Shown: positions 1 through 51,430 of the stretch, one piece after another
How the letters are laid out: every line of letters begins with the position of its first letter
Numbering within the stretch: position 1 is the first letter of the stretch
Source: Bacillota bacterium
GTDB taxonomy: Bacteria > Bacillota > Dehalobacteriia > UBA4068 > UBA4997
Reading direction: 5' to 3'
Length of the DNA stretch: 51,430 nucleotides
Assembly: GCA_017397935.1 (NCBI GenBank)
Contig: JAFQHN010000010.1
Span: 1 to 51,430 of the forward strand
Notes under the pieces: generated by a model
The model's database searches: none
Told to the model about the DNA's origin: nothing
Seen by the model: only the letters and a program-made list of their open reading frames with translations
Program-made: the position numbers and the translations under genes

Positions 1-734
1 ATCTGGCCGCCACCACCAAGGCCGAGAATTTTGCCCGTGTGCCCGCGCAGGATGAGCTGAACCTCTCTGCCGCTGCGGATTATGTGCATATTTGTTACAA
101 CAACACCATTTTCGGCACCAAATATCCTTATGTGCCCGAGACGGGTGAGGTGCCGCTGGTGGCCGATATGTCCTCCTGCATCCTGTCTGAGCCGGTGGAT
201 GTGAGCAAATTTGGCCTGATTTACGCCGGTGCACAGAAGAATGTGGCCCCGGCCGGTGTAACCATTGTTATCGTGCGTGAGGATTTGCTGAAAGACCCGC
301 TGCCGGGCACGCCCACCATGCTCACCTACAAAACCCACGCCGAGAACGATTCGATGTATAACACGCCGCCGTGCTATCCCATTTACATCTGCAAGCTGGT
401 GTTGGAGTGGATTGAGGGCTTGGGCGGCTTGGAGGCTATGGCCGAAATTAACCGCAAAAAAGCCGCGCTGCTGTATGATTATCTGGACAACAGCAAGATG
501 TTTATTCCCGTGGCTGATAAGGGCAGCCGCTCGATGATGAATGTGACCTTCCGCACGGATGATGCGGATTTGGACGCCAAGTTTGTTAAGGAAAGCACCG
601 CTGCCGGTTTCTCCAACCTGAAAGGCCATCGCTCGGTGGGCGGTATGCGCGCTTCTATTTATAATGCGATGCCGCTGGAAGGCGTGGAGGCGTTGGTTAA
701 ATTTATGGCCGAGTTTGAGGCCGCAAACGCTTGA
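1..734 (+). CDS. serC: Phosphoserine aminotransferase, 5' end missing
   Basis: Catalyses the PLP-dependent transamination of 3-phosphohydroxypyruvate to 3-phosphoserine, the second step of serine synthesis, in the cytoplasm. The reading frame is already open at the window edge (first whole codon at base 3), so the N-terminal third is missing and the GTG at 39 is not a real start. The PLP-lysine signature YAGAQKN lies near base 220 and is followed by APAGVTIVIV, typical of SerC. The C-terminal half matches the family in order and length. It is followed after 55 bases by serA and then DUF1015, all on the same strand, so it is probably the first visible gene of a serine operon. Confidence 0.95.
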   Translation, partial: LAATTKAENFARVPAQDELNLSAAADYVHICYNNTIFGTKYPYVPETGEVPLVADMSSCILSEPVDVSKFGLIYAGAQKNVAPAGVTIVIVREDLLKDPLPGTPTMLTYKTHAENDSMYNTPPCYPIYICKLVLEWIEGLGGLEAMAEINRKKAALLYDYLDNSKMFIPVADKGSRSMMNVTFRTDDADLDAKFVKESTAAGFSNLKGHRSVGGMRASIYNAMPLEGVEALVKFMAEFEAANA

Positions 735-789
735 TAAACATTTAATCTAAGATACTGACATAATTGTGATATATACGGAGGTTTTGATT

Positions 790-1689
790 ATGGTAAGAAT
801 TTTGGCCGCCGACGGCATGGAAGCAGCAGCCGTCGCCAAATTGCAAAAGCTGGGCTATGAGGTAGTCGAGCAGTTTTATGAAGCTGATGAACTGGCCAAA
901 CAGTTGGCCGATTATGATGTTTTGGTAGTGCGCTCGGCCACCAAGGTGCGTGTACCCGTGATTGACGCCGCAGCTGCGGCCGGACGCCTGAAACTGGTTA
1001 TCCGCGGCGGCGTGGGCGTGGATAATATTGATGTGGCTTACGCCGAGGAGCAGGGCATTAAGGTACGCAACACCCCTGCGGCCAGCAGCAATTCGGTGGC
1101 AGAGCTGGCGCTGGGCCATATGTTTGCGATTGCCCGTTATATTCACATCGCCAACCACACCATGCGTAACGGTGAGTGGAACAAGAAGAAATATGAGGGC
1201 GTGGAGTTGGCCGGCAAGACACTGGGTATCGTTGGTTTTGGCCGTATTGGCCGCGCGCTGGCAGGCTATGCCAAGGCTATCGGCATGAAGGTTGTGGCGT
1301 ATGACCCGTTTGTGCAGGCGCCGGAGATCGTTGCTATGGATGAATTGCTGGCACAGGCTGATTTTATTTCTCTGCACGTGCCGGCCGCCAAGGGTGAATC
1401 GCCGCTGATCAACGCCGAAACGATTGCCAAGATGAAGGACGGCGTTTTCCTGGTAAACACTTCGCGTGGGGCGCTGGTGGATGAGGCCGCTTTGCTGGCT
1501 GCGCTGGATGAGGGCAAAATTGCCGCCGCTGCTTTGGACGTTTTTGCCGAGGAGCCGACCAAAAACGAGGCACTTTACACCCACCCCAAAATCTCGCTGA
1601 CACCTCACATTGGCGGCAGCACCGCCGAGGCACAGGCCCGCATCGGTGATGAGATTGTTGAGCATATTCTGGAAATGTTCCCTGCGTAA
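790..1689 (+). CDS. serA: D-3-phosphoglycerate dehydrogenase, short form without ACT domain
   Basis: Oxidises 3-phosphoglycerate to 3-phosphohydroxypyruvate with NAD, the first committed step of serine synthesis. 299 residues: a substrate-binding half with VIRGGVGVDNID at about 70-81, a Rossmann GFGRIG at 149-154, and catalytic-type residues R226 (in NTSRGALVDEA), a Glu near 255 and H273 (in TPHIGGST). The ATG at 790 was chosen because GGAGG lies at 778-782; an earlier in-frame start at 766 has no SD. The protein ends after the catalytic core, so it lacks the regulatory ACT/ASB domains of longer SerA forms and is unlikely to be serine-inhibited through ACT. A related D-2-hydroxyacid dehydrogenase is possible by sequence, but the neighbouring serC argues for SerA. 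Confidence 0.93.
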   Translation: MVRILAADGMEAAAVAKLQKLGYEVVEQFYEADELAKQLADYDVLVVRSATKVRVPVIDAAAAAGRLKLVIRGGVGVDNIDVAYAEEQGIKVRNTPAASSNSVAELALGHMFAIARYIHIANHTMRNGEWNKKKYEGVELAGKTLGIVGFGRIGRALAGYAKAIGMKVVAYDPFVQAPEIVAMDELLAQADFISLHVPAAKGESPLINAETIAKMKDGVFLVNTSRGALVDEAALLAALDEGKIAAAALDVFAEEPTKNEALYTHPKISLTPHIGGSTAEAQARIGDEIVEHILEMFPA

Positions 1690-1722
1690 AGGCGTTATAT
1701 AAGATAAAACAGGTGATTAAAA

Positions 1723-2970
1723 ATGGTAAAAATCAGAGCATTTGCGGCGGTGCGCCCGGCGGACGGCCTGGCTGATAAAGTGGCTGCACTGCCCTATGAT
1801 GTGATGAACAGCGATGAGGCCCGCCAAATGGTGCAGGGCAATCCGTACTCTTTTCTGCACATTGACAAGGCGGAGATTGATTTGCCGGCAGAGGTGGATT
1901 TGTACGCTGATGAGGTCTATGCCAAGGCGGCCGCTAATCTGGCCGAATTTACCGTGCAGGGAGTTTTGAAGCAGGACACCAAGCCTAATCTGTATGTTTA
2001 TGCCCAGACGATGAACGGACGGCGGCAGGTTGGCTTGGTCGCCTGTACTGCGGTGGACGATTATCAGCAGAATTTGATCAAAAAGCATGAGTTTACCCGT
2101 GCCGACAAAGAGGCCGACCGCATCCGCCATGTGGATGAGTGCGACGCCAATACCGGCCCGATTTTTCTGACCTACCGTGATGAGCAGAAAATCAGCGCGG
2201 AGATTGCCGCCTGGATTGCCGCCCATCAGCCGCTGTATGATTTTGTAGCCGAGGATGGCGTGGGCCATACCGCGTGGCTGATCGATGATGCGGCGGTGAT
2301 TGAACGCCTGATTGCCGCTTTTGAGCAGGTACCGGCGCTGTATATTGCCGACGGACATCACCGGGCGGCATCGGCGGTGAGGGTGGCGGAGAGACGCCGC
2401 CGGCAGTTCCCCGATTATGAAGGCAGCGAGGAGTTTAACTTCTTCCTGTCGGTCATCTTCCCGGCCGGAGAGCTGGCTATTATGGATTATAACCGCGTGG
2501 TGCGCGATTTGAACGGCCTGACGGAGCAGGAATTTCTGCAAAAGCTGGCGGAATTTTTTGAGGTGACGCCTTACGCAGATGAGGGATTGCCCAAACCGGC
2601 GGCCAAGCACCAAATCAGTCTGCTGCTGCCTGCCGGTTGGTATCAGCTGCGGGCGCTGGACGGTACTTTTGATGAGGCCGACCCCGTTGATCGTCTGGAT
2701 GTCAGCATTTTGCAGAAGAATGTGCTGGCCGGGCTGTTGGGTATTGAAGACCCCCGAACTGACAAGCGCATTGATTTTGTGGGTGGTATCCGCGGCCTGG
2801 ACGAGTTGGTGCGGCGGGTGGAGGAAGGCTGGGCGGCGGCCTTTGCCATGTACCCCACCGGTCTGGATGATTTGATGTCGATTGCTGACAGCGGACAGGT
2901 TATGCCTCCCAAATCCACCTGGTTTGAGCCGAAACTGAGAAGCGGCCTGTTTATTCACAAGCTGAAATAA
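1723..2970 (+). CDS. DUF1015 family protein of the serine operon
   Basis: 415-residue soluble protein that I recognise as the DUF1015 family, whose biochemical role I do not know. The N-terminus (FAAVRPADGLADKVAALPYD) and the YIADGHHRAAS motif (D210-R214) are characteristic. GHHR motifs of this type also occur in ParB/sulfiredoxin-fold proteins, and members have been labelled ParB-like in older annotations. It starts 33 bases after serA with a GGTGAT SD and ends at a strong terminator, so it belongs to the serC-serA transcript. A role in serine or phosphoserine metabolism is inferred from that position only. Confidence 0.85.
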   Translation: MVKIRAFAAVRPADGLADKVAALPYDVMNSDEARQMVQGNPYSFLHIDKAEIDLPAEVDLYADEVYAKAAANLAEFTVQGVLKQDTKPNLYVYAQTMNGRRQVGLVACTAVDDYQQNLIKKHEFTRADKEADRIRHVDECDANTGPIFLTYRDEQKISAEIAAWIAAHQPLYDFVAEDGVGHTAWLIDDAAVIERLIAAFEQVPALYIADGHHRAASAVRVAERRRRQFPDYEGSEEFNFFLSVIFPAGELAIMDYNRVVRDLNGLTEQEFLQKLAEFFEVTPYADEGLPKPAAKHQISLLLPAGWYQLRALDGTFDEADPVDRLDVSILQKNVLAGLLGIEDPRTDKRIDFVGGIRGLDELVRRVEEGWAAAFAMYPTGLDDLMSIADSGQVMPPKSTWFEPKLRSGLFIHKLK

Positions 2971-2984
2971 AAATGCAAAAATAA

Positions 2985-3027
2985 TACGGTACAGAGTTGC
3001 AAAAACAGCTTTGTACCGTAATTTTTT
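2985..3027. terminator. Bidirectional intrinsic terminator
   Basis: An inverted repeat (about 2986-2996 with 3009-3019, ACGGTACA pairing with TGTACCGT) is followed by T6 on the plus strand and has an A-rich flank on the other side. It sits between the convergent DUF1015 and AI-2E genes and can serve both. Confidence 0.8.
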
Positions 3028-3040
3028 GATGTCTTAAAAA

Positions 3041-4132
3041 TTATTTAATTGGTAATGACGGCTTGATGATGTTAATGGTGCCGTTATCATTCAGGTGCTT
3101 TAACAGCGAGAGCAAAATTGGGAAGCCGAACAGACCGATTACGCCAAATAATTGCACGCCTGCAAACATACTGGCCAGAGTCAGTATAGGGTGCAGACCA
3201 AGTTGTCCGCCCACAATTTTCGGCTCGATAATATTGCGGATGACCACGATAACGATATACAGCAGCAGCAGTCCCAATCCCAGCTTAAAGCTGCCGAAGA
3301 TAGCGGCGATGAGTGCCCACGGCAGCAAAATACCGCCCACACCCAGTACCGGCAGAATATCAAAAACGGCAATTAAGCAGGCCAGCACAAAGGAGTGCTT
3401 GACGCCCAGCAGAGTAAAGCCGGCCAACAGCTCGCAGAAGGTGATGAACATAATCAAGCCGTAAGAGCAAACGCAGACAAACAGCGTGTTGGTCAGGTAA
3501 TTTTTGATTTCGGTAACCACGGTTGCGGTTTTCTCGGTAAACTGCCCCATACAGAAGGCTCTGATGCGGTTATAATCCGCCGATATGAAGAAGGTGGCAA
3601 TAATCATCAGCACGGTTTTGATAAAACGCGCCGGCAGACCGGTGGCTATGCCGGACAAAAATCCCATAGTGATGAGCGAAGCCTTGGAAACCAGGTTGCC
3701 CAAATGCTGCACCGTTTGTTCTTCCAGCACATTCAGAGACTCAAACATAGCGGCATCAAATTTATAAAAATTAGCTTCCAGCCAGTTGAAAAGGTTGAGC
3801 ATTGAGGGGGCAAACTTCTCGGTGTATAGCTGGGGCAGTGTGACAATCACATCTGTGATCTCGGAGATGATTTTGGCGCTGGCCATGGTGCAGATCAACC
3901 CCATTATCACATAGAAAATAAGCACCACCACCACCGAAACCGGCTTGTGCGGCAGATTGAACTTCTTGCTGATGTATCGGATGGGCCGCCGTAAAATATA
4001 GGAGATTACAAAAGCGGCCACAAAGGGCGAGAGCAGGGGCATTGCGTATTTAAGCAGCAGAAAAATTGCCAAACCCCAAATAAAAAAATACATACAGTTG
4101 ATGATGAAATTTTTTTGTTTTTCAGTTTTCAT
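3041..4132 (-). CDS. AI-2E family transporter, YtvI-like membrane protein
   Basis: 363 residues and about eight hydrophobic segments, with the family pattern of two N-terminal helices, a long amphipathic central region (about 95-150) and a C-terminal membrane block containing GVKHSFVLACLIAVFDILPVLG and EPKIVGGQLGLHPI. AI-2E proteins move small solutes or ions; members include sodium/proton antiporters and the Bacillus sporulation protein YtvI, which this resembles in size. ATG at 4132 has AAAGGAG upstream. Transcribed alone from a near-consensus promoter at 4181-4209. The substrate cannot be read from sequence; a sporulation role is only suggested by the presence of bofA, spoIID and spoIIQ in the window. 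Confidence 0.85.
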   Translation of the reverse strand: MKTEKQKNFIINCMYFFIWGLAIFLLLKYAMPLLSPFVAAFVISYILRRPIRYISKKFNLPHKPVSVVVVLIFYVIMGLICTMASAKIISEITDVIVTLPQLYTEKFAPSMLNLFNWLEANFYKFDAAMFESLNVLEEQTVQHLGNLVSKASLITMGFLSGIATGLPARFIKTVLMIIATFFISADYNRIRAFCMGQFTEKTATVVTEIKNYLTNTLFVCVCSYGLIMFITFCELLAGFTLLGVKHSFVLACLIAVFDILPVLGVGGILLPWALIAAIFGSFKLGLGLLLLYIVIVVIRNIIEPKIVGGQLGLHPILTLASMFAGVQLFGVIGLFGFPILLSLLKHLNDNGTINIIKPSLPIK

Positions 4133-4180
4133 AAAAACTCCTTTGTTTAGGTGCTTTTACTGCAAACATTCCTATAATGT

Positions 4181-4209
4181 ATTATAACTATGGGGCGTCT
4201 GCTTGTCAA
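4181..4209 (-). promoter_or_regulatory. Sigma-A promoter of the AI-2E gene
   Basis: On the minus strand: perfect TTGACA (4204-4209), 17-base spacer, perfect TATAAT (4181-4186), 49 bases before the start codon. Confidence 0.85.
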
Positions 4210-4303
4210 TCCTGTTGGCAGTATGGCATGGGGCGGTAATTTTGCAATAAGTGTGTTAAAACCTCCGGAAAATAAATAATCCGATAAGCGCATACCATAA
4301 CTC

Positions 4304-4324
4304 ATTCACTATTCACTATTCACT
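4304..4324. repeat. Three tandem copies of a 7-base unit
   Basis: ATTCACT occurs three times in a row with no interruption in the gap between the AI-2E gene and the tRNA cluster. There is no coding sequence here; it is probably replication-slippage debris. Confidence 0.8.
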
Positions 4325-4347
4325 ATTGCCCATTACATTCTAAAAAC

Positions 4348-4544
4348 TGCCGCTGATTTTTGGTGAAGAACAAAAAGATAATAGTAAAATCGACTCCCTC
4401 TGTTGAAATATGCCGATTTTTGGTGCGGACGGCGGACAAAATAATTTAATAAATTTTTTTGCTTTTTTATCTATCAACCAGCGCTCGCTAATTTCTATGC
4501 ATATAAAAAGTACATCCACCCTAAATTTGCCGCTGATTTTTGGT
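4348..4544. repeat. Three dispersed copies of a short element downstream of tRNA-Leu
   Basis: TGCCGCTGATTTTTGGT is present exactly at 4348-4364 and 4528-4544, and a version lacking GCT lies at 4411-4424. The middle copy runs directly into TGGTGCGGACGG (4421-4432), which equals the last 12 bases of the tRNA-Leu gene including CCA (minus strand). Apart from these, the 4133-4550 gap holds only the AI-2E promoter and the ATTCACT repeat; I see no gene in it. Confidence 0.7.
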
Positions 4545-4550
4545 AAATGC

Positions 4551-4587
4551 AAAAGAAAAGAGATATTCTCCTAAGGATATATCTCTT
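4551..4587 (-). terminator. Intrinsic terminator after tRNA-Leu
   Basis: AAGAGATAT (4558-4566) pairs with ATATCTCTT (4579-4587); on the minus strand it is followed by TTCTTTT. It begins one base after the tRNA CCA end and closes the tRNA unit. Confidence 0.85.
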
Positions 4588-4588
4588 A

Positions 4589-4671
4589 TGGTGCGGACGG
4601 AGGGACTTGAACCCTCACGATTGCTCGCCAGATCCTAAGTCTGGTGCGTCTGCCAATTCCGCCACGTCCGC
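4589..4671 (-). tRNA. tRNA-Leu (anticodon TAG)
   Basis: On the minus strand a long-variable-arm tRNA starts GCGGACGTGGCGGAATTGGC, has anticodon loop CTTAGGA (TAG) closed by CCAGA/TCTGG, T-arm GGGTTCAAGTCCC and a genomically encoded CCA. 83 bases including CCA. It decodes CUA and probably other CUN codons. Confidence 0.95.
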
Positions 4672-4691
4672 AAAGCTATATTCAATTTGGT

Positions 4692-4726
4692 TAGAAAAAA
4701 ACAGGCCGGGCCTTGCCGCCCGGCCT
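4692..4726 (-). terminator. Intrinsic terminator between tRNA-Gln and tRNA-Leu
   Basis: Perfect 8-base stem AGGCCGGG/CCCGGCCT (4703-4710 with 4719-4726) followed on the minus strand by a run of T (complement of 4693-4700). It lies directly after tRNA-Gln, upstream of tRNA-Leu. Confidence 0.8.
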
Positions 4727-4729
4727 TGC

Positions 4730-4804
4730 TGGCTGGGGCGGCAGGGCTCGAACCTGCGCGTGACGGAGCCAAAACCCGTTGCCTTACCGCTTGGCTACGC
4801 CCCA
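4730..4804 (-). tRNA. tRNA-Gln (anticodon TTG)
   Basis: On the minus strand the gene starts TGGGGCGTAGCCAAGCGGTA, with anticodon loop TTTTGGC (TTG) and T-arm CAGGTTCGAGCCCTG, and it encodes CCA. 75 bases. It follows tRNA-His by three bases, so the two are one precursor. Confidence 0.95.
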
Positions 4805-4807
4805 GTA

Positions 4808-4884
4808 TGGGGTGGGTAATGGGGATCGAACCCATGCGTGCCGGAGCCACAATCCGGTGCGTTAACCGCTTCGCCATACCCACC
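4808..4884 (-). tRNA. tRNA-His (anticodon GTG)
   Basis: On the minus strand the gene starts GGTGGGTATGGCGAAGCGGT and ends ACCCACCCCA; the extra 5' G opposite C73 is the histidine identity feature. The anticodon loop TTGTGGC gives GTG. 77 bases with encoded CCA. First tRNA after the promoter. Confidence 0.95.
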
Positions 4885-4922
4885 ATATATGTCGCTGTGC
4901 ATAAACATCACACAGTAAATTT

Positions 4923-4951
4923 ATGATAACAATTTTGGGGCCGTTTGTCAA
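4923..4951 (-). promoter_or_regulatory. Promoter of the tRNA-His-Gln(-Leu) unit
   Basis: Minus strand: TTGACA (4946-4951), 17-base spacer, TATCAT (4923-4928), about 40 bases before tRNA-His. Confidence 0.85.
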
Positions 4952-5012
4952 GATGTTGCAGCAAATTTATTGGTAAAATTGCGGAGATATTTTTAGTAAT
5001 CAGCACAAAATA

Positions 5013-5069
5013 TGGCCTTATACTATATGTTGTGTTGACAAATAAGGCCAAAAAGTGTATAATTACACT
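5013..5069 (+). promoter_or_regulatory. Promoter with two operator-like inverted repeats, upstream of the XRE gene
   Basis: Consensus promoter TTGACA (5035-5040), 17 bases, TATAAT (5058-5063). The inverted repeat TGGCCTTA (5013-5020)/TAAGGCCA (5043-5050) brackets the -35 box. A second dyad AGTGTA-TAAT-TACACT (5054-5069) covers the -10 box. Such placement is typical of repressor sites; autoregulation by the adjacent HTH protein is an inference. Confidence 0.75.
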
Positions 5070-5111
5070 AAAAGAGAGAAATGATTGCAGCGGTAAAACG
5101 GAGGCAGCGGT

Positions 5112-5564
5112 ATGAAGAAACAGGAATTTGCCGATAAAATAAGCGGTTTGGCCAAGCTGGTGCGCACCGAATATGGCCTGACGCAGGAGGAAATGGCCGC
5201 AATTTTGGGCGTATCCAAAAAAACGCTGGTGGAAACGGAAAAACAGCGTCGTCAACTGGGCTGGACGGAGAGCGTTGCGCTGGCCAGTATATTTGCGCAG
5301 AGTCAGGTTTTGCAGAACAGCCTGGGCGGAGACCCTACGGATATGCTGGGTGCGCTGGCTTTTGCCGATGTTGAGGTCAGTTATCCGGCCACTATGGGCG
5401 GCAAGGTGTGGTGGCGGCTGATGCTTGATTATCGCGGGTATAAAATTCAGCAGAACAGCATTTCGCAGCATTATCGCCTGTTAAATCCGCAAAATCAACG
5501 GCTGCTGTCCTCGTTTAATTATGATGAGGTGCTGCATTATTTGATGAGCTTAAAGCTGGATTGA
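5112..5564 (+). CDS. XRE-family transcriptional regulator
   Basis: 150 residues. Residues about 10-62 form a Cro/CI-type helix-turn-helix (LVRTEYGLTQEEMAAILGVS then KKTLVETEKQRRQLG). The C-terminal 85 residues, with a WW pair and an aromatic-rich segment, match no domain I know. GGAGG lies seven bases before the ATG. It is the first gene of a cluster with three small membrane-protein genes and has a promoter covered by inverted repeats, so it is probably an autoregulated local regulator. The ligand is unknown. Confidence 0.85.
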   Translation: MKKQEFADKISGLAKLVRTEYGLTQEEMAAILGVSKKTLVETEKQRRQLGWTESVALASIFAQSQVLQNSLGGDPTDMLGALAFADVEVSYPATMGGKVWWRLMLDYRGYKIQQNSISQHYRLLNPQNQRLLSSFNYDEVLHYLMSLKLD

Positions 5565-5588
5565 TGTTGATGGAGTGGGGTGGTGGTG

Positions 5589-5915
5589 ATGTTGACGGTA
5601 TCGGTGCTGTTGGGTCTGCTGTTGCTGCTAAGGCGGCCGATACAGACGGGCAGGCTGGTTTTGCATCATCAGCCGTTGGAGGATGTGCTGGCGGTGCTGC
5701 TGGATTTGCGGCAGCAGGGAGCACGGGCCTTGGTTGTTACGGGAGAGGTGCAGGGTTGGCGTGACGGCTGTTTGCAAGCGGCTGATCTGCTGTTGTTGGC
5801 ACGGCAGTTGGGTTTTGCACCGGTGTGGGTGCAGGATAAGCCGGAAAATAAGGCGGAAAATGTGATGATTTGTGGCAGGTATAGCTGTATAAAATGTGAC
5901 GGGAGGTGCGGCTGA
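5589..5915 (+). CDS. Small membrane-anchored protein of unknown function
   Basis: 108 residues if started at the ATG; GTG codons at 5580, 5583 and 5586 are alternatives, and GGAG at 5572-5575 would best suit 5583. One N-terminal hydrophobic helix (LTVSVLLGLLLLL) followed by RR, then a mostly helical soluble part and a C-terminal CIKCDGRC cysteine cluster. Its stop overlaps the next start by one base (TGATG), which indicates translational coupling and supports it as a real gene. I recognise no family. Confidence 0.6.
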   Translation: MLTVSVLLGLLLLLRRPIQTGRLVLHHQPLEDVLAVLLDLRQQGARALVVTGEVQGWRDGCLQAADLLLLARQLGFAPVWVQDKPENKAENVMICGRYSCIKCDGRCG

Positions 5916-6469
5916 TGCTGAAATGTGAAAGCGCTAAAAATAAAACCGGCAAAAGTGTAAAGATGTATAATCTGATTTTTCCGGTGTGGCTGATTTTGTC
6001 GCCGTTGATGTGGCCGTTTTTTGCACCGTTTGCGCCGTGGATTTTGGCGATTGTGCTGGGCAATCTGCTGCTGGATTGGGCGGTGGTGGCGGTCAGTCTG
6101 CGCTGCCAGGGCGTCAGCGAGGTTAAACGGCGCTCTTTGGCGGTGCTGCTGCCTGTGTGGCTGGGCGGTTATCTGGCGGATATTATCGGTACGCTGGGTA
6201 TGGCGGCGGTGCTTTTTATTGATAATGATTGGTTTTATCACAATATCCACGCGCCGCTGGCTTATCTAAGCCCGTTTGAGAGCCCTTGGGCGGTACTGTG
6301 GGGCGTTAGCTGTCTGCTCATCTCGGCGGTCTGCATTTACCTGTTTAACAGCCGTTTTTGCCTGCGCAAGGCTGATTTGACAGCAGATGAGCGCAAACGC
6401 ACGGCCTTGGCGCTGGCGGTGATTACGGCGCCGTATACCTTCTTGATGCCTACCAACTGGCTGTATTAA
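5915..6469 (+). CDS. Multi-pass membrane protein of unknown function
   Basis: 184 residues with about five hydrophobic segments (about 17-38, 42-63, 78-106, 125-148, 164-180) and a short basic/polar loop after segment four. The ATG at 5915 was chosen over GTG 5906 because GGGAGG at 5901-5906 gives an eight-base spacing. Overlaps the preceding gene by one base. No recognisable transporter signature or catalytic motif; function unknown. Confidence 0.7.
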   Translation: MLKCESAKNKTGKSVKMYNLIFPVWLILSPLMWPFFAPFAPWILAIVLGNLLLDWAVVAVSLRCQGVSEVKRRSLAVLLPVWLGGYLADIIGTLGMAAVLFIDNDWFYHNIHAPLAYLSPFESPWAVLWGVSCLLISAVCIYLFNSRFCLRKADLTADERKRTALALAVITAPYTFLMPTNWLY

Positions 6470-6499
6470 AATTTGATCTGTGTAGATGAGTGTGATGGT

Positions 6500-6721
6500 A
6501 TGGACACAAGAATAGTATTGAGATTGGTCAGCCTGATAATGCTGATTGCGGCGGTTGTGTTTGTGGTTTGCGCGTTGTCTGCGCCCAATCTTGGGCAGAC
6601 AATTTACATTGATGGTTGGGAATTTGGTGCGGAACAATGGCGTGTGTGTTATGCAATTTATGCCGTTGTGATGATTGCGCTTTTTGTGGTTTCCTTCTTG
6701 GTGAGGCAAACCGATAAATGA
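6500..6721 (+). CDS. Small two-helix membrane protein of unknown function
   Basis: 73 residues beginning MDTRIVLRLVS, with two hydrophobic helices (about 5-27 and 47-67) separated by a short outside or inside loop. The start is uncertain: a TTG at 6473 adds nine residues, and neither start has a strong SD. It lies 30 bases after the previous membrane gene and just before a terminator, so it is the last gene of the 5112-6721 unit. No family recognised. Confidence 0.55.
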   Translation: MDTRIVLRLVSLIMLIAAVVFVVCALSAPNLGQTIYIDGWEFGAEQWRVCYAIYAVVMIALFVVSFLVRQTDK

Positions 6722-6743
6722 TCTGGGATTAAATTAAAAATAG

Positions 6744-6780
6744 AAAAGCCGGCCTCTTGTGATGAGAAGTCGGCTTTTGC
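6744..6780. terminator. Bidirectional terminator
   Basis: AAAAGCCG (6744-6751) pairs with CGGCTTTT (6771-6778). Sits between convergent units ending at 6721 (+) and 6807 (-). Confidence 0.75.
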
Positions 6781-6806
6781 TTATGGTTTTGGTTGGGATT
6801 AGCAGC

Positions 6807-7550
6807 TTAAACGCGGGAAGCGCCGTCCACCGAGAGAACCTCGCCGGTCACATAGCTTGCCAAATCGCTGGCCAGGAACAGGAAGGCGTTGGCAACCTCC
6901 TCGGGGTCACCGGGGCGGCCCAGCGGAATATTGCGGGATACGGCCTCAATCATCGGCTTGGGCAGCGCGGCCACCATATCGGTAAGGGTAACGCCGGGGG
7001 CCACCGCATTAACGCGGATGTTGTCTTTGCCCAGTTCTCTGGCCAGAGAAACTGTCAGGCCGTTTACGGCAAACTTGCTGGTGGGATAACCGCAGCCTGA
7101 GGTTTGCCCGCTGATGCTGACCATCGAGCTGGTGCTGATGATGCAGCCGCCGCCCTGTGCCTTCATCAGCTTGGCGGCCGGCAAAATGGCATAGAAAACA
7201 GCCTTAACATTCAAATCAATGATTTTGTCAAAGTCTTCGGCGGTATAATCATAAAGCGGCGTGCTCTGGGAGATACCGGCGTTGTTCACCAAAATATCAA
7301 TGCGGCCGTATTCACGGTGGATGTCTTCAATGGTCTGTGCCACTTCGGCGGCGTCGGTCAGCTTGGGCCAGCGTCCGGCCACCTGCCAGTCGGCATTCTC
7401 AGCCTTCAACTGTTCCAGCGCGGTGTTTACGGATTTTTCGGAGGAGCCGAAAAGGATAACCTTGGCCCCGTTGGCCAGATATTTGCGGACGATCTGGTAA
7501 CCGATACCGCGGGTACCGCCTGTTACTACTGCAACTTTATTTTTTAACAT
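6807..7550 (-). CDS. Short-chain dehydrogenase/reductase, FabG-like
   Basis: 247 residues. Classical SDR with TGGTRGIG at about 10-17 (dinucleotide binding), NNAG near 88, the catalytic Ser in STSSMVS and the YPTSK pair (Tyr-x3-Lys), followed by RVNAVAPG and VTGEVLSVDGA at the C-terminus. It would catalyse NAD(P)-linked oxidation or reduction of an alcohol/ketone; the substrate (3-oxoacyl-ACP, sugar or steroid alcohol) cannot be decided. Start at 7550 because AAAGGAG precedes it; the upstream extension to 7610 is poor in SDR features. Monocistronic, with its own promoter and terminator, so it is probably not the main fabG of a fatty-acid cluster. Confidence 0.88.
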   Translation of the reverse strand: MLKNKVAVVTGGTRGIGYQIVRKYLANGAKVILFGSSEKSVNTALEQLKAENADWQVAGRWPKLTDAAEVAQTIEDIHREYGRIDILVNNAGISQSTPLYDYTAEDFDKIIDLNVKAVFYAILPAAKLMKAQGGGCIISTSSMVSISGQTSGCGYPTSKFAVNGLTVSLARELGKDNIRVNAVAPGVTLTDMVAALPKPMIEAVSRNIPLGRPGDPEEVANAFLFLASDLASYVTGEVLSVDGASRV

Positions 7551-7626
7551 ATTTATGCACTCCTTTGTTTTTATTTGGGCGGTTAAATTTATCTGTATTA
7601 CAGATTTCATCCAGCCGCCTAATATA

Positions 7627-7655
7627 TTTATACAGGAAAATTGCCTGTTTGTAAA
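7627..7655 (-). promoter_or_regulatory. Promoter of the SDR gene
   Basis: Minus strand: TTTACA (7650-7655), 17 bases, TATAAA (7627-7632). Confidence 0.75.
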
Positions 7656-7674
7656 GAGAGTATTTGCCCGGCTA

Positions 7675-7704
7675 TTGGCAGAAACAGCGGTATTATGTTA
7701 TAAT
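7675..7704 (+). promoter_or_regulatory. Promoter of the M3 peptidase gene
   Basis: TTGGCA (7675-7680), 18-base spacer, perfect TATAAT (7699-7704). Divergent from the SDR promoter 20 bases away. Confidence 0.75.
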
Positions 7705-7747
7705 AAAAAATAGTTTAGTCATAAATTTATAAAAATGGGTGATGTAT

Positions 7748-10021
7748 ATGTTGTCTGTATTAAAATCTGCCAAAATATATAAAATTGCGGCGATTATTCT
7801 TATCTTTATATTTCTGGTTACATGGCCGGCGGCTGCATGGGCCAGGCCGACCGATTATTTCCCCGATTTACCGGACGGCTATTCACGCGAGGATTTGGCG
7901 GTGGGTGCGCCGAGCGATGAGGAGTTTTATACCCTGCAAGACCAGCTGCTGCTGATGAATGATATAAAAAACCGCAATCAGTTAAAGCTTGCGATAGTGC
8001 GCTATATCCAGGAGTATCAATATCTGCACGCGGCCGGCAGCCTGGCCATGTTTGATTATTACAGCGATTCGGTGGAGAATCTGGCCAATTATCAGGCCTG
8101 GCAGGATATGCTGCTGCGTATCAGCCGTGATTATGAGGCCACCTGGCAGGATCTGCTGCACTCTGATAACCGCGAAATGGTGGAGGATTTGCTTTCGCCC
8201 TCTTTGTTGGCCCAGCTGGCCGGCGAGACGGTGGAATCTGATGAAATGCTGGCGCTGAAAAGCCGTATTAACGGCCTGACCGAGCAATATTGGCGGCTGA
8301 TTGAGCAGGATTACAGCGTAAATTATCAAGGCAAGGTTTACAGCTTTGTTGATTTGGCCGCTATTGAGGATTATGACCTTTACACCGCGGTTTATACCGA
8401 ACTGGCCAAGGGCCGCAACGCCGCGGTGGCGCAGCTTTTGGTTGATGTTGTGCCGGCGGCCAATGCATACGCGCGGCTTAACGGCTATGATAATTACGCC
8501 GATTACGCCTACGCCGAGGTTTACGGCCGTGATTACACGCCGCAGCAGGCCCGGCAGCTGCACGCATTGGTGAAGCAGTATGTTGTGCCGTTGCAGGGGC
8601 GGGTGCTCACCGTGGGCAATTTTAACGGCAAGTTTGATGATGCACCGCTTGATGACAAGCAGCTTTTTACGCCGGATAGCCTGCTGGACACGGTTGGGGC
8701 TTATCTGCCGCAAATTTCCGATGAATATGCCGATGTGCTGGCTTATATGCGCGATAAAGGCCTGGCGGATATCGAGATGGACGAGGGGCGGCTGAGCGCT
8801 TCCTTTACCAGCTTTATGCCCATCTACCGTCTGGCTATGGTTTTCTGCGGCACGCAGGACGGTGATGCCGGTGATTTGACCACCTTTGTGCATGAGTTTG
8901 GCCACTTTGCTTTTTATATGTATGAGCAGCGTGATTGTGGCTATGATGTGGGCGAGTTTCATTCTCAGGGGCTGGAAATGCTGTTTATGCAGTTTGCCGA
9001 TGAGATTTTCGGTGAGGCCGGTGATGCTTACCGCCTGAAAGAGCTGACGCGTCAGATGACTGCGGTGGTGGACGGCTGCCTGTATGATGAATTCCAGCAA
9101 AAGCTGTACCAAATGGATAATCCCACCGTGACCGATGCCAACCGCCTGTTCCATCAGCTGGCGCAGGAGTACGGTTACTCTTATATGCATGACCATGATG
9201 AGGCGTATAACTGGGTGACCACGGCGCACACCTTCATCCAGCCGCTGTATTATGTCAGCTATGCAACCTCCGGACTTTCGGCCTGCGAGCTGCTGGTGCG
9301 CAGCCGGGCGGATTTTGCGGCCGCTGCCGACAGCTATCTGGCTATGGTGGATATGGATGAGACAGGTTACACAGCTTTTTGTGATAAGGCTGGTTTTGCC
9401 GACATCTTTACCGAGGATGGAATGATACAGATTACTGACGGCTTAGAGGATTACTTCTATGCCTTGTGCGGTGTGGATGAGCAGATTGGGGCGGAGACCA
9501 ACGGGCATTGGGCCGGGCCGCAGCTGGCTTATGCGGCAGCGCTGGGCCTGCTGCAAGGCGATGAAAGCGGCCGTCTTAACCCCAACCAAAGCATTAACCG
9601 CGCCGAGACTTTTGGCATTTTGTGGCGGGCGTATGGCAGCGTGGTGGCCGAGGACGCTGATTTTGCTGATGTGGCGGAGGGCGCGTGGTATCAGCAGGCG
9701 GCCAACTGGGCGGCCGAGCAGCAAATTACCACCGGCAACGGTCAAGGACTGTTTGCCCCGACCGAGCTGCTTAGCCGTGAGCAGCTGGTGACGCTGCTTT
9801 ATCGCCTGAACTTGCTGGAAAACGATGTGCCGGCAGTTGACCGTAACCGGGTGTTGGCTTATGCCGACGGGACAGCGGTGTCTGAGTGGGCGTTTGCGGC
9901 CTTTGCCTGGGCGCTGGATGAAGGTTTGGTGCAGGGCACGGATAACGGCCTGCTGGAACCGCAGCGTGCCGCCACCCGAGCCGAGCTGATTGCTCTGCTG
10001 ATGAAATTTTTAGATTTATAA
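7748..10021 (+). CDS. Secreted M3 family zinc metallopeptidase with three SLH repeats
   Basis: 757 residues. An N-terminal hydrophobic signal (about 10-30, ending WPAAAWA) directs export. The body resembles oligoendopeptidase F: HEFGH at 382-386 supplies two zinc histidines and the catalytic Glu, and E410 (in SQGLEML) sits 24 residues on, as the M3 third ligand does. Three S-layer homology repeats follow (about 585-632, 638-690, 700-757), each with the W/F...AA...G...G...RAE/RAT pattern. SLH repeats bind pyruvylated cell-wall polymers, or peptidoglycan polyamine in Negativicutes, so this should be a surface-anchored peptidase trimming peptides outside the cell. M3 enzymes are usually cytoplasmic, so this architecture is unusual. 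Start uncertain: ATG 7742 or 7748; GGTGAT precedes the latter. Monocistronic. Confidence 0.9.
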   Translation: MLSVLKSAKIYKIAAIILIFIFLVTWPAAAWARPTDYFPDLPDGYSREDLAVGAPSDEEFYTLQDQLLLMNDIKNRNQLKLAIVRYIQEYQYLHAAGSLAMFDYYSDSVENLANYQAWQDMLLRISRDYEATWQDLLHSDNREMVEDLLSPSLLAQLAGETVESDEMLALKSRINGLTEQYWRLIEQDYSVNYQGKVYSFVDLAAIEDYDLYTAVYTELAKGRNAAVAQLLVDVVPAANAYARLNGYDNYADYAYAEVYGRDYTPQQARQLHALVKQYVVPLQGRVLTVGNFNGKFDDAPLDDKQLFTPDSLLDTVGAYLPQISDEYADVLAYMRDKGLADIEMDEGRLSASFTSFMPIYRLAMVFCGTQDGDAGDLTTFVHEFGHFAFYMYEQRDCGYDVGEFHSQGLEMLFMQFADEIFGEAGDAYRLKELTRQMTAVVDGCLYDEFQQKLYQMDNPTVTDANRLFHQLAQEYGYSYMHDHDEAYNWVTTAHTFIQPLYYVSYATSGLSACELLVRSRADFAAAADSYLAMVDMDETGYTAFCDKAGFADIFTEDGMIQITDGLEDYFYALCGVDEQIGAETNGHWAGPQLAYAAALGLLQGDESGRLNPNQSINRAETFGILWRAYGSVVAEDADFADVAEGAWYQQAANWAAEQQITTGNGQGLFAPTELLSREQLVTLLYRLNLLENDVPAVDRNRVLAYADGTAVSEWAFAAFAWALDEGLVQGTDNGLLEPQRAATRAELIALLMKFLDL

Positions 10022-10058
10022 AAGTTCTGGATTTATAAATTATAAAATTGCCAAATAA

Positions 10059-10098
10059 AAAAGTGCTGCACGGCATATCTTGTCGGCAGCACTTTTGC
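10059..10098. terminator. Bidirectional terminator closing the M3 and aromatic operons
   Basis: Perfect 11-base stem AAAAGTGCTGC (10059-10069)/GCAGCACTTTT (10086-10096) with T-rich ends both ways, between the convergent M3 gene and mscL. Confidence 0.9.
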
Positions 10099-10122
10099 TT
10101 TGCGTTAATATTATTTTTGATA

Positions 10123-10527
10123 TTATTTTTTCAGGCTGTCACGAATCTCACGCAGCAGCACAACCTCTTCGCTGGGCTCCGGCGGTGCGGCAGGTGCCTC
10201 CGGCTCCGCTTCGGCCTCCTGCTTGCGGCGCATATTGTTGATGCTCTTAACCATAATGAACACGGCGAAGCTGATAATCAGGAAGTTGACAATGTTATGG
10301 ATGAAACTGCCGTAGGGAATAACTGTGTTGCCCACCATAAAGAACAGCTGATTAAAACTGATATTACCGGTGAAGATGGCCATAAACGGCATGATGATGT
10401 CATTTACCAGCGAGTTTACAATGCTGGTGAACGCACCGCCGATGATAATACCAACGGCCATGTCGATCACATTGCCCCGTGCGATAAACTCCTTAAATTC
10501 TGCGATGAAACCTTTGCTTTTTTCCAT
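10123..10527 (-). CDS. mscL: Large-conductance mechanosensitive channel
   Basis: 134 residues. Opens under membrane tension to release solutes on osmotic downshock. The N-terminus FIAEFKEFIARGNVIDMAVG and TM1 GIIIGGAFTSIVNSLVNDI are the MscL signature; TM2 is NFLIISFAVFIMVKSIN. The C-terminal helix ends EVVLLREIRDSLKK after an unusually Ala/Pro/Glu-rich linker (EAEAEPEAPAAPPEPSEE). The start is the ATG at 10527 with AAAGGAG; the TTG at 10533 is less likely. It is the last gene of the aromatic operon, 26 bases after tyrA, with no promoter of its own that I can see. Confidence 0.95.
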   Translation of the reverse strand: MEKSKGFIAEFKEFIARGNVIDMAVGIIIGGAFTSIVNSLVNDIIMPFMAIFTGNISFNQLFFMVGNTVIPYGSFIHNIVNFLIISFAVFIMVKSINNMRRKQEAEAEPEAPAAPPEPSEEVVLLREIRDSLKK

Positions 10528-10553
10528 AATCAAAACTCCTTTACAATAAAATT

Positions 10554-11438
10554 TTAGGCTTTGGCAGCCTTGGCTACATCAAATTGGCTGCGGCGTGCGG
10601 TGGACTTGCGGAACATTTGCTGCAAACCCTCACGGTTTCCGTCTTGCAGCAGATTTTTCAGCTTGTCCAGTTCGGCGGCAAAGCAGTCAATATTTTCAAC
10701 TAAAATATCGCGGTTCAGCAGGAACAACTCCGACCACATCACATCATTGATGCGGGCGATTCGCGTCAAATCACGGAAGGAGTCGCCGGTGAAGAAGCCA
10801 AGCTCCTCGTCATCGTTGCAGGTCATCAGGCTGACGGCGATGGCGTGGGTCAACTGCGAGAGAAACCCGATCATACGGTCATGTTCATGGATGCTCAACT
10901 CTCGGATGGTCTTAAACTCCAAAATCTGCGCCAGCTGCCGTACCGTGGCAATACCCTCGGCCGAGTTTTGTTCGGTGGGGGTGATGATGAAGTTGGCATC
11001 GGCAAAAATGCGGTAGTCGGCGTTCTCAATGCCGCTGGATTCCTTGCCGGCCATGGGGTGGCTGGCGCAAAATTCCAAATCCGGCCGCAAAAAGCTCTGG
11101 GCAACATCCACAATGTTGGTTTTAACGCCGCTTACATCGGTGATGAGCGTGCCGGGCGCAAAATGCTGCTGGTTATCACGCAGCCAGCCAAGCAGCGCCG
11201 TGGGGTAAAGGCCCAGCACCACAAAATCCGCCTGCCGCAAGACATCCGGCGTGGCCGATGTGTAACCCCGGCGGAAAAACCCCTGCTTAATGCCATAATC
11301 AATGCTTGCCGGGTTGGTATCCACGGCGGTCACATCATAACCCTTGGCGGATAGTCCCATGGCATAAGAGCCGCCAATTAAACCACAGCCGATGATTAAA
11401 ATTTTGCTGTCTTTATCTAATTTGCCGTTATTCAACAT
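10554..11438 (-). CDS. tyrA: Prephenate dehydrogenase
   Basis: 294 residues. NAD(P)-dependent oxidative decarboxylation of prephenate to 4-hydroxyphenylpyruvate (tyrosine branch). Rossmann GCGLIGGS at 17-24 and the substrate motif SHPMAGKESSG near 125-135 identify it. It ends after the helical dimerisation domain and has no ACT domain, so tyrosine feedback through ACT is absent. Its start overlaps the end of aroA by 11 bases, indicating coupled translation. Confidence 0.94.
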   Translation of the reverse strand: MLNNGKLDKDSKILIIGCGLIGGSYAMGLSAKGYDVTAVDTNPASIDYGIKQGFFRRGYTSATPDVLRQADFVVLGLYPTALLGWLRDNQQHFAPGTLITDVSGVKTNIVDVAQSFLRPDLEFCASHPMAGKESSGIENADYRIFADANFIITPTEQNSAEGIATVRQLAQILEFKTIRELSIHEHDRMIGFLSQLTHAIAVSLMTCNDDEELGFFTGDSFRDLTRIARINDVMWSELFLLNRDILVENIDCFAAELDKLKNLLQDGNREGLQQMFRKSTARRSQFDVAKAAKA

Positions 11439-12723
11439 TAGTAAGCTCCACCTTTATGCCGAGATTTTGCAGGTTCTGGAAGAAATTGGGGTAAGATTTA
11501 TTGATTGCCTCCGCGTTATGGATAACGGTGGGGCGGCTGCAAACGGTAGCCAGCACGCTCAGCGCCATCACGATTCGGTGGTCATTATGCGCCTGGCAGG
11601 GGCTGTCGGCGGCCAAATCCGCATTACCGCCGCTGATAAACAGCTCATCCTGCGTACTGTGCGTGCGGATGCCAAAACGGGCCAGTTCGCACTCCACATC
11701 GGCAATACGGTCGCTCTCCTTGATCCGCAGACGGCCGGCGTTATACAAACGGGTTTCCCCCTTGGCCAAGGCGGCCAGCACCGTCAATATCGGCCCCAGA
11801 TCGGGGCAGTCGGCCAAATCCACGGCGGCCGCCTGCAAGCGGCCGGGGCGGCAGATATAACCGTCGGCGGTGTCCTCAATCTCACCCTGCATTTGGCGGA
11901 TAATCTCGATAATCTGGCGGTCTCCCTGCGCGGAGTTGTGGTTTATGCCGCACAAGGTAACCTCGCTGTTAATAGCGCCCAGCGCCGCCCAGAAGGCCAG
12001 CTGAGAGAAATCGCCCTCAATTTGCTGTGCGCAGGCCCGGTATTGCTGGCCGCCGGGTATCAGCAGGGTAAAATCATCCTGCCAGTGGGCTGTTACACCA
12101 AAATTGCGCAGCGTGGCCAGCGTCAATTCCACATAAGAGCGTGATTCAAACGGCGGTTGGATGTGAATGGTCGAATCGCCGCCCAGCAGCGGCAGCGCAA
12201 ACAACAAGCCGGAGATAAATTGCGAGCTGACATCACCGGCCAGCGTAAAATCACCGGGCTGCAAGCTGCCCTGCAACTCCCAGCCTGCGCCCTCGGCATC
12301 GGCAAAGGGGGCAAAGTGCAGGCCCTGCTCCGCAAAAATCTGCTGATACACACTTTGGGGGCGCTGCGGCAGGCGGCCGTGGCAGATAAACCGCACTTTC
12401 TGCCCCGTCAGCGCAAAAATCGGGATGAAAAACCTAAGTGTGGAGCCGCTTTCGCCGCAATCTACGGTGAGGGGGGCGGAGGCCGCTGGCCTGCCCTGTC
12501 CAGTGATAATAACCTCATCCTCGCTGACGGCGGTGATTTGGGCACCCAGCGCCGCCATACCATTTAACGTGGCGTTGATGTCATTGGAGCGCGTGAGGTT
12601 GGTGAGTTTACTTTCGCCATCCGCCAGCGCCGCACATATCACCGCACGGTGTGCCAGACTTTTGCTGGCGGGTATCTTTACTGTGCCCCGGGGCGTGCCG
12701 GGGTAAACTGTGGCGGTAATCAT
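11428..12723 (-). CDS. aroA: 3-phosphoshikimate 1-carboxyvinyltransferase (EPSP synthase)
   Basis: 431 residues. Transfers enolpyruvate from PEP to shikimate 3-phosphate. N-terminal IPASKSLAHRAVICAALA holds the Lys/Ser/Arg substrate site; DCGESGSTLRFFIPIFAL carries the LxCGxSGxxxR-type motif; GRLPQRPQ matches the GxxxLxxRP loop; C-terminal RIKESDRIADVECELARFG and NDHRIVMALSVLA match the family. The ATG overlaps the aroF stop by one base (TAATG). Confidence 0.96.
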   Translation of the reverse strand: MITATVYPGTPRGTVKIPASKSLAHRAVICAALADGESKLTNLTRSNDINATLNGMAALGAQITAVSEDEVIITGQGRPAASAPLTVDCGESGSTLRFFIPIFALTGQKVRFICHGRLPQRPQSVYQQIFAEQGLHFAPFADAEGAGWELQGSLQPGDFTLAGDVSSQFISGLLFALPLLGGDSTIHIQPPFESRSYVELTLATLRNFGVTAHWQDDFTLLIPGGQQYRACAQQIEGDFSQLAFWAALGAINSEVTLCGINHNSAQGDRQIIEIIRQMQGEIEDTADGYICRPGRLQAAAVDLADCPDLGPILTVLAALAKGETRLYNAGRLRIKESDRIADVECELARFGIRTHSTQDELFISGGNADLAADSPCQAHNDHRIVMALSVLATVCSRPTVIHNAEAINKSYPNFFQNLQNLGIKVELTNVE

Positions 12724-13742
12724 TACATCCGGCGGCCAATTACATGGGCGATGGCCTTACCCTTGGCGATGATTTGCTGCAACTGCTCGGGGGTTACGGT
12801 TTGCGCGCCGTCCGACCAGGCATTCTCCGGACAATGGTGCGCCTCGATGATCAAACCGTCAGCACCGGCAGCAATAGCGGCCAAAGACATCGACTCAACC
12901 AGCTGGCGGTCACCTGTGGCATGGCTGGGGTCAATGATAACGGGCAGGTGGCTGCGGCGCTTCACAATTGGGATAACGCTCAAATCCAGAGTGTTGCGGG
13001 TGTATTTCTCAAAGGTGCGGATGCCGCGCTCACACAGGATAACATTCATATTGCCCTCGCTCATAATGTATTCGGCGGCCATCAGCCATTCCTCAATGGT
13101 GTTGGATAAGCCGCGTTTCAGCAGTACGGGGATTTTGGTTTTGCCGACTTCTTTCAGCAAATCAAAGTTCTGCATATTGCGTGCGCCAATCTGGATCATA
13201 TCCACATCAGCATCGATGAACTCCTGAATTTTGTTCATATTCATCAGCTCGGTAACCACGGGCATACCAAACTGCTCCTTGGCTTGGTGCAGCACCGCCA
13301 AACCGTCCTTGCCACGCCCCTGGAAGGCGTAAGGCGAGGTACGGGGCTTGTATGCACCGCCGCGCAGCATATCGGCGCCGGCTTTTTTTACTGCCTCGGC
13401 CGAGGCCAGCAGCGATTCATCCTCCTCCACCGAGCAAGGGCCGCTGATAACCACGATTTTCTCATGGCCGCCCACGCGGATGCCGCCCACATTGATAACC
13501 GAATCATCGGGGTGGAAAACACGGTTGGCCAGCTTGTAAGGGGCGGCAATACGGCAGACATCCTGCACGCAGGAGAAGCGGTAAATCTGCTTTTCATCCA
13601 ATATAGTGGTATCGCCGACAATGCCGTAGACATTGAAGTTGGCGCCGGAAATCAGGTGCATTTCCAGCCCCAGTTTTTCAACACTTTCAATCAAACGCTC
13701 GGTTTCCTGCGGCTCGGCGGTTCTTTTCAATGTAATAATCAT
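12723..13742 (-). CDS. aroF: 3-deoxy-7-phosphoheptulonate (DAHP) synthase, AroF type with N-terminal ferredoxin-like domain
   Basis: 339 residues. Condenses PEP and erythrose 4-phosphate, the entry step of the shikimate pathway. Residues about 1-70 form the small regulatory ferredoxin-like domain found in Thermotoga/Clostridia type I-beta enzymes. The barrel follows with GPCSVEEDESLLASA, RGGAYKPRTSPYAFQG, IQIGARNMQNFDLL, KRG and DPSHATGDR (metal and PEP ligands). Feedback control through the N-terminal domain (tyrosine or phenylalanine) is known in relatives but cannot be confirmed here. AAAGGAG precedes the ATG. Confidence 0.95.
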   Translation of the reverse strand: MIITLKRTAEPQETERLIESVEKLGLEMHLISGANFNVYGIVGDTTILDEKQIYRFSCVQDVCRIAAPYKLANRVFHPDDSVINVGGIRVGGHEKIVVISGPCSVEEDESLLASAEAVKKAGADMLRGGAYKPRTSPYAFQGRGKDGLAVLHQAKEQFGMPVVTELMNMNKIQEFIDADVDMIQIGARNMQNFDLLKEVGKTKIPVLLKRGLSNTIEEWLMAAEYIMSEGNMNVILCERGIRTFEKYTRNTLDLSVIPIVKRRSHLPVIIDPSHATGDRQLVESMSLAAIAAGADGLIIEAHHCPENAWSDGAQTVTPEQLQQIIAKGKAIAHVIGRRM

Positions 13743-13774
13743 CAGGTATCACTCCTTTTATCGCACAACTATAT

Positions 13775-14224
13775 TTAACGGCAGCCTTGCTCGGCCAGCT
13801 TGTCCAGCAGGGCATCAATGGCGGTGCAATATCCCTGCACGCCCTCGCCCTTAACGGTCTTAAAGCAATACATTCCGGGGTAAGATATTTGGCGGAACTT
13901 CTCTCGCTTGTCCACATCGCTGATGTGAACCTCCACCGCGGGCAAACCCACCGCTTTTAAGGCGTCCAGAATAGCCACGCTGGTGTGCGTATAGGCGGCC
14001 GGGTTGATAACATAGCCGTCAAAATAATCGGCACCCTCTTGGATGGCATCAACGATCGTGCCTTCATGGTTGCTCTGGAAGATTTTGCACTCTGCGCCGC
14101 GCTCGGTACAATGCTTATGTATCAGCTTGATCAAATCGGCGTAGGTGGTGTGGCCGTAAATTTGCGGCTCCCGGCGGCCCAGCAGGTTAAGGTTGGGGCC
14201 GTTGATAATCATGATTCTAACCAT
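13775..14224 (-). CDS. aroQ: 3-dehydroquinate dehydratase, type II
   Basis: 149 residues, a normal length for type II dehydroquinase, which converts 3-dehydroquinate to 3-dehydroshikimate as a dodecamer. MIINGPNLNLLGRREPQIYG holds the catalytic Arg/Tyr lid; FQSNHEGTIVDAIQEG and INPAAYTHTSVAILDAL hold the Asn and His of the active site; VEVHISDVDKREKFR follows. Start at 14224 with AAAGGAG. Lies between aroE-aroK and aroF. Confidence 0.96.
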   Translation of the reverse strand: MVRIMIINGPNLNLLGRREPQIYGHTTYADLIKLIHKHCTERGAECKIFQSNHEGTIVDAIQEGADYFDGYVINPAAYTHTSVAILDALKAVGLPAVEVHISDVDKREKFRQISYPGMYCFKTVKGEGVQGYCTAIDALLDKLAEQGCR

Positions 14225-14263
14225 TTGCTTCGGACTCCTTTACTTTATTTTTTAATATTGATT

Positions 14264-15505
14264 TTAATACTGCCTGAATTGGCGGATAATTTCGGCCGCT
14301 GCTGCCTCCGCCGTACCCTCGTTTACGATAACAATGTCTGCCGCCGCCCGGTACAGGGGGTGCCGCTGCTGATAAAGCCGCAGGTTGGCCTCAACATCGG
14401 GGGAGAGTGGGCGGTTGTCGTCCAGTGCCAGATGCTCCGGCTGCTTGTCCAGCCAAATCAACAGCGAATTCTGGCGTAAGTTTTGTATGTTCTCCGGCCG
14501 CAGTACCACGCCGCCGCCGGTGGCAATAATCTGCCCGCCCTCGCGGCTTATCCTGGCAATAACTTCGCTTTCCAGCCGGCGGAAGTGATCCTCTCCGTCC
14601 TCTGCAAAAATATGCGGGATGGTGCGGCCGGCCTGCTGCTCCAAAGCTTCGTCGGCATCCACCAAAGGCTTGCCAAGCGCCTCGGCCAGCAATTTGCCTA
14701 CGGTGGTTTTGCCGCTGCCGGGCATCCCGATCAGCGCAATATTCAGCTTGTTCTGCCGCAGCCTTTGGTAAATTCGCTCAATTTCCTCATCGGCAAACTG
14801 CCGCCCCAGAAAATGCTCGGCGGCGTATTTGGCCTGCGCCACCAGCATCTCCAAGCCGCCGCAGGCTGTTAAGCCCAGCTCCTTCGCCTGCAAAATCAGC
14901 CGTGTTTGCAGGGGGTTATAGATAACATCGGCAACGGCCTGCAAGTGTGGGAATTTGCGCAGATCCAGCAGCGGCTCATCATCATTATGGGGGTACATAC
15001 CGCGCGGCGTGGTGTTGATGATGACCTCTGCCTTGCCCCAATCCTCGGCATCACGGTAGTTTAGCAGGCCTTTTCCGCCGCCCCGGCTGACGGTCTGCAC
15101 ATCGGCAGCGCCCAGATGATGAGCAACGGCCGTGACGGTTTTGGAGGTGCCGCCGGTGCCTAAAATCAAAACCTGACGGTCTTTCAGGCTGATATTGTGG
15201 CGGCGCAGCAGATAACACACCCCGTCAAAATCGGTATTGTAACCCATGAGCATACCCTTTTGGTTGACAATCGTGTTCACTGCCCCGATGGCCGCCGCAC
15301 GTTCATCAATTTTGTCCAGATAGGGGATGACGGCCTCCTTATAGGGTATGGTGACATTGATGGCCGTAAAATCGGCCGCCTGCATAAAGGCCGCAAATTC
15401 ATCACGGCTCAGCGGGCAAAGCTGATAATCATAGCCGGCCAGAGCCTCATGTATTTCCTTGGAGAAGCTGTGCCCCAGCTTCTCGCCAATCAATCCGTAT
15501 AACAT
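14264..15505 (-). CDS. aroE-aroK: Fused shikimate dehydrogenase-shikimate kinase
   Basis: 413 residues in one uninterrupted frame. Residues 1-about 250 are AroE: GEKLGHSFSKEIH, NVTIPYK (catalytic Lys), GAVNTIV, GYNTDFDG (catalytic Asp) and the NADP-binding LGTGGTSKTV. Residues about 255-413 are AroK: P-loop GMPGSGKTT at 260-268, DADEALE, the shikimate-binding FRRLE, GGGVVLRPEN and the lid DDNRPLSPD. The protein therefore carries out two consecutive-in-function steps (dehydroshikimate to shikimate to shikimate 3-phosphate). The ATG at 15505 was preferred over GTG 15514 because AGGTG lies six bases before it. The aroC stop is just upstream. Confidence 0.93.
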   Translation of the reverse strand: MLYGLIGEKLGHSFSKEIHEALAGYDYQLCPLSRDEFAAFMQAADFTAINVTIPYKEAVIPYLDKIDERAAAIGAVNTIVNQKGMLMGYNTDFDGVCYLLRRHNISLKDRQVLILGTGGTSKTVTAVAHHLGAADVQTVSRGGGKGLLNYRDAEDWGKAEVIINTTPRGMYPHNDDEPLLDLRKFPHLQAVADVIYNPLQTRLILQAKELGLTACGGLEMLVAQAKYAAEHFLGRQFADEEIERIYQRLRQNKLNIALIGMPGSGKTTVGKLLAEALGKPLVDADEALEQQAGRTIPHIFAEDGEDHFRRLESEVIARISREGGQIIATGGGVVLRPENIQNLRQNSLLIWLDKQPEHLALDDNRPLSPDVEANLRLYQQRHPLYRAAADIVIVNEGTAEAAAAEIIRQFRQY

Positions 15506-15514
15506 AGCCTTCAC

Positions 15515-16624
15515 CTAATCCAATGTTGTCTGCCATGCTGTGCCGCGCGCCTCGATAAACAGCTCTGTCAGTGCCAATGCTGTCATGGCGTCCAGCACGG
15601 GGCGGGCGCGGTGGATGATTGCAGGGTCATGGCGGCCCTCAATTTGCAGGGTGGCGTCCTGTCTGGCCGCAAAATCCACCGTCCGCTGCGGCTGATAAAT
15701 TGAAGGGGTGGGTTTGATGGCGGTGCGGAAAATTATTGGCATACCGTTGGTGATACCGCCGTTGATACCGCCGTTATGGTTGCTGGTGGTGATGATTTTA
15801 TCGCCGTCCATACGCAGGGGGTCATTGGCGGCTGAGCCACGCATACGGGCAAAGCCAAAGCCTGCACCGAATTCCAGACCTTTAACCGCAGGTACGCTGA
15901 AAATCAAATGGGCCAGCACGCTTTCCACCGAGTTGAAGAAAGGCTCTCCGATACCGGCCGGCAGGCCGCAGACTGCGGTTTCCAGCACGCCGCCCACCGA
16001 ATCCAGATTTTGTTTGGCTGCCAAGATAGCCTGCCGCATTTCCTCGCCTTTTTGGTCGTCGATAACCGCAAACTGCCTGGCATTTACCGCTTGCAGGGTT
16101 TGCTGCAATTCGGTTTCAGCGGTGGGGAGGGGGGCGTCGGCAATACCGGCACATTCCGCCAGGTGCGTGCCGATGATTACGCCGTGTGCCGCCAAAATCT
16201 GCTCACAAATTGCACCTGCCGCCACAATGGGCGCCGTTAACCGGCCGGAGAAATGTCCGCCGCCGCGGTAGTCCTGCCAGCCGCCGTACTTGATAAATGC
16301 TGTGTAGTCGGCGTGGCCGGGGCGCAGCAGATTTTTGGTTTTCTCATAATCTTTGCTGCGTGTCTGGCTGTTTTTAATCATAATTGTCAGCGGCGTGCCG
16401 GTGGTGTGGTCATTGAAGAAGCCGGAAAGAATTTCAAACTCATCGCCTTCCTGCCGCGCGGTCGAAATCTCGCCGCCTGCCCGCCGTAAATCCAGCTGAC
16501 GGCGAATATGGGCCAGGTCCAGCGGGATACCGGGGGCCAAACCGTCAATCACCACGCCGATAGCCGGGCCGTGACTCTCGCCGAACAGCGAAACGGTCAG
16601 GTTTTTGCCAAAGGTGCTTTTCAT
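15515..16624 (-). CDS. aroC: Chorismate synthase
   Basis: 369 residues. FMN-dependent removal of phosphate from EPSP to give chorismate. FGESHGPAIGVVIDGLAPG at the N-terminus, RPGHADYTAFIKYGGWQDYRGGG and FGFARMRGSAAND, plus a C-terminal NGGINGGITNGMPI block, are the family signatures. Full length. Stop abuts the following aroE start region, so the two are probably coupled. The enzyme needs reduced FMN; no flavin reductase lies in this operon. Confidence 0.96.
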   Translation of the reverse strand: MKSTFGKNLTVSLFGESHGPAIGVVIDGLAPGIPLDLAHIRRQLDLRRAGGEISTARQEGDEFEILSGFFNDHTTGTPLTIMIKNSQTRSKDYEKTKNLLRPGHADYTAFIKYGGWQDYRGGGHFSGRLTAPIVAAGAICEQILAAHGVIIGTHLAECAGIADAPLPTAETELQQTLQAVNARQFAVIDDQKGEEMRQAILAAKQNLDSVGGVLETAVCGLPAGIGEPFFNSVESVLAHLIFSVPAVKGLEFGAGFGFARMRGSAANDPLRMDGDKIITTSNHNGGINGGITNGMPIIFRTAIKPTPSIYQPQRTVDFAARQDATLQIEGRHDPAIIHRARPVLDAMTALALTELFIEARGTAWQTTLD

Positions 16625-16670
16625 GTGCGCATCCCCTTAATCAAAATTACAGTTTGTATGGAAGATAATT

Positions 16671-17687
16671 TTACAGATATTTTTCAATATTGGCCAGCGG
16701 CATTTTTACCAGCTCGGCCTTGCCGATTTCCTTTACCTGCACCAGAGTGATACGGCTGCCGTTGGCTTTTTTGTCGTGGCTGATAATCTCGGCCAGCTTG
16801 GCGGCAGGGTAAGTGTGAGAGGTGGGCAGCTGCAATTTGGCCAGCACATTCAGCAGGCGCTCTTTGATAGCTGCATCCTCCGTTACCTGCACCATACCAA
16901 CGGCCACAGCCTCGCCGTGCAGCAGGCCTTCCAGCTCGCCGGCACTTTCAATGGCATGGCCCACGGTGTGACCAAAGTTAAGGATCTGACGAACGCCGGT
17001 TTCCTTCTCATCCTGCTCTACCACGGTTTTCTTAACGGCCAGCGCCTTGGTGATGATTTTTTCGATGTACTTGTCCTGAATTTCGGCGCGGTCACCGGAG
17101 ATCTGTTCAAACAGTTCAAACAGGGCCGCGTCGCCAATCATGCCGGCCTTAACAGCCTCGGCCAGACCGTTGTAGAAGTTGCGGTCATCCAGCGTGGTCA
17201 GCACGTCGGTGTCGATGAATACGGCACGGGGCTGATGGAAGGCGCCTACCACATTTTTGGTGTCGCCCAGATTGATGGCAGTTTTGCCGCCAATGCTGCT
17301 GTCCAGCTGGGAGAGGGTGGTGGTGGGGATGTTAATATAATCAATGCCGCGCATATAAGTGGCAGCCGCAAAGCCACAGATGTCACCGACAACGCCGCCG
17401 CCCAGCGCGATCAGTAAATCCTTGCGGCCGAAGTTGTTGTCCATCAGGGCATTCCACAAAAACTGCAAATAGATAAAGCACTTGGATGCCTCGCCGGCGT
17501 GAATGGTGGCCAGATAGCTGTCGGGGCACTGCTTTTGCAGGGTGTTTACATATTCTTCGGGAATCATATCGTCAGTTACGATCAGCACCTTGCGGTCAAG
17601 GTCTACATACTTGCTGATGTTGGCCAAAATGCCCTTCTGGATATGGATGTGGTACTTGTGGTTGGGAATTTCTACTGTCATTTTCAT
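16671..17687 (-). CDS. aroB: 3-dehydroquinate synthase
   Basis: 338 residues. NAD- and metal-dependent cyclisation of DAHP to 3-dehydroquinate. The NAD-binding ALGGGVVGDICGFAAATYMRG, IPTTTLSQLDSSIGGKTAINLG, the metal-site Glu in GLAEAVKAGMIGD and the HGEAVAVGMVQV motif are all present, plus NFGHTVGHAIE. GGAGG precedes the ATG. Second gene of the operon, 46 bases after pheA. Confidence 0.96.
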   Translation of the reverse strand: MKMTVEIPNHKYHIHIQKGILANISKYVDLDRKVLIVTDDMIPEEYVNTLQKQCPDSYLATIHAGEASKCFIYLQFLWNALMDNNFGRKDLLIALGGGVVGDICGFAAATYMRGIDYINIPTTTLSQLDSSIGGKTAINLGDTKNVVGAFHQPRAVFIDTDVLTTLDDRNFYNGLAEAVKAGMIGDAALFELFEQISGDRAEIQDKYIEKIITKALAVKKTVVEQDEKETGVRQILNFGHTVGHAIESAGELEGLLHGEAVAVGMVQVTEDAAIKERLLNVLAKLQLPTSHTYPAAKLAEIISHDKKANGSRITLVQVKEIGKAELVKMPLANIEKYL

Positions 17688-17733
17688 TTTGTGTGTCCTC
17701 CAAAAATGTTATATAAAAATTTTAATTATCAGC

Positions 17734-18813
17734 TTATTTTATCTGCTGCAAATCATAAGAACCGAGGATTTTCAGCGTGTCACAGTTGTTTTTCAGCGCT
17801 TGCAGCAGGTTTTGGGTGGCGTCATCTTGCAGGCTGCCCTCAATCTCTACATAAAAATAATATTGCCAGGGAATATCCTTCATCGGGCGGGATTTGATAC
17901 TCTCCATATTAAAGCCCAAATCACCGATCAAGGACATTACACGCGCCAACTGCCCGGCGTGGTGGTTTACCGTAAACAGCAGATTGAAACGACTGCCGGT
18001 CAGCGGTAAATCCTGCCCGATGACGATAAAGCGAGTGGTGTTGGCGGTGCTGCTGTTAATGTCGGCCACCAGCAGGTTTAAGCCGTACAGCTCGGCACTC
18101 TCGGCCGAGGCGATGGCGGCAAGGCTGGGGTCCTGCGTCTCGGCCACATATTGGGCGGCCAGCGCGGTGTTGGCATAAGCCATGGGTTTCAAGCCGTTAT
18201 CATGCAGGAAACGGGCGCATTGGTTAAGTGCCTGCGGATGAGATAATACCGTCTGCACCTCGGATAGCTTTACCCCCGGCAGGGCCAGCAAATTCTGGCG
18301 GATGGGCAGATCCCAGATACCCTGAATGTGGCAGGAATACTTAAACAGCAGGTCAAAGACCTCGCCCACCTCACCGGCGTAAGAATTCTCAAACGGGATA
18401 ACACCAAAAGCAGCTTCGCCGTTTATCACCTGCAAGAATACCTGCTCAAAATCCTCGCAGATGTTGCAGGTGTAATTGGGGAACAGGCTGTGCGCCGCCT
18501 GCGAGGCAAATGCCCCCTCGGCCCCGGCAAAGGCTACGGTGTTCTGTTTTAACTCTGCCCGCTGGTAATCCTTGCAAATGTCCATAAAGCTTTGGATAAA
18601 CTGCCGATAATAAGGCTTTAACTCCTCATTTTGCAGCAGGGCGAGATTTTTTTCAATCACCTGCTGTTCACGGGCGGCGTCAAAAACCGGCAGTCGGTTT
18701 TCTCGTTTATAGGCCAGAATATCGCCCACCGCCGCCAGCCTTTCCTCAAAAAGGCGCGCAATCTCGGCATCTATGCGGTTGACGGTGCTTCTGGCTTCGT
18801 CCAGTTTGCTCAT
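17734..18813 (-). CDS. pheA: Bifunctional chorismate mutase-prephenate dehydratase (P-protein)
   Basis: 359 residues. Residues about 1-85 are an AroQ-type chorismate mutase helix bundle (LDEARSTVNRIDAEIARLFEERL, YKRENRLPVFD, REQQVIE). Residues about 92-272 are prephenate dehydratase, with the catalytic TRF at 260-262. The C-terminal part is an ACT domain, with ESIKSRP resembling the phenylalanine-binding ESRP motif, so feedback inhibition by phenylalanine is likely. The ATG at 18813 has AAGGAG; the upstream extension to 18888 overlaps the promoter and is rejected. First gene of the aromatic operon. Confidence 0.94.
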   Translation of the reverse strand: MSKLDEARSTVNRIDAEIARLFEERLAAVGDILAYKRENRLPVFDAAREQQVIEKNLALLQNEELKPYYRQFIQSFMDICKDYQRAELKQNTVAFAGAEGAFASQAAHSLFPNYTCNICEDFEQVFLQVINGEAAFGVIPFENSYAGEVGEVFDLLFKYSCHIQGIWDLPIRQNLLALPGVKLSEVQTVLSHPQALNQCARFLHDNGLKPMAYANTALAAQYVAETQDPSLAAIASAESAELYGLNLLVADINSSTANTTRFIVIGQDLPLTGSRFNLLFTVNHHAGQLARVMSLIGDLGFNMESIKSRPMKDIPWQYYFYVEIEGSLQDDATQNLLQALKNNCDTLKILGSYDLQQIK

Positions 18814-18858
18814 ATAAAACTCCTTATAAATCCAGGCCTGTAAAAAATTTAATATACT

Positions 18859-18887
18859 ATTATAACATTTTGCAGGCGGTTTGTCCA
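18859..18887 (-). promoter_or_regulatory. Promoter of the aromatic amino-acid operon
   Basis: Minus strand: TGGACA (18882-18887), 17-base spacer, TATAAT (18859-18864). The leader before pheA is only about 40 bases; I see no T-box, leader peptide or attenuator in it. Confidence 0.85.
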
Positions 18888-18899
18888 TTTTTATTCGGC

Positions 18900-19595
18900 T
18901 TACTTGTGCCGTTTATGTAAATATTTGCGGTTATTTTTGTAATAATCCTTGTAAACCGGCTGCGGGCGGGGCAGCTGCCACCTGAAATAAGTGGCGGCCA
19001 TGCGTATGCCGAAAATCAGCGAGAAAGCAGCCAAAACGGCCAACAGACTGTTTACCTGCAAAATTGCCAGCACATAATACAGCGAAGCGCCCAAAATGGC
19101 CGGCAGTGCGTAAACATTTTTATGCAGCACCGAGGGAATTTCGCCGCTGAGCAAATCACGGATCATGCCGCCGCCGATACCGGTAATTACGCCCACGGTG
19201 ACAGCCAGCAGAGGGGTATCGGTGTAGCCTGCATTGATGGCCACATTGACACCGGATACGCTGAACACACCCAGACCGATGGCATCGAAGAAGTTGACCA
19301 GCGCGTGATAATCCACCCGACCGCTGATTTTTAAGCGGTGCATAAAGCGGTAAATCAAAAAAATCAGGCAGGAGCTTAAAACAGCCAGCGTAACCGCCGT
19401 GTAATTGGTGAACATGGCCGGCGGATTGATGCCCAACAGCAAATCACGGATGACGCCGCCGCCCAACGCTGTTACAATACCAAGCACAATGATGCCGAAG
19501 ATGTCCAGATTTTTTTGTGCGCCCAGCATGGCGCCCGAAACCGCAAAAGCAATAATACCGATATTTTCTGCCACAAACAGAATTGAGTTTAACAT
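18900..19595 (-). CDS. TRIC-family cation channel (UPF0126)
   Basis: 231 residues, seven hydrophobic segments built from a tandem repeat: each half carries a GGGxIRDLLxG motif (LGGGVIRDLLLG near 46 and IGGGMIRDLLSG near 133). Prokaryotic TRIC proteins are trimeric monovalent-cation channels; some relatives have been linked to glycine uptake. A basic C-terminal tail (KDYYKNNRKYLHKRHK) is cytoplasmic. GGAGG precedes the ATG. It ends just 13 bases before the aromatic-operon -35 box, with no terminator between, so some read-through into pheA is possible. Confidence 0.88.
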   Translation of the reverse strand: MLNSILFVAENIGIIAFAVSGAMLGAQKNLDIFGIIVLGIVTALGGGVIRDLLLGINPPAMFTNYTAVTLAVLSSCLIFLIYRFMHRLKISGRVDYHALVNFFDAIGLGVFSVSGVNVAINAGYTDTPLLAVTVGVITGIGGGMIRDLLSGEIPSVLHKNVYALPAILGASLYYVLAILQVNSLLAVLAAFSLIFGIRMAATYFRWQLPRPQPVYKDYYKNNRKYLHKRHK

Positions 19596-19920
19596 GGCTT
19601 GACCTCCGTTTATATCTGCCTAATATTTCTATTTTATAGAAAAAAAGCCGGGTTGTATATATTTTTTTATATCTTTTTTTATATCCTTGCAAAAATCTTT
19701 GCAAAAATTTTTGGCAGGCGGCAGATAATTGGGGCAATATGTCAGCCGCGGTTGATTTTAGGGCAGGAAATTGCCGTGCGGTGGTAGAATATAAAATAGC
19801 TTATGATATATTGAATTTTGCGGTGGTTTTAATATTCAGTTTAGATTTGCCGCGTAAAATTTACTGATATATTGACACAAAACAACATAAAATTTGGTTT
19901 TGATTATGGAGGTGCTTGGT

Positions 19921-20946
19921 TTGTTTGAGCAAAAAAATGATAAGCCGCGGCCGCCCCGCCGCCCTGTTTTTGCGGCCAACCCCACCCCTGCCCGCAAGGT
20001 GGCCGAGGGTGCCATGCTGGTGGCCACGGCGGTGATTTTCGGCCTTTCAGCTGCTTATTTGCCGCTGCTGTGGGTGGTGGCCATGTTTTTGTGGCCGATA
20101 CCTTTGGCACTGCTGGTGCGGCGTTTCGGTCCCGGATTCGGTTTGGTGGGCATCGGCGTTACGGCGGTGCTGCTCTCGCTGTTTATGGGGCCGCTGGGTG
20201 CGTTAAGCATTCTTATCAACATGGGCGGCGTCGGTTTTTGGTATGGCTATGCCGCGCGTAAAAACATTAACCCTGCGCTGGTGCTGGTGCTGGGTGTGGT
20301 GCTGGCGGCAGTTTCGATTGTGGTGCTGACTGCTCTTTCAGCGCTGGTGGCCGGCTTTGAGCTGGCTGATTTCGGCGCGCAGATACATGATATGGTGCAG
20401 TTTTATGTTACCACCATGCAGGAGAACGGTAATTTGCAGCCCTTGCTTGGTGATATGACGGTGGAAGAATACGCTGCCGCCATGGAAGAAGCCGCCTTGA
20501 AGATGGTGCCGGCCAGTCTGGTTATGGTGGCCATGTTCGAGGCCGTGCTGGCTTATGCGCTGAACTCTTATGTGTTCCGTCGACTGGGGTATCCGGTGGC
20601 CAAGCTGCCGCCCTTTAACGAGTGGCGTCTGCCCTGGTATACGCTGTGGGGCCTGATTATTGCGCTGGGCTGTGCGCTGGGGTATCAGCAGACCGAGCTG
20701 CCGATTTTCGAACTGATCGGTGATAATGTGCTGTATATTTACCAACCGCTGCTGCTGCTGGCCGGTTTAAGTATTTTTTATTGGCTGGCCTATTTCTGGC
20801 AGATGCCGTGGCTGGTTTATACCATGCTGATCATGGTGCTGTTTGCCTTTAATTTTGTGGGGCCGATTTTGGTGCTGCTGGGTTTTGCGGACAGTATCTT
20901 CGACATCAGAAGCATTATGCGTGGCCGACAACAACGGAATTATTAA
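19921..20946 (+). CDS. DUF2232 (YybS-like) membrane protein
   Basis: 341 residues with about eight hydrophobic segments after a Pro/Arg-rich cytoplasmic N-terminus. Resembles DUF2232/YybS, an integral membrane family whose gene precedes gdpP(yybT)-rplI-dnaB in Bacillus. I chose TTG 19921 because GGAGG (19908-19912) lies eight bases before it; the ATG at 19906 overlaps that SD. The function is unknown; the C-terminal segment with GPILVLLGFADSIFDIR is the conserved end. The intergenic stretch 19596-19920 upstream is AT-rich, includes a duplicated TTGCAAAAAT, and shows no gene. Confidence 0.8.
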   Translation: MFEQKNDKPRPPRRPVFAANPTPARKVAEGAMLVATAVIFGLSAAYLPLLWVVAMFLWPIPLALLVRRFGPGFGLVGIGVTAVLLSLFMGPLGALSILINMGGVGFWYGYAARKNINPALVLVLGVVLAAVSIVVLTALSALVAGFELADFGAQIHDMVQFYVTTMQENGNLQPLLGDMTVEEYAAAMEEAALKMVPASLVMVAMFEAVLAYALNSYVFRRLGYPVAKLPPFNEWRLPWYTLWGLIIALGCALGYQQTELPIFELIGDNVLYIYQPLLLLAGLSIFYWLAYFWQMPWLVYTMLIMVLFAFNFVGPILVLLGFADSIFDIRSIMRGRQQRNY

Positions 20947-20952
20947 AAAAAG

Positions 20953-20981
20953 ATGACAAGTGGCGCAAAGTATGTTAAAAT
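20953..20981 (+). promoter_or_regulatory. Promoter of rplI-dnaB-dnaX
   Basis: ATGACA (20953-20958), 17-base spacer, TAAAAT (20976-20981), six bases after the upstream stop codon. Confidence 0.7.
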
Positions 20982-21039
20982 AAACTATTGGGCATATTGT
21001 TTGCCCGTCAGTTTAGGTTTGGATAAGGAGTGATTACTG

Positions 21040-21489
21040 ATGAAGGTAATTTTGTTGCAGGACGTAAAGGCTCTGGGCAAGCGCGGTGATATTAAAGAGG
21101 TTGCCGACGGTTACGCCAGAAACTTTCTGCTGAATAAAAAGGTGGCGTTGGAGGCTACCCCCCAGAATTTGAAGAATCTGGCGCATGACCAGAAAAAGCA
21201 GGCTGAAAAGGCTGCTGCCGAGTTGGCTGAGGCCAAGCGTCTGGCCAAGATTATCGCTGACACCGTGGTGGAAATCAAGGTGAAAGCCGGTGAGGGCGGC
21301 CGTCTGTTCGGGTCGGTGACCAATAAAGAGGTGGCCGAGGCTATCTCTGCCAAGGTTGGTGTAGAGATTGATAAGCGCAAGGTTGAGGTTAAAACCGCCA
21401 TCAAGGGCATCGGCGAGGCCGAAGCGCTGGTGAAACTGCACTCGGAGGTACACCAGAAGGTGAACCTGCGCATTGTGGCAGCCAATTAA
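21040..21489 (+). CDS. rplI: Ribosomal protein bL9
   Basis: 149 residues, the usual length. The N-terminal [30 protein letters not shown] signature, a long central helix (residues about 41-75) and the C-terminal domain ([14 protein letters not shown] ... [13 protein letters not shown]) are all present. bL9 binds 23S rRNA at the L1 stalk base. AAGGAG precedes the ATG. Followed by dnaB after 36 bases, the usual Bacillota order. Confidence 0.97.
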
Positions 21490-21525
21490 GTTTTGATGAT
21501 TTTTAACCGCAGGAGGTGAACCAAA

Positions 21526-22896
21526 ATGCAGCAGGGCAGGATTCCTCCCCAAAGTCTGGCAGCCGAGAAGGCCGTGCTGGGTGCGTGTCTGCTTAATGAC
21601 AGCGCTATTTTCAGCGCGATGGAGTTTGTGCGGCCGGGTGATTTTTATAAAAAGGAACATCAGGTGATCTTCCAGGCGATGCTGGATTTGAACCGTGAAA
21701 GCCATGCCTGCGATTTGGTGGCGGTGGCCGAGAAGCTGGCCAGGGACGGACAGCTTGATCTGGTGGGCGGCAGCGTTTATCTGGCGTCGCTGACCAATGA
21801 GGTGCCCAGTGCCGCCAATGCGGAATATTACAGCCAGTTGGTGGCGGATAAGGCCACACAGCGGCAGCTTATTGCCGCGGCGCAAAAGCTGGTGGATGAC
21901 GGCTACATGGGGCATAAAAATGCGCTGGAACTGCTGGGCGATGCCTCGGCCGTGGTGGATAAGGTGGGAGAGCAACGGCTGGGCAGCGGCGTGCAGGTGG
22001 CGGCTGATGTTATGGCGGCTGAGTTTAATAAGCTGGACGATTTGAAGATCCACGACGGCATCACCGGTATCCCCACCTTCCGTGATTTGGACAAGTATCT
22101 TTCCGGTCTGCAAAAAGGCGATTTGATTATTCTGGCGGCCCGTCCCGGCTGCGGCAAAACCTCTATGGCGGTAAATATTGCGGCCAATGCGGCGCTGGTG
22201 CAGGATAAAAGTGCGGTGGTTTTCAGCCTGGAAATGCCCGCCGGCCAGTTGGCGCAGAGAACCCTGTGCAGCTTTGCCCGTATCGACCAGCGCAAATGGC
22301 GCGGCGGTATGCTGAACAAAAGTGAGCGTGAGGTGCTGCACGGCGAGCTGCAAAAATTCCAGAAGAAGAAGCTGTTTTTTGATGATACATCCTCGCTGAC
22401 CATCCCCGAAATGCGGGCCAAATGCCGTCGTATCAAGGCGGAAAGCGGTCTGGATTTGATTGTGGTGGACTATTTGCAGCTGATGAGCTCGGCCAGCCGG
22501 GTGGAGAGCCGACAGTTGGAGATTGCCGAAATTTCCCGTTCCTTGAAGTCTTTGGCCAAGGAGATGGATGTGCCGGTGCTGGCACTTTCGCAGTTATCCC
22601 GTATGTCGGAGCAAAACAAGGACAGCGCGCCTATGCTCTCGCATCTGCGTGAATCCGGTGCCATCGAGCAGGACGCCGACGTGGTTATCTTCATCAACAG
22701 CAAGCGCCAGGCCGGCGGTGATGAGGATGAGGACGGCAACCAGACCAACGGCCAGATCGTTGAGGTAATTGTCGCCAAAAACCGTAACGGCCCGACGGGA
22801 TCGGATGAGCTGCTGTTTTTTAAGCAATATACCCGCTTTGCCGATATGGTGGAGGATTTTGTGGATGATGATGCGCCGTTCGACGCACCTTTTTAA
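21526..22896 (+). CDS. dnaB: Replicative DNA helicase
   Basis: 456 residues. Hexameric 5'-3' helicase of the replication fork (DnaC in Bacillus naming). N-terminal primase-interacting domain about 1-150 (PPQSLAAEKAVLGACLLND), linker, then a RecA-like domain with Walker A ARPGCGKTS near 206-214, the FSLEMP motif, DLIVVDYLQLM (Walker B), LSQLSR and HLRESGAIEQDADVV. AGGAGGTGA precedes the ATG. The C-terminal end is acidic (VDDDAPFDAPF). Sits between rplI and dnaX. Confidence 0.97.
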   Translation: MQQGRIPPQSLAAEKAVLGACLLNDSAIFSAMEFVRPGDFYKKEHQVIFQAMLDLNRESHACDLVAVAEKLARDGQLDLVGGSVYLASLTNEVPSAANAEYYSQLVADKATQRQLIAAAQKLVDDGYMGHKNALELLGDASAVVDKVGEQRLGSGVQVAADVMAAEFNKLDDLKIHDGITGIPTFRDLDKYLSGLQKGDLIILAARPGCGKTSMAVNIAANAALVQDKSAVVFSLEMPAGQLAQRTLCSFARIDQRKWRGGMLNKSEREVLHGELQKFQKKKLFFDDTSSLTIPEMRAKCRRIKAESGLDLIVVDYLQLMSSASRVESRQLEIAEISRSLKSLAKEMDVPVLALSQLSRMSEQNKDSAPMLSHLRESGAIEQDADVVIFINSKRQAGGDEDEDGNQTNGQIVEVIVAKNRNGPTGSDELLFFKQYTRFADMVEDFVDDDAPFDAPF

Positions 22897-22917
22897 GCAG
22901 ATAATATGAGGTAGCTT

Positions 22918-23964
22918 ATGGAATACACAGCCTTATACAGAAAATACCGTCCCACACGGCTGGCTGATTTGGTGGGACAAGAGCACGTGGCCGGAACCCT
23001 GCTGCGCGCTCTGCAAAACCAGCGGGTGGCACACGCCTACATTTTCTGTGGGCCAAGGGGTACCGGCAAAACCAGTGCTGCTTTGATTATGAGCCGGGCG
23101 GTGAACTGCGAGCATCCCGTAAACGGCGAGCCCTGCGGTGAATGTGAGGCCTGCCGCCGAATTGCTAAGGGGGCGTCGCTGGATGTGCTGGAAATTGACG
23201 CCGCCAGCAACCGCGGTATCAATGAGATGCGTGACCTGCGTGACGGCATTAAATATCTGCCGGGGCAGGAGAAACGCAAGGTTTATATCATTGATGAAGT
23301 GCATATGCTGACCACCGAGGCTTTTAATGCGCTGCTGAAAACCTTGGAGGAGCCGCCGGAATATGTGATGTTTATTCTGGCGACTACCGAGCCGCATAAG
23401 GTGCCGGTAACGATTTTGTCCCGCTGCCAGCGCTTTGATTTTCACCGTGTGGGGCAGGAGCAGCTTTTTGCTCATTTGCAGCATTTGGCGCAGTTGGAGG
23501 GGCGAGAGGCTGATGAAGCGGCCCTGAAATTGATTGCCCGACGGGCCGAGGGCGGCCTGCGTGACGCGGTAAGCCTGCTGGACCAATGCTTTGTGGCAAC
23601 AGACGGTAAGCTGACCATGAAAAATATCTCATCGGTGCTGGGTATTGTGGATGAGCGCTTTATGATGGCGATGGCCGAGGCGATTGCCGAACACGACGGC
23701 CTGCGTATCGTAAAGGGTGTGGAGCTGCTGGCTACCGAGGGGCGTGATATGCGTCTGTTTTTACAGCAGCTTTTGGAGTTTGTGCGAGAGCAGCTGCTGG
23801 CCGGCATGAGCGGCAAGAAAACGCTGCTGACGCGCCAGCGTGCCCTGCAAATGCTGCGTGATTTGGTGGACGGTGACCAGCGGCTGCGCTTCTCATTGAC
23901 ACCGCGCCTGACATTGGAGCTGGCCCTGTTGCAGGCGGCCCATTTGGAGGCGGCAGATAAATAA
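22918..23964 (+). CDS. dnaX: DNA polymerase III clamp-loader subunit DnaX, short (gamma-like) form
   Basis: 348 residues, against about 550 or more for most DnaX. The AAA+ core is intact: LYRKYRPTRLADLVGQEHV, Walker A GPRGTGKTSAA, four zinc-site cysteines within CEHPVNGEPCGECEAC, Walker B IIDEVHMLTTEAFNALLKTLEEPP, sensor SRCQRF and RRAEGGLRDAVSLLDQ. Domain III is present to about residue 340 and then the frame stops; the regions that make tau bind DnaB and the polymerase are absent. No A6G-type slippery site was found, and ybaB begins 76 bases on, so this is a natural end rather than a frameshift. It starts 21 bases after dnaB. Confidence 0.93.
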   Translation: MEYTALYRKYRPTRLADLVGQEHVAGTLLRALQNQRVAHAYIFCGPRGTGKTSAALIMSRAVNCEHPVNGEPCGECEACRRIAKGASLDVLEIDAASNRGINEMRDLRDGIKYLPGQEKRKVYIIDEVHMLTTEAFNALLKTLEEPPEYVMFILATTEPHKVPVTILSRCQRFDFHRVGQEQLFAHLQHLAQLEGREADEAALKLIARRAEGGLRDAVSLLDQCFVATDGKLTMKNISSVLGIVDERFMMAMAEAIAEHDGLRIVKGVELLATEGRDMRLFLQQLLEFVREQLLAGMSGKKTLLTRQRALQMLRDLVDGDQRLRFSLTPRLTLELALLQAAHLEAADK

Positions 23965-23968
23965 ATTT

Positions 23969-23997
23969 GTGACAAACCCCGTTGCCGGGTTTATAAT
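23969..23997 (+). promoter_or_regulatory. Promoter of ybaB-recR with an internal dyad
   Basis: GTGACA (23969-23974), 17-base spacer, TATAAT (23992-23997). The spacer contains the inverted repeat AAACCC (23974-23979)/GGGTTT (23987-23992), which could be a protein site or a weak hairpin at the end of dnaX. Confidence 0.75.
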
Positions 23998-24040
23998 AAA
24001 ATGAAAAATGAACTGGTTATTTTTAAGGAGGAAATGAAAA

Positions 24041-24352
24041 ATGGCAAAATTTGATGTGCAGAGCTTGATGCGTCAGGCTCATAAAATGCAGGGCGAGATG
24101 ACCCGTGTGCAGGAGGAATTGAAGCAGACCGTGGTAGAGGGTGTTGCCGGCGGCGGTATGGTAAAGGTACAGGCTACCTGCGCCAATGAGGTCAGAGCCA
24201 TCAGCATTAACCCTGAGGTTGTTGACCCCGAGGATGTGGAGATGTTGCAGGATTTGATTTTGCTGGCTATCCAGGATGCTGCCAAACAGGCTGCCGATAT
24301 TTCCAACCGCCGTATGAGCGAGGTTACCGGCGGCATTAAAATGCCCTTTTAA
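24041..24352 (+). CDS. YbaB/EbfC nucleoid-associated protein
   Basis: 103 residues. Small dimeric DNA-binding protein. It has the family's N-terminal MRQAHKMQGEMTRVQEEL helix, the central VEGVAGGGMVKVQATCANEVRAISINPEV sheet and the DLILLAIQDAAKQA helix. AAGGAGG precedes the ATG. The dnaX-ybaB-recR order is standard in Bacillota, and a link to RecR-dependent recombination is often proposed. Confidence 0.95.
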   Translation: MAKFDVQSLMRQAHKMQGEMTRVQEELKQTVVEGVAGGGMVKVQATCANEVRAISINPEVVDPEDVEMLQDLILLAIQDAAKQAADISNRRMSEVTGGIKMPF

Positions 24353-24382
24353 TTTAAGAGGATAACTTTTAAGAGGATAACT
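24353..24382 (+). repeat. Perfect 15-base tandem duplication containing the recR SD
   Basis: TTTAAGAGGATAACT is present twice head to tail, immediately after the ybaB stop codon, so AGAGG occurs twice before recR. The second copy is the nearer one, 13 bases from the ATG. Confidence 0.85.
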
Positions 24383-24389
24383 GTAAATT

Positions 24390-24995
24390 ATGGTAATGTA
24401 TTTTTATCCGCCCTCGATTGAGGAGCTGATAAGTTATCTCACCCGTCTGCCGGGGGTTGGCCCCAAAACTGCCCAGCGTCTGGCTTTGCATTTGCTTAAC
24501 ACCCGTGAGGCCGATGCGCTTGGTTTGGCGCAGGCAATCAGCGAGGCACGCCGCAAGGTAAAGCGCTGCCGTGTCTGCGGCAACCTGACGGATGATGATT
24601 GCTGCCCGGTTTGCCTGGATGACACCCGTGATAACACTACCCTGTGTGTGGTGGAACAGCCCGGTGACTGTATTGTCATCGAGCGCACCAATCAGTTTCA
24701 TGGGCGGTATCATGTGCTGCATGGTTCACTCTCGCCGATGGAAGGAATCGGGCCTGCCGACTTGAATATCGAAAGTCTGCTGAAACGCTTGCAGGGTTCG
24801 GATATCAAAGAGGTTATTATGGCCACCAATACCGGTGTGGAGGGCGAGGCGACGGCGCTGTATCTGGCGCGGCAAATTAAACCGCTGGGCATCAGTGTCA
24901 GCCGTTTGGCGTACGGCGTGGCTGTTGGCGGTGATTTGGAATATACTGACGAGGTTACGCTGGGGCGTGCTTTGCAGGGCCGCTTAAACATCTGA
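24390..24995 (+). CDS. recR: Recombination mediator RecR
   Basis: 201 residues. With RecO loads RecA onto SSB-coated gaps. Helix-hairpin-helix LTRLPGVGPKTAQRLALHLL near 16-35, zinc-binding CRVCGNLTDDDCCPVC near 59-74 and a Toprim domain (LCVVEQPGDCIVIE, GVEGEATALYLARQ) are all present. Two start codons, 24390 and 24396; the first is closer to the duplicated SD. Ends with a strong terminator. Confidence 0.96.
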   Translation: MVMYFYPPSIEELISYLTRLPGVGPKTAQRLALHLLNTREADALGLAQAISEARRKVKRCRVCGNLTDDDCCPVCLDDTRDNTTLCVVEQPGDCIVIERTNQFHGRYHVLHGSLSPMEGIGPADLNIESLLKRLQGSDIKEVIMATNTGVEGEATALYLARQIKPLGISVSRLAYGVAVGGDLEYTDEVTLGRALQGRLNI

Positions 24996-25008
24996 ATTTG
25001 ATATTGAC

Positions 25009-25045
25009 AGCCGTTGGCCGATTATGGGCCGACGGTTGTTTTTTT
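25009..25045 (+). terminator. Intrinsic terminator after recR
   Basis: GCCGTTGGCC pairs with GGCCGACGGT (about 25010-25019 and 25027-25036, with G-U pairs), followed by TTGTTTTTTT. Confidence 0.85.
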
Positions 25046-25222
25046 GCATAAAATTGCCGAAATAAGTAATAATTTTGGTCATCGGGTAAAATTTCTATTG
25101 TTTTTTAGCTGTGGATATGGCAAAATAGAATAGCAGACCTGTATGCATAATTAAGCTGAAATCAGCGCGGGTTTTGCGGTAAATTCGGCGGTATATTGCT
25201 GCTTTTGGTGCATAAATTTGCC

Positions 25223-25239
25223 TTGGGGGTGTCCCCCAA
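25223..25239 (+). other. Perfect short hairpin in the bofA leader
   Basis: TTGGGGG-TGT-CCCCCAA, a seven-pair stem with a three-base loop and no T-run, 36 bases before the bofA start. The rest of the 25046-25275 gap shows no gene; I could not identify a sporulation-sigma promoter with confidence. Confidence 0.5.
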
Positions 25240-25275
25240 ATATGCGGTGGATTTATGGCAAAGGGAGTGATGAAT

Positions 25276-25536
25276 ATGCCGGTTTATGTGGTTTATGCAG
25301 GGGCGGCGGTGGCCGTGTATGTGCTGTTCAGCCTGCTGATTGGCCGGGATTTGGGCCAAAGCCTGGGGGCGGCATCGGGTAATTTGCTGCTGGGTTACGG
25401 CTCAATGGCGCTGGTAAACGCGCTGACACCCAATTTTGGCTTTGCTGTGCCGGTTAATGCGGTGACGCTGCTGGCCGGCGGTTGGCTGGGTTTGCCGGGC
25501 ACGGTGCTGGCGGCGGCTTTGCAGCTGGTGGCATAA
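25276..25536 (+). CDS. bofA: BofA-like pro-sigma-K processing inhibitor
   Basis: 86 residues, two hydrophobic segments (about 2-22 and 32-55) and a C-terminal VNAVTLLAGGWLGLPGTVLAAALQL typical of the BofA family. In Bacillus BofA sits in the mother-cell membrane around the forespore and holds the SpoIVFB protease inactive. The ATG at 25276 has GGAG eight bases upstream; ATGs at 25255 and 25270 are alternatives. The recR-bofA neighbourhood is the usual Bacillota order and points to a sporulating lineage. Confidence 0.85.
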   Translation: MPVYVVYAGAAVAVYVLFSLLIGRDLGQSLGAASGNLLLGYGSMALVNALTPNFGFAVPVNAVTLLAGGWLGLPGTVLAAALQLVA

Positions 25537-25678
25537 AGGGGCGGCCCGCTGTATGGGCTGCCGTGCGGACAAGCTGCCGCAATTTAATTATTGTAAGATG
25601 AATTAAGGAAATAAAATTGTTTGGTTTTAATTTGTTTGTGTTTAATTTTTGAGTAAAGAAAGGGATTGGTTTTTGGTT

Positions 25679-28600
25679 ATGGCAAAAGAAAAGCTTCAAG
25701 CAACTATGGACGGTAATCAGGCGGCTGCTTATGTGGCTTATGCGTTTACCGATGTTGCAACTATCTATCCGATTACGCCTTCATCTACCATGGCAGAATA
25801 TGTGGATGAGTGGCAGGCAGCAGGGCGTAAAAACATCTTTGGGCAAACCGTTTCGATTACCGAAATGCAATCGGAGGGCGGTGCGGCAGGTGCGTTCCAC
25901 GGCGTTTTGGCTACGGGTGCATTGGCCTCCACTTTTACGGCCTCTCAGGGTTTGCTGTTGATGATTCCCAATATGTACCGTGTTGCCGGTGAGTTTTTGC
26001 CCGGTGTCATGCACGTTTCGGCCCGTGCGCTGGCCGGTAATGCGCTGTCCATTTTTGGTGACCATAGCGACGTTATGGCCTGCACCCAGACGGGTTTTGC
26101 CATGATTTGCTCGGCCAATGTGCAGGAGGCCATGGATTTGGCGGCGGTGGCACATTTGGCGGCCATTAAGGGCAGTATGCCGTTTATGCACTTCTTTGAC
26201 GGCTTCCGCACCTCTCATGAACAGCAGAAAATCGAGCTGTGGGATTACGAACAGCTGGCCGGTATGGTGGATTATGACGCGCTGGCCAAATTCCGTAACC
26301 GCGCGCTGAATCCGGAACATCCCACCATTAAGGGCACGGCGCAGAATCCCGACATTGTTTTCCAATCCAGAGAAGCCGGCAATTATAAGCACCAGGCGCT
26401 GCCGGCTATCGTGGCTGACTATATGCAGCAGGTAAGCGAGGCTACCGGCCGTACATATCATCCCTTTGATTATTACGGTGACCCCGAGGCGACCGATGTG
26501 GTGGTGGCCATGGGTTCTATCAGCGAGGTTGCTTATCAGGCAGTGGATTATCTGCGCGCGCAGGGTAAGAAGGTTGGCTTCTTGCAGGTGCATATGTACC
26601 GCCCGTTTGCGCCGGAATATATGTTTGCCGTGCTGCCCGAAACTGTTAAGCGCATGGCCGTGTTGGACAGAGTAAAAATCAGCGGCGGCGTGGGCAACCC
26701 TCTGTATCAGGATATGCGTACTGCCTTCTATGACAGCGGCCGTGAGGTGCAGATTATCGGCGGCCGTTACGGTTTGGCCTCCAAGGATACTGTACCGGCT
26801 GATATTGTGGCGGTTTATAACAATCTGGCGGCGGAAAACCCCAAGAATGATTTTACTGTGGCCATCAATGATGATGTTTACCATACTTCTCTGGAACCTG
26901 AGGCCGGTATGCCCGATATGCTGCCCGAAGGGACTATCCAATGCAAGTTCTGGGGCTTGGGTTCTGACGGCACGGTGGGCGCCAACAAGCAGGCCGTGGC
27001 CATCATCAATGATGAAACTGATTTGAACGCGCAGGCTTATTTCGCCTATGACAGTAAAAAATCCGGCGGCGTAACCATTTCTCATCTGCGCTTTGGGCAG
27101 GAGAAAATCAAGGCGCCGTACCTTATCCGTCAGGCAGATTTCGTTTCCTGCTCCAATGCGGCGTATATTCACACCTATGATTTGTTGGAGGGATTAAGAC
27201 CGGGCGGTACCTTCCTGCTTAACTGCAAGTGGACTGATGATGAGCTGAATGAGCAGCTGCCTGCCGCTATGAAGCGCTATCTGGCGGCCAATAACATTAA
27301 ATTTTATACGCTGAATGCGTTGGGTTTGGCGCAGGAAATCGGCCTGGGCAAGCGTACCAATATGATCATGCAGAGCGCCTTCTTCAAGCTGGCCAATATT
27401 ATTCCGCTGGAAACTGCCGTGCAGGCGCTGAATGCAAGCATTGAGCACGCTTATGGCCGCAAGGGCCAGGATGTGGTGGATAAGAATAAACTGGCTGTTA
27501 CCGCCGGTCTGGACGGTCTGCATCAGGTGGAAATTCCTGCGGCCTGGCTGACCGCCGAGGATGCTGCCTGTGCTGCCTGTGAGGTTGATGAGCGCCCCGA
27601 ATATGCCAAAAAACTGCTGGACCCCATCAATGCCCAGCAGGGTGATAAATTGCCCGTAAGCGCCTTTTTGGATGCTGCCGACGGTACCTTCCAACCCGGC
27701 TCGGCCAAGTACGAAAAGCGCGGTGTGGCGCCCTTTGTGCCGGTTTGGAAGCCGGAAAATTGTATTCAATGCAACCGCTGCTCGATGGTCTGCCCGCACG
27801 CTGCTATTCGCCCGATTCTGCTGAATGAGGACGAAAAAGCCGCTGCTCCGGCCGATTTTGTCACCAAAAAGGCTATCGGCAAGGGGTTGGAGAATATGGA
27901 AGTACGCTTGCAGGTAAGCCCGCTGGATTGTCAGGGCTGCGGCCTGTGCGTGGAGGTTTGCCCCGCCCGACAGAAGGCGCTGGAAATGGTGGATCTGGAC
28001 GCCAACAGCCCCGATGTGGCCAACTGGGATTATGCCATGACCGTATCCTCCAAGGACGACATGATCAAACCTGATAACGTTAAGAATGCCCAGTTCCGCC
28101 AGCCTTATCTGGAATTCTCCGGTGCGTGTGCCGGCTGCGGCGAGACTCCTTATGCCAAGCTGGTTACCCAGCTCTTTGGTGAGCGCATGATCGTGGCCAA
28201 TGCCACCGGCTGCTCGTCCATCTGGGGTGCGTCGGTGCCTTCGATGCCCTACACCACCAATCAGAAGGGCCAGGGCCCTGCCTGGGGCAACAGCCTGTTT
28301 GAGGATAACGCTGAGTACGGCCTGGGTATCGCGCTGGCCGTTAAACAGCAGCGTGAGCATTTGATTAAGAATATTGAAGCGGTTGTGGCCGGGAATAAAG
28401 ATGCTGAGCTGACGGCGGCTCTGCAAAACTGGCTGGCTGTTAAAGATGAGCCTGAGGCCTGCAAGGCTGCCACTGAGGCTTTGCTGCCCCTGCTGGAAAA
28501 CAGCGATGACGAGGCTGTGCAGGCAATTTATCAGCAGAGAGACCAGTTGGGCAAGAAATCTATCTGGATTTTCGGCGGCGACGGTTGGGCTTATGACATC

Positions 28601-29209
28601 GGTTACGGCGGCTTGGATCATGTTCTGGCCAGCGGCGAGAATGTGAATGTGCTGGTATTTGACACCGAGGTTTACTCCAACACCGGCGGCCAGAGCAGCA
28701 AATCTACCCCCACCGCCGCCATCGCCAAGTTCTCGGTGGCCGGTAAAAAGACCAAGAAGAAGGACTTGGGCATGATGGCCATGAGCTACGGTTATGTTTA
28801 TGTGGCCCAGATTGCCATGGGTGCGGATATGAACCAGACCTTGAAGGCTCTGCGTGAGGCTGAGGCTTATGACGGCCCCTCGCTGGTGATTGCGTACAGC
28901 ACCTGTATCAACCACGGCATTAAGGCCGGTATGAACAAGGGTATGGAGGAGCAGGCCAAGGCCGTACAGTCCGGTTATTGGCATCTGTACCGTTATAATC
29001 CGGCGTTGGTCGGCAGCGGCCAGAAGCCGTTTGTGTTGGACAGCAAAGAGCCCACCGGCAACCTGCGTGATTTCCTGTTGGGCGAGGTGCGCTATGACAG
29101 CTTGTTCAAGATTGCACCCGATAAGGCCGAGGAGCTTTTCGCCAAGACCACGGCCGATGCCAAGGAGCGTTATGAGGGTTACCGCCGCCTGGCCGAGCAG
29201 GAACGCTGA
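25679..29209 (+). CDS. nifJ: Pyruvate:ferredoxin (flavodoxin) oxidoreductase
   Basis: 1176 residues, single-chain PFOR of normal length. Decarboxylates pyruvate to acetyl-CoA and CO2 and passes electrons to ferredoxin; oxygen-sensitive and central to fermentative anaerobes. Domain order: pyruvate-binding N-terminus (DGNQAAAYVAYAFTD, YPITPSSTM), transketolase-C-like domain, gamma-type domain, two 4Fe-4S motifs (CIQCNRCSMVCPH near residue 700 and CQGCGLCVEVCP near 756), and a TPP domain with CAGCGETPY and GDGWAYDIGYGG. The ATG at 25679 is assumed; a TTG at 25673 would be better spaced from AAAGGG. A weak promoter (CGGACA, 17 bases, TATTGT) may lie after bofA. Confidence 0.96.
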   Translation: MAKEKLQATMDGNQAAAYVAYAFTDVATIYPITPSSTMAEYVDEWQAAGRKNIFGQTVSITEMQSEGGAAGAFHGVLATGALASTFTASQGLLLMIPNMYRVAGEFLPGVMHVSARALAGNALSIFGDHSDVMACTQTGFAMICSANVQEAMDLAAVAHLAAIKGSMPFMHFFDGFRTSHEQQKIELWDYEQLAGMVDYDALAKFRNRALNPEHPTIKGTAQNPDIVFQSREAGNYKHQALPAIVADYMQQVSEATGRTYHPFDYYGDPEATDVVVAMGSISEVAYQAVDYLRAQGKKVGFLQVHMYRPFAPEYMFAVLPETVKRMAVLDRVKISGGVGNPLYQDMRTAFYDSGREVQIIGGRYGLASKDTVPADIVAVYNNLAAENPKNDFTVAINDDVYHTSLEPEAGMPDMLPEGTIQCKFWGLGSDGTVGANKQAVAIINDETDLNAQAYFAYDSKKSGGVTISHLRFGQEKIKAPYLIRQADFVSCSNAAYIHTYDLLEGLRPGGTFLLNCKWTDDELNEQLPAAMKRYLAANNIKFYTLNALGLAQEIGLGKRTNMIMQSAFFKLANIIPLETAVQALNASIEHAYGRKGQDVVDKNKLAVTAGLDGLHQVEIPAAWLTAEDAACAACEVDERPEYAKKLLDPINAQQGDKLPVSAFLDAADGTFQPGSAKYEKRGVAPFVPVWKPENCIQCNRCSMVCPHAAIRPILLNEDEKAAAPADFVTKKAIGKGLENMEVRLQVSPLDCQGCGLCVEVCPARQKALEMVDLDANSPDVANWDYAMTVSSKDDMIKPDNVKNAQFRQPYLEFSGACAGCGETPYAKLVTQLFGERMIVANATGCSSIWGASVPSMPYTTNQKGQGPAWGNSLFEDNAEYGLGIALAVKQQREHLIKNIEAVVAGNKDAELTAALQNWLAVKDEPEACKAATEALLPLLENSDDEAVQAIYQQRDQLGKKSIWIFGGDGWAYDIGYGGLDHVLASGENVNVLVFDTEVYSNTGGQSSKSTPTAAIAKFSVAGKKTKKKDLGMMAMSYGYVYVAQIAMGADMNQTLKALREAEAYDGPSLVIAYSTCINHGIKAGMNKGMEEQAKAVQSGYWHLYRYNPALVGSGQKPFVLDSKEPTGNLRDFLLGEVRYDSLFKIAPDKAEELFAKTTADAKERYEGYRRLAEQER

Positions 29210-29249
29210 TTTAGGCTGTTTAAGCTTATCTAAACTAAATGTATAAATA

Positions 29250-29290
29250 AAAATACACCGTTTGAGATTTCATCAAGCGGTGTATTTTTT
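29250..29290. terminator. Bidirectional terminator
   Basis: A 15-pair stem (29251-29265 with 29273-29287, one G-U) centred on ATACACCG/CGGTGTAT, with T6 on the plus side and an A-run on the other. It separates the convergent PFOR and surface-protein genes. Confidence 0.9.
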
Positions 29291-29319
29291 GTGTTAAATT
29301 AAATTTGAATATTCGGTTT

Positions 29320-31482
29320 TTAATATTCAGACCAGAATTCTTCGGGAATAGACACCAACAGTATGGGAGAATCCGAGCCGTCAGGTGTAATATAAGTGAT
29401 TTCGGCAGTTTCGCCCGCTTCAATCACACCGAGAACGGCGCTTTCCCGCTGGGTTTTAATCTGGCCGCTGGCGCTGACCAGACACAGCTCGCCGTTCCAC
29501 AGCACGGCACCGCGGTAAATCGAGCCACGGGGGTTCAGCAGCACACCGGTGCGGGTTTCGGCGGTCAGCGTAAATTTCTGCACCAGACCGTAATTGCCCT
29601 TGTTGCAGGTGGTAGTGTCGCTAAGCACATCGCGGCCCGTCAGCAGGTAATTGTCAATATTATCAACGAAGGAGTCCGGGTAGCCGATCATCACCTTTTG
29701 CGGCTTATCGCCCAGCGTCAGGCCGATATTATACGCTGCCTGCCGATAAGTGCCGCGGGTCTGCGGCTCTACCGCTGCATGGGTGGGGAGTGCGGTGTAG
29801 GTGTTAAAGTCTGCCCCGTCGCTCATCGCAGCCACCGCCAGCGTCAAATTGCCGTCGGTCTGCAAATCAATCAGCGCCGATTGCAGCGCACCCGGTTTAA
29901 CTGCCAGATTTTGGCTGGGGTTCAGCAGCATTTTTTCACCCGGCTGCAATGTGTAAACCGTCCCGGCAGCGGTGGATGACAAATAGCTTTGGTTTTCGAT
30001 ATAACCAACCTGCATGGGGTCACCGGAGGGGCCGGCAAAGCCCTGCTTGCCGACGGTAAAGCTGATGGGCGTGCCGGTTTCATTATGGGCAATCACCAGA
30101 AATTTCAGCGGCTGGGCGCTGTTGTTAAGGTGGTGATAATGCAGGCTGATTTGGCCGTTGGCAGTATCCTTATACAGCAGGCCGGGGGCGTTTACCTTCT
30201 CGGGGCTGTTGCTGTCGATGAGAGTGACGCTGCCCAGTGTAAATTGGTCGGTTTGGGCCTCTGCCAGCTGAGAGAAATTTTCATTGGCCATGTTCAGGTA
30301 CAGCTCACCGCGGTTCAGGTGATTAAAACGGTACTCGGCTTCGGTGGCCAGCACCTTGTCGCTTACCTCAAAAACCAGCTCGGTGGTTTCGCTCCATTGG
30401 CCAAAGGCATCTTGCAGACGCAGGCTCACGGTATACTCACCCGGTGCAAAAAAGGCCGCAGGGCAGCCGGTTTTGGTCTGCAAATTGCCCTTTTCATCCT
30501 CCCAGGAGTAAGTGTAGGCGGTGGTAGTAATTTCCTCCCAGTCCTCATTGGCAAATTCATGGCTGATGTTCAGCGTCTGGCCGATGTCCACCCGGGTTTC
30601 AGGCGCGTCAAGCTCGGTGATCTGCGGCGGCAAATTCTCGGCCAGATAATATTCGGTTGTTATCTGCTCACTCCACAGACCGTAGGCGTTTTTTACGCGG
30701 TAGTTAACGGTGTAATCGCCGCCCTGCCGTTGATAAAACAGCCAGTACAGGCTGGGGCCGGTTTTGCTCACACCCTCGGCATCAATAACCTGCCATTCAC
30801 GCTCGGTCAGCTCATAGCCCGCGGGGTCAAAGCTTTGGTCGATAAACTCAATCTTCTGGCCTGCGGTGGCCGGCAGATAAGTGATTTGGGCCACAGGCGG
30901 CTCAACCGTCAAAATCTCCGGCAGGGTGATGGTGATACTTTTGTCGGCGGCAAAATACTGAACCTCGCAGTTCATCAGCTCGGTAAGCAGGCGAAGCGGC
31001 ACCAGAGTGCGGTTATCCACCACCATTGGCTTAACGCTCATCTTGTATGGCTGGCCGTCGGCGTAAAATTTGCCGTTGGTTAAATCCACGGTGATGGTAT
31101 AGTTGGGTTTTTTCACCCGTACCAGATTGGTTTCGTTATCCCAAGCCACCTCAGCGTCCAAAATATCCTGAGCAATAAAGCGCAGCGGCAGCATGGTAGT
31201 GCCGTTTACGGCAAAGGGCGCCACATCGGTGGTGATCTCGGTGCCGTGGAAGATGGCCGAGTGGCTGTCCAGAGTCAGCTTAACGGTGTTGTCAATAATC
31301 AGCGGCTCGCTGGGATATTTTTCTTCTTCCGTAAATTCCTCCGTCGATTCCTCTGTCAATTCCTCCGTCAGTTCTGTACCGGTTTCATCGGTAACATCGG
31401 TCGCCTGTGCATAGGCAGGCAGCAGGCACAGCAGCAGCGCTAAAAGGCAGACTACCAAATTTTTTACTGCAAGTTTTTTCAT
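29320..31482 (-). CDS. Secreted protein with copper-amine-oxidase-N and PKD-like domains
   Basis: 720 residues. Signal peptide MKKLAVKNLVVCLLALLLCL then AYAQA; a Thr/Glu-rich linker (TEELTEESTEEFTEEE); two copper amine oxidase N-terminal-type repeats with MLPLRFIA and LVPLRLL (about 60-190), which despite the name are surface-protein modules without oxidase activity; two PKD-like beta domains ending NAYGLWSE and DAFGQWSE (about 195-380); then about 330 residues of beta-rich sequence I do not recognise. There is no SLH or LPXTG signal at the end. AAAGGA precedes the ATG at 31482; ORF extension to 31545 is unsupported. Probably extracellular or envelope-associated; function unknown. Confidence 0.82.
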   Translation of the reverse strand: MKKLAVKNLVVCLLALLLCLLPAYAQATDVTDETGTELTEELTEESTEEFTEEEKYPSEPLIIDNTVKLTLDSHSAIFHGTEITTDVAPFAVNGTTMLPLRFIAQDILDAEVAWDNETNLVRVKKPNYTITVDLTNGKFYADGQPYKMSVKPMVVDNRTLVPLRLLTELMNCEVQYFAADKSITITLPEILTVEPPVAQITYLPATAGQKIEFIDQSFDPAGYELTEREWQVIDAEGVSKTGPSLYWLFYQRQGGDYTVNYRVKNAYGLWSEQITTEYYLAENLPPQITELDAPETRVDIGQTLNISHEFANEDWEEITTTAYTYSWEDEKGNLQTKTGCPAAFFAPGEYTVSLRLQDAFGQWSETTELVFEVSDKVLATEAEYRFNHLNRGELYLNMANENFSQLAEAQTDQFTLGSVTLIDSNSPEKVNAPGLLYKDTANGQISLHYHHLNNSAQPLKFLVIAHNETGTPISFTVGKQGFAGPSGDPMQVGYIENQSYLSSTAAGTVYTLQPGEKMLLNPSQNLAVKPGALQSALIDLQTDGNLTLAVAAMSDGADFNTYTALPTHAAVEPQTRGTYRQAAYNIGLTLGDKPQKVMIGYPDSFVDNIDNYLLTGRDVLSDTTTCNKGNYGLVQKFTLTAETRTGVLLNPRGSIYRGAVLWNGELCLVSASGQIKTQRESAVLGVIEAGETAEITYITPDGSDSPILLVSIPEEFWSEY

Positions 31483-31572
31483 TTCGCGGATGTCCTTTCT
31501 CTTGCCGGTCAGCCACGGTTTAGTCTGGCCCGGCATACACAACAATACAACAACAAATTACAACTAACTTCT

Positions 31573-31617
31573 TTGCTTTTATGGCAAAATTTGCCGCACA
31601 TTTTGCCATAAAAGCAA
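31573..31617. promoter_or_regulatory. Perfect 18-base inverted repeat between divergent genes
   Basis: The left arm (31573-31590, core TTTTATGGCAAAAT) and right arm (31600-31617) are exact complements around a nine-base loop. A weak minus-strand promoter (TTGTAC 31651-31656, 17 bases, TAAAAT 31628-31633) would place the repeat at the very 5' end of the surface-protein transcript. There is no T-run. Between it and the surface gene lies an A/C-rich tract (31535-31565) with no gene. Confidence 0.6.
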
Positions 31618-31728
31618 CTATTGTATTATTTTAACATATTGAGGCAGGCGGTACAAGTGGCATATTTGCGCTGCGGCGGCGGTATATTTTAACATTAAGC
31701 GTAAGATGGGGAGGCGATGGGAGTGAAG

Positions 31729-32664
31729 ATGCGCAGATTTTGGCCATGGCTGCTGCTGGCGGCGGTGATAATTGGGGTGGGCAGCCGTATGGTGCTGATG
31801 AATGACGATGTGCCGACGATGGCCGAGGCTGATGTGGTGTGGATCAACCTGCGCCATACAGCGGAAGATACAGATACCGAAAATAATCCACAGCAAATTG
31901 ACATTGAGGAGGCCGTGGTGGGTTTTGTGGCGGCGGAAATGCCGATAACCTACCCCGATGCGGCTTTGCAGGCGCAGGCGGTGGCGGCGAGGAGCTTTGT
32001 TTATTGCCGCAACTTGGCCGCAGGAGAGGTCTGTGATGACAGCGCCCATTGTCTGGCTTATCTGGACGAGCAGGGGCGAAAAGAGCGCTGGGGCCGTAAT
32101 TTTGCGGAGTATGAGGCCAAGGTGCGGCAGGCGGTGGGCGATACCGGGGGGCAGGTGCTGGCTGTTGACGGGCAGCCGGTGGCGGCTTACTTCCACGCGG
32201 TGTGCGGCGGCATGACGGAGAATGCGGCGGATTGCTGGGGCGGCGAGGGCAGCTTTGAGGCTGCGCCCTGCTTTTGGGACGGCGGTGCGGCCAAGGCTTT
32301 AAGCAGCTGCTTTTGGCCGAAGGATAAGCTGGCGGCCAAACTGGGGGTGGATGAGGCCGATTTGGCGCTGTTGGTGGTCACATCGCACACGGGCAGCGGC
32401 AGGGTGGCACGGGTGGCCTGCAAAAATAAAAGCTGGACAGGTGCCGAAATACGCTCTCTGCTGGGCCTAAATTCCACCGCCTTTGCGTGGCTGGCCACGG
32501 CCGAGGGGTTTTGGTTTACGGTGCAGGGGTATGGCCACGGCGTGGGGCTTTGTCAGGCCGGGGCGGCCGGTATGGCAGAACAGGGGTATGATTATCAGCA
32601 GATTTTGGCGCATTATTATGCCGGGGCAGAGCTGCAAAATCTAAACCCCACGGCGGCACAATAA
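31729..32664 (+). CDS. spoIID: SpoIID/LytB-type peptidoglycan lytic protein
   Basis: 311 residues. SpoIID cleaves denuded glycan strands during forespore engulfment, with SpoIIP and the SpoIIQ/SpoIIIAH scaffold. One N-terminal TM helix (FWPWLLLAAVIIGVGSRMVL). The SpoIID domain shows IEEAVVGFVAAEMPITYPDAALQAQAVAARSFV (with the catalytic-type Glu in AAEMP), VCGGMTENAADCWG and the terminal GYGHGVGLCQAGAAGMAEQGYDYQQILAHYYAG. ATG 31729 was chosen because GGGAG lies five bases before it; ATG 31717 is only two bases from its SD. Seven or so cysteines in the outer domain is high. Confidence 0.9.
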   Translation: MRRFWPWLLLAAVIIGVGSRMVLMNDDVPTMAEADVVWINLRHTAEDTDTENNPQQIDIEEAVVGFVAAEMPITYPDAALQAQAVAARSFVYCRNLAAGEVCDDSAHCLAYLDEQGRKERWGRNFAEYEAKVRQAVGDTGGQVLAVDGQPVAAYFHAVCGGMTENAADCWGGEGSFEAAPCFWDGGAAKALSSCFWPKDKLAAKLGVDEADLALLVVTSHTGSGRVARVACKNKSWTGAEIRSLLGLNSTAFAWLATAEGFWFTVQGYGHGVGLCQAGAAGMAEQGYDYQQILAHYYAGAELQNLNPTAAQ

Positions 32665-32772
32665 GCGGGCGCCCGGTGTATAAACAGCACTCTTTTGGGC
32701 AAAAATGAGAGAGCAGAGATATTTTGGCTGCAAATTTTAACAGCTTATTTTTGGCTGGGAGGAGTGGTTGAT

Positions 32773-33612
32773 ATGCGAAATTGGTGGCATAGATTGATGA
32801 TGCGTCTTCGGCTGAAACGCGGCCTGTTTGACGGGCGTGCACAGGTGGCGGCAGGGCGCTGGCTGGCATTGGTGCTGCTGCTGGGCGGTGTGGGCGCGGT
32901 AGCGGTATGGGCCGGCGAGCCGAATGAGGGTGAGGGCGGCGTAAATAATCTGCTGCAAGCGGCGTGGCGGCAGACCGAAAATTGGCAGCCGACATTGGCC
33001 GATAACAACGCCGCGATACCCGATGATACGGCTGAAACTCCCACGGATGCTGAAATTTTGGCAGAAACAAAGCCCCCGGCAGCAGCCGCAGGGCAAAATA
33101 GCAATTCTGATAATAATAATGAGAAAAAAGTTGAGGATAAAACCGACGAGCCTGATGTTTATGACCATGCACCGGAGCCTTGGCTGGGTGATGAAGTGTT
33201 GCAGGCCGAGGCTGATTTGCTGCAAATGCAAATGCCGCTGGTGGGTGAGGAGCTGCGCGGCTTTGGTTACGGTTTTGATGCCACTTTTGGTGATTACCGC
33301 TTCCATCCCGGGGTGGATATTGCCGGCGCTGAGGGGGCAGCGGTGGTGGCGGCTTTCTCCGGTGAGGTGGCAGAACTGGGGCAGGACAAATTGCAGGGAC
33401 AGTTTGTGGTACTGCGCCGCGGGGATAAATTGTCCGCCCGCTATTACGGCTTGCAGCCGCAGAATTTGATGGTGGGGCAGCAGATTGATGCCGGTGAGCC
33501 GTTGGGCAAAATTACTGCGGCCCCCGTTTTTGAGGACGCCCTGCCGCCCCATCTGCATTTTGAGATTTGGCTGGACGGACAAGCTGTTGACCCGGCGGAA
33601 TATGCTCTATAA
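32773..33612 (+). CDS. spoIIQ: SpoIIQ-like M23 metallopeptidase
   Basis: 279 residues. N-terminal cytoplasmic Arg-rich stretch, one TM helix (WLALVLLLGGVGAVAVWAG), an acidic/Asn-rich linker (about 80-125), then an M23 (LytM) domain. The zinc ligands HPGVD (His and Asp) and HLHFEIW (HxH) are all intact, as in clostridial SpoIIQ, whereas Bacillus subtilis SpoIIQ has lost one. It probably forms the forespore half of the SpoIIQ-SpoIIIAH channel and may act as an endopeptidase. It follows spoIID, the common clostridial pair; spoIIID, which often comes next, is absent. Its stop overlaps the convergent flavoprotein stop by six bases. Confidence 0.85.
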   Translation: MRNWWHRLMMRLRLKRGLFDGRAQVAAGRWLALVLLLGGVGAVAVWAGEPNEGEGGVNNLLQAAWRQTENWQPTLADNNAAIPDDTAETPTDAEILAETKPPAAAAGQNSNSDNNNEKKVEDKTDEPDVYDHAPEPWLGDEVLQAEADLLQMQMPLVGEELRGFGYGFDATFGDYRFHPGVDIAGAEGAAVVAAFSGEVAELGQDKLQGQFVVLRRGDKLSARYYGLQPQNLMVGQQIDAGEPLGKITAAPVFEDALPPHLHFEIWLDGQAVDPAEYAL

Positions 33613-35211
33613 CAGGCTGTTTTGCAGCACAGCCAGCGCCATGCGGATGCCGTCGGCGGCGGCGGATACGATACCCCCGGCATAGCCTGCGCCCTCTCCG
33701 CAGGGGTAAAGTCCGGGCAGGTTCACGCTCTGGCCGCTCTCATCACGCAGCAGCCGCACAGGTGATGAGCTGCGGGTTTCGGGGGCGGTCATCGGCGCCT
33801 GCATCTCCTTGAAAATACTGAGGCTTTTGGCCATTTCCGGCAGGCCCAGGCGTAAACTTTCGGTCACAAAATCGGGCAGCACCTGTGTTAAATCGGCACC
33901 CACCACACCGGGGCGGTAGCTGGGTTTAATATGTCCCAGCTGCTGGGTTTTCTGCCCGGCCAAAAAATCGCCGACCAACTGGCAGGGTGCGTAATAATTG
34001 CTGCCGGCCAGCTCATAGGCGGCTTGCTCAATGCGGCGCTGAAAATCCACACCGGCCAGGGGGGATGAACTGCCAAAATCCACGGGCAGCACATTGACCA
34101 GCAGGGCGGCGTTGCAGTTTTGGTCGGCACGGGCGTGCAGGCTCATGCCGTTGGTGGCGATACCGCCCGGCTCGGATGCTGCTGCCACCACCTGACCGCC
34201 GGGGCACATACAGAACGAATACAGCGTGCGGCCGTTGGGAAGGTGCTTGACCAGCTTGTAATCGGCCACGGGCAGGGCAGGATGACCGGCAAATTGGCCG
34301 TACTGCGCCTTGTCCAGCTCTCGTTGCAGGTGCTCAATGCGTACACCTACGGCAAAGGGCTTGGGCTGCATATTAACGCCCAGGCGCTCCAACAGGGCAA
34401 AGGTGTCGCGCGCGCTGTGACCGATGGCCAAGATAACATTCTCGGTGGGCAGGTGCTTGCTGCCGTCTGCCGTGGTGATTTCCACGCCGCAGACCTCACC
34501 GTTTTTTTGTTCGATACCGGTCAGACAATGCTCAAAATAAACCTCACCGCCCAGCGCCTCAATTTTCTGCCGTAGATTTTTTACCACCTGCCGCAAAATA
34601 TCGGTGCCGATGTGCGGTTTGGCCAGATACAGAATTTCATCGGGGGCACCGGCCGCGGCAAATTCCTGCAAAACGGTGCGGTTATGGGCATCATGCGTGT
34701 TGGTGGTAAGCTTGCCGTCCGAGAACGCACCTGCGCCGCCCTCACCAAACTGCACATTGGTGCGGGGGTTAAGCAGGCCCTGCTGCCAAAACTCGTCCAC
34801 GATCTGCGCACGGCGGTCAATGTCGGCTCCGCGTTCCAGCAGAATGGGGCAGGCGCCTGCCCGTGCCAAAATCAGCGCGGCAAACAAACCGGCAGGCCCG
34901 GCGCCCACCACCACGGGGCGGTTGGCAAAGCGGCCGGCAATCAGCGGCGGCAGCTCCCTGTTCTGCACCTGCTGCACCAAATTGCGGTGGCGCGGGTCTT
35001 TCAGCAGACGGCGCTCGGCGGCAGCAGACAGGCTTACTTCCAGCGTGTAAACCAAATGCACATCGTCCTTTTTGCGGGCATCCACACTCTTCTGCACGAT
35101 GTGCCAGTTTTGAATTTGGTGGGGAGAAAACCGCAGTTTTCTGGCGGCCAGCTCCGGCAGTTTGTCCTCCGACGCATTAAGCGGCAGGCGTATTTGAGAA
35201 ATTCGCAGCAT
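33607..35211 (-). CDS. FAD-dependent oxidoreductase, COG2509 type
   Basis: 534 residues. A 90-residue N-terminal alpha/beta domain of unknown role (RISQIRLPLNASEDKLPELAARKL) precedes an FAD-binding fold with VVVGAGPAGLFAALILARAG near 99-118 and the FGEGGAGAFSDGKLTT motif. The end carries GLYPCGEGAGYAGGIVSAAADGIRMA. The family is widespread in anaerobes and the physiological reaction is not established. AGGAG precedes the ATG. It follows a second flavoprotein on the same strand after 44 bases and probably shares its promoter. There is no terminator before the convergent spoIIQ. Confidence 0.88.
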   Translation of the reverse strand: MLRISQIRLPLNASEDKLPELAARKLRFSPHQIQNWHIVQKSVDARKKDDVHLVYTLEVSLSAAAERRLLKDPRHRNLVQQVQNRELPPLIAGRFANRPVVVGAGPAGLFAALILARAGACPILLERGADIDRRAQIVDEFWQQGLLNPRTNVQFGEGGAGAFSDGKLTTNTHDAHNRTVLQEFAAAGAPDEILYLAKPHIGTDILRQVVKNLRQKIEALGGEVYFEHCLTGIEQKNGEVCGVEITTADGSKHLPTENVILAIGHSARDTFALLERLGVNMQPKPFAVGVRIEHLQRELDKAQYGQFAGHPALPVADYKLVKHLPNGRTLYSFCMCPGGQVVAAASEPGGIATNGMSLHARADQNCNAALLVNVLPVDFGSSSPLAGVDFQRRIEQAAYELAGSNYYAPCQLVGDFLAGQKTQQLGHIKPSYRPGVVGADLTQVLPDFVTESLRLGLPEMAKSLSIFKEMQAPMTAPETRSSSPVRLLRDESGQSVNLPGLYPCGEGAGYAGGIVSAAADGIRMALAVLQNSLL

Positions 35212-35255
35212 AATAAGCTCCTGAAAAAATTTTATTTGTTATGGGGCGTTGGTTT

Positions 35256-36524
35256 TCAGCGCCCTTTTTGCAGCAGATTAACGGCGGAGTGTGCTGCCAA
35301 ACGGCCGCTGCTCCACGCCCAGGTCAGGTTGTAACCGCCGCAGGCACCGCATATATCCAGCACCTCGCCGGCGGCAAACAAACCGGGCACCAGCCTTGAT
35401 GCCAGATTTTGTGCGGTAAAGCCTTTCAGCTCCAATCCGCCGGCCATTACCTGCGCCTGCTGCCAGCCGGTCACGCCGCTGATCGGCAGAGACAGGCATT
35501 TAAGCAGGTGCGCCAGCCGTTTTATCTCGTCGGCGGTTAGGCTTTCGGCAGGTTCGCTCAGTTTTCGGGGGGTGGCCAGCTTTATCATCTGCTGACCAAG
35601 CCGCTTGTTCAGCATACCCGTCAGGTAATCCTCCAATGTCAGCGGCAGTTTTTGACGGCGCCGCAGTTCGGCGGCGATTTCCTCCTCCGTCATGTTCGGC
35701 AGCATATCCAGACGGATCTCCTGCGGGATGGACGGCGGGTTGGGATAATCGGCGGCCGCCAGACGCGATAATTGCAGAATTGGCGGGCCTGAGACACCGT
35801 AAGCGGCAAAGAGAATTTCGCCTTCCTCAGCGCCCAGCAGCCGGTTTTGCTGCCGGATTTCCGCCCGGCCGACAAATTTTATCCCCTGCAAAGCCTTGGG
35901 CAGGGGGCTTTCGGTTTTGATTTGGCAGAGAGCCGGGTGAAGCGGCGTGGTGCGGTGGCCCAGCGGTTTAAGCATCTCCGCAAAATTTCCGCTGGTGGAG
36001 AGCTTGGGTGAGGCCACACCGCCCAGCGCCAAAATTACGGCACCGGCGGCAAAATCTCCGTTGTTGGTGTGTATTTGCAGCTGCCTGTTAATGCCCAGCA
36101 CCTCGGTTTCGGTAATCAGCGCAACCTGTTTGGCGGCAATATGCAGGCGCAGCGTGTCCAGCACGGCGGCGGCCTGGTCGCCCAGGGGGTACATTTTACC
36201 GTCAGCCTCCTCCTTGGTCAGCAGGCCCATATCACGGAAGAATGCCAGATTATCAGCCACGGGGTAGGCTTTAAGCGCTGCCTGCACAAAGGCCGGATTA
36301 TCTCCTGCGGCGTTAAAATAATGCTCTCTGGCGGCACGGCGGTTGGCGATATTACAGCGCCCGTTGCCGGTGGCCAGCAGCTTGCGGCCGGGGCGTGCCT
36401 CCTTCTCCAACACGGCAACCGAGAGATGGGGCGCCTCATATTTGGCTTGCAGGGCGGCAATTAAACCGGCAGCGCCGCCGCCGATGATGATAATATCAAA
36501 TTTTCGCATTTTGGGTGCGGCCAT
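35256..36524 (-). CDS. HI0933-family flavoprotein (COG2081)
   Basis: 422 residues. N-terminal FAD-binding DIIIIGGGAAGLIAALQAK, then EKEARPGRKLLATGNGRCNIAN, the HI0933 signature, and a C-terminal GLFAAGEVLDICGACGGYNLTWAWSSGRLAA FAD-contact segment. Members are annotated as NAD(P)/FAD oxidoreductases or aminoacetone oxidase-like; the true substrate is uncertain. GGGAG precedes the ATG. First gene of a two-gene unit with the COG2509 flavoprotein, promoter at 36574-36602. Confidence 0.9.
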   Translation of the reverse strand: MAAPKMRKFDIIIIGGGAAGLIAALQAKYEAPHLSVAVLEKEARPGRKLLATGNGRCNIANRRAAREHYFNAAGDNPAFVQAALKAYPVADNLAFFRDMGLLTKEEADGKMYPLGDQAAAVLDTLRLHIAAKQVALITETEVLGINRQLQIHTNNGDFAAGAVILALGGVASPKLSTSGNFAEMLKPLGHRTTPLHPALCQIKTESPLPKALQGIKFVGRAEIRQQNRLLGAEEGEILFAAYGVSGPPILQLSRLAAADYPNPPSIPQEIRLDMLPNMTEEEIAAELRRRQKLPLTLEDYLTGMLNKRLGQQMIKLATPRKLSEPAESLTADEIKRLAHLLKCLSLPISGVTGWQQAQVMAGGLELKGFTAQNLASRLVPGLFAAGEVLDICGACGGYNLTWAWSSGRLAAHSAVNLLQKGR

Positions 36525-36573
36525 AATAAATCTCCCGTTAAAACTGCAATTATACTGATAATGTTGATATTAT

Positions 36574-36602
36574 ATTTTAACACGGGCGGCAGAAATAGTA
36601 AA
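36574..36602 (-). promoter_or_regulatory. Promoter of the two flavoprotein genes
   Basis: Minus strand: TTTACT (36597-36602), 17 bases, TAAAAT (36574-36579). Divergent from the ctsR promoter 35 bases away. Confidence 0.6.
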
Positions 36603-36636
36603 GGCAGGGGCCCGGCAAAAAATTTTATTTGGGGTG

Positions 36637-36701
36637 TTGACATGGCGGGAATAAGCGCATATAATAATAGTCAGAAAAGGTCAAAACATCAAAAGGTCAA
36701 A
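36637..36701 (+). promoter_or_regulatory. ctsR operon promoter with CtsR operator
   Basis: Consensus promoter TTGACA (36637-36642), 17 bases, TATAAT (36660-36665). Directly after it, AGTCAGA-AAA-GGTCAAA (36669-36685) matches the CtsR tandem heptad (RGTCAAA-NAN-RGTCAAA) with one mismatch. A third heptad GGTCAAA lies at 36695-36701. Repression by CtsR and release on heat stress follow from the known system. Confidence 0.88.
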
Positions 36702-36743
36702 AGTATTTGATGAAATTATAAAGCAGGAAGGAGCGTGACGCTG

Positions 36744-37220
36744 ATGGCAATTACATTGGCCACGCAGATTGAAAATTACATTAAGCGCCTGCTGGAACTT
36801 TCCGAGGACGGAAGCGTAGAGCTTAGACGCGCTGATTTGGCGGATATGTTTATGTGCGTGCCCAGCCAGATCAATTATGTGCTTAATACCCGCTTCGGCA
36901 CCGAGGCCGGTTATTTTATTGAAACCAGGCGCGGCGGCAGCGGTTATGTGCGGATCATCCAAACGGGGCTGGCCGATAATGCTGATTTGACGGTGCTGCT
37001 GGCCCAGGCAGGCGATAAACCGATGAACAGGCAGGCCGCCGCCAATCTGCTGACACGGCTGCTGGGTGAGGAGATTATTACCAAGCGTGAGTATGCCATC
37101 TGCCGCAGCCTTTTCGCCGGAGATGCGCTGAAATTGGCGGAGGACCGTGAGGATCTGCTGCGGGGCAGAATGGTGCGGCTGCTGCTGATGAATTTGATCA
37201 GGGATGATTTATCGGATTAA
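36744..37220 (+). CDS. ctsR: Heat-shock repressor CtsR
   Basis: 158 residues, usual length. DNA-binding winged HTH (residues about 25-70: VELRRADLADMFMCVPSQINYVLNTRF) with the glycine-rich wing RRGGSGYVRI that reads the heptad operator and senses temperature. The C-terminal domain includes LTRLLGEEIITKREYAICRS. ATG 36744 has AAGGAG ten bases before; GTG 36735 is too close to the SD. First gene of ctsR-mcsA-mcsB-clpC and probably autorepressed at 36669-36701. Confidence 0.95.
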   Translation: MAITLATQIENYIKRLLELSEDGSVELRRADLADMFMCVPSQINYVLNTRFGTEAGYFIETRRGGSGYVRIIQTGLADNADLTVLLAQAGDKPMNRQAAANLLTRLLGEEIITKREYAICRSLFAGDALKLAEDREDLLRGRMVRLLLMNLIRDDLSD

Positions 37221-37263
37221 ACGGTGTGATTTTGTGTGAGATTTTATTAGGGAGGTCTGACCA

Positions 37264-37827
37264 ATGTTGTGTGATAAGTGTGGTAAAAAATCGGCCACGG
37301 TGCATATCAAGCAGGTGATTAACGGCAAGCAGACCGAGCAGCACCTGTGTGCGGATTGTGCCGGCGGTGCGGTGGATGTGCAGATGCCCAGTTTTGGCTC
37401 GCTGGATTTGCACAAGCTGTTTTGGGGTACCCCTGCGGCTGATGTGCGGCGGCCCAAAATCTGCCCCGGCTGCGGTATCAGCTGGGCTGAGGCTGCCAAG
37501 GGCGGCAGGCTGGGTTGTGCACGTTGTTATGCGGCTTTTGCTGATGAACTGCGGCCGCAGGTGGCACAAATGCACGGCGGCAAGCGGCATATCGGCAAGG
37601 TAAAAATGCTTAACCCCACGGCGCAGGTGCTGTTGCAGGATTCGGCGCTGGCCAATAAAAATTATGAGCGTTTGGCGCTGCAAAAACAGCTGGGCGAGCT
37701 GGTGGATTTGGAGAAATTTGAGGAGGCCGCGGCGGTGCGTGATAAAATACGAAGCTTGGAGGCCGAATTGCAGCAGGCTGTGCAGCAGGCCAATGCGGCT
37801 GACCAAAAGGCAGGTGATGAGCGATGA
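37264..37827 (+). CDS. mcsA: McsA, activator of the McsB arginine kinase
   Basis: 187 residues. Two zinc-finger pairs: CDKCGKK...CADC near 3-35 and CPGCG...CARC near 73-95, followed by a UVR motif (LQKQLGELVDLEKFEEAAAVRDKIRSLEAEL near 140-172). McsA binds McsB and stimulates protein arginine phosphorylation for ClpCP degradation. GGGAGG precedes the ATG, and the stop overlaps the mcsB start by four bases (ATGA). Confidence 0.95.
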   Translation: MLCDKCGKKSATVHIKQVINGKQTEQHLCADCAGGAVDVQMPSFGSLDLHKLFWGTPAADVRRPKICPGCGISWAEAAKGGRLGCARCYAAFADELRPQVAQMHGGKRHIGKVKMLNPTAQVLLQDSALANKNYERLALQKQLGELVDLEKFEEAAAVRDKIRSLEAELQQAVQQANAADQKAGDER

Positions 37828-38900
37828 CCATGCAGAATTTAACCGCCCTGCCGTATGTGGCGTGGGTAGAGCCGCAGGATGAGCACCGGATTGTGCTTAG
37901 TACGCGTCTGCGTTTGGCCCGAAATTTAAGCGGCCGAAATTTCCCACACCGCTTAAATGATGCCGAGGCGGAGGAGATTTGCGGCAAACTGGCCGCCGCC
38001 CTGCCGCAGGACGGAGAATTTGCCGGGGAGGACTGGCAGATTTTGCGGCTGGATGAGCTGCTGGAACGCGAACAGGGAGTGCTGCTGGAAAAACACCTGC
38101 TCAGCCGTGATATTTTGCAGCACACACAGGGGCGTGCACTGGCTGTTAATGCGGCGCAGACCCTGGCGTTGATGTTTAATGAGGAGGACCACCTGCGAAT
38201 GCAGGCCATACTGCCGGGGTTGCAGCCGGAGGCCGCCTGGCAACGGCTTTCTGCCCTGGATGACCGCCTGAGTGAACGGCTGGACTTTGCTTTTGATGAC
38301 AAATTGGGTTTCCTCACCGCCTGCCCCACCAATTTGGGCACGGGGCTTAGGGCGTCGGTGATGCTGCATCTGCCGGCCCTGCAAATTACCGGCCGGTTGG
38401 AGGGGATTTTTGCCCAACTGCCGCAGGCAGGCATGACGGTGCGCGGCGTTTATGGCGAGGGCAGCCAAAGCGAGGGTAATTTATTCCAAATCTCCAACCG
38501 CTTGACGCTGGGTCTGACCGAGGAGGAAATTATCAGCCGCCTGCGTCGATTGACCGAGCAGCTGGTGGCGCAGGAGGTGCAGGCTGAAGAATGGCTGCGT
38601 GCTAATCGCCTGCTGTGGCTGCAAGATAAAATCGGCCGTGCCTGCGGAATTTTAAGCAGTGCGTATTTGTTAAGCTCTGCCGAGGCCATGCAGCAAATCT
38701 CGCTGGTGCGGTTGGGGTTGGCTATGGGTCTGTGTGATAAAATTGATTGGCGGGAGCTGAATTTGCTGATGCTGGCGGTGCAGACGCCGTTTTTGCTGAC
38801 GGACAGCCGTGAGAATTTATCTGCCGCCGAGCGTGACGCCGCCAGAGCCAAGCTTTGCCGCCAGAAAATGTGCGGTTCAGCACAGGCAGACATTTTATGA
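37824..38900 (+). CDS. mcsB: Protein-arginine kinase McsB
   Basis: 358 residues. Phosphorylates arginines, marking proteins for ClpC and inactivating CtsR. The phosphagen-kinase fold is shown by VLSTRLRLARNLSGRNFPHRL, the active-site loop NEEDHLRMQ near 115-123, CPTNLGTGLRASVMLHLPAL (catalytic Cys loop) and GEGSQSEGNLFQISNRLTLG. Overlaps mcsA by four bases. Confidence 0.96.
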   Translation: MTMQNLTALPYVAWVEPQDEHRIVLSTRLRLARNLSGRNFPHRLNDAEAEEICGKLAAALPQDGEFAGEDWQILRLDELLEREQGVLLEKHLLSRDILQHTQGRALAVNAAQTLALMFNEEDHLRMQAILPGLQPEAAWQRLSALDDRLSERLDFAFDDKLGFLTACPTNLGTGLRASVMLHLPALQITGRLEGIFAQLPQAGMTVRGVYGEGSQSEGNLFQISNRLTLGLTEEEIISRLRRLTEQLVAQEVQAEEWLRANRLLWLQDKIGRACGILSSAYLLSSAEAMQQISLVRLGLAMGLCDKIDWRELNLLMLAVQTPFLLTDSRENLSAAERDAARAKLCRQKMCGSAQADIL

Positions 38901-38973
38901 CAATATTTATATTTATATAGAAGAAAAAAGTTGATAGTGAATTTTAGTGCAGATTGTTTAAGGAGGAAATTTT

Positions 38974-41556
38974 ATGAGCAGCTTATATACCGAACGCGCC
39001 CGTGAAGCCTTGCTGTGGGCCTGTAAAATTGCCCGCCATTGTGGCGAGCAGGAGGTGGATTGCCGCCATTTGATGTGGGGTATCTTAAAGAAGCCCGACA
39101 GCGTTGGGGCGCAGGTGCTGCATCGGTTGGGCATTACGCAGCAGATGTTGGAGGCGCAGTTTGCGTCCGGCAGCCAGCCGGCAGATAATCAGGACTTTGC
39201 GCCCGAGAGTAAGCAGGCGTTGGAGCTGGCCAAGGCCACCGCACAGAAGATGGGTGTAAACTACATCGGCACCGAGCATTTGCTGCTGGGTGTGCTGCAA
39301 GGCACCAACAGCGCTGTTAATCTGCTGAAAGAGCAGGGGTTGGAGCCGAACTCGGTGATTGAGACGATAATGCAGGCGTTGGGTTTTAAGCCGATTGGTT
39401 CGGCGGTGGGCACAAACGGAGGTGCAGCCTTCCCCAATTTGGAGGGACAGACCGAGGGTGCGGCCGAGACCAATGCGCTGAACAAATTCGGCCGTGATTT
39501 AACCGCCTATGCCAAGCAGGAGCGTCTGGACCCTGTGCTGGGGCGTGATACCGAAATTCAGCGGGTAATTCAGATTTTATCCCGCCGCACCAAGAATAAC
39601 CCCGTGCTTATCGGTGAACCCGGCGTGGGCAAAACCGCTATTGCCGAGGGTTTGGCGCAGCGTATTGCCGCCGGCAGCGTGCCGCAGACTCTGGTGGATA
39701 AGCGTATTATCTCGCTGGATATTGCCTCTTTGCTGGCCGGTGCCAAGTACCGCGGCGAGTTTGAGGAGCGCTTGCAGCAGGTGATGGAGGAGGTACGCCA
39801 AAGCGGCAAGGTAATTTTGTTCATTGATGAATTGCACACGCTGATTGGCGCAGGCGGTGCCGAGGGTGCCATTGATGCCGCCAATATCTTAAAGCCGGCC
39901 CTTGCCCGTGGAGAACTGCAATGCGTGGGCGCCACCACCATTGATGAATACCGCAAGTATATCGAGAAGGATGCGGCGCTGGAACGCCGTTTTCAGCCGG
40001 TGATGGTGAGCGAGCCGACCGAGGAGGAAGCTATTGCGATTTTGGAGGGCCTGCGTGACCGTTATGAGGCACACCACGGCGTAAAAATCACCGGCAAAGC
40101 CATCAAGGCCGCCGTTACCCTTTCTATGCGTTACCTGCCGGACAGATTTCTGCCCGATAAAGCGATCGATTTGATGGATGAAGCTGCCGCCATGGTTAAT
40201 CTGGCCGGCCAAACCGCCCCGCTGGATCTTAGAGAGTTGGAAAGCCGTTTGGAGGCCGCTGTTAAGGAGAAAACCGCGGCCGTTGCCGCCCAGAATTTTG
40301 AGGAGGCCGCCAAATGGCGTGACACCGAGCGTGAGCTGAAAGATGAGCTGGAAAACCGCAAGGCCGCCTGGCAAAAACAAAGCACCGGCAGCAAAAATGA
40401 GGTTGATGTGCCGCAAATTGCCGAGGTGCTGGCTAATTGGAGCGGTATCCCCGTGACTCAGCTGCAAAAAACCGAGCAGGAGCAGCTGCTGCATTTGGAG
40501 GATCTGCTGCACAAACGGGTTATCGGGCAGGATGAGGCCGTGCAGGAGGTCGCGCGGGCGGTTCGCCGAGGCCGTGCCGGCTTAAAGGACCCCAAGCGCC
40601 CCATTGGTTCGTTCATCTTTATGGGGCCGACGGGTGTGGGCAAAACCGAGCTTTCCAAGGCGCTGGCCAATGCACTTTTTGGCAGTGATGATGCTATGGT
40701 GCGGCTGGATATGAGCGAATATATGGAGAAACACACCGTGGCACGGCTGATTGGTGCACCTCCCGGGTATGTTGGCCATGATGAGGGTGGCCAGCTGACC
40801 GAGGCGGTACGCCGCCGTCCGTATAGCGTTATCCTGCTGGATGAGATTGAAAAAGCGCACCCTGATGTGTTTAATGTGCTGCTGCAAGTGCTGGATGACG
40901 GCAGACTGACCGACAGTAAGGGCCGCACGGTGGATTTCCGCAACACCGTCATCATTATGACCTCTAACCTGGGGGCCGGGGCAACCAAGGCGGCGGCCAT
41001 GGGTTTTGCCACCGGAGAGCAGAGCAAGGAGCGTGCTGCGTCGGAGTATGAGCAGTTGAAGGCGCGTTCTCTGGACGCGGTGAAGAAGAATTTCCGTCCG
41101 GAATTTATCAACCGTATTGACAATATTCTGGTGTTCCGCAGCTTGCAGGCCGATGAGATTGGTCAAATTGCCGGCTTGCTGGCGGCTGATTTGCAGCAGC
41201 GCTTGCAGGCGCAGGAAATCACCCTGAATATCGAGGAGAGCGCCGTAGAATTGCTGGCCGAGGCCGGTTTTGATGCCGAATACGGTGCGCGGCCGCTGAA
41301 ACGCGCGGTGGTGCGTCTGCTGGAAGACCCGTTGAGCGAAAGTCTGCTGGCACAGCGCTTTGTGGCCGGTGATGTTATCCGCTGCTATGCCGAGGACGGT
41401 GAGCTTAAATTTACCAAGGCAGATGAAAATTCTGTTGAAACTTCCGCCGAAAATTCTGCTGAAACCTCTATCGAACAGCCGGCCGGGCAGGAAAACACCG
41501 CCTCCGTGCCGAATGAAAATATCACCGAAAATTCTACTGATGATAGCAAAGAATAA
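38974..41556 (+). CDS. clpC: ClpC AAA+ unfoldase
   Basis: 860 residues. Unfolds McsB-marked and other substrates for ClpP. N-terminal repeat domain about 1-140; first ATPase with Walker A GEPGVGKT at 214-221; coiled middle domain with UVR-like [24 protein letters not shown] near 430-465 (McsA/MecA contact); second ATPase with GPTGVGKTE from 551; C-terminal small domain. Residues about 813-860 are an extra tail rich in Glu, Ser, Thr, Asn ([15 protein letters not shown]...), which makes it about 45 residues longer than typical ClpC. AAGGAGG precedes the ATG. Confidence 0.96.
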
Positions 41557-41563
41557 ATAAAAA

Positions 41564-41613
41564 AACCAAACCACCGTGGCTGATTTTCGGCTGCGGTGGC
41601 GTTGGTGTTTATA
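41564..41613 (+). terminator. Probable weak terminator after clpC
   Basis: CCACCG (41571-41576) pairs with CGGTGG about 41594-41599, with AACC/GGTT-type flanking pairs, followed by GGTGTTTAT. The poor T-run suggests read-through to radA. Confidence 0.4.
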
Positions 41614-41617
41614 AAAC

Positions 41618-41637
41618 AGCGGATTATAGCGGATTAT
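41618..41637 (+). repeat. 10-base tandem duplication upstream of radA
   Basis: AGCGGATTAT occurs twice head to tail, ending 14 bases before the radA start. Confidence 0.8.
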
Positions 41638-41650
41638 ATGGAGAGAGATT

Positions 41651-43015
41651 ATGAAGAGTAAGCAGGTTTTTGTTTGCCAGGAGTGCGGTGCGGTTTTTGC
41701 CAAGTGGATGGGGCGCTGCACGGCCTGCGGTGCGTGGAATTCCGTTATCGAGGAGTTTGAGGCGGCCCCTGCTGCCGGCAAGCTGATGACCGCGGCGAGC
41801 AATAATGTGCCCCAGCCCATCGCCCAGGTTTCTATGCAGGAGTTGGAGCGCATTGATGTGAATATGCCGGAGCTTAATCTGGTGCTGGGCGGCGGTTTGG
41901 TGCCCGGTTCGCTGACGCTGTTGGGCGGGGAGCCGGGTATCGGCAAAAGCACCATTTTGTTGCAGCTGGCGTTGGCCGTCAGCAGCAGGGGCGGCCGTGT
42001 GCTCTATGTTTCGGGCGAGGAATCGGCGCCGCAGGTGCGCCTTAGGGCTGAGCGTCTGGGGGCGCTGGCCGATGAGCTTTGGCTGCTGAGCGAAAATAAT
42101 CTGGAAGTGGTGTTGCAGCAGGCCAAAAAGCAGGATTGCCGCCTGTTGATCGTCGATTCCATCCAGACGGTTTTCCTGCCGGAGTTAAGCGCGGCACCGG
42201 GCAGCGTTTCTCAGGTGCGCCAATGCGGTAATGAACTGTTGAAGCTGGCCAAAGAGCAGGGAATTGCCGTGGTGCTGGTTGGCCATGTCACCAAGGAGGG
42301 TAATCTGGCCGGCCCCCGTGTGTTGGAGCACATGGTGGACACCGTGCTGTATTTTGAGGGCGACAGACTGGCAAATCTGCGGCTGCTGCGGGCGATCAAA
42401 AACCGTTTTGGCGCCACCAATGAGATTGGCGTTTTTGAGATGACGGAGAAAGGCTTGGCTGCCCTTGATGATCCCAGCGCTGTTTTCCTTACCCACCGGG
42501 AGAAGGCGGTGGCCGGTGCGGCGGTGGGCTGTGTGCTGCAAGGTGCGCGTCCCGTTCTGCTGGAAATTCAGGCGCTTACCAGCCCCACGGCCTTTGGTAA
42601 TGCACGGCGTCTGGCGTCCGGCCTGGATTACAGCCGCCTGCTGATCATTCTGGCCGTGTTGGAGAAGAAAGTTGGCCTTAATCTCGGCAATCAGGATGTT
42701 TATGTCAACATCACCGGGGGCTTGCGTGTTGATGACCCTGCGGTGGATCTGGCGGTGGCCGCGGCAATAGCCTCTGCGTATCTGGACAGGGTTTTGCCTG
42801 CCAATATGGTGGCCGTGGGCGAGATTGGCCTGACGGGAGAACTGCGCCCCACCTCTCAGCCGGAGCAACGCTTTCGTGAGGCACGGCGTATGGGCTTTGA
42901 GAATGTGGTGACGGCCGGCCGGCCCAATGTGCGGGCAGCCGCCAATAAAGCCGATTTGAAGCTCTACGGCGCAGATGATCTGAAAACCGCCATGAGTTTT
43001 ATGGGACTGTTGTAA
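41651..43015 (+). CDS. radA: DNA repair protein RadA
   Basis: 454 residues. RecA-like branch-migration helicase. N-terminal zinc finger CQECGAVFAKWMGRCTACGAWN (residues 9-30), Walker A GGEPGIGKST near 97-106, Walker B LLIVDSIQTV, the KNRFG motif (IKNRFGATNE) and a C-terminal Lon-protease-like domain (LNLGNQDVYVNITGGLRVDDPAVDLAVA). Lies between clpC and carD, a conserved Bacillota position; disA, often next, is not here. Confidence 0.96.
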   Translation: MKSKQVFVCQECGAVFAKWMGRCTACGAWNSVIEEFEAAPAAGKLMTAASNNVPQPIAQVSMQELERIDVNMPELNLVLGGGLVPGSLTLLGGEPGIGKSTILLQLALAVSSRGGRVLYVSGEESAPQVRLRAERLGALADELWLLSENNLEVVLQQAKKQDCRLLIVDSIQTVFLPELSAAPGSVSQVRQCGNELLKLAKEQGIAVVLVGHVTKEGNLAGPRVLEHMVDTVLYFEGDRLANLRLLRAIKNRFGATNEIGVFEMTEKGLAALDDPSAVFLTHREKAVAGAAVGCVLQGARPVLLEIQALTSPTAFGNARRLASGLDYSRLLIILAVLEKKVGLNLGNQDVYVNITGGLRVDDPAVDLAVAAAIASAYLDRVLPANMVAVGEIGLTGELRPTSQPEQRFREARRMGFENVVTAGRPNVRAAANKADLKLYGADDLKTAMSFMGLL

Positions 43016-43038
43016 TTAAATCTTAATAATCAGGTTGT

Positions 43039-43075
43039 GCAGGGTTGTCGGCAGCGATGACCCTGCTTTTTGTTG
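43039..43075 (+). terminator. Intrinsic terminator after radA
   Basis: GCAGGGT (43039-43045) pairs with ACCCTGC (43060-43066), followed by TTTTTG. Confidence 0.75.
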
Positions 43076-43080
43076 CCTTT

Positions 43081-43470
43081 TTATTGCATCATAAAATACC
43101 CCAGCAAATCCAGCTTATCAATCTCACGGTCACAGATCTCCGTTAAATCAAAGTTCAGCGTGTTGGCCAGCGCGGCGGCATAAAACAGCAGCGCTCCCAA
43201 TCTCTCCTGCAATTCCAGACGGCAGTTGGGGCAAAGCTTCGTCAAATCATCGCCCGTCGGCAGCGCCTTCAACTGCTTCCAATCGGCGTTTTCGGGCAGG
43301 GGCAGCTTATCGGTGCCCAACTTGGCGCAGCCGCAGGTATTGGCAGCGGCCAGCAGGCTTTGCTGCAAGCGCAGACAGTTTATTTGCATTTGCAGCAAAA
43401 TTTGCAGGGCGGCAGGGTTCACAACCAAATACTCATCAGCTTTCTGTTGCAGGTCAAGCAGCTTGTTCAT
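43081..43470 (-). CDS. Small helical protein, possibly a degenerate MazG-like fold with a Cys4 site
   Basis: 129 residues, not confidently recognised. N-terminal LLDLQQKADEYLVVNPA and C-terminal ERLGALLFYAAALANTLNFDLTEICDREI resemble the first and last helices of MazG-like nucleotide pyrophosphatases, but the acidic metal ligands (ExxE and ExxD) are not there. In their place are cysteines C32, C46, C48, C80 and C83; the CGC...CPNC set could bind zinc. AAGGAGG precedes the ATG at 43470. A single gene on the minus strand between radA and carD. Confidence 0.6.
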   Translation of the reverse strand: MNKLLDLQQKADEYLVVNPAALQILLQMQINCLRLQQSLLAAANTCGCAKLGTDKLPLPENADWKQLKALPTGDDLTKLCPNCRLELQERLGALLFYAAALANTLNFDLTEICDREIDKLDLLGYFMMQ

Positions 43471-43607
43471 AATCAAAAACCTCCTTGTCGGGTGGACAAA
43501 ATCGGGGTGCCAACGGCTTGTCGGTTATAATTTATGCGGCGTTTGTGGCGGTGGTCATAATCTGCCGCAAAATCGCATAATATAGCCCATGATGAGGAGG
43601 CGGTTTG

Positions 43608-44108
43608 ATGTATCAGGTGGGGGATAAGGTAGTTTATCCGGTACACGGTGCCGGCGTGGTAGAGGCGATTGAGCAGCGCGAGGTGGATGGCCGCAGCCGT
43701 GATTATTACATACTGAGCCTGCCGTTCAGCGGCTTAAAGGTGGCGGTGCCGTTGGATGAGGCAGGCAGACTGGGGCTTCGGCGGTTGATGAGCGCAGGCG
43801 AGGCTGACCGGGTGATGCAGATTTTGGAGGGGGTGGCGGAGTCGTCTTTTGCACCGCCCGAAAAATGGAATCATCGCTTTCGGCTGCTGGTGGATAAGAT
43901 AAAAAACGGCGATGTCTGCGAGCTGGCCGAAATCGTGCATAATCTGGGCGAGAGGGAGAGCAAAAGACCGCTGGGTGCCGGTGAGAAACACCTGTATGAG
44001 CAGGCCAGAGAGATTTTGTTCAGCGAGCTTTGGCTGCTGAAAGACGGCACCGAGGCTGCAAGATGCAATTTATCGGCCCGCATAGAAAGCTTGCTGGATG
44101 AAAAATAG
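43608..44108 (+). CDS. carD: CarD-family transcription factor
   Basis: 166 residues. The N-terminal Tudor-like RNA-polymerase interaction domain (MYQVGDKVVYPVHGAGVVEAIEQREVDG...YYILSLPFSGLKVAVPLDEA) is followed by a helical DNA-binding part (EKWNHRFRLLVDKIKNGDVCELAEIVHNLGERE). CarD proteins bind the RNA polymerase beta subunit and stabilise open complexes. GAGGAGG precedes ATG 43608. TATAAT occurs at 43526-43531 but without a convincing -35 box. Followed by a terminator, then the PIN/TRAM gene. Confidence 0.92.
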   Translation: MYQVGDKVVYPVHGAGVVEAIEQREVDGRSRDYYILSLPFSGLKVAVPLDEAGRLGLRRLMSAGEADRVMQILEGVAESSFAPPEKWNHRFRLLVDKIKNGDVCELAEIVHNLGERESKRPLGAGEKHLYEQAREILFSELWLLKDGTEAARCNLSARIESLLDEK

Positions 44109-44134
44109 CTGAATAATCAACAAAATAATATTTT

Positions 44135-44171
44135 GCGCACGGTTTGGTCTGGCCGTGCGCGCTTTTTTTTG
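44135..44171 (+). terminator. Intrinsic terminator after carD
   Basis: GCGCACGG (44135-44142) pairs with CCGTGCGC (44153-44160), followed by GCTTTTTTTT. Confidence 0.92.
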
Positions 44172-44271
44172 CCGGTGTGATTATTTTGGCAGGATTTGCA
44201 GCTGTGCTCATAGAAATAAACTCAGATGGATTATGTATGTTTTGGTATGGTCGCTTGGGGAGGCCTGATTT

Positions 44272-45396
44272 ATGGATAATAAAATTGAAACTTCTGCCCC
44301 GCAGGAAAAAACCAAGCTTTCCTGGCAGCGTCGAGTGAACAATGTTCTCTGCGTGCTGTTTTATCTGGCGGTTGGCGTGGGCGTTTTCTGGCTGGCTTTT
44401 CAGTTCTCCGAGGGTATGGATTTGATGGAGCGTATGCTGGCCATCTCGGTTACCACTTCCATCGGTGTAATGGTGGCCATTATGATTTTCTCACCGATTT
44501 TTAATGCGCTGGCGGTATTTTTCGGGCGGATTGTCAATCACCTTTTCAAAATGCCGCTGCAAGATATTGTTTGCGCGGTTTTGGGCCTGATTATCGGTTT
44601 GGTTATCGCCTCGCTGTTAAACGGTGTGGTCGGCAAAATTCCGGTCATCGGTCAGTATTTTGCGGTGCTTTCGCTGTTGTTTTTCTCATACATCGGTATG
44701 GTGGTGGCTTATCGCAAGCGCTCCGAGTTTATGGCGCTGTTTAACTGGCGTGCCTGGCAGAACAAAAACAGCGGTGCCGGTGTGCCGCCGCCTGCCGTAA
44801 ATGACAAGAAAATCCTCGATACCAATGTGATTATTGACGGCCGAATTGCGGATATCTGCCGTTCGGGTTTTCTGGAAGGTCAACTGCTGGTGCCCAATTT
44901 TGTGCTGGATGAGCTGCGTCATATTGCCGATTTGCCCGACGTTTTGCGGCGTAACCGCGGCCGCCGGGGGCTGGACATCTTAAACCGAATGCAGAAGGAG
45001 ATGCCCGGCCGCATTGAGATCATGGAGGTTGATTATCCCGAAATCGCCGAGGTTGATAATAAGCTGCTGCGTATGGCGCAGGATTTGAAGTGCCAGGTGA
45101 TCACCAACGATTACAACCTGGGCAAGGTGGCGCAGGTGCAGGGCGTTAAAATCCTCAATATCAATGAGCTGGCCGATGCGCTGCGGGCGGTGTGGCTGCC
45201 CGGAGAAACCATCTCGGTGAACATTGTGCAGGTCGGCAAGGAGCCCAATCAGGGGCTGGCATTTTTGGATGACGGCACCATGATCGTGGTGGAAAACGGC
45301 CGTCAGTATATCGGGCAGCAAATGGCGGTGGAGGTCAGCAGCGTACTGCAAACCTCGGCCGGGCGGATGATTTTTGCCCGCATTTTGGGTAATTGA
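44272..45396 (+). CDS. PIN/TRAM-domain membrane protein (YacL-like)
   Basis: 374 residues. Four hydrophobic segments in the first 150 residues, then a PIN nuclease-fold domain beginning KILDTNVIIDGRIADI with acidic residues at DTN, LDELRHIAD and ITNDYNLGKVA, and a C-terminal TRAM domain (PGETISVNIVQVGKEPNQGLAFLDDGTMIVVENG) that can bind RNA. Probably a membrane-tethered ribonuclease or RNA-binding protein; substrate unknown. GGAGG precedes the ATG. Upstream of ispD in many Bacillota. Confidence 0.92.
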   Translation: MDNKIETSAPQEKTKLSWQRRVNNVLCVLFYLAVGVGVFWLAFQFSEGMDLMERMLAISVTTSIGVMVAIMIFSPIFNALAVFFGRIVNHLFKMPLQDIVCAVLGLIIGLVIASLLNGVVGKIPVIGQYFAVLSLLFFSYIGMVVAYRKRSEFMALFNWRAWQNKNSGAGVPPPAVNDKKILDTNVIIDGRIADICRSGFLEGQLLVPNFVLDELRHIADLPDVLRRNRGRRGLDILNRMQKEMPGRIEIMEVDYPEIAEVDNKLLRMAQDLKCQVITNDYNLGKVAQVQGVKILNINELADALRAVWLPGETISVNIVQVGKEPNQGLAFLDDGTMIVVENGRQYIGQQMAVEVSSVLQTSAGRMIFARILGN

Positions 45397-45442
45397 TGGG
45401 CAATTTCAGTGAATTTTCAGGGTTAATTTTGGGGGATACATT

Positions 45443-46171
45443 ATGCAGGTTGCGGTGGTGGTGCTGGCGGCCGGCCAAGGGCGGCGCATGGGTGCCAATA
45501 TAAATAAAATTTTTCTGGATCTGGCGGGTAAGCCGGTGCTGCTGCACTCGCTGGAAGTTTTTCAGCGGGCGCCGCAGGTCAGCCAGATTGTGGTGGCGGC
45601 TGCGGCGGATGAGCTTGAACAGATAAGTGCATTGCTGGCGGCAGGCGGCATTACCAAGGCCAAAACTGTGGTGGAAGGCGGCAGTACCCGTCTGCGCTCG
45701 GTGGCGGCGGCCCTGCCGTATATCAGCTGTGCGGTGGATTTGGTGGCCGTGCATGACGGTGCGCGTCCGCTTATCTCGGCGGAGGATTTTGCGGCGGTGC
45801 TGGCGGCGGCTGGGGATGTTCGGGTGGCCGGTGCGATTTTGGCGGCTCCCGTTACCGATACCATTAAAACGCTCTCTGCCCCCACCGATAAAGGCCGCGG
45901 CGAGAATTTGGGGCTGGTCAGCGGCAGTCTGCGGCGGGATTTGCTGTGGCGTGCGCTGACCCCGCAGGTTTTTGCCATTGAGCCGCTGTTGGAGGCTTAC
46001 TCCACGCTGGATAAGGATTTTACCGATGATGCGGCGCTGCTGGCGGCGGCCGGTAAGGATATTGCCCTGGTTTGGGGCAGCGAGGAGAACATTAAAATCA
46101 CCACGCCGCTGGATTTGCGGCTGGCTGAGCTGATATTGAAGGAGCGTGAGCAGAATTGCCAAGCAGAATAA
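45443..46171 (+). CDS. ispD: 2-C-methyl-D-erythritol 4-phosphate cytidylyltransferase
   Basis: 242 residues. Third step of the MEP isoprenoid pathway, joining CTP and [29 protein letters not shown] holds the CTP-binding loop, [11 protein letters not shown] is the family signature and VTDTIKTL and [11 protein letters not shown] follow. Start ATG 45443 with a GGGGGA SD. Overlaps the region before ispF; together they make consecutive or near-consecutive MEP steps. Confidence 0.95.
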
Positions 46172-46179
46172 ATTGCGGT

Positions 46180-46653
46180 ATGCGTATGGGTATCGGCTAT
46201 GATGTGCATCGGCTGGTGCCGGGGCGTGATTTGATTTTGGGCGGACAAAACATCCATTATGAGAAAGGCCTGCTGGGCCATTCCGATGCTGATGTGCTGA
46301 CCCATGCCATTATGGATGCTCTGCTGGGGGCGGCTGCGCTGCCTGACATCGGCAATCTGTTCCCTGATAATAACCCTGCTTATAAGGGGGCGTGCAGCGT
46401 GGATCTGCTGCGGCAGGTGGTGAATAAGATACAGGCGGCAGGCTATGAGATCGTTAATGTGGACGCTGTGGTGATGGCCGAGCGCCCCAAGCTGGCTCCG
46501 CATATTCCGGCCATCCGTGAGAATCTGGCGGCGGCTATGGGCATTTCGGCGGCACAGGTTGGCGTAAAAGCCACCACCACCGAGGGGCTTGGTTTTGTCG
46601 GCGAGGGGTTGGGTATTTCCGCACAGGCGGTGGCTCTTCTAAGCCAAATTTAA
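46180..46653 (+). CDS. ispF: 2-C-methyl-D-erythritol 2,4-cyclodiphosphate synthase
   Basis: 157 residues. Cyclises CDP-ME 2-phosphate, step five of the MEP pathway. [20 protein letters not shown] (metal Asp and His), [37 protein letters not shown] and [16 protein letters not shown] are diagnostic. ATG 46180 chosen (family starts at the GIGYDVH strand); TTG 46156 would overlap ispD by 16 bases. No strong SD, so translation is probably coupled to ispD. Confidence 0.95.
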
Positions 46654-46663
46654 TTACATATAA

Positions 46664-46694
46664 GGCGGTGCGGCGTGGTCTGCACCGTTTTTTG
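46664..46694 (+). terminator. Intrinsic terminator after ispF
   Basis: CGGTGC (46666-46671) pairs with GCACCG (46682-46687), followed by T6. Confidence 0.8.
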
Positions 46695-46702
46695 TTTGCG
46701 GC

Positions 46703-46731
46703 TTGTCAAGCAGGGCAAAAGGTGATAGAAT
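46703..46731 (+). promoter_or_regulatory. Promoter of mltG
   Basis: TTGTCA (46703-46708), 17-base spacer, TAGAAT (46726-46731). Confidence 0.65.
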
Positions 46732-46809
46732 AAAATTGATTAAAAATCGAATAAAATCGGTTTGGGATAGTGGTAAGTGTATTGGCTGATATAATAAGGA
46801 AGTGTTTTT

Positions 46810-47844
46810 ATGGCGAACAAAACCTCCAAGAGGAAGTTGAAAAAGCAATTCGCGGCGGCTTTTGCGCTGCTGCCGGTGCTGATTGCGGTGCTGGGCGTGT
46901 GGCTGTACCTTGTGCCCGCGGCGGTGCAGCTGGATGAGCCTGTTACTGTGGTGGTCGATAAGGGATTGGGCTCCAAGGCGGTGGCTGCGCGTCTGGCCGA
47001 GGCCGGTGTGGTAAAAAATGCCGATTCCTTTGTTTTCTATGTGCGAGGAGAGGGGGCCGAGGGCGATTTGCGCCCCGGAACTTACACCTTTAACGGCAGT
47101 GTGGATTATGCCGCCGTGCTGGCGGCCTTAAAACAGGGCAATCTGGCGGAGAACACCCAAAATGTGACCATCCCCGAGGGCAAAACCGTGCCGCAGGTTG
47201 CTGAGATTTGGGAGGAGGCAGGTCTTTGCACCGCCGAGGAATTTTTGCAGGCCTGCGCTGATATGTCTTTGCCGTACGATTATCTGCCGCCGACCGAGGA
47301 TTTTACAGAACCCTATAATCGCTTGGAGGGCTTTCTCTTCCCGGAAACTTATAATGTAAATATGGCTTGGGGGGCCGAGAATCTGGTAAAAATGCAGGTG
47401 GCCCAGTTCGATAAGCTGTGGACGGAGGAGCGTGCCGCCCAGGCCAAGGCGCTGGGTTATACTCCGCAGCAGCTGCTTACCGTCGCCTCGCTGATCGAGC
47501 GTGAGGCGCGGGTGGCTGATGAACGCCCCCTGATTGCCAGCGTGATCTACAACCGGCTGGATATTGGGCAGGCGCTGCAAATTGATGCCACCATCCAATA
47601 TCTGCTGGGAGAACAGGTTGACCGCGTGCTGTATGAGCATTTGGAGATCGACAGTCCGTACAACACTTATCTCTATGCAGGTCTGCCGCCTTCGCCCATC
47701 TGTTCGCCCGGTATCTCCTGCATTGATGCGGCGCTGAACCCGGCCGACACCGATTATTTTTATTACCGCACCAAAAATGACGGCAGCGGTAAACATAATT
47801 TTGCCAAAACCTATGCCGAGCATCTGGCATTTGGCAACGCATAA
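46810..47844 (+). CDS. mltG: Endolytic murein transglycosylase
   Basis: 344 residues. Cleaves nascent glycan strands at the membrane and may set glycan length. Basic cytoplasmic N-terminus, one TM helix (AAFALLPVLIAVLGVWLYLV), a LysM-like region, then the YceG domain with LEGFLFPETYNV, VASLIEREARVADERPLIASVIYNRLD (catalytic Glu) and YNTYLYAGLPPSPICSPG. AAGGA precedes the ATG. Followed by the U32 gene after 36 bases, a common order. Confidence 0.94.
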   Translation: MANKTSKRKLKKQFAAAFALLPVLIAVLGVWLYLVPAAVQLDEPVTVVVDKGLGSKAVAARLAEAGVVKNADSFVFYVRGEGAEGDLRPGTYTFNGSVDYAAVLAALKQGNLAENTQNVTIPEGKTVPQVAEIWEEAGLCTAEEFLQACADMSLPYDYLPPTEDFTEPYNRLEGFLFPETYNVNMAWGAENLVKMQVAQFDKLWTEERAAQAKALGYTPQQLLTVASLIEREARVADERPLIASVIYNRLDIGQALQIDATIQYLLGEQVDRVLYEHLEIDSPYNTYLYAGLPPSPICSPGISCIDAALNPADTDYFYYRTKNDGSGKHNFAKTYAEHLAFGNA

Positions 47845-47880
47845 TTCATAATTTATAACTCATAAATGGGAGTGATTTTT

Positions 47881-49212
47881 TTGCAGAAACCGGAATTGCT
47901 GGCACCTGCCGGTGATATGGAAAAATTAAAAATGGCTGTACGATATGGCGCGGACGCTGTTTATCTCGGCTCCAATGATTTCAGCCTGCGGGCGCAGGCC
48001 AAAAATTTTACCGATGAGCAGCTGACCGAGGCGATTGATTTTGCCCATAGCCATGGCGTAAAAGTTTATTTAACGGTCAATGTCTATCCGCAGGAGCAGC
48101 ATTTGGCCGACTTGCGCGCGCTGCTGGTCAAGGCGGCGGGCATGGGTGTGGATGCGTTTATTGTGGCAGACCCCGGTGTGTTCCGTATGGCGGCCGAGGT
48201 TGCACCGCAGGTACAGCGCCACATCAGCACACAGGCCAACTGCACCAACAGCCAGACTGCCGAGTTTTGGCGGGAGCAGGGTGCCAGCCGGGTGATTTTG
48301 GGGCGGGAGGTCAGCCTGGAAAACTGCCGCCAGATGGCTGCCCGGGTGCCGATAGAACTGGAAATTTTTGTTCACGGGGCAGTTTGTATGTCGTATTCCG
48401 GCCGCTGTCTGCTGTCCAGCTTTCTCACGGGGCGCAGCGCCAATCTGGGGGATTGTGCCCAGCCGTGCCGCTGGCAGTACCGCTTGGAGGAGGCTCGCCG
48501 CCCCGGCGCTTATATGCCGATTGAGGAGGACCGTTGGGGCTCTTACATCTTCAATAGCAAGGATTTGTGCCTGATTGAGCTGCTGCCGGAGATTTTGCAG
48601 GCCGGTGTGGCCAGCTTGAAGATTGAAGGCCGTATGAAGAGTGCCTATTATGTGGCCAATGTTACCCGCATTTACCGTCAGGCTCTGGATTCCTGCTGGG
48701 CGGTATGGGAAAATCTGGCGGAGAAATCCGCCGCTGCCTGCCGCCAAAATTGGCAGTTTGATGCCGATTGGCTGGCCGAGCTGGGCAAAATCAGCCACCG
48801 CAAATATTTTACCGGCTTTGCCCAAAGTGAACCCGGCGCCGAGGCTTATGTTTACGATACCACATACAGCTTCCGCGGTTATGACTTTGCCGGCGTGGTG
48901 CAGGATTACGATGCTGAGCGTAAACGGGTGCTGATTGAACAGCGCAACCTGCTGACACTGGGTGATGAGGTGGAGATAATTTCCCCCAAACTGCCGCCGC
49001 TGCCCTTAAAAATCAGCGGGATTTGGAGTGAGGACGGCGAGGAGCTGACCAGATTGCCGCACGCCAGGCAAATCGCCTGGCTGGCCTGCGATACCCCTTT
49101 GCCTGAGGGCAGTATCATCCGCCGTGCCGTGCCCGAGGAGCGCCGGCCCGAGCTTTCGGCCTGCTCTTTGCTGCAAAATGATACGGAAGGCGGGTGCAGC
49201 TGTAATGAGTGA
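47881..49212 (+). CDS. Peptidase U32 family protein, TrhP-like
   Basis: 443 residues. PELLAPAGDMEKLKMAVRYGADAVYLG opens a TIM-barrel-like fold; VHGAVCMSYSGRCLLSSFLTGRSANLGDCAQPCRW carries the conserved iron-sulfur cysteines; SLKIEGRMKSAYYVANVTRIYR follows. Relatives TrhP make 5-hydroxyuridine in tRNA from prephenate; the older peptidase label is doubtful. I took TTG 47881 as start because GGGAG lies eight bases upstream, while ATG 47866 overlaps that SD. The C-terminus ends GGCSCNE. Confidence 0.9.
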   Translation: MQKPELLAPAGDMEKLKMAVRYGADAVYLGSNDFSLRAQAKNFTDEQLTEAIDFAHSHGVKVYLTVNVYPQEQHLADLRALLVKAAGMGVDAFIVADPGVFRMAAEVAPQVQRHISTQANCTNSQTAEFWREQGASRVILGREVSLENCRQMAARVPIELEIFVHGAVCMSYSGRCLLSSFLTGRSANLGDCAQPCRWQYRLEEARRPGAYMPIEEDRWGSYIFNSKDLCLIELLPEILQAGVASLKIEGRMKSAYYVANVTRIYRQALDSCWAVWENLAEKSAAACRQNWQFDADWLAELGKISHRKYFTGFAQSEPGAEAYVYDTTYSFRGYDFAGVVQDYDAERKRVLIEQRNLLTLGDEVEIISPKLPPLPLKISGIWSEDGEELTRLPHARQIAWLACDTPLPEGSIIRRAVPEERRPELSACSLLQNDTEGGCSCNE

Positions 49213-49480
49213 CCGCCAACTGGATTTGACTATGCTTACTCGCCACGCTGATGAGCTGGTGTTGGTTAAGCTGCCGCCCGAGAAGATTGATTACCTCAAT
49301 AAAATTATTGAGGGGTATGATAATCTGGCCATGGTCAGCACTGTGGACGCCAAGGCCGCCCTGCTGGTCTGCTGGGTTACGGCCGATATGCGTCCTGTTC
49401 TGCTGAAACTGCTGGATAAGATACGCAGTGTAAAACTGCAAATTCTGGACGAGCTGCCGGCCGAATATTTACAAAATTAA
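49205..49480 (+). CDS. DUF4911 protein
   Basis: 91 residues. Small alpha/beta protein with LVLVKLPPEKIDYLNKIIEGYDNLAMVSTVD and a central LLVCWVTADM, which I recognise as DUF4911, a family commonly found after the U32 gene. The ATG overlaps the U32 stop by eight bases, so it is translationally coupled. Role unknown; DUF4911 is often compared with ACT-like folds, which I cannot verify. Confidence 0.8.
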   Translation: MSDRQLDLTMLTRHADELVLVKLPPEKIDYLNKIIEGYDNLAMVSTVDAKAALLVCWVTADMRPVLLKLLDKIRSVKLQILDELPAEYLQN

Positions 49481-49486
49481 AAAAAA

Positions 49487-49535
49487 GCCTGCTTGTGTCA
49501 TCACCGCCGATGACATTGAGCAGGTTTTGTTTTTA
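49487..49535 (+). terminator. Two-part intrinsic terminator
   Basis: CCTGCT (49488-49493) pairs with AGCAGG (49519-49524) and an inner TGTCATC pairs with GATGACA, followed by TTTTGTTTTTATTT. Confidence 0.85.
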
Positions 49536-49627
49536 TTTGTGCGGGGCGGCGGACAGGCACCAACCCACCATACGGCCATAAAATGTAATATGAATACTCC
49601 GTAGAGAGAAAAAGGAGGTCCATAATT

Positions 49628-50470
49628 ATGGCCAGAAAACTGTGTATGTGCAAGGATAAGCCGTTTTATCACGATTGCGAGTGCCAAAGCGGCAATTTGG
49701 GGGTAGAGGATATTTTTGATGATGTGATGGTGCGGGCCAGAGAGGCTGAGCTGTTCTACTGCTGTATGGTGGAGAAGGCCCAATGTGAGGTCGATAAAGA
49801 GATGTTCCGCCGTTTCAGCCTGGATGAACGCCGCCATTATGCCCTCTTACAGCAGATTTTGCGAGAGCTGACCTGCGAGTGTTATTGCGTGGGCGAGGTT
49901 TGCATTGAGGAGCCGCAGGGTTTCTGCAAGGCCATTAAGGTGGCCATCTATAACGAGATGCAGATGAGCAACGATTATGAGAATTTGGCCTGCTACCTGT
50001 GTGATATGGCCCAGCGCGAGATTTTGCTCAGTATGATTCAGGATTCGCGTAACCACGCCGAGCGTCTGGCAGAGTTGTACCAGTTTGCCCAGGATTGTGC
50101 CTGCCGTAATGTGGCCGGTGAGAACACCGAAAGCTGCGGCTGCAATAACAACTGCTGCTGCAACTGCTGCTGTATGCCCAACTGCGGTTGCTGGATGCCG
50201 GGCGGCGAGAACTGCGTGTGCGGCTGCATCCCCTTTATGATGCCGTGCTGTCCTCCCACCGATACCGGTGCTGCTGCCGAGGAGGAAGAAGAGGATTGCG
50301 GCTGCAAGATGTACTGCTGCCTGGATGATGACACCTGTCCCTGCGTTTGCGGGCATGAGATGAATATGAGAAAGAGCGGCCGAAACCCTGCCAAGGGCTG
50401 TGTAGCAGGGGCAGAGGAAAGTGTCTGCCGCAAGTGCAAGCCGGTAAGCAGCGGTTGGGGTTACCGTTAA
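49628..50470 (+). CDS. Cysteine-rich ferritin-like protein of unknown function
   Basis: 280 residues with 41 cysteines by my count (about 15%). Residues about 27-156 look like a rubrerythrin/ferritin-like four-helix bundle: E39/E41 on helix one, E67-x2-H70 (DERRHYALL) on helix two, E110 on helix three and D139...H143 (DSRNHAERL) on helix four; the second ExxH is degenerate. CMC and CEC pairs start the protein. From C157 on there are 27 cysteines in blocks such as CGCNNNCCCNCCC, CVCGC and CPCVCG, with an acidic EEEEED stretch. AAGGAGG precedes the ATG. Possible roles are metal storage, metallothionein-like binding or a disulfide-linked coat protein. Single gene with its own terminator. Confidence 0.8.
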   Translation: MARKLCMCKDKPFYHDCECQSGNLGVEDIFDDVMVRAREAELFYCCMVEKAQCEVDKEMFRRFSLDERRHYALLQQILRELTCECYCVGEVCIEEPQGFCKAIKVAIYNEMQMSNDYENLACYLCDMAQREILLSMIQDSRNHAERLAELYQFAQDCACRNVAGENTESCGCNNNCCCNCCCMPNCGCWMPGGENCVCGCIPFMMPCCPPTDTGAAAEEEEEDCGCKMYCCLDDDTCPCVCGHEMNMRKSGRNPAKGCVAGAEESVCRKCKPVSSGWGYR

Positions 50471-50473
50471 GTT

Positions 50474-50515
50474 TTGATGATGTAATATTGATGATGTAAT
50501 GTTGATGATGTGATT
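50474..50515 (+). repeat. Three tandem copies of a 14-base unit
   Basis: TTGATGATGTAATA, TTGATGATGTAATG and TTGATGATGTGATT follow each other just after the Cys-rich gene. Non-coding. Confidence 0.8.
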
Positions 50516-50554
50516 TTGGTGTATTATATGTGAGTGTGGGCGTGGATAAAACCG

Positions 50555-50590
50555 CAAAAGCGAGGCTGTATGTGGCCTCGCTTTTGTTGT
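50555..50590. terminator. Bidirectional terminator
   Basis: Perfect 12-pair stem CAAAAGCGAGGC (50555-50566)/GCCTCGCTTTTG (50575-50586) between the Cys-rich gene (+) and the XRE gene (-). Confidence 0.85.
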
Positions 50591-50594
50591 TTTG

Positions 50595-50837
50595 TCAGAT
50601 AATCTCCTGTTCCAGAGCATCAAATTCCGGTGTGGAGAAGAAATCACCCAGCGTCATATTCAAACCGTCGCACAGCTTTTTAATGGTAATAATGGAGATG
50701 TCCCGTCGTCGGTCATCCAGCAGACTGTAAACTGTGGAGGGTGTTACGCCGGATATGTTGGCCAGCTCATTGGGTTTTATGCGGTGCTGGGTGCATAAAT
50801 CACGAAATCTGGCGGCAACTGCGTCTTTTACTGTCAT
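50595..50837 (-). CDS. Small XRE-family regulator
   Basis: 80 residues, almost entirely one Cro/CI-type HTH: FRDLCTQHRIKPNELANISGV then TPSTVYSLLDDRRRDISIITIKKLCDGLNMTLGDFF. No ligand domain. ATG at 50837 has AGAGGTGAT just before it; that SD lies in the loop of a seven-pair hairpin (AATATCA/TGATATT, 50838-50857). A 30-base palindrome lies 35 bases upstream and is its likely operator. Confidence 0.88.
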   Translation of the reverse strand: MTVKDAVAARFRDLCTQHRIKPNELANISGVTPSTVYSLLDDRRRDISIITIKKLCDGLNMTLGDFFSTPEFDALEQEII

Positions 50838-50871
50838 AATATCACCTCTTGATATTAAATTGTAAAAAAAA

Positions 50872-50901
50872 TTACGCAAATGCGTATACGCACTTGCGTA
50901 A
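50872..50901. promoter_or_regulatory. Composite palindromic operator
   Basis: Two adjacent 12-base dyads, ACGCAAATGCGT (50874-50885) and ACGCACTTGCGT (50888-50899), centres 14 bases apart. The whole 30-base block is itself nearly a perfect palindrome with an inner GCGTATACGC. It lies between the XRE gene and the plus-strand promoter at 50894-50922. Confidence 0.75.
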
Positions 50902-50922
50902 AAATGGCGTATGTGTTATATT
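50894..50922 (+). promoter_or_regulatory. Candidate plus-strand promoter overlapping the operator
   Basis: TTGCGT (50894-50899), 17-base spacer, TATATT (50917-50922). The -35 box is inside the second dyad. Confidence 0.5.
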
Positions 50923-50928
50923 ATTAAC

Positions 50929-51110
50929 AGCAATATGGCAAAAAAATTGCCCAAATATTGCAAATATTGGGGAAAAGAGGTGAGAAAACTTAAAATTTGG
51001 TGAGGGTTGTGGTAGCATAGGTTGTGTGTGATGTGTAATTGGTTGTGTGGGCCAAAACAGAAAAATTTATCGTAAACGGGCAGAGGGCGCAGCGGCTTTC
51101 TGCCCGTTTT
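50929..51110 (+). ncRNA. Candidate small structured RNA, unclassified
   Basis: About 180 non-coding bases lie between the candidate promoter at 50894-50922 and a terminator-like hairpin at 51074-51109. It contains a GGCAA/TTGCC hairpin, a CAAATATTG tandem repeat (50952-50969) and a GT-rich stretch (about 50999-51052). I see no usable ORF longer than about seven codons (one starts at a GTG after GAGG). It does not match tmRNA, RNase P, SRP RNA or a riboswitch I know. Confidence 0.3.
51074..51110. terminator. Terminator-like hairpin upstream of birA
   Basis: Perfect 10-pair stem AAACGGGCAG (51074-51083)/CTGCCCGTTT (51100-51109). An overlapping outer pair TCGTAAAC (51070-51077)/GTTTACGA (51120-51127) could form instead. 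The T-run is short. Confidence 0.55.
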
Positions 51111-51143
51111 CGGCAAATTGTTTACGAAAGTGATGCTAAAAGG

Positions 51144-51172
51144 TTGACAATTGACGGTGATAATATTACAAT
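51144..51172 (+). promoter_or_regulatory. Promoter of birA
   Basis: TTGACA (51144-51149), 17-base spacer, TACAAT (51167-51172), 79 bases before the start. Confidence 0.8.
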
Positions 51173-51250
51173 AAGTGATATCAAAAATGAATTTGGCCGT
51201 TAAAATTCTATTGACGTGTTGGTGTGCAAAAAAAAGTCAGGGGGCAGTTT

Positions 51251-51430
51251 ATGTCTAATACAGAGCAGATGAGAGAACAGATGAGAGAGCAAATCAGAGA
51301 ACAGATTTTTAATATGCTGTATGAGGCCGAAGGTTATGTGTCGGGCGAGCAAATCAGCGCTGAGCTGGGTGTTTCGCGCTCGGCGGTGTGGAAGCACATT
51401 AAAGCGCTGCAAGACGAGGGGTATACGGTG
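51251..51430 (+). CDS. birA: BirA-type biotin ligase/repressor, 3' end beyond the window
   Basis: 60 codons visible. After a short N-terminal repeat (EQMREQMREQIREQIF) comes a HTH_11 winged helix: LYEAEGYVSGEQISAELGVS then RSAVWKHIKALQDEGY, the standard BirA DNA-binding start. Full BirA proteins continue with a biotin-protein ligase catalytic domain, not visible here, so a DNA-binding-only regulator cannot be excluded. GGGGG lies just before the ATG. Confidence 0.8.
   Translation, partial: MSNTEQMREQMREQIREQIFNMLYEAEGYVSGEQISAELGVSRSAVWKHIKALQDEGYTV

Follow-up and report, generated by a model that had tools for sequence, protein, structure and literature searches.

YhjR is a ferritin-like protein of the rubrerythrin type. 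In B. subtilis it is a sigma-K-regulated component of the inner spore coat (PMC9484137). Spore proteins of a different make-up include CsxA, a cysteine-rich, self-assembling protein with 25 cysteines whose disassembly needs boiling in 2 M DTT (PMC7333573), and CdeC, in which cysteine amounts to 9% of the residues (PMC6101409). The sigma-E and sigma-K promoters of C. difficile have a common −10 element and are distinguished by the −35 element, ATA versus AC (PMC3789822), and the optimal spacing for sigma-K of B. subtilis is 15 ± 1 (PMC517825). The protein described here would unite a familiar fold with a familiar type of spore protein, and this combination is new. In the literature searched there was no paper on a fusion of a ferritin-like and a cysteine-rich spore coat protein, which is not proof of absence.

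The window (the whole stretch of 51,430 nucleotides that was analysed) contains an open reading frame of 280 codons on the + strand that starts with ATG, is preceded by an AGGAGG ribosome site and specifies 41 cysteines, exactly the count given in the preliminary description of this DNA. The frame is real: orthologues throughout the genus with a conserved core rule out a chance frame or a frame artefact. Cysteine makes up 14.6% of the protein; for 36 other window genes the figure is 1.3%, a difference with a binomial P of about 1e-29. The gene is present in one copy in its own genome (1.59 Mb, 28 contigs), which also encodes sigK (above cut-off) and spoIVA. The close relatives are found in metagenome genomes that carry the labels Candidatus Avidehalobacter gallistercoris, Peptococcaceae bacterium or Bacillota bacterium; several of these have gut-type names, e.g. 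goat cecum. The features of the locus are the following:

49488..49524, + strand: hairpin CCTGCT...AGCAGG followed by a T run, likely terminator of the upstream gene (found by eye; not returned by a simple hairpin scan)
49557..49561, + strand: sigma-K-like −35 element GCACC (conserved across the genus and also in further families of the order; spacer varies)
49577..49585, + strand: sigma-K-like −10 element CATAAAATG, 15 nt after the −35 element (consensus CATAnnnTA, one mismatch)
49589..49608, + strand: conserved leader TATGAATACTCCGTAGAGAG (near-invariant in the genus; single copy in the genome)
49613..49618, + strand: ribosome site AGGAGG (kept across the genus)
49628..50470, + strand: gene for the Cys-rich ferritin-like protein, 280 residues (ATG start; genus orthologues)
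49628..49696, + strand: N-terminal arm, residues 1-23, 4 Cys (sequence and predicted model)
49697..50101, + strand: ferritin-type four-helix bundle, residues 24-158, with ligand positions A37, E67, H70, E110, S140 and H143 (Pfam, predicted model, Foldseek, alignment)
50111..50467, + strand: Cys-rich tail, residues 162-280, 25 Cys, predicted disordered (predicted model, alignment, genome searches)
50554..50587, + strand: terminator-like hairpin 3' of the gene (hairpin scan)

With a likely terminator before it and a terminator-like hairpin after it, the gene looks monocistronic. In the alignment of upstream regions of the genus, ACA[A/G]GCACC and [C/A]ATAnnnT[A/G] are kept 15 nt apart with a variable intervening spacer sequence, and several sister species have the −10 consensus CATAnnnTA exactly. 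Judged by sequence, the AC of the −35 element and its 15-nt distance from the −10 element fit sigma-K promoters and do not fit sigma-E promoters. The pattern AC, 15-18 nt, [CA]ATANNNT[AG] is found upstream of 15 of the 27 family genes, whose start codons were assigned by rule, versus 10 of 247 control genes, and shuffling of the family regions predicts 0.78 occurrences, although these counts overstate the independent evidence because the regions are related. When one row per genus is taken, a stringent sigma-K-like pattern occurs in 7 of 14 genera versus about 0.015 expected. The preliminary description had noticed the likeness of 49577-49585 to a sigma-K −10 box and graded it as weak; the likeness holds, and the grading should be raised, since the comparison supports it strongly.

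Several observations weigh against placing the protein in a spore layer. The −10 element of the window carries its one mismatch, most members of family f2 of the order miss the −35 element, and yabG (TIGR02855) has no match in any of the 35 order genomes (G000-G034), though most of them have spoIVA and sigK; yabG was therefore unusable as a promoter control. Matches to the strict sigma-K consensus in the own genome, 12 versus 7 in a reversed control, are near chance. As a separate observation, the sigK matches fall in two pieces at G012:C1:79634-86142, at G010:C4:34675-37679 and on G034 contigs C43/C146, the pieces being kilobases apart in G012 and G010, an arrangement in which a skin-like element could be interrupting the gene. 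As for the other upstream elements, the ACAAG beside the −35 element is, we presume, reminiscent of the SpoIIID motif; the search for that motif in papers gave no match, hence no SpoIIID site is claimed. The leader, located between the −10 element and the ribosome site, may form a small CTC...GAG hairpin; the idea that other genes share it was discarded on its single genome match.

The promoter call being made from sequence, the protein might be thought vegetative and without a link to the spore, for instance a redox buffer or a gut-stress protein. The conservation of the promoter, together with the lack of any good candidate for a sigma-70-type promoter ahead of the gene on the + strand, renders this reading decidedly unlikely. 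A sigma-K-type promoter in a sigK-bearing, spore-forming host is what would be expected of a coat or exosporium protein.

The four-helix bundle proposed in the preliminary description is borne out by structure prediction, Pfam and Foldseek. Helices are predicted at residues 26-50, 54-82, 99-121 and 127-156 with pLDDT mostly >90, and residues 169-280 have pLDDT <50. The Pfam Rubrerythrin profile PF02915 matches the protein at E=2e-7 (31.9 bits, cut-off 22.8) and, at E values no higher than 0.1, 23 of the 24 family members, and Foldseek of the predicted model retrieves ferritins and bacterioferritins at probability 1.00 with target-normalised TM up to 0.77. The PF02915 match and the predicted fold place the protein in the ferritin-like superfamily; no characterised close homologue was found. 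Three further signals would suit cargo of an encapsulin compartment: a weak EncB_fam match (E=0.034, 14.1 bits, NCBIfam cut-off 90), EncFtn-like Pfam hits, also weak, in 5 of the 24 members and an encapsulated-ferritin chain in the PDB profile search. With a score below cut-off and no match to a shell gene (PF04454) in the genome, an encapsulated ferritin (EncFtn/EncB) was rejected, and the cargo reading is extremely improbable.

The gene is present in eight of nine genus genomes; its true absence from the ninth, G002, is disfavoured, since the adjacent birA is unmatched there as well and an assembly gap is likely. By profile search, 31 of the 35 order genomes have a relative, and neighbourhood clustering, with gene names read from the sequences, puts it next to birA, coaX, dusB and, frequently, bioY in several of the order's families. 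Thus, on sequence grounds the orthologues across the order appear to share one birA-coaX-dusB locus, and this common neighbourhood makes many tail-less forms orthologous in position and not in sequence alone.

The diiron ligands, taken as helix-A Glu, ExxH, helix-C Glu and ExxH, were located in a multiple alignment whose identity beyond the genus is 20-46% and which includes some long-branched rows. In the window genus they read A-E/Q-H-E-S-H: Ala37 and Ser140 replace two glutamates in every sampled species, and a third position, 67, is Gln in four genus genomes. The ExxH E67-H70 of the preliminary description is good in the window protein but not throughout the genus; the degenerate motif D139-H143 given there was out of register, the aligned Glu position being Ser140 and the helix-A ligand Glu position being Ala37. 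As aligned, the genus protein lacks the full ligand set of a functional diiron ferritin or rubrerythrin. The ferritin side of the metal store once suggested is weakened, because two ligands are gone genus-wide and a third in some species.

An active diiron protein, whose bundle would oxidise iron or reduce peroxide while the tail served as anchor or electron donor, could draw on the retained E67, H70, E110 and H143 of the window protein, on the PF02915 match and on the ligand-complete ancestral set. The changes of helix-A Glu to Ala and helix-D Glu to Ser in all sampled genus species, the Gln at position 67 and a separate canonical rubrerythrin gene at another site of the same genome make it very unlikely, and a full diiron enzyme was rejected on the lost ligands.

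The distribution of the ligands allows the history of the site to be followed. Every tree row from outside the order has the full set E-E-H-E-E-H, as have six order members, the sister genus among them; family f4 reads E-A-H-E-K-H and most of family f2 reads Q-E/D-H-K-Q-H. The maximum-likelihood tree requires the set to switch three times between intact and broken, and the well-supported branches already force three switches. On this alignment the ligand-complete state is ancestral and the diiron site is lost at least three times within the order. Since the sister genus has complete ligands and no long tail, site loss and tail gain map to one branch. The orthologues in f2 and f4 (L012, L013, L016-L030) lost ligands independently without gaining a long tail.

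Cysteines are not distributed as first described. Of the 14 assigned to the bundle, four (6, 8, 17 and 19) are located in the N-terminal arm, and most others are in loops or at helix ends. The bundle span holds 12 cysteines, nine of them in loops and three no more than five residues from a helix end, as judged by secondary structure and not by coordinates. On the same secondary-structure grounds, a Csp3-type copper bundle was rejected, the cysteines not being in helix cores. The tail carries its 25 cysteines within 119 residues in CC, CCC and CxC blocks. Across seven sampled species 26 of the 41 cysteines are invariant, 13 of these 26 being common to the sister genus, and the total per genus orthologue read is 39-50, tail cysteines beyond the conserved set being gained or lost between species. 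Elsewhere in the order the counts are 1-6 in most of f2 and 11-19 in f3, f4, f5 and the sister genus, and the 16 loci inspected outside the order have 0-6 cysteines and the full ligand set. In a phylum-wide sample of 398 genomes the full-length match is confined to this genus; no genome searched outside it has the Cys-rich tail. Evolution is faster in the tail than in the core (dN 0.05-0.49 versus 0.006-0.18), with selection on the tail poorly measured because its dS is mostly saturated.

The same tail gives rise to the main rival reading, a late-made, spore-associated metal-thiolate protein whose chief function would be to hold a soft metal, such as Zn or Cu(I), in its Cys-rich arms after the manner of a metallothionein, and so to store, buffer or detoxify that metal within the spore envelope. 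The density and blocks of the tail cysteines are in its favour, and the share of cysteine in the tail seems as metallothionein-like as it is spore-layer-protein-like; furthermore, a Csp3 copper store is active in B. subtilis sporulation and apparently co-operonic with the coat gene yhjR (PMC9484137). However, the non-conserved tail cysteines vary between species, the adjoining genes, read by sequence, showed none for metal transport or resistance, and such a cysteine content is already explained by Cys-rich spore layer proteins. We regard this reading as unlikely, although metal binding can coexist with a disulfide scaffold. A sporulation-specific hybrid, in which the ferritin-type scaffold would have swapped iron chemistry for thiolate arms to give a coat of metal, Zn or Cu for instance, and not a disulfide mesh, is quite unlikely.

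Taking the evidence together, the protein is probably a late mother-cell protein of the spore surface layers (coat or exosporium), with diiron ferritin-like ancestry and turned into a disulfide-linked scaffold. The upstream DNA suggests that the gene is switched on late in sporulation, hence the protein probably helps to build the outer shell, linked by disulfides, and does not serve as an iron store; a ferritin-type iron store role is unlikely. In the model we propose, the gene, as a transcription unit of its own, would be read by sigma-K RNA polymerase in late sporulation. The ferritin-type bundle, which goes back to a diiron ferritin-like family that seems itself spore-protein-like and which has no complete diiron site in this genus, would act as the folded module. 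The cysteines at the bundle ends and in the flexible tail would make intra- and intermolecular disulfides, by which the protein would be cross-linked into the coat or exosporium. YhjR, CsxA and CdeC/CdeM are precedents for this model, and the ligand loss throughout the sampled genus beside an intact sister genus, the cysteines in loops and near helix ends and the 26 invariant cysteines speak for it. The spore coat idea of the preliminary description thus gains indirect support from the conserved sigma-K-like promoter, from sigK and spoIVA and from similar promoters in many relatives in the phylum. If so, this locus would offer a traceable case of an iron-binding fold becoming an apparently structural spore protein, and would add a new domain architecture to the Cys-rich spore proteins. 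It also points to a broad Bacillota family of ferritin-like proteins with sigma-K-like promoters, a possible spore role of which is directly testable.

Comparison with the known systems shows where the protein stands. With YhjR, compared by description, it has in common the link to sporulation and a sigma-K-type promoter, and it differs by the 120-residue Cys-rich tail and the incomplete diiron site. The tail-less family members (L087, L088, L089, L107-L122), short Bacillota ferritin-like proteins that would be candidate spore proteins, have a homologous bundle and in many cases a sigma-K-like promoter, but they keep the full ligand set, have 0-6 cysteines and no Cys-rich tail, and often possess Tyr/Pro-rich N-termini. 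Ferritin, bacterioferritin and rubrerythrin share the four-helix bundle, from which the genus protein departs by the loss of two or three diiron ligands and the addition of the tail. The exosporium proteins CsxA, CdeC and CdeM of Clostridium and C. difficile likewise have a high cysteine content and are proposed to build disulfide-linked spore layers (PMC7333573, PMC6101409), yet CdeC and CdeM have no conserved domain and about 9% Cys, whereas the genus protein has a ferritin-type bundle and more cysteine. The Csp3 copper storage proteins, one of which acts in B. subtilis sporulation (PMC9484137), also combine a four-helix bundle with many cysteines, which line the core and are not placed, as here, at the bundle ends and in the arms. 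Finally, CC, CCC and CxC blocks are common to metallothioneins and to the tail, but in the genus protein they are joined to a folded bundle of 135 residues.
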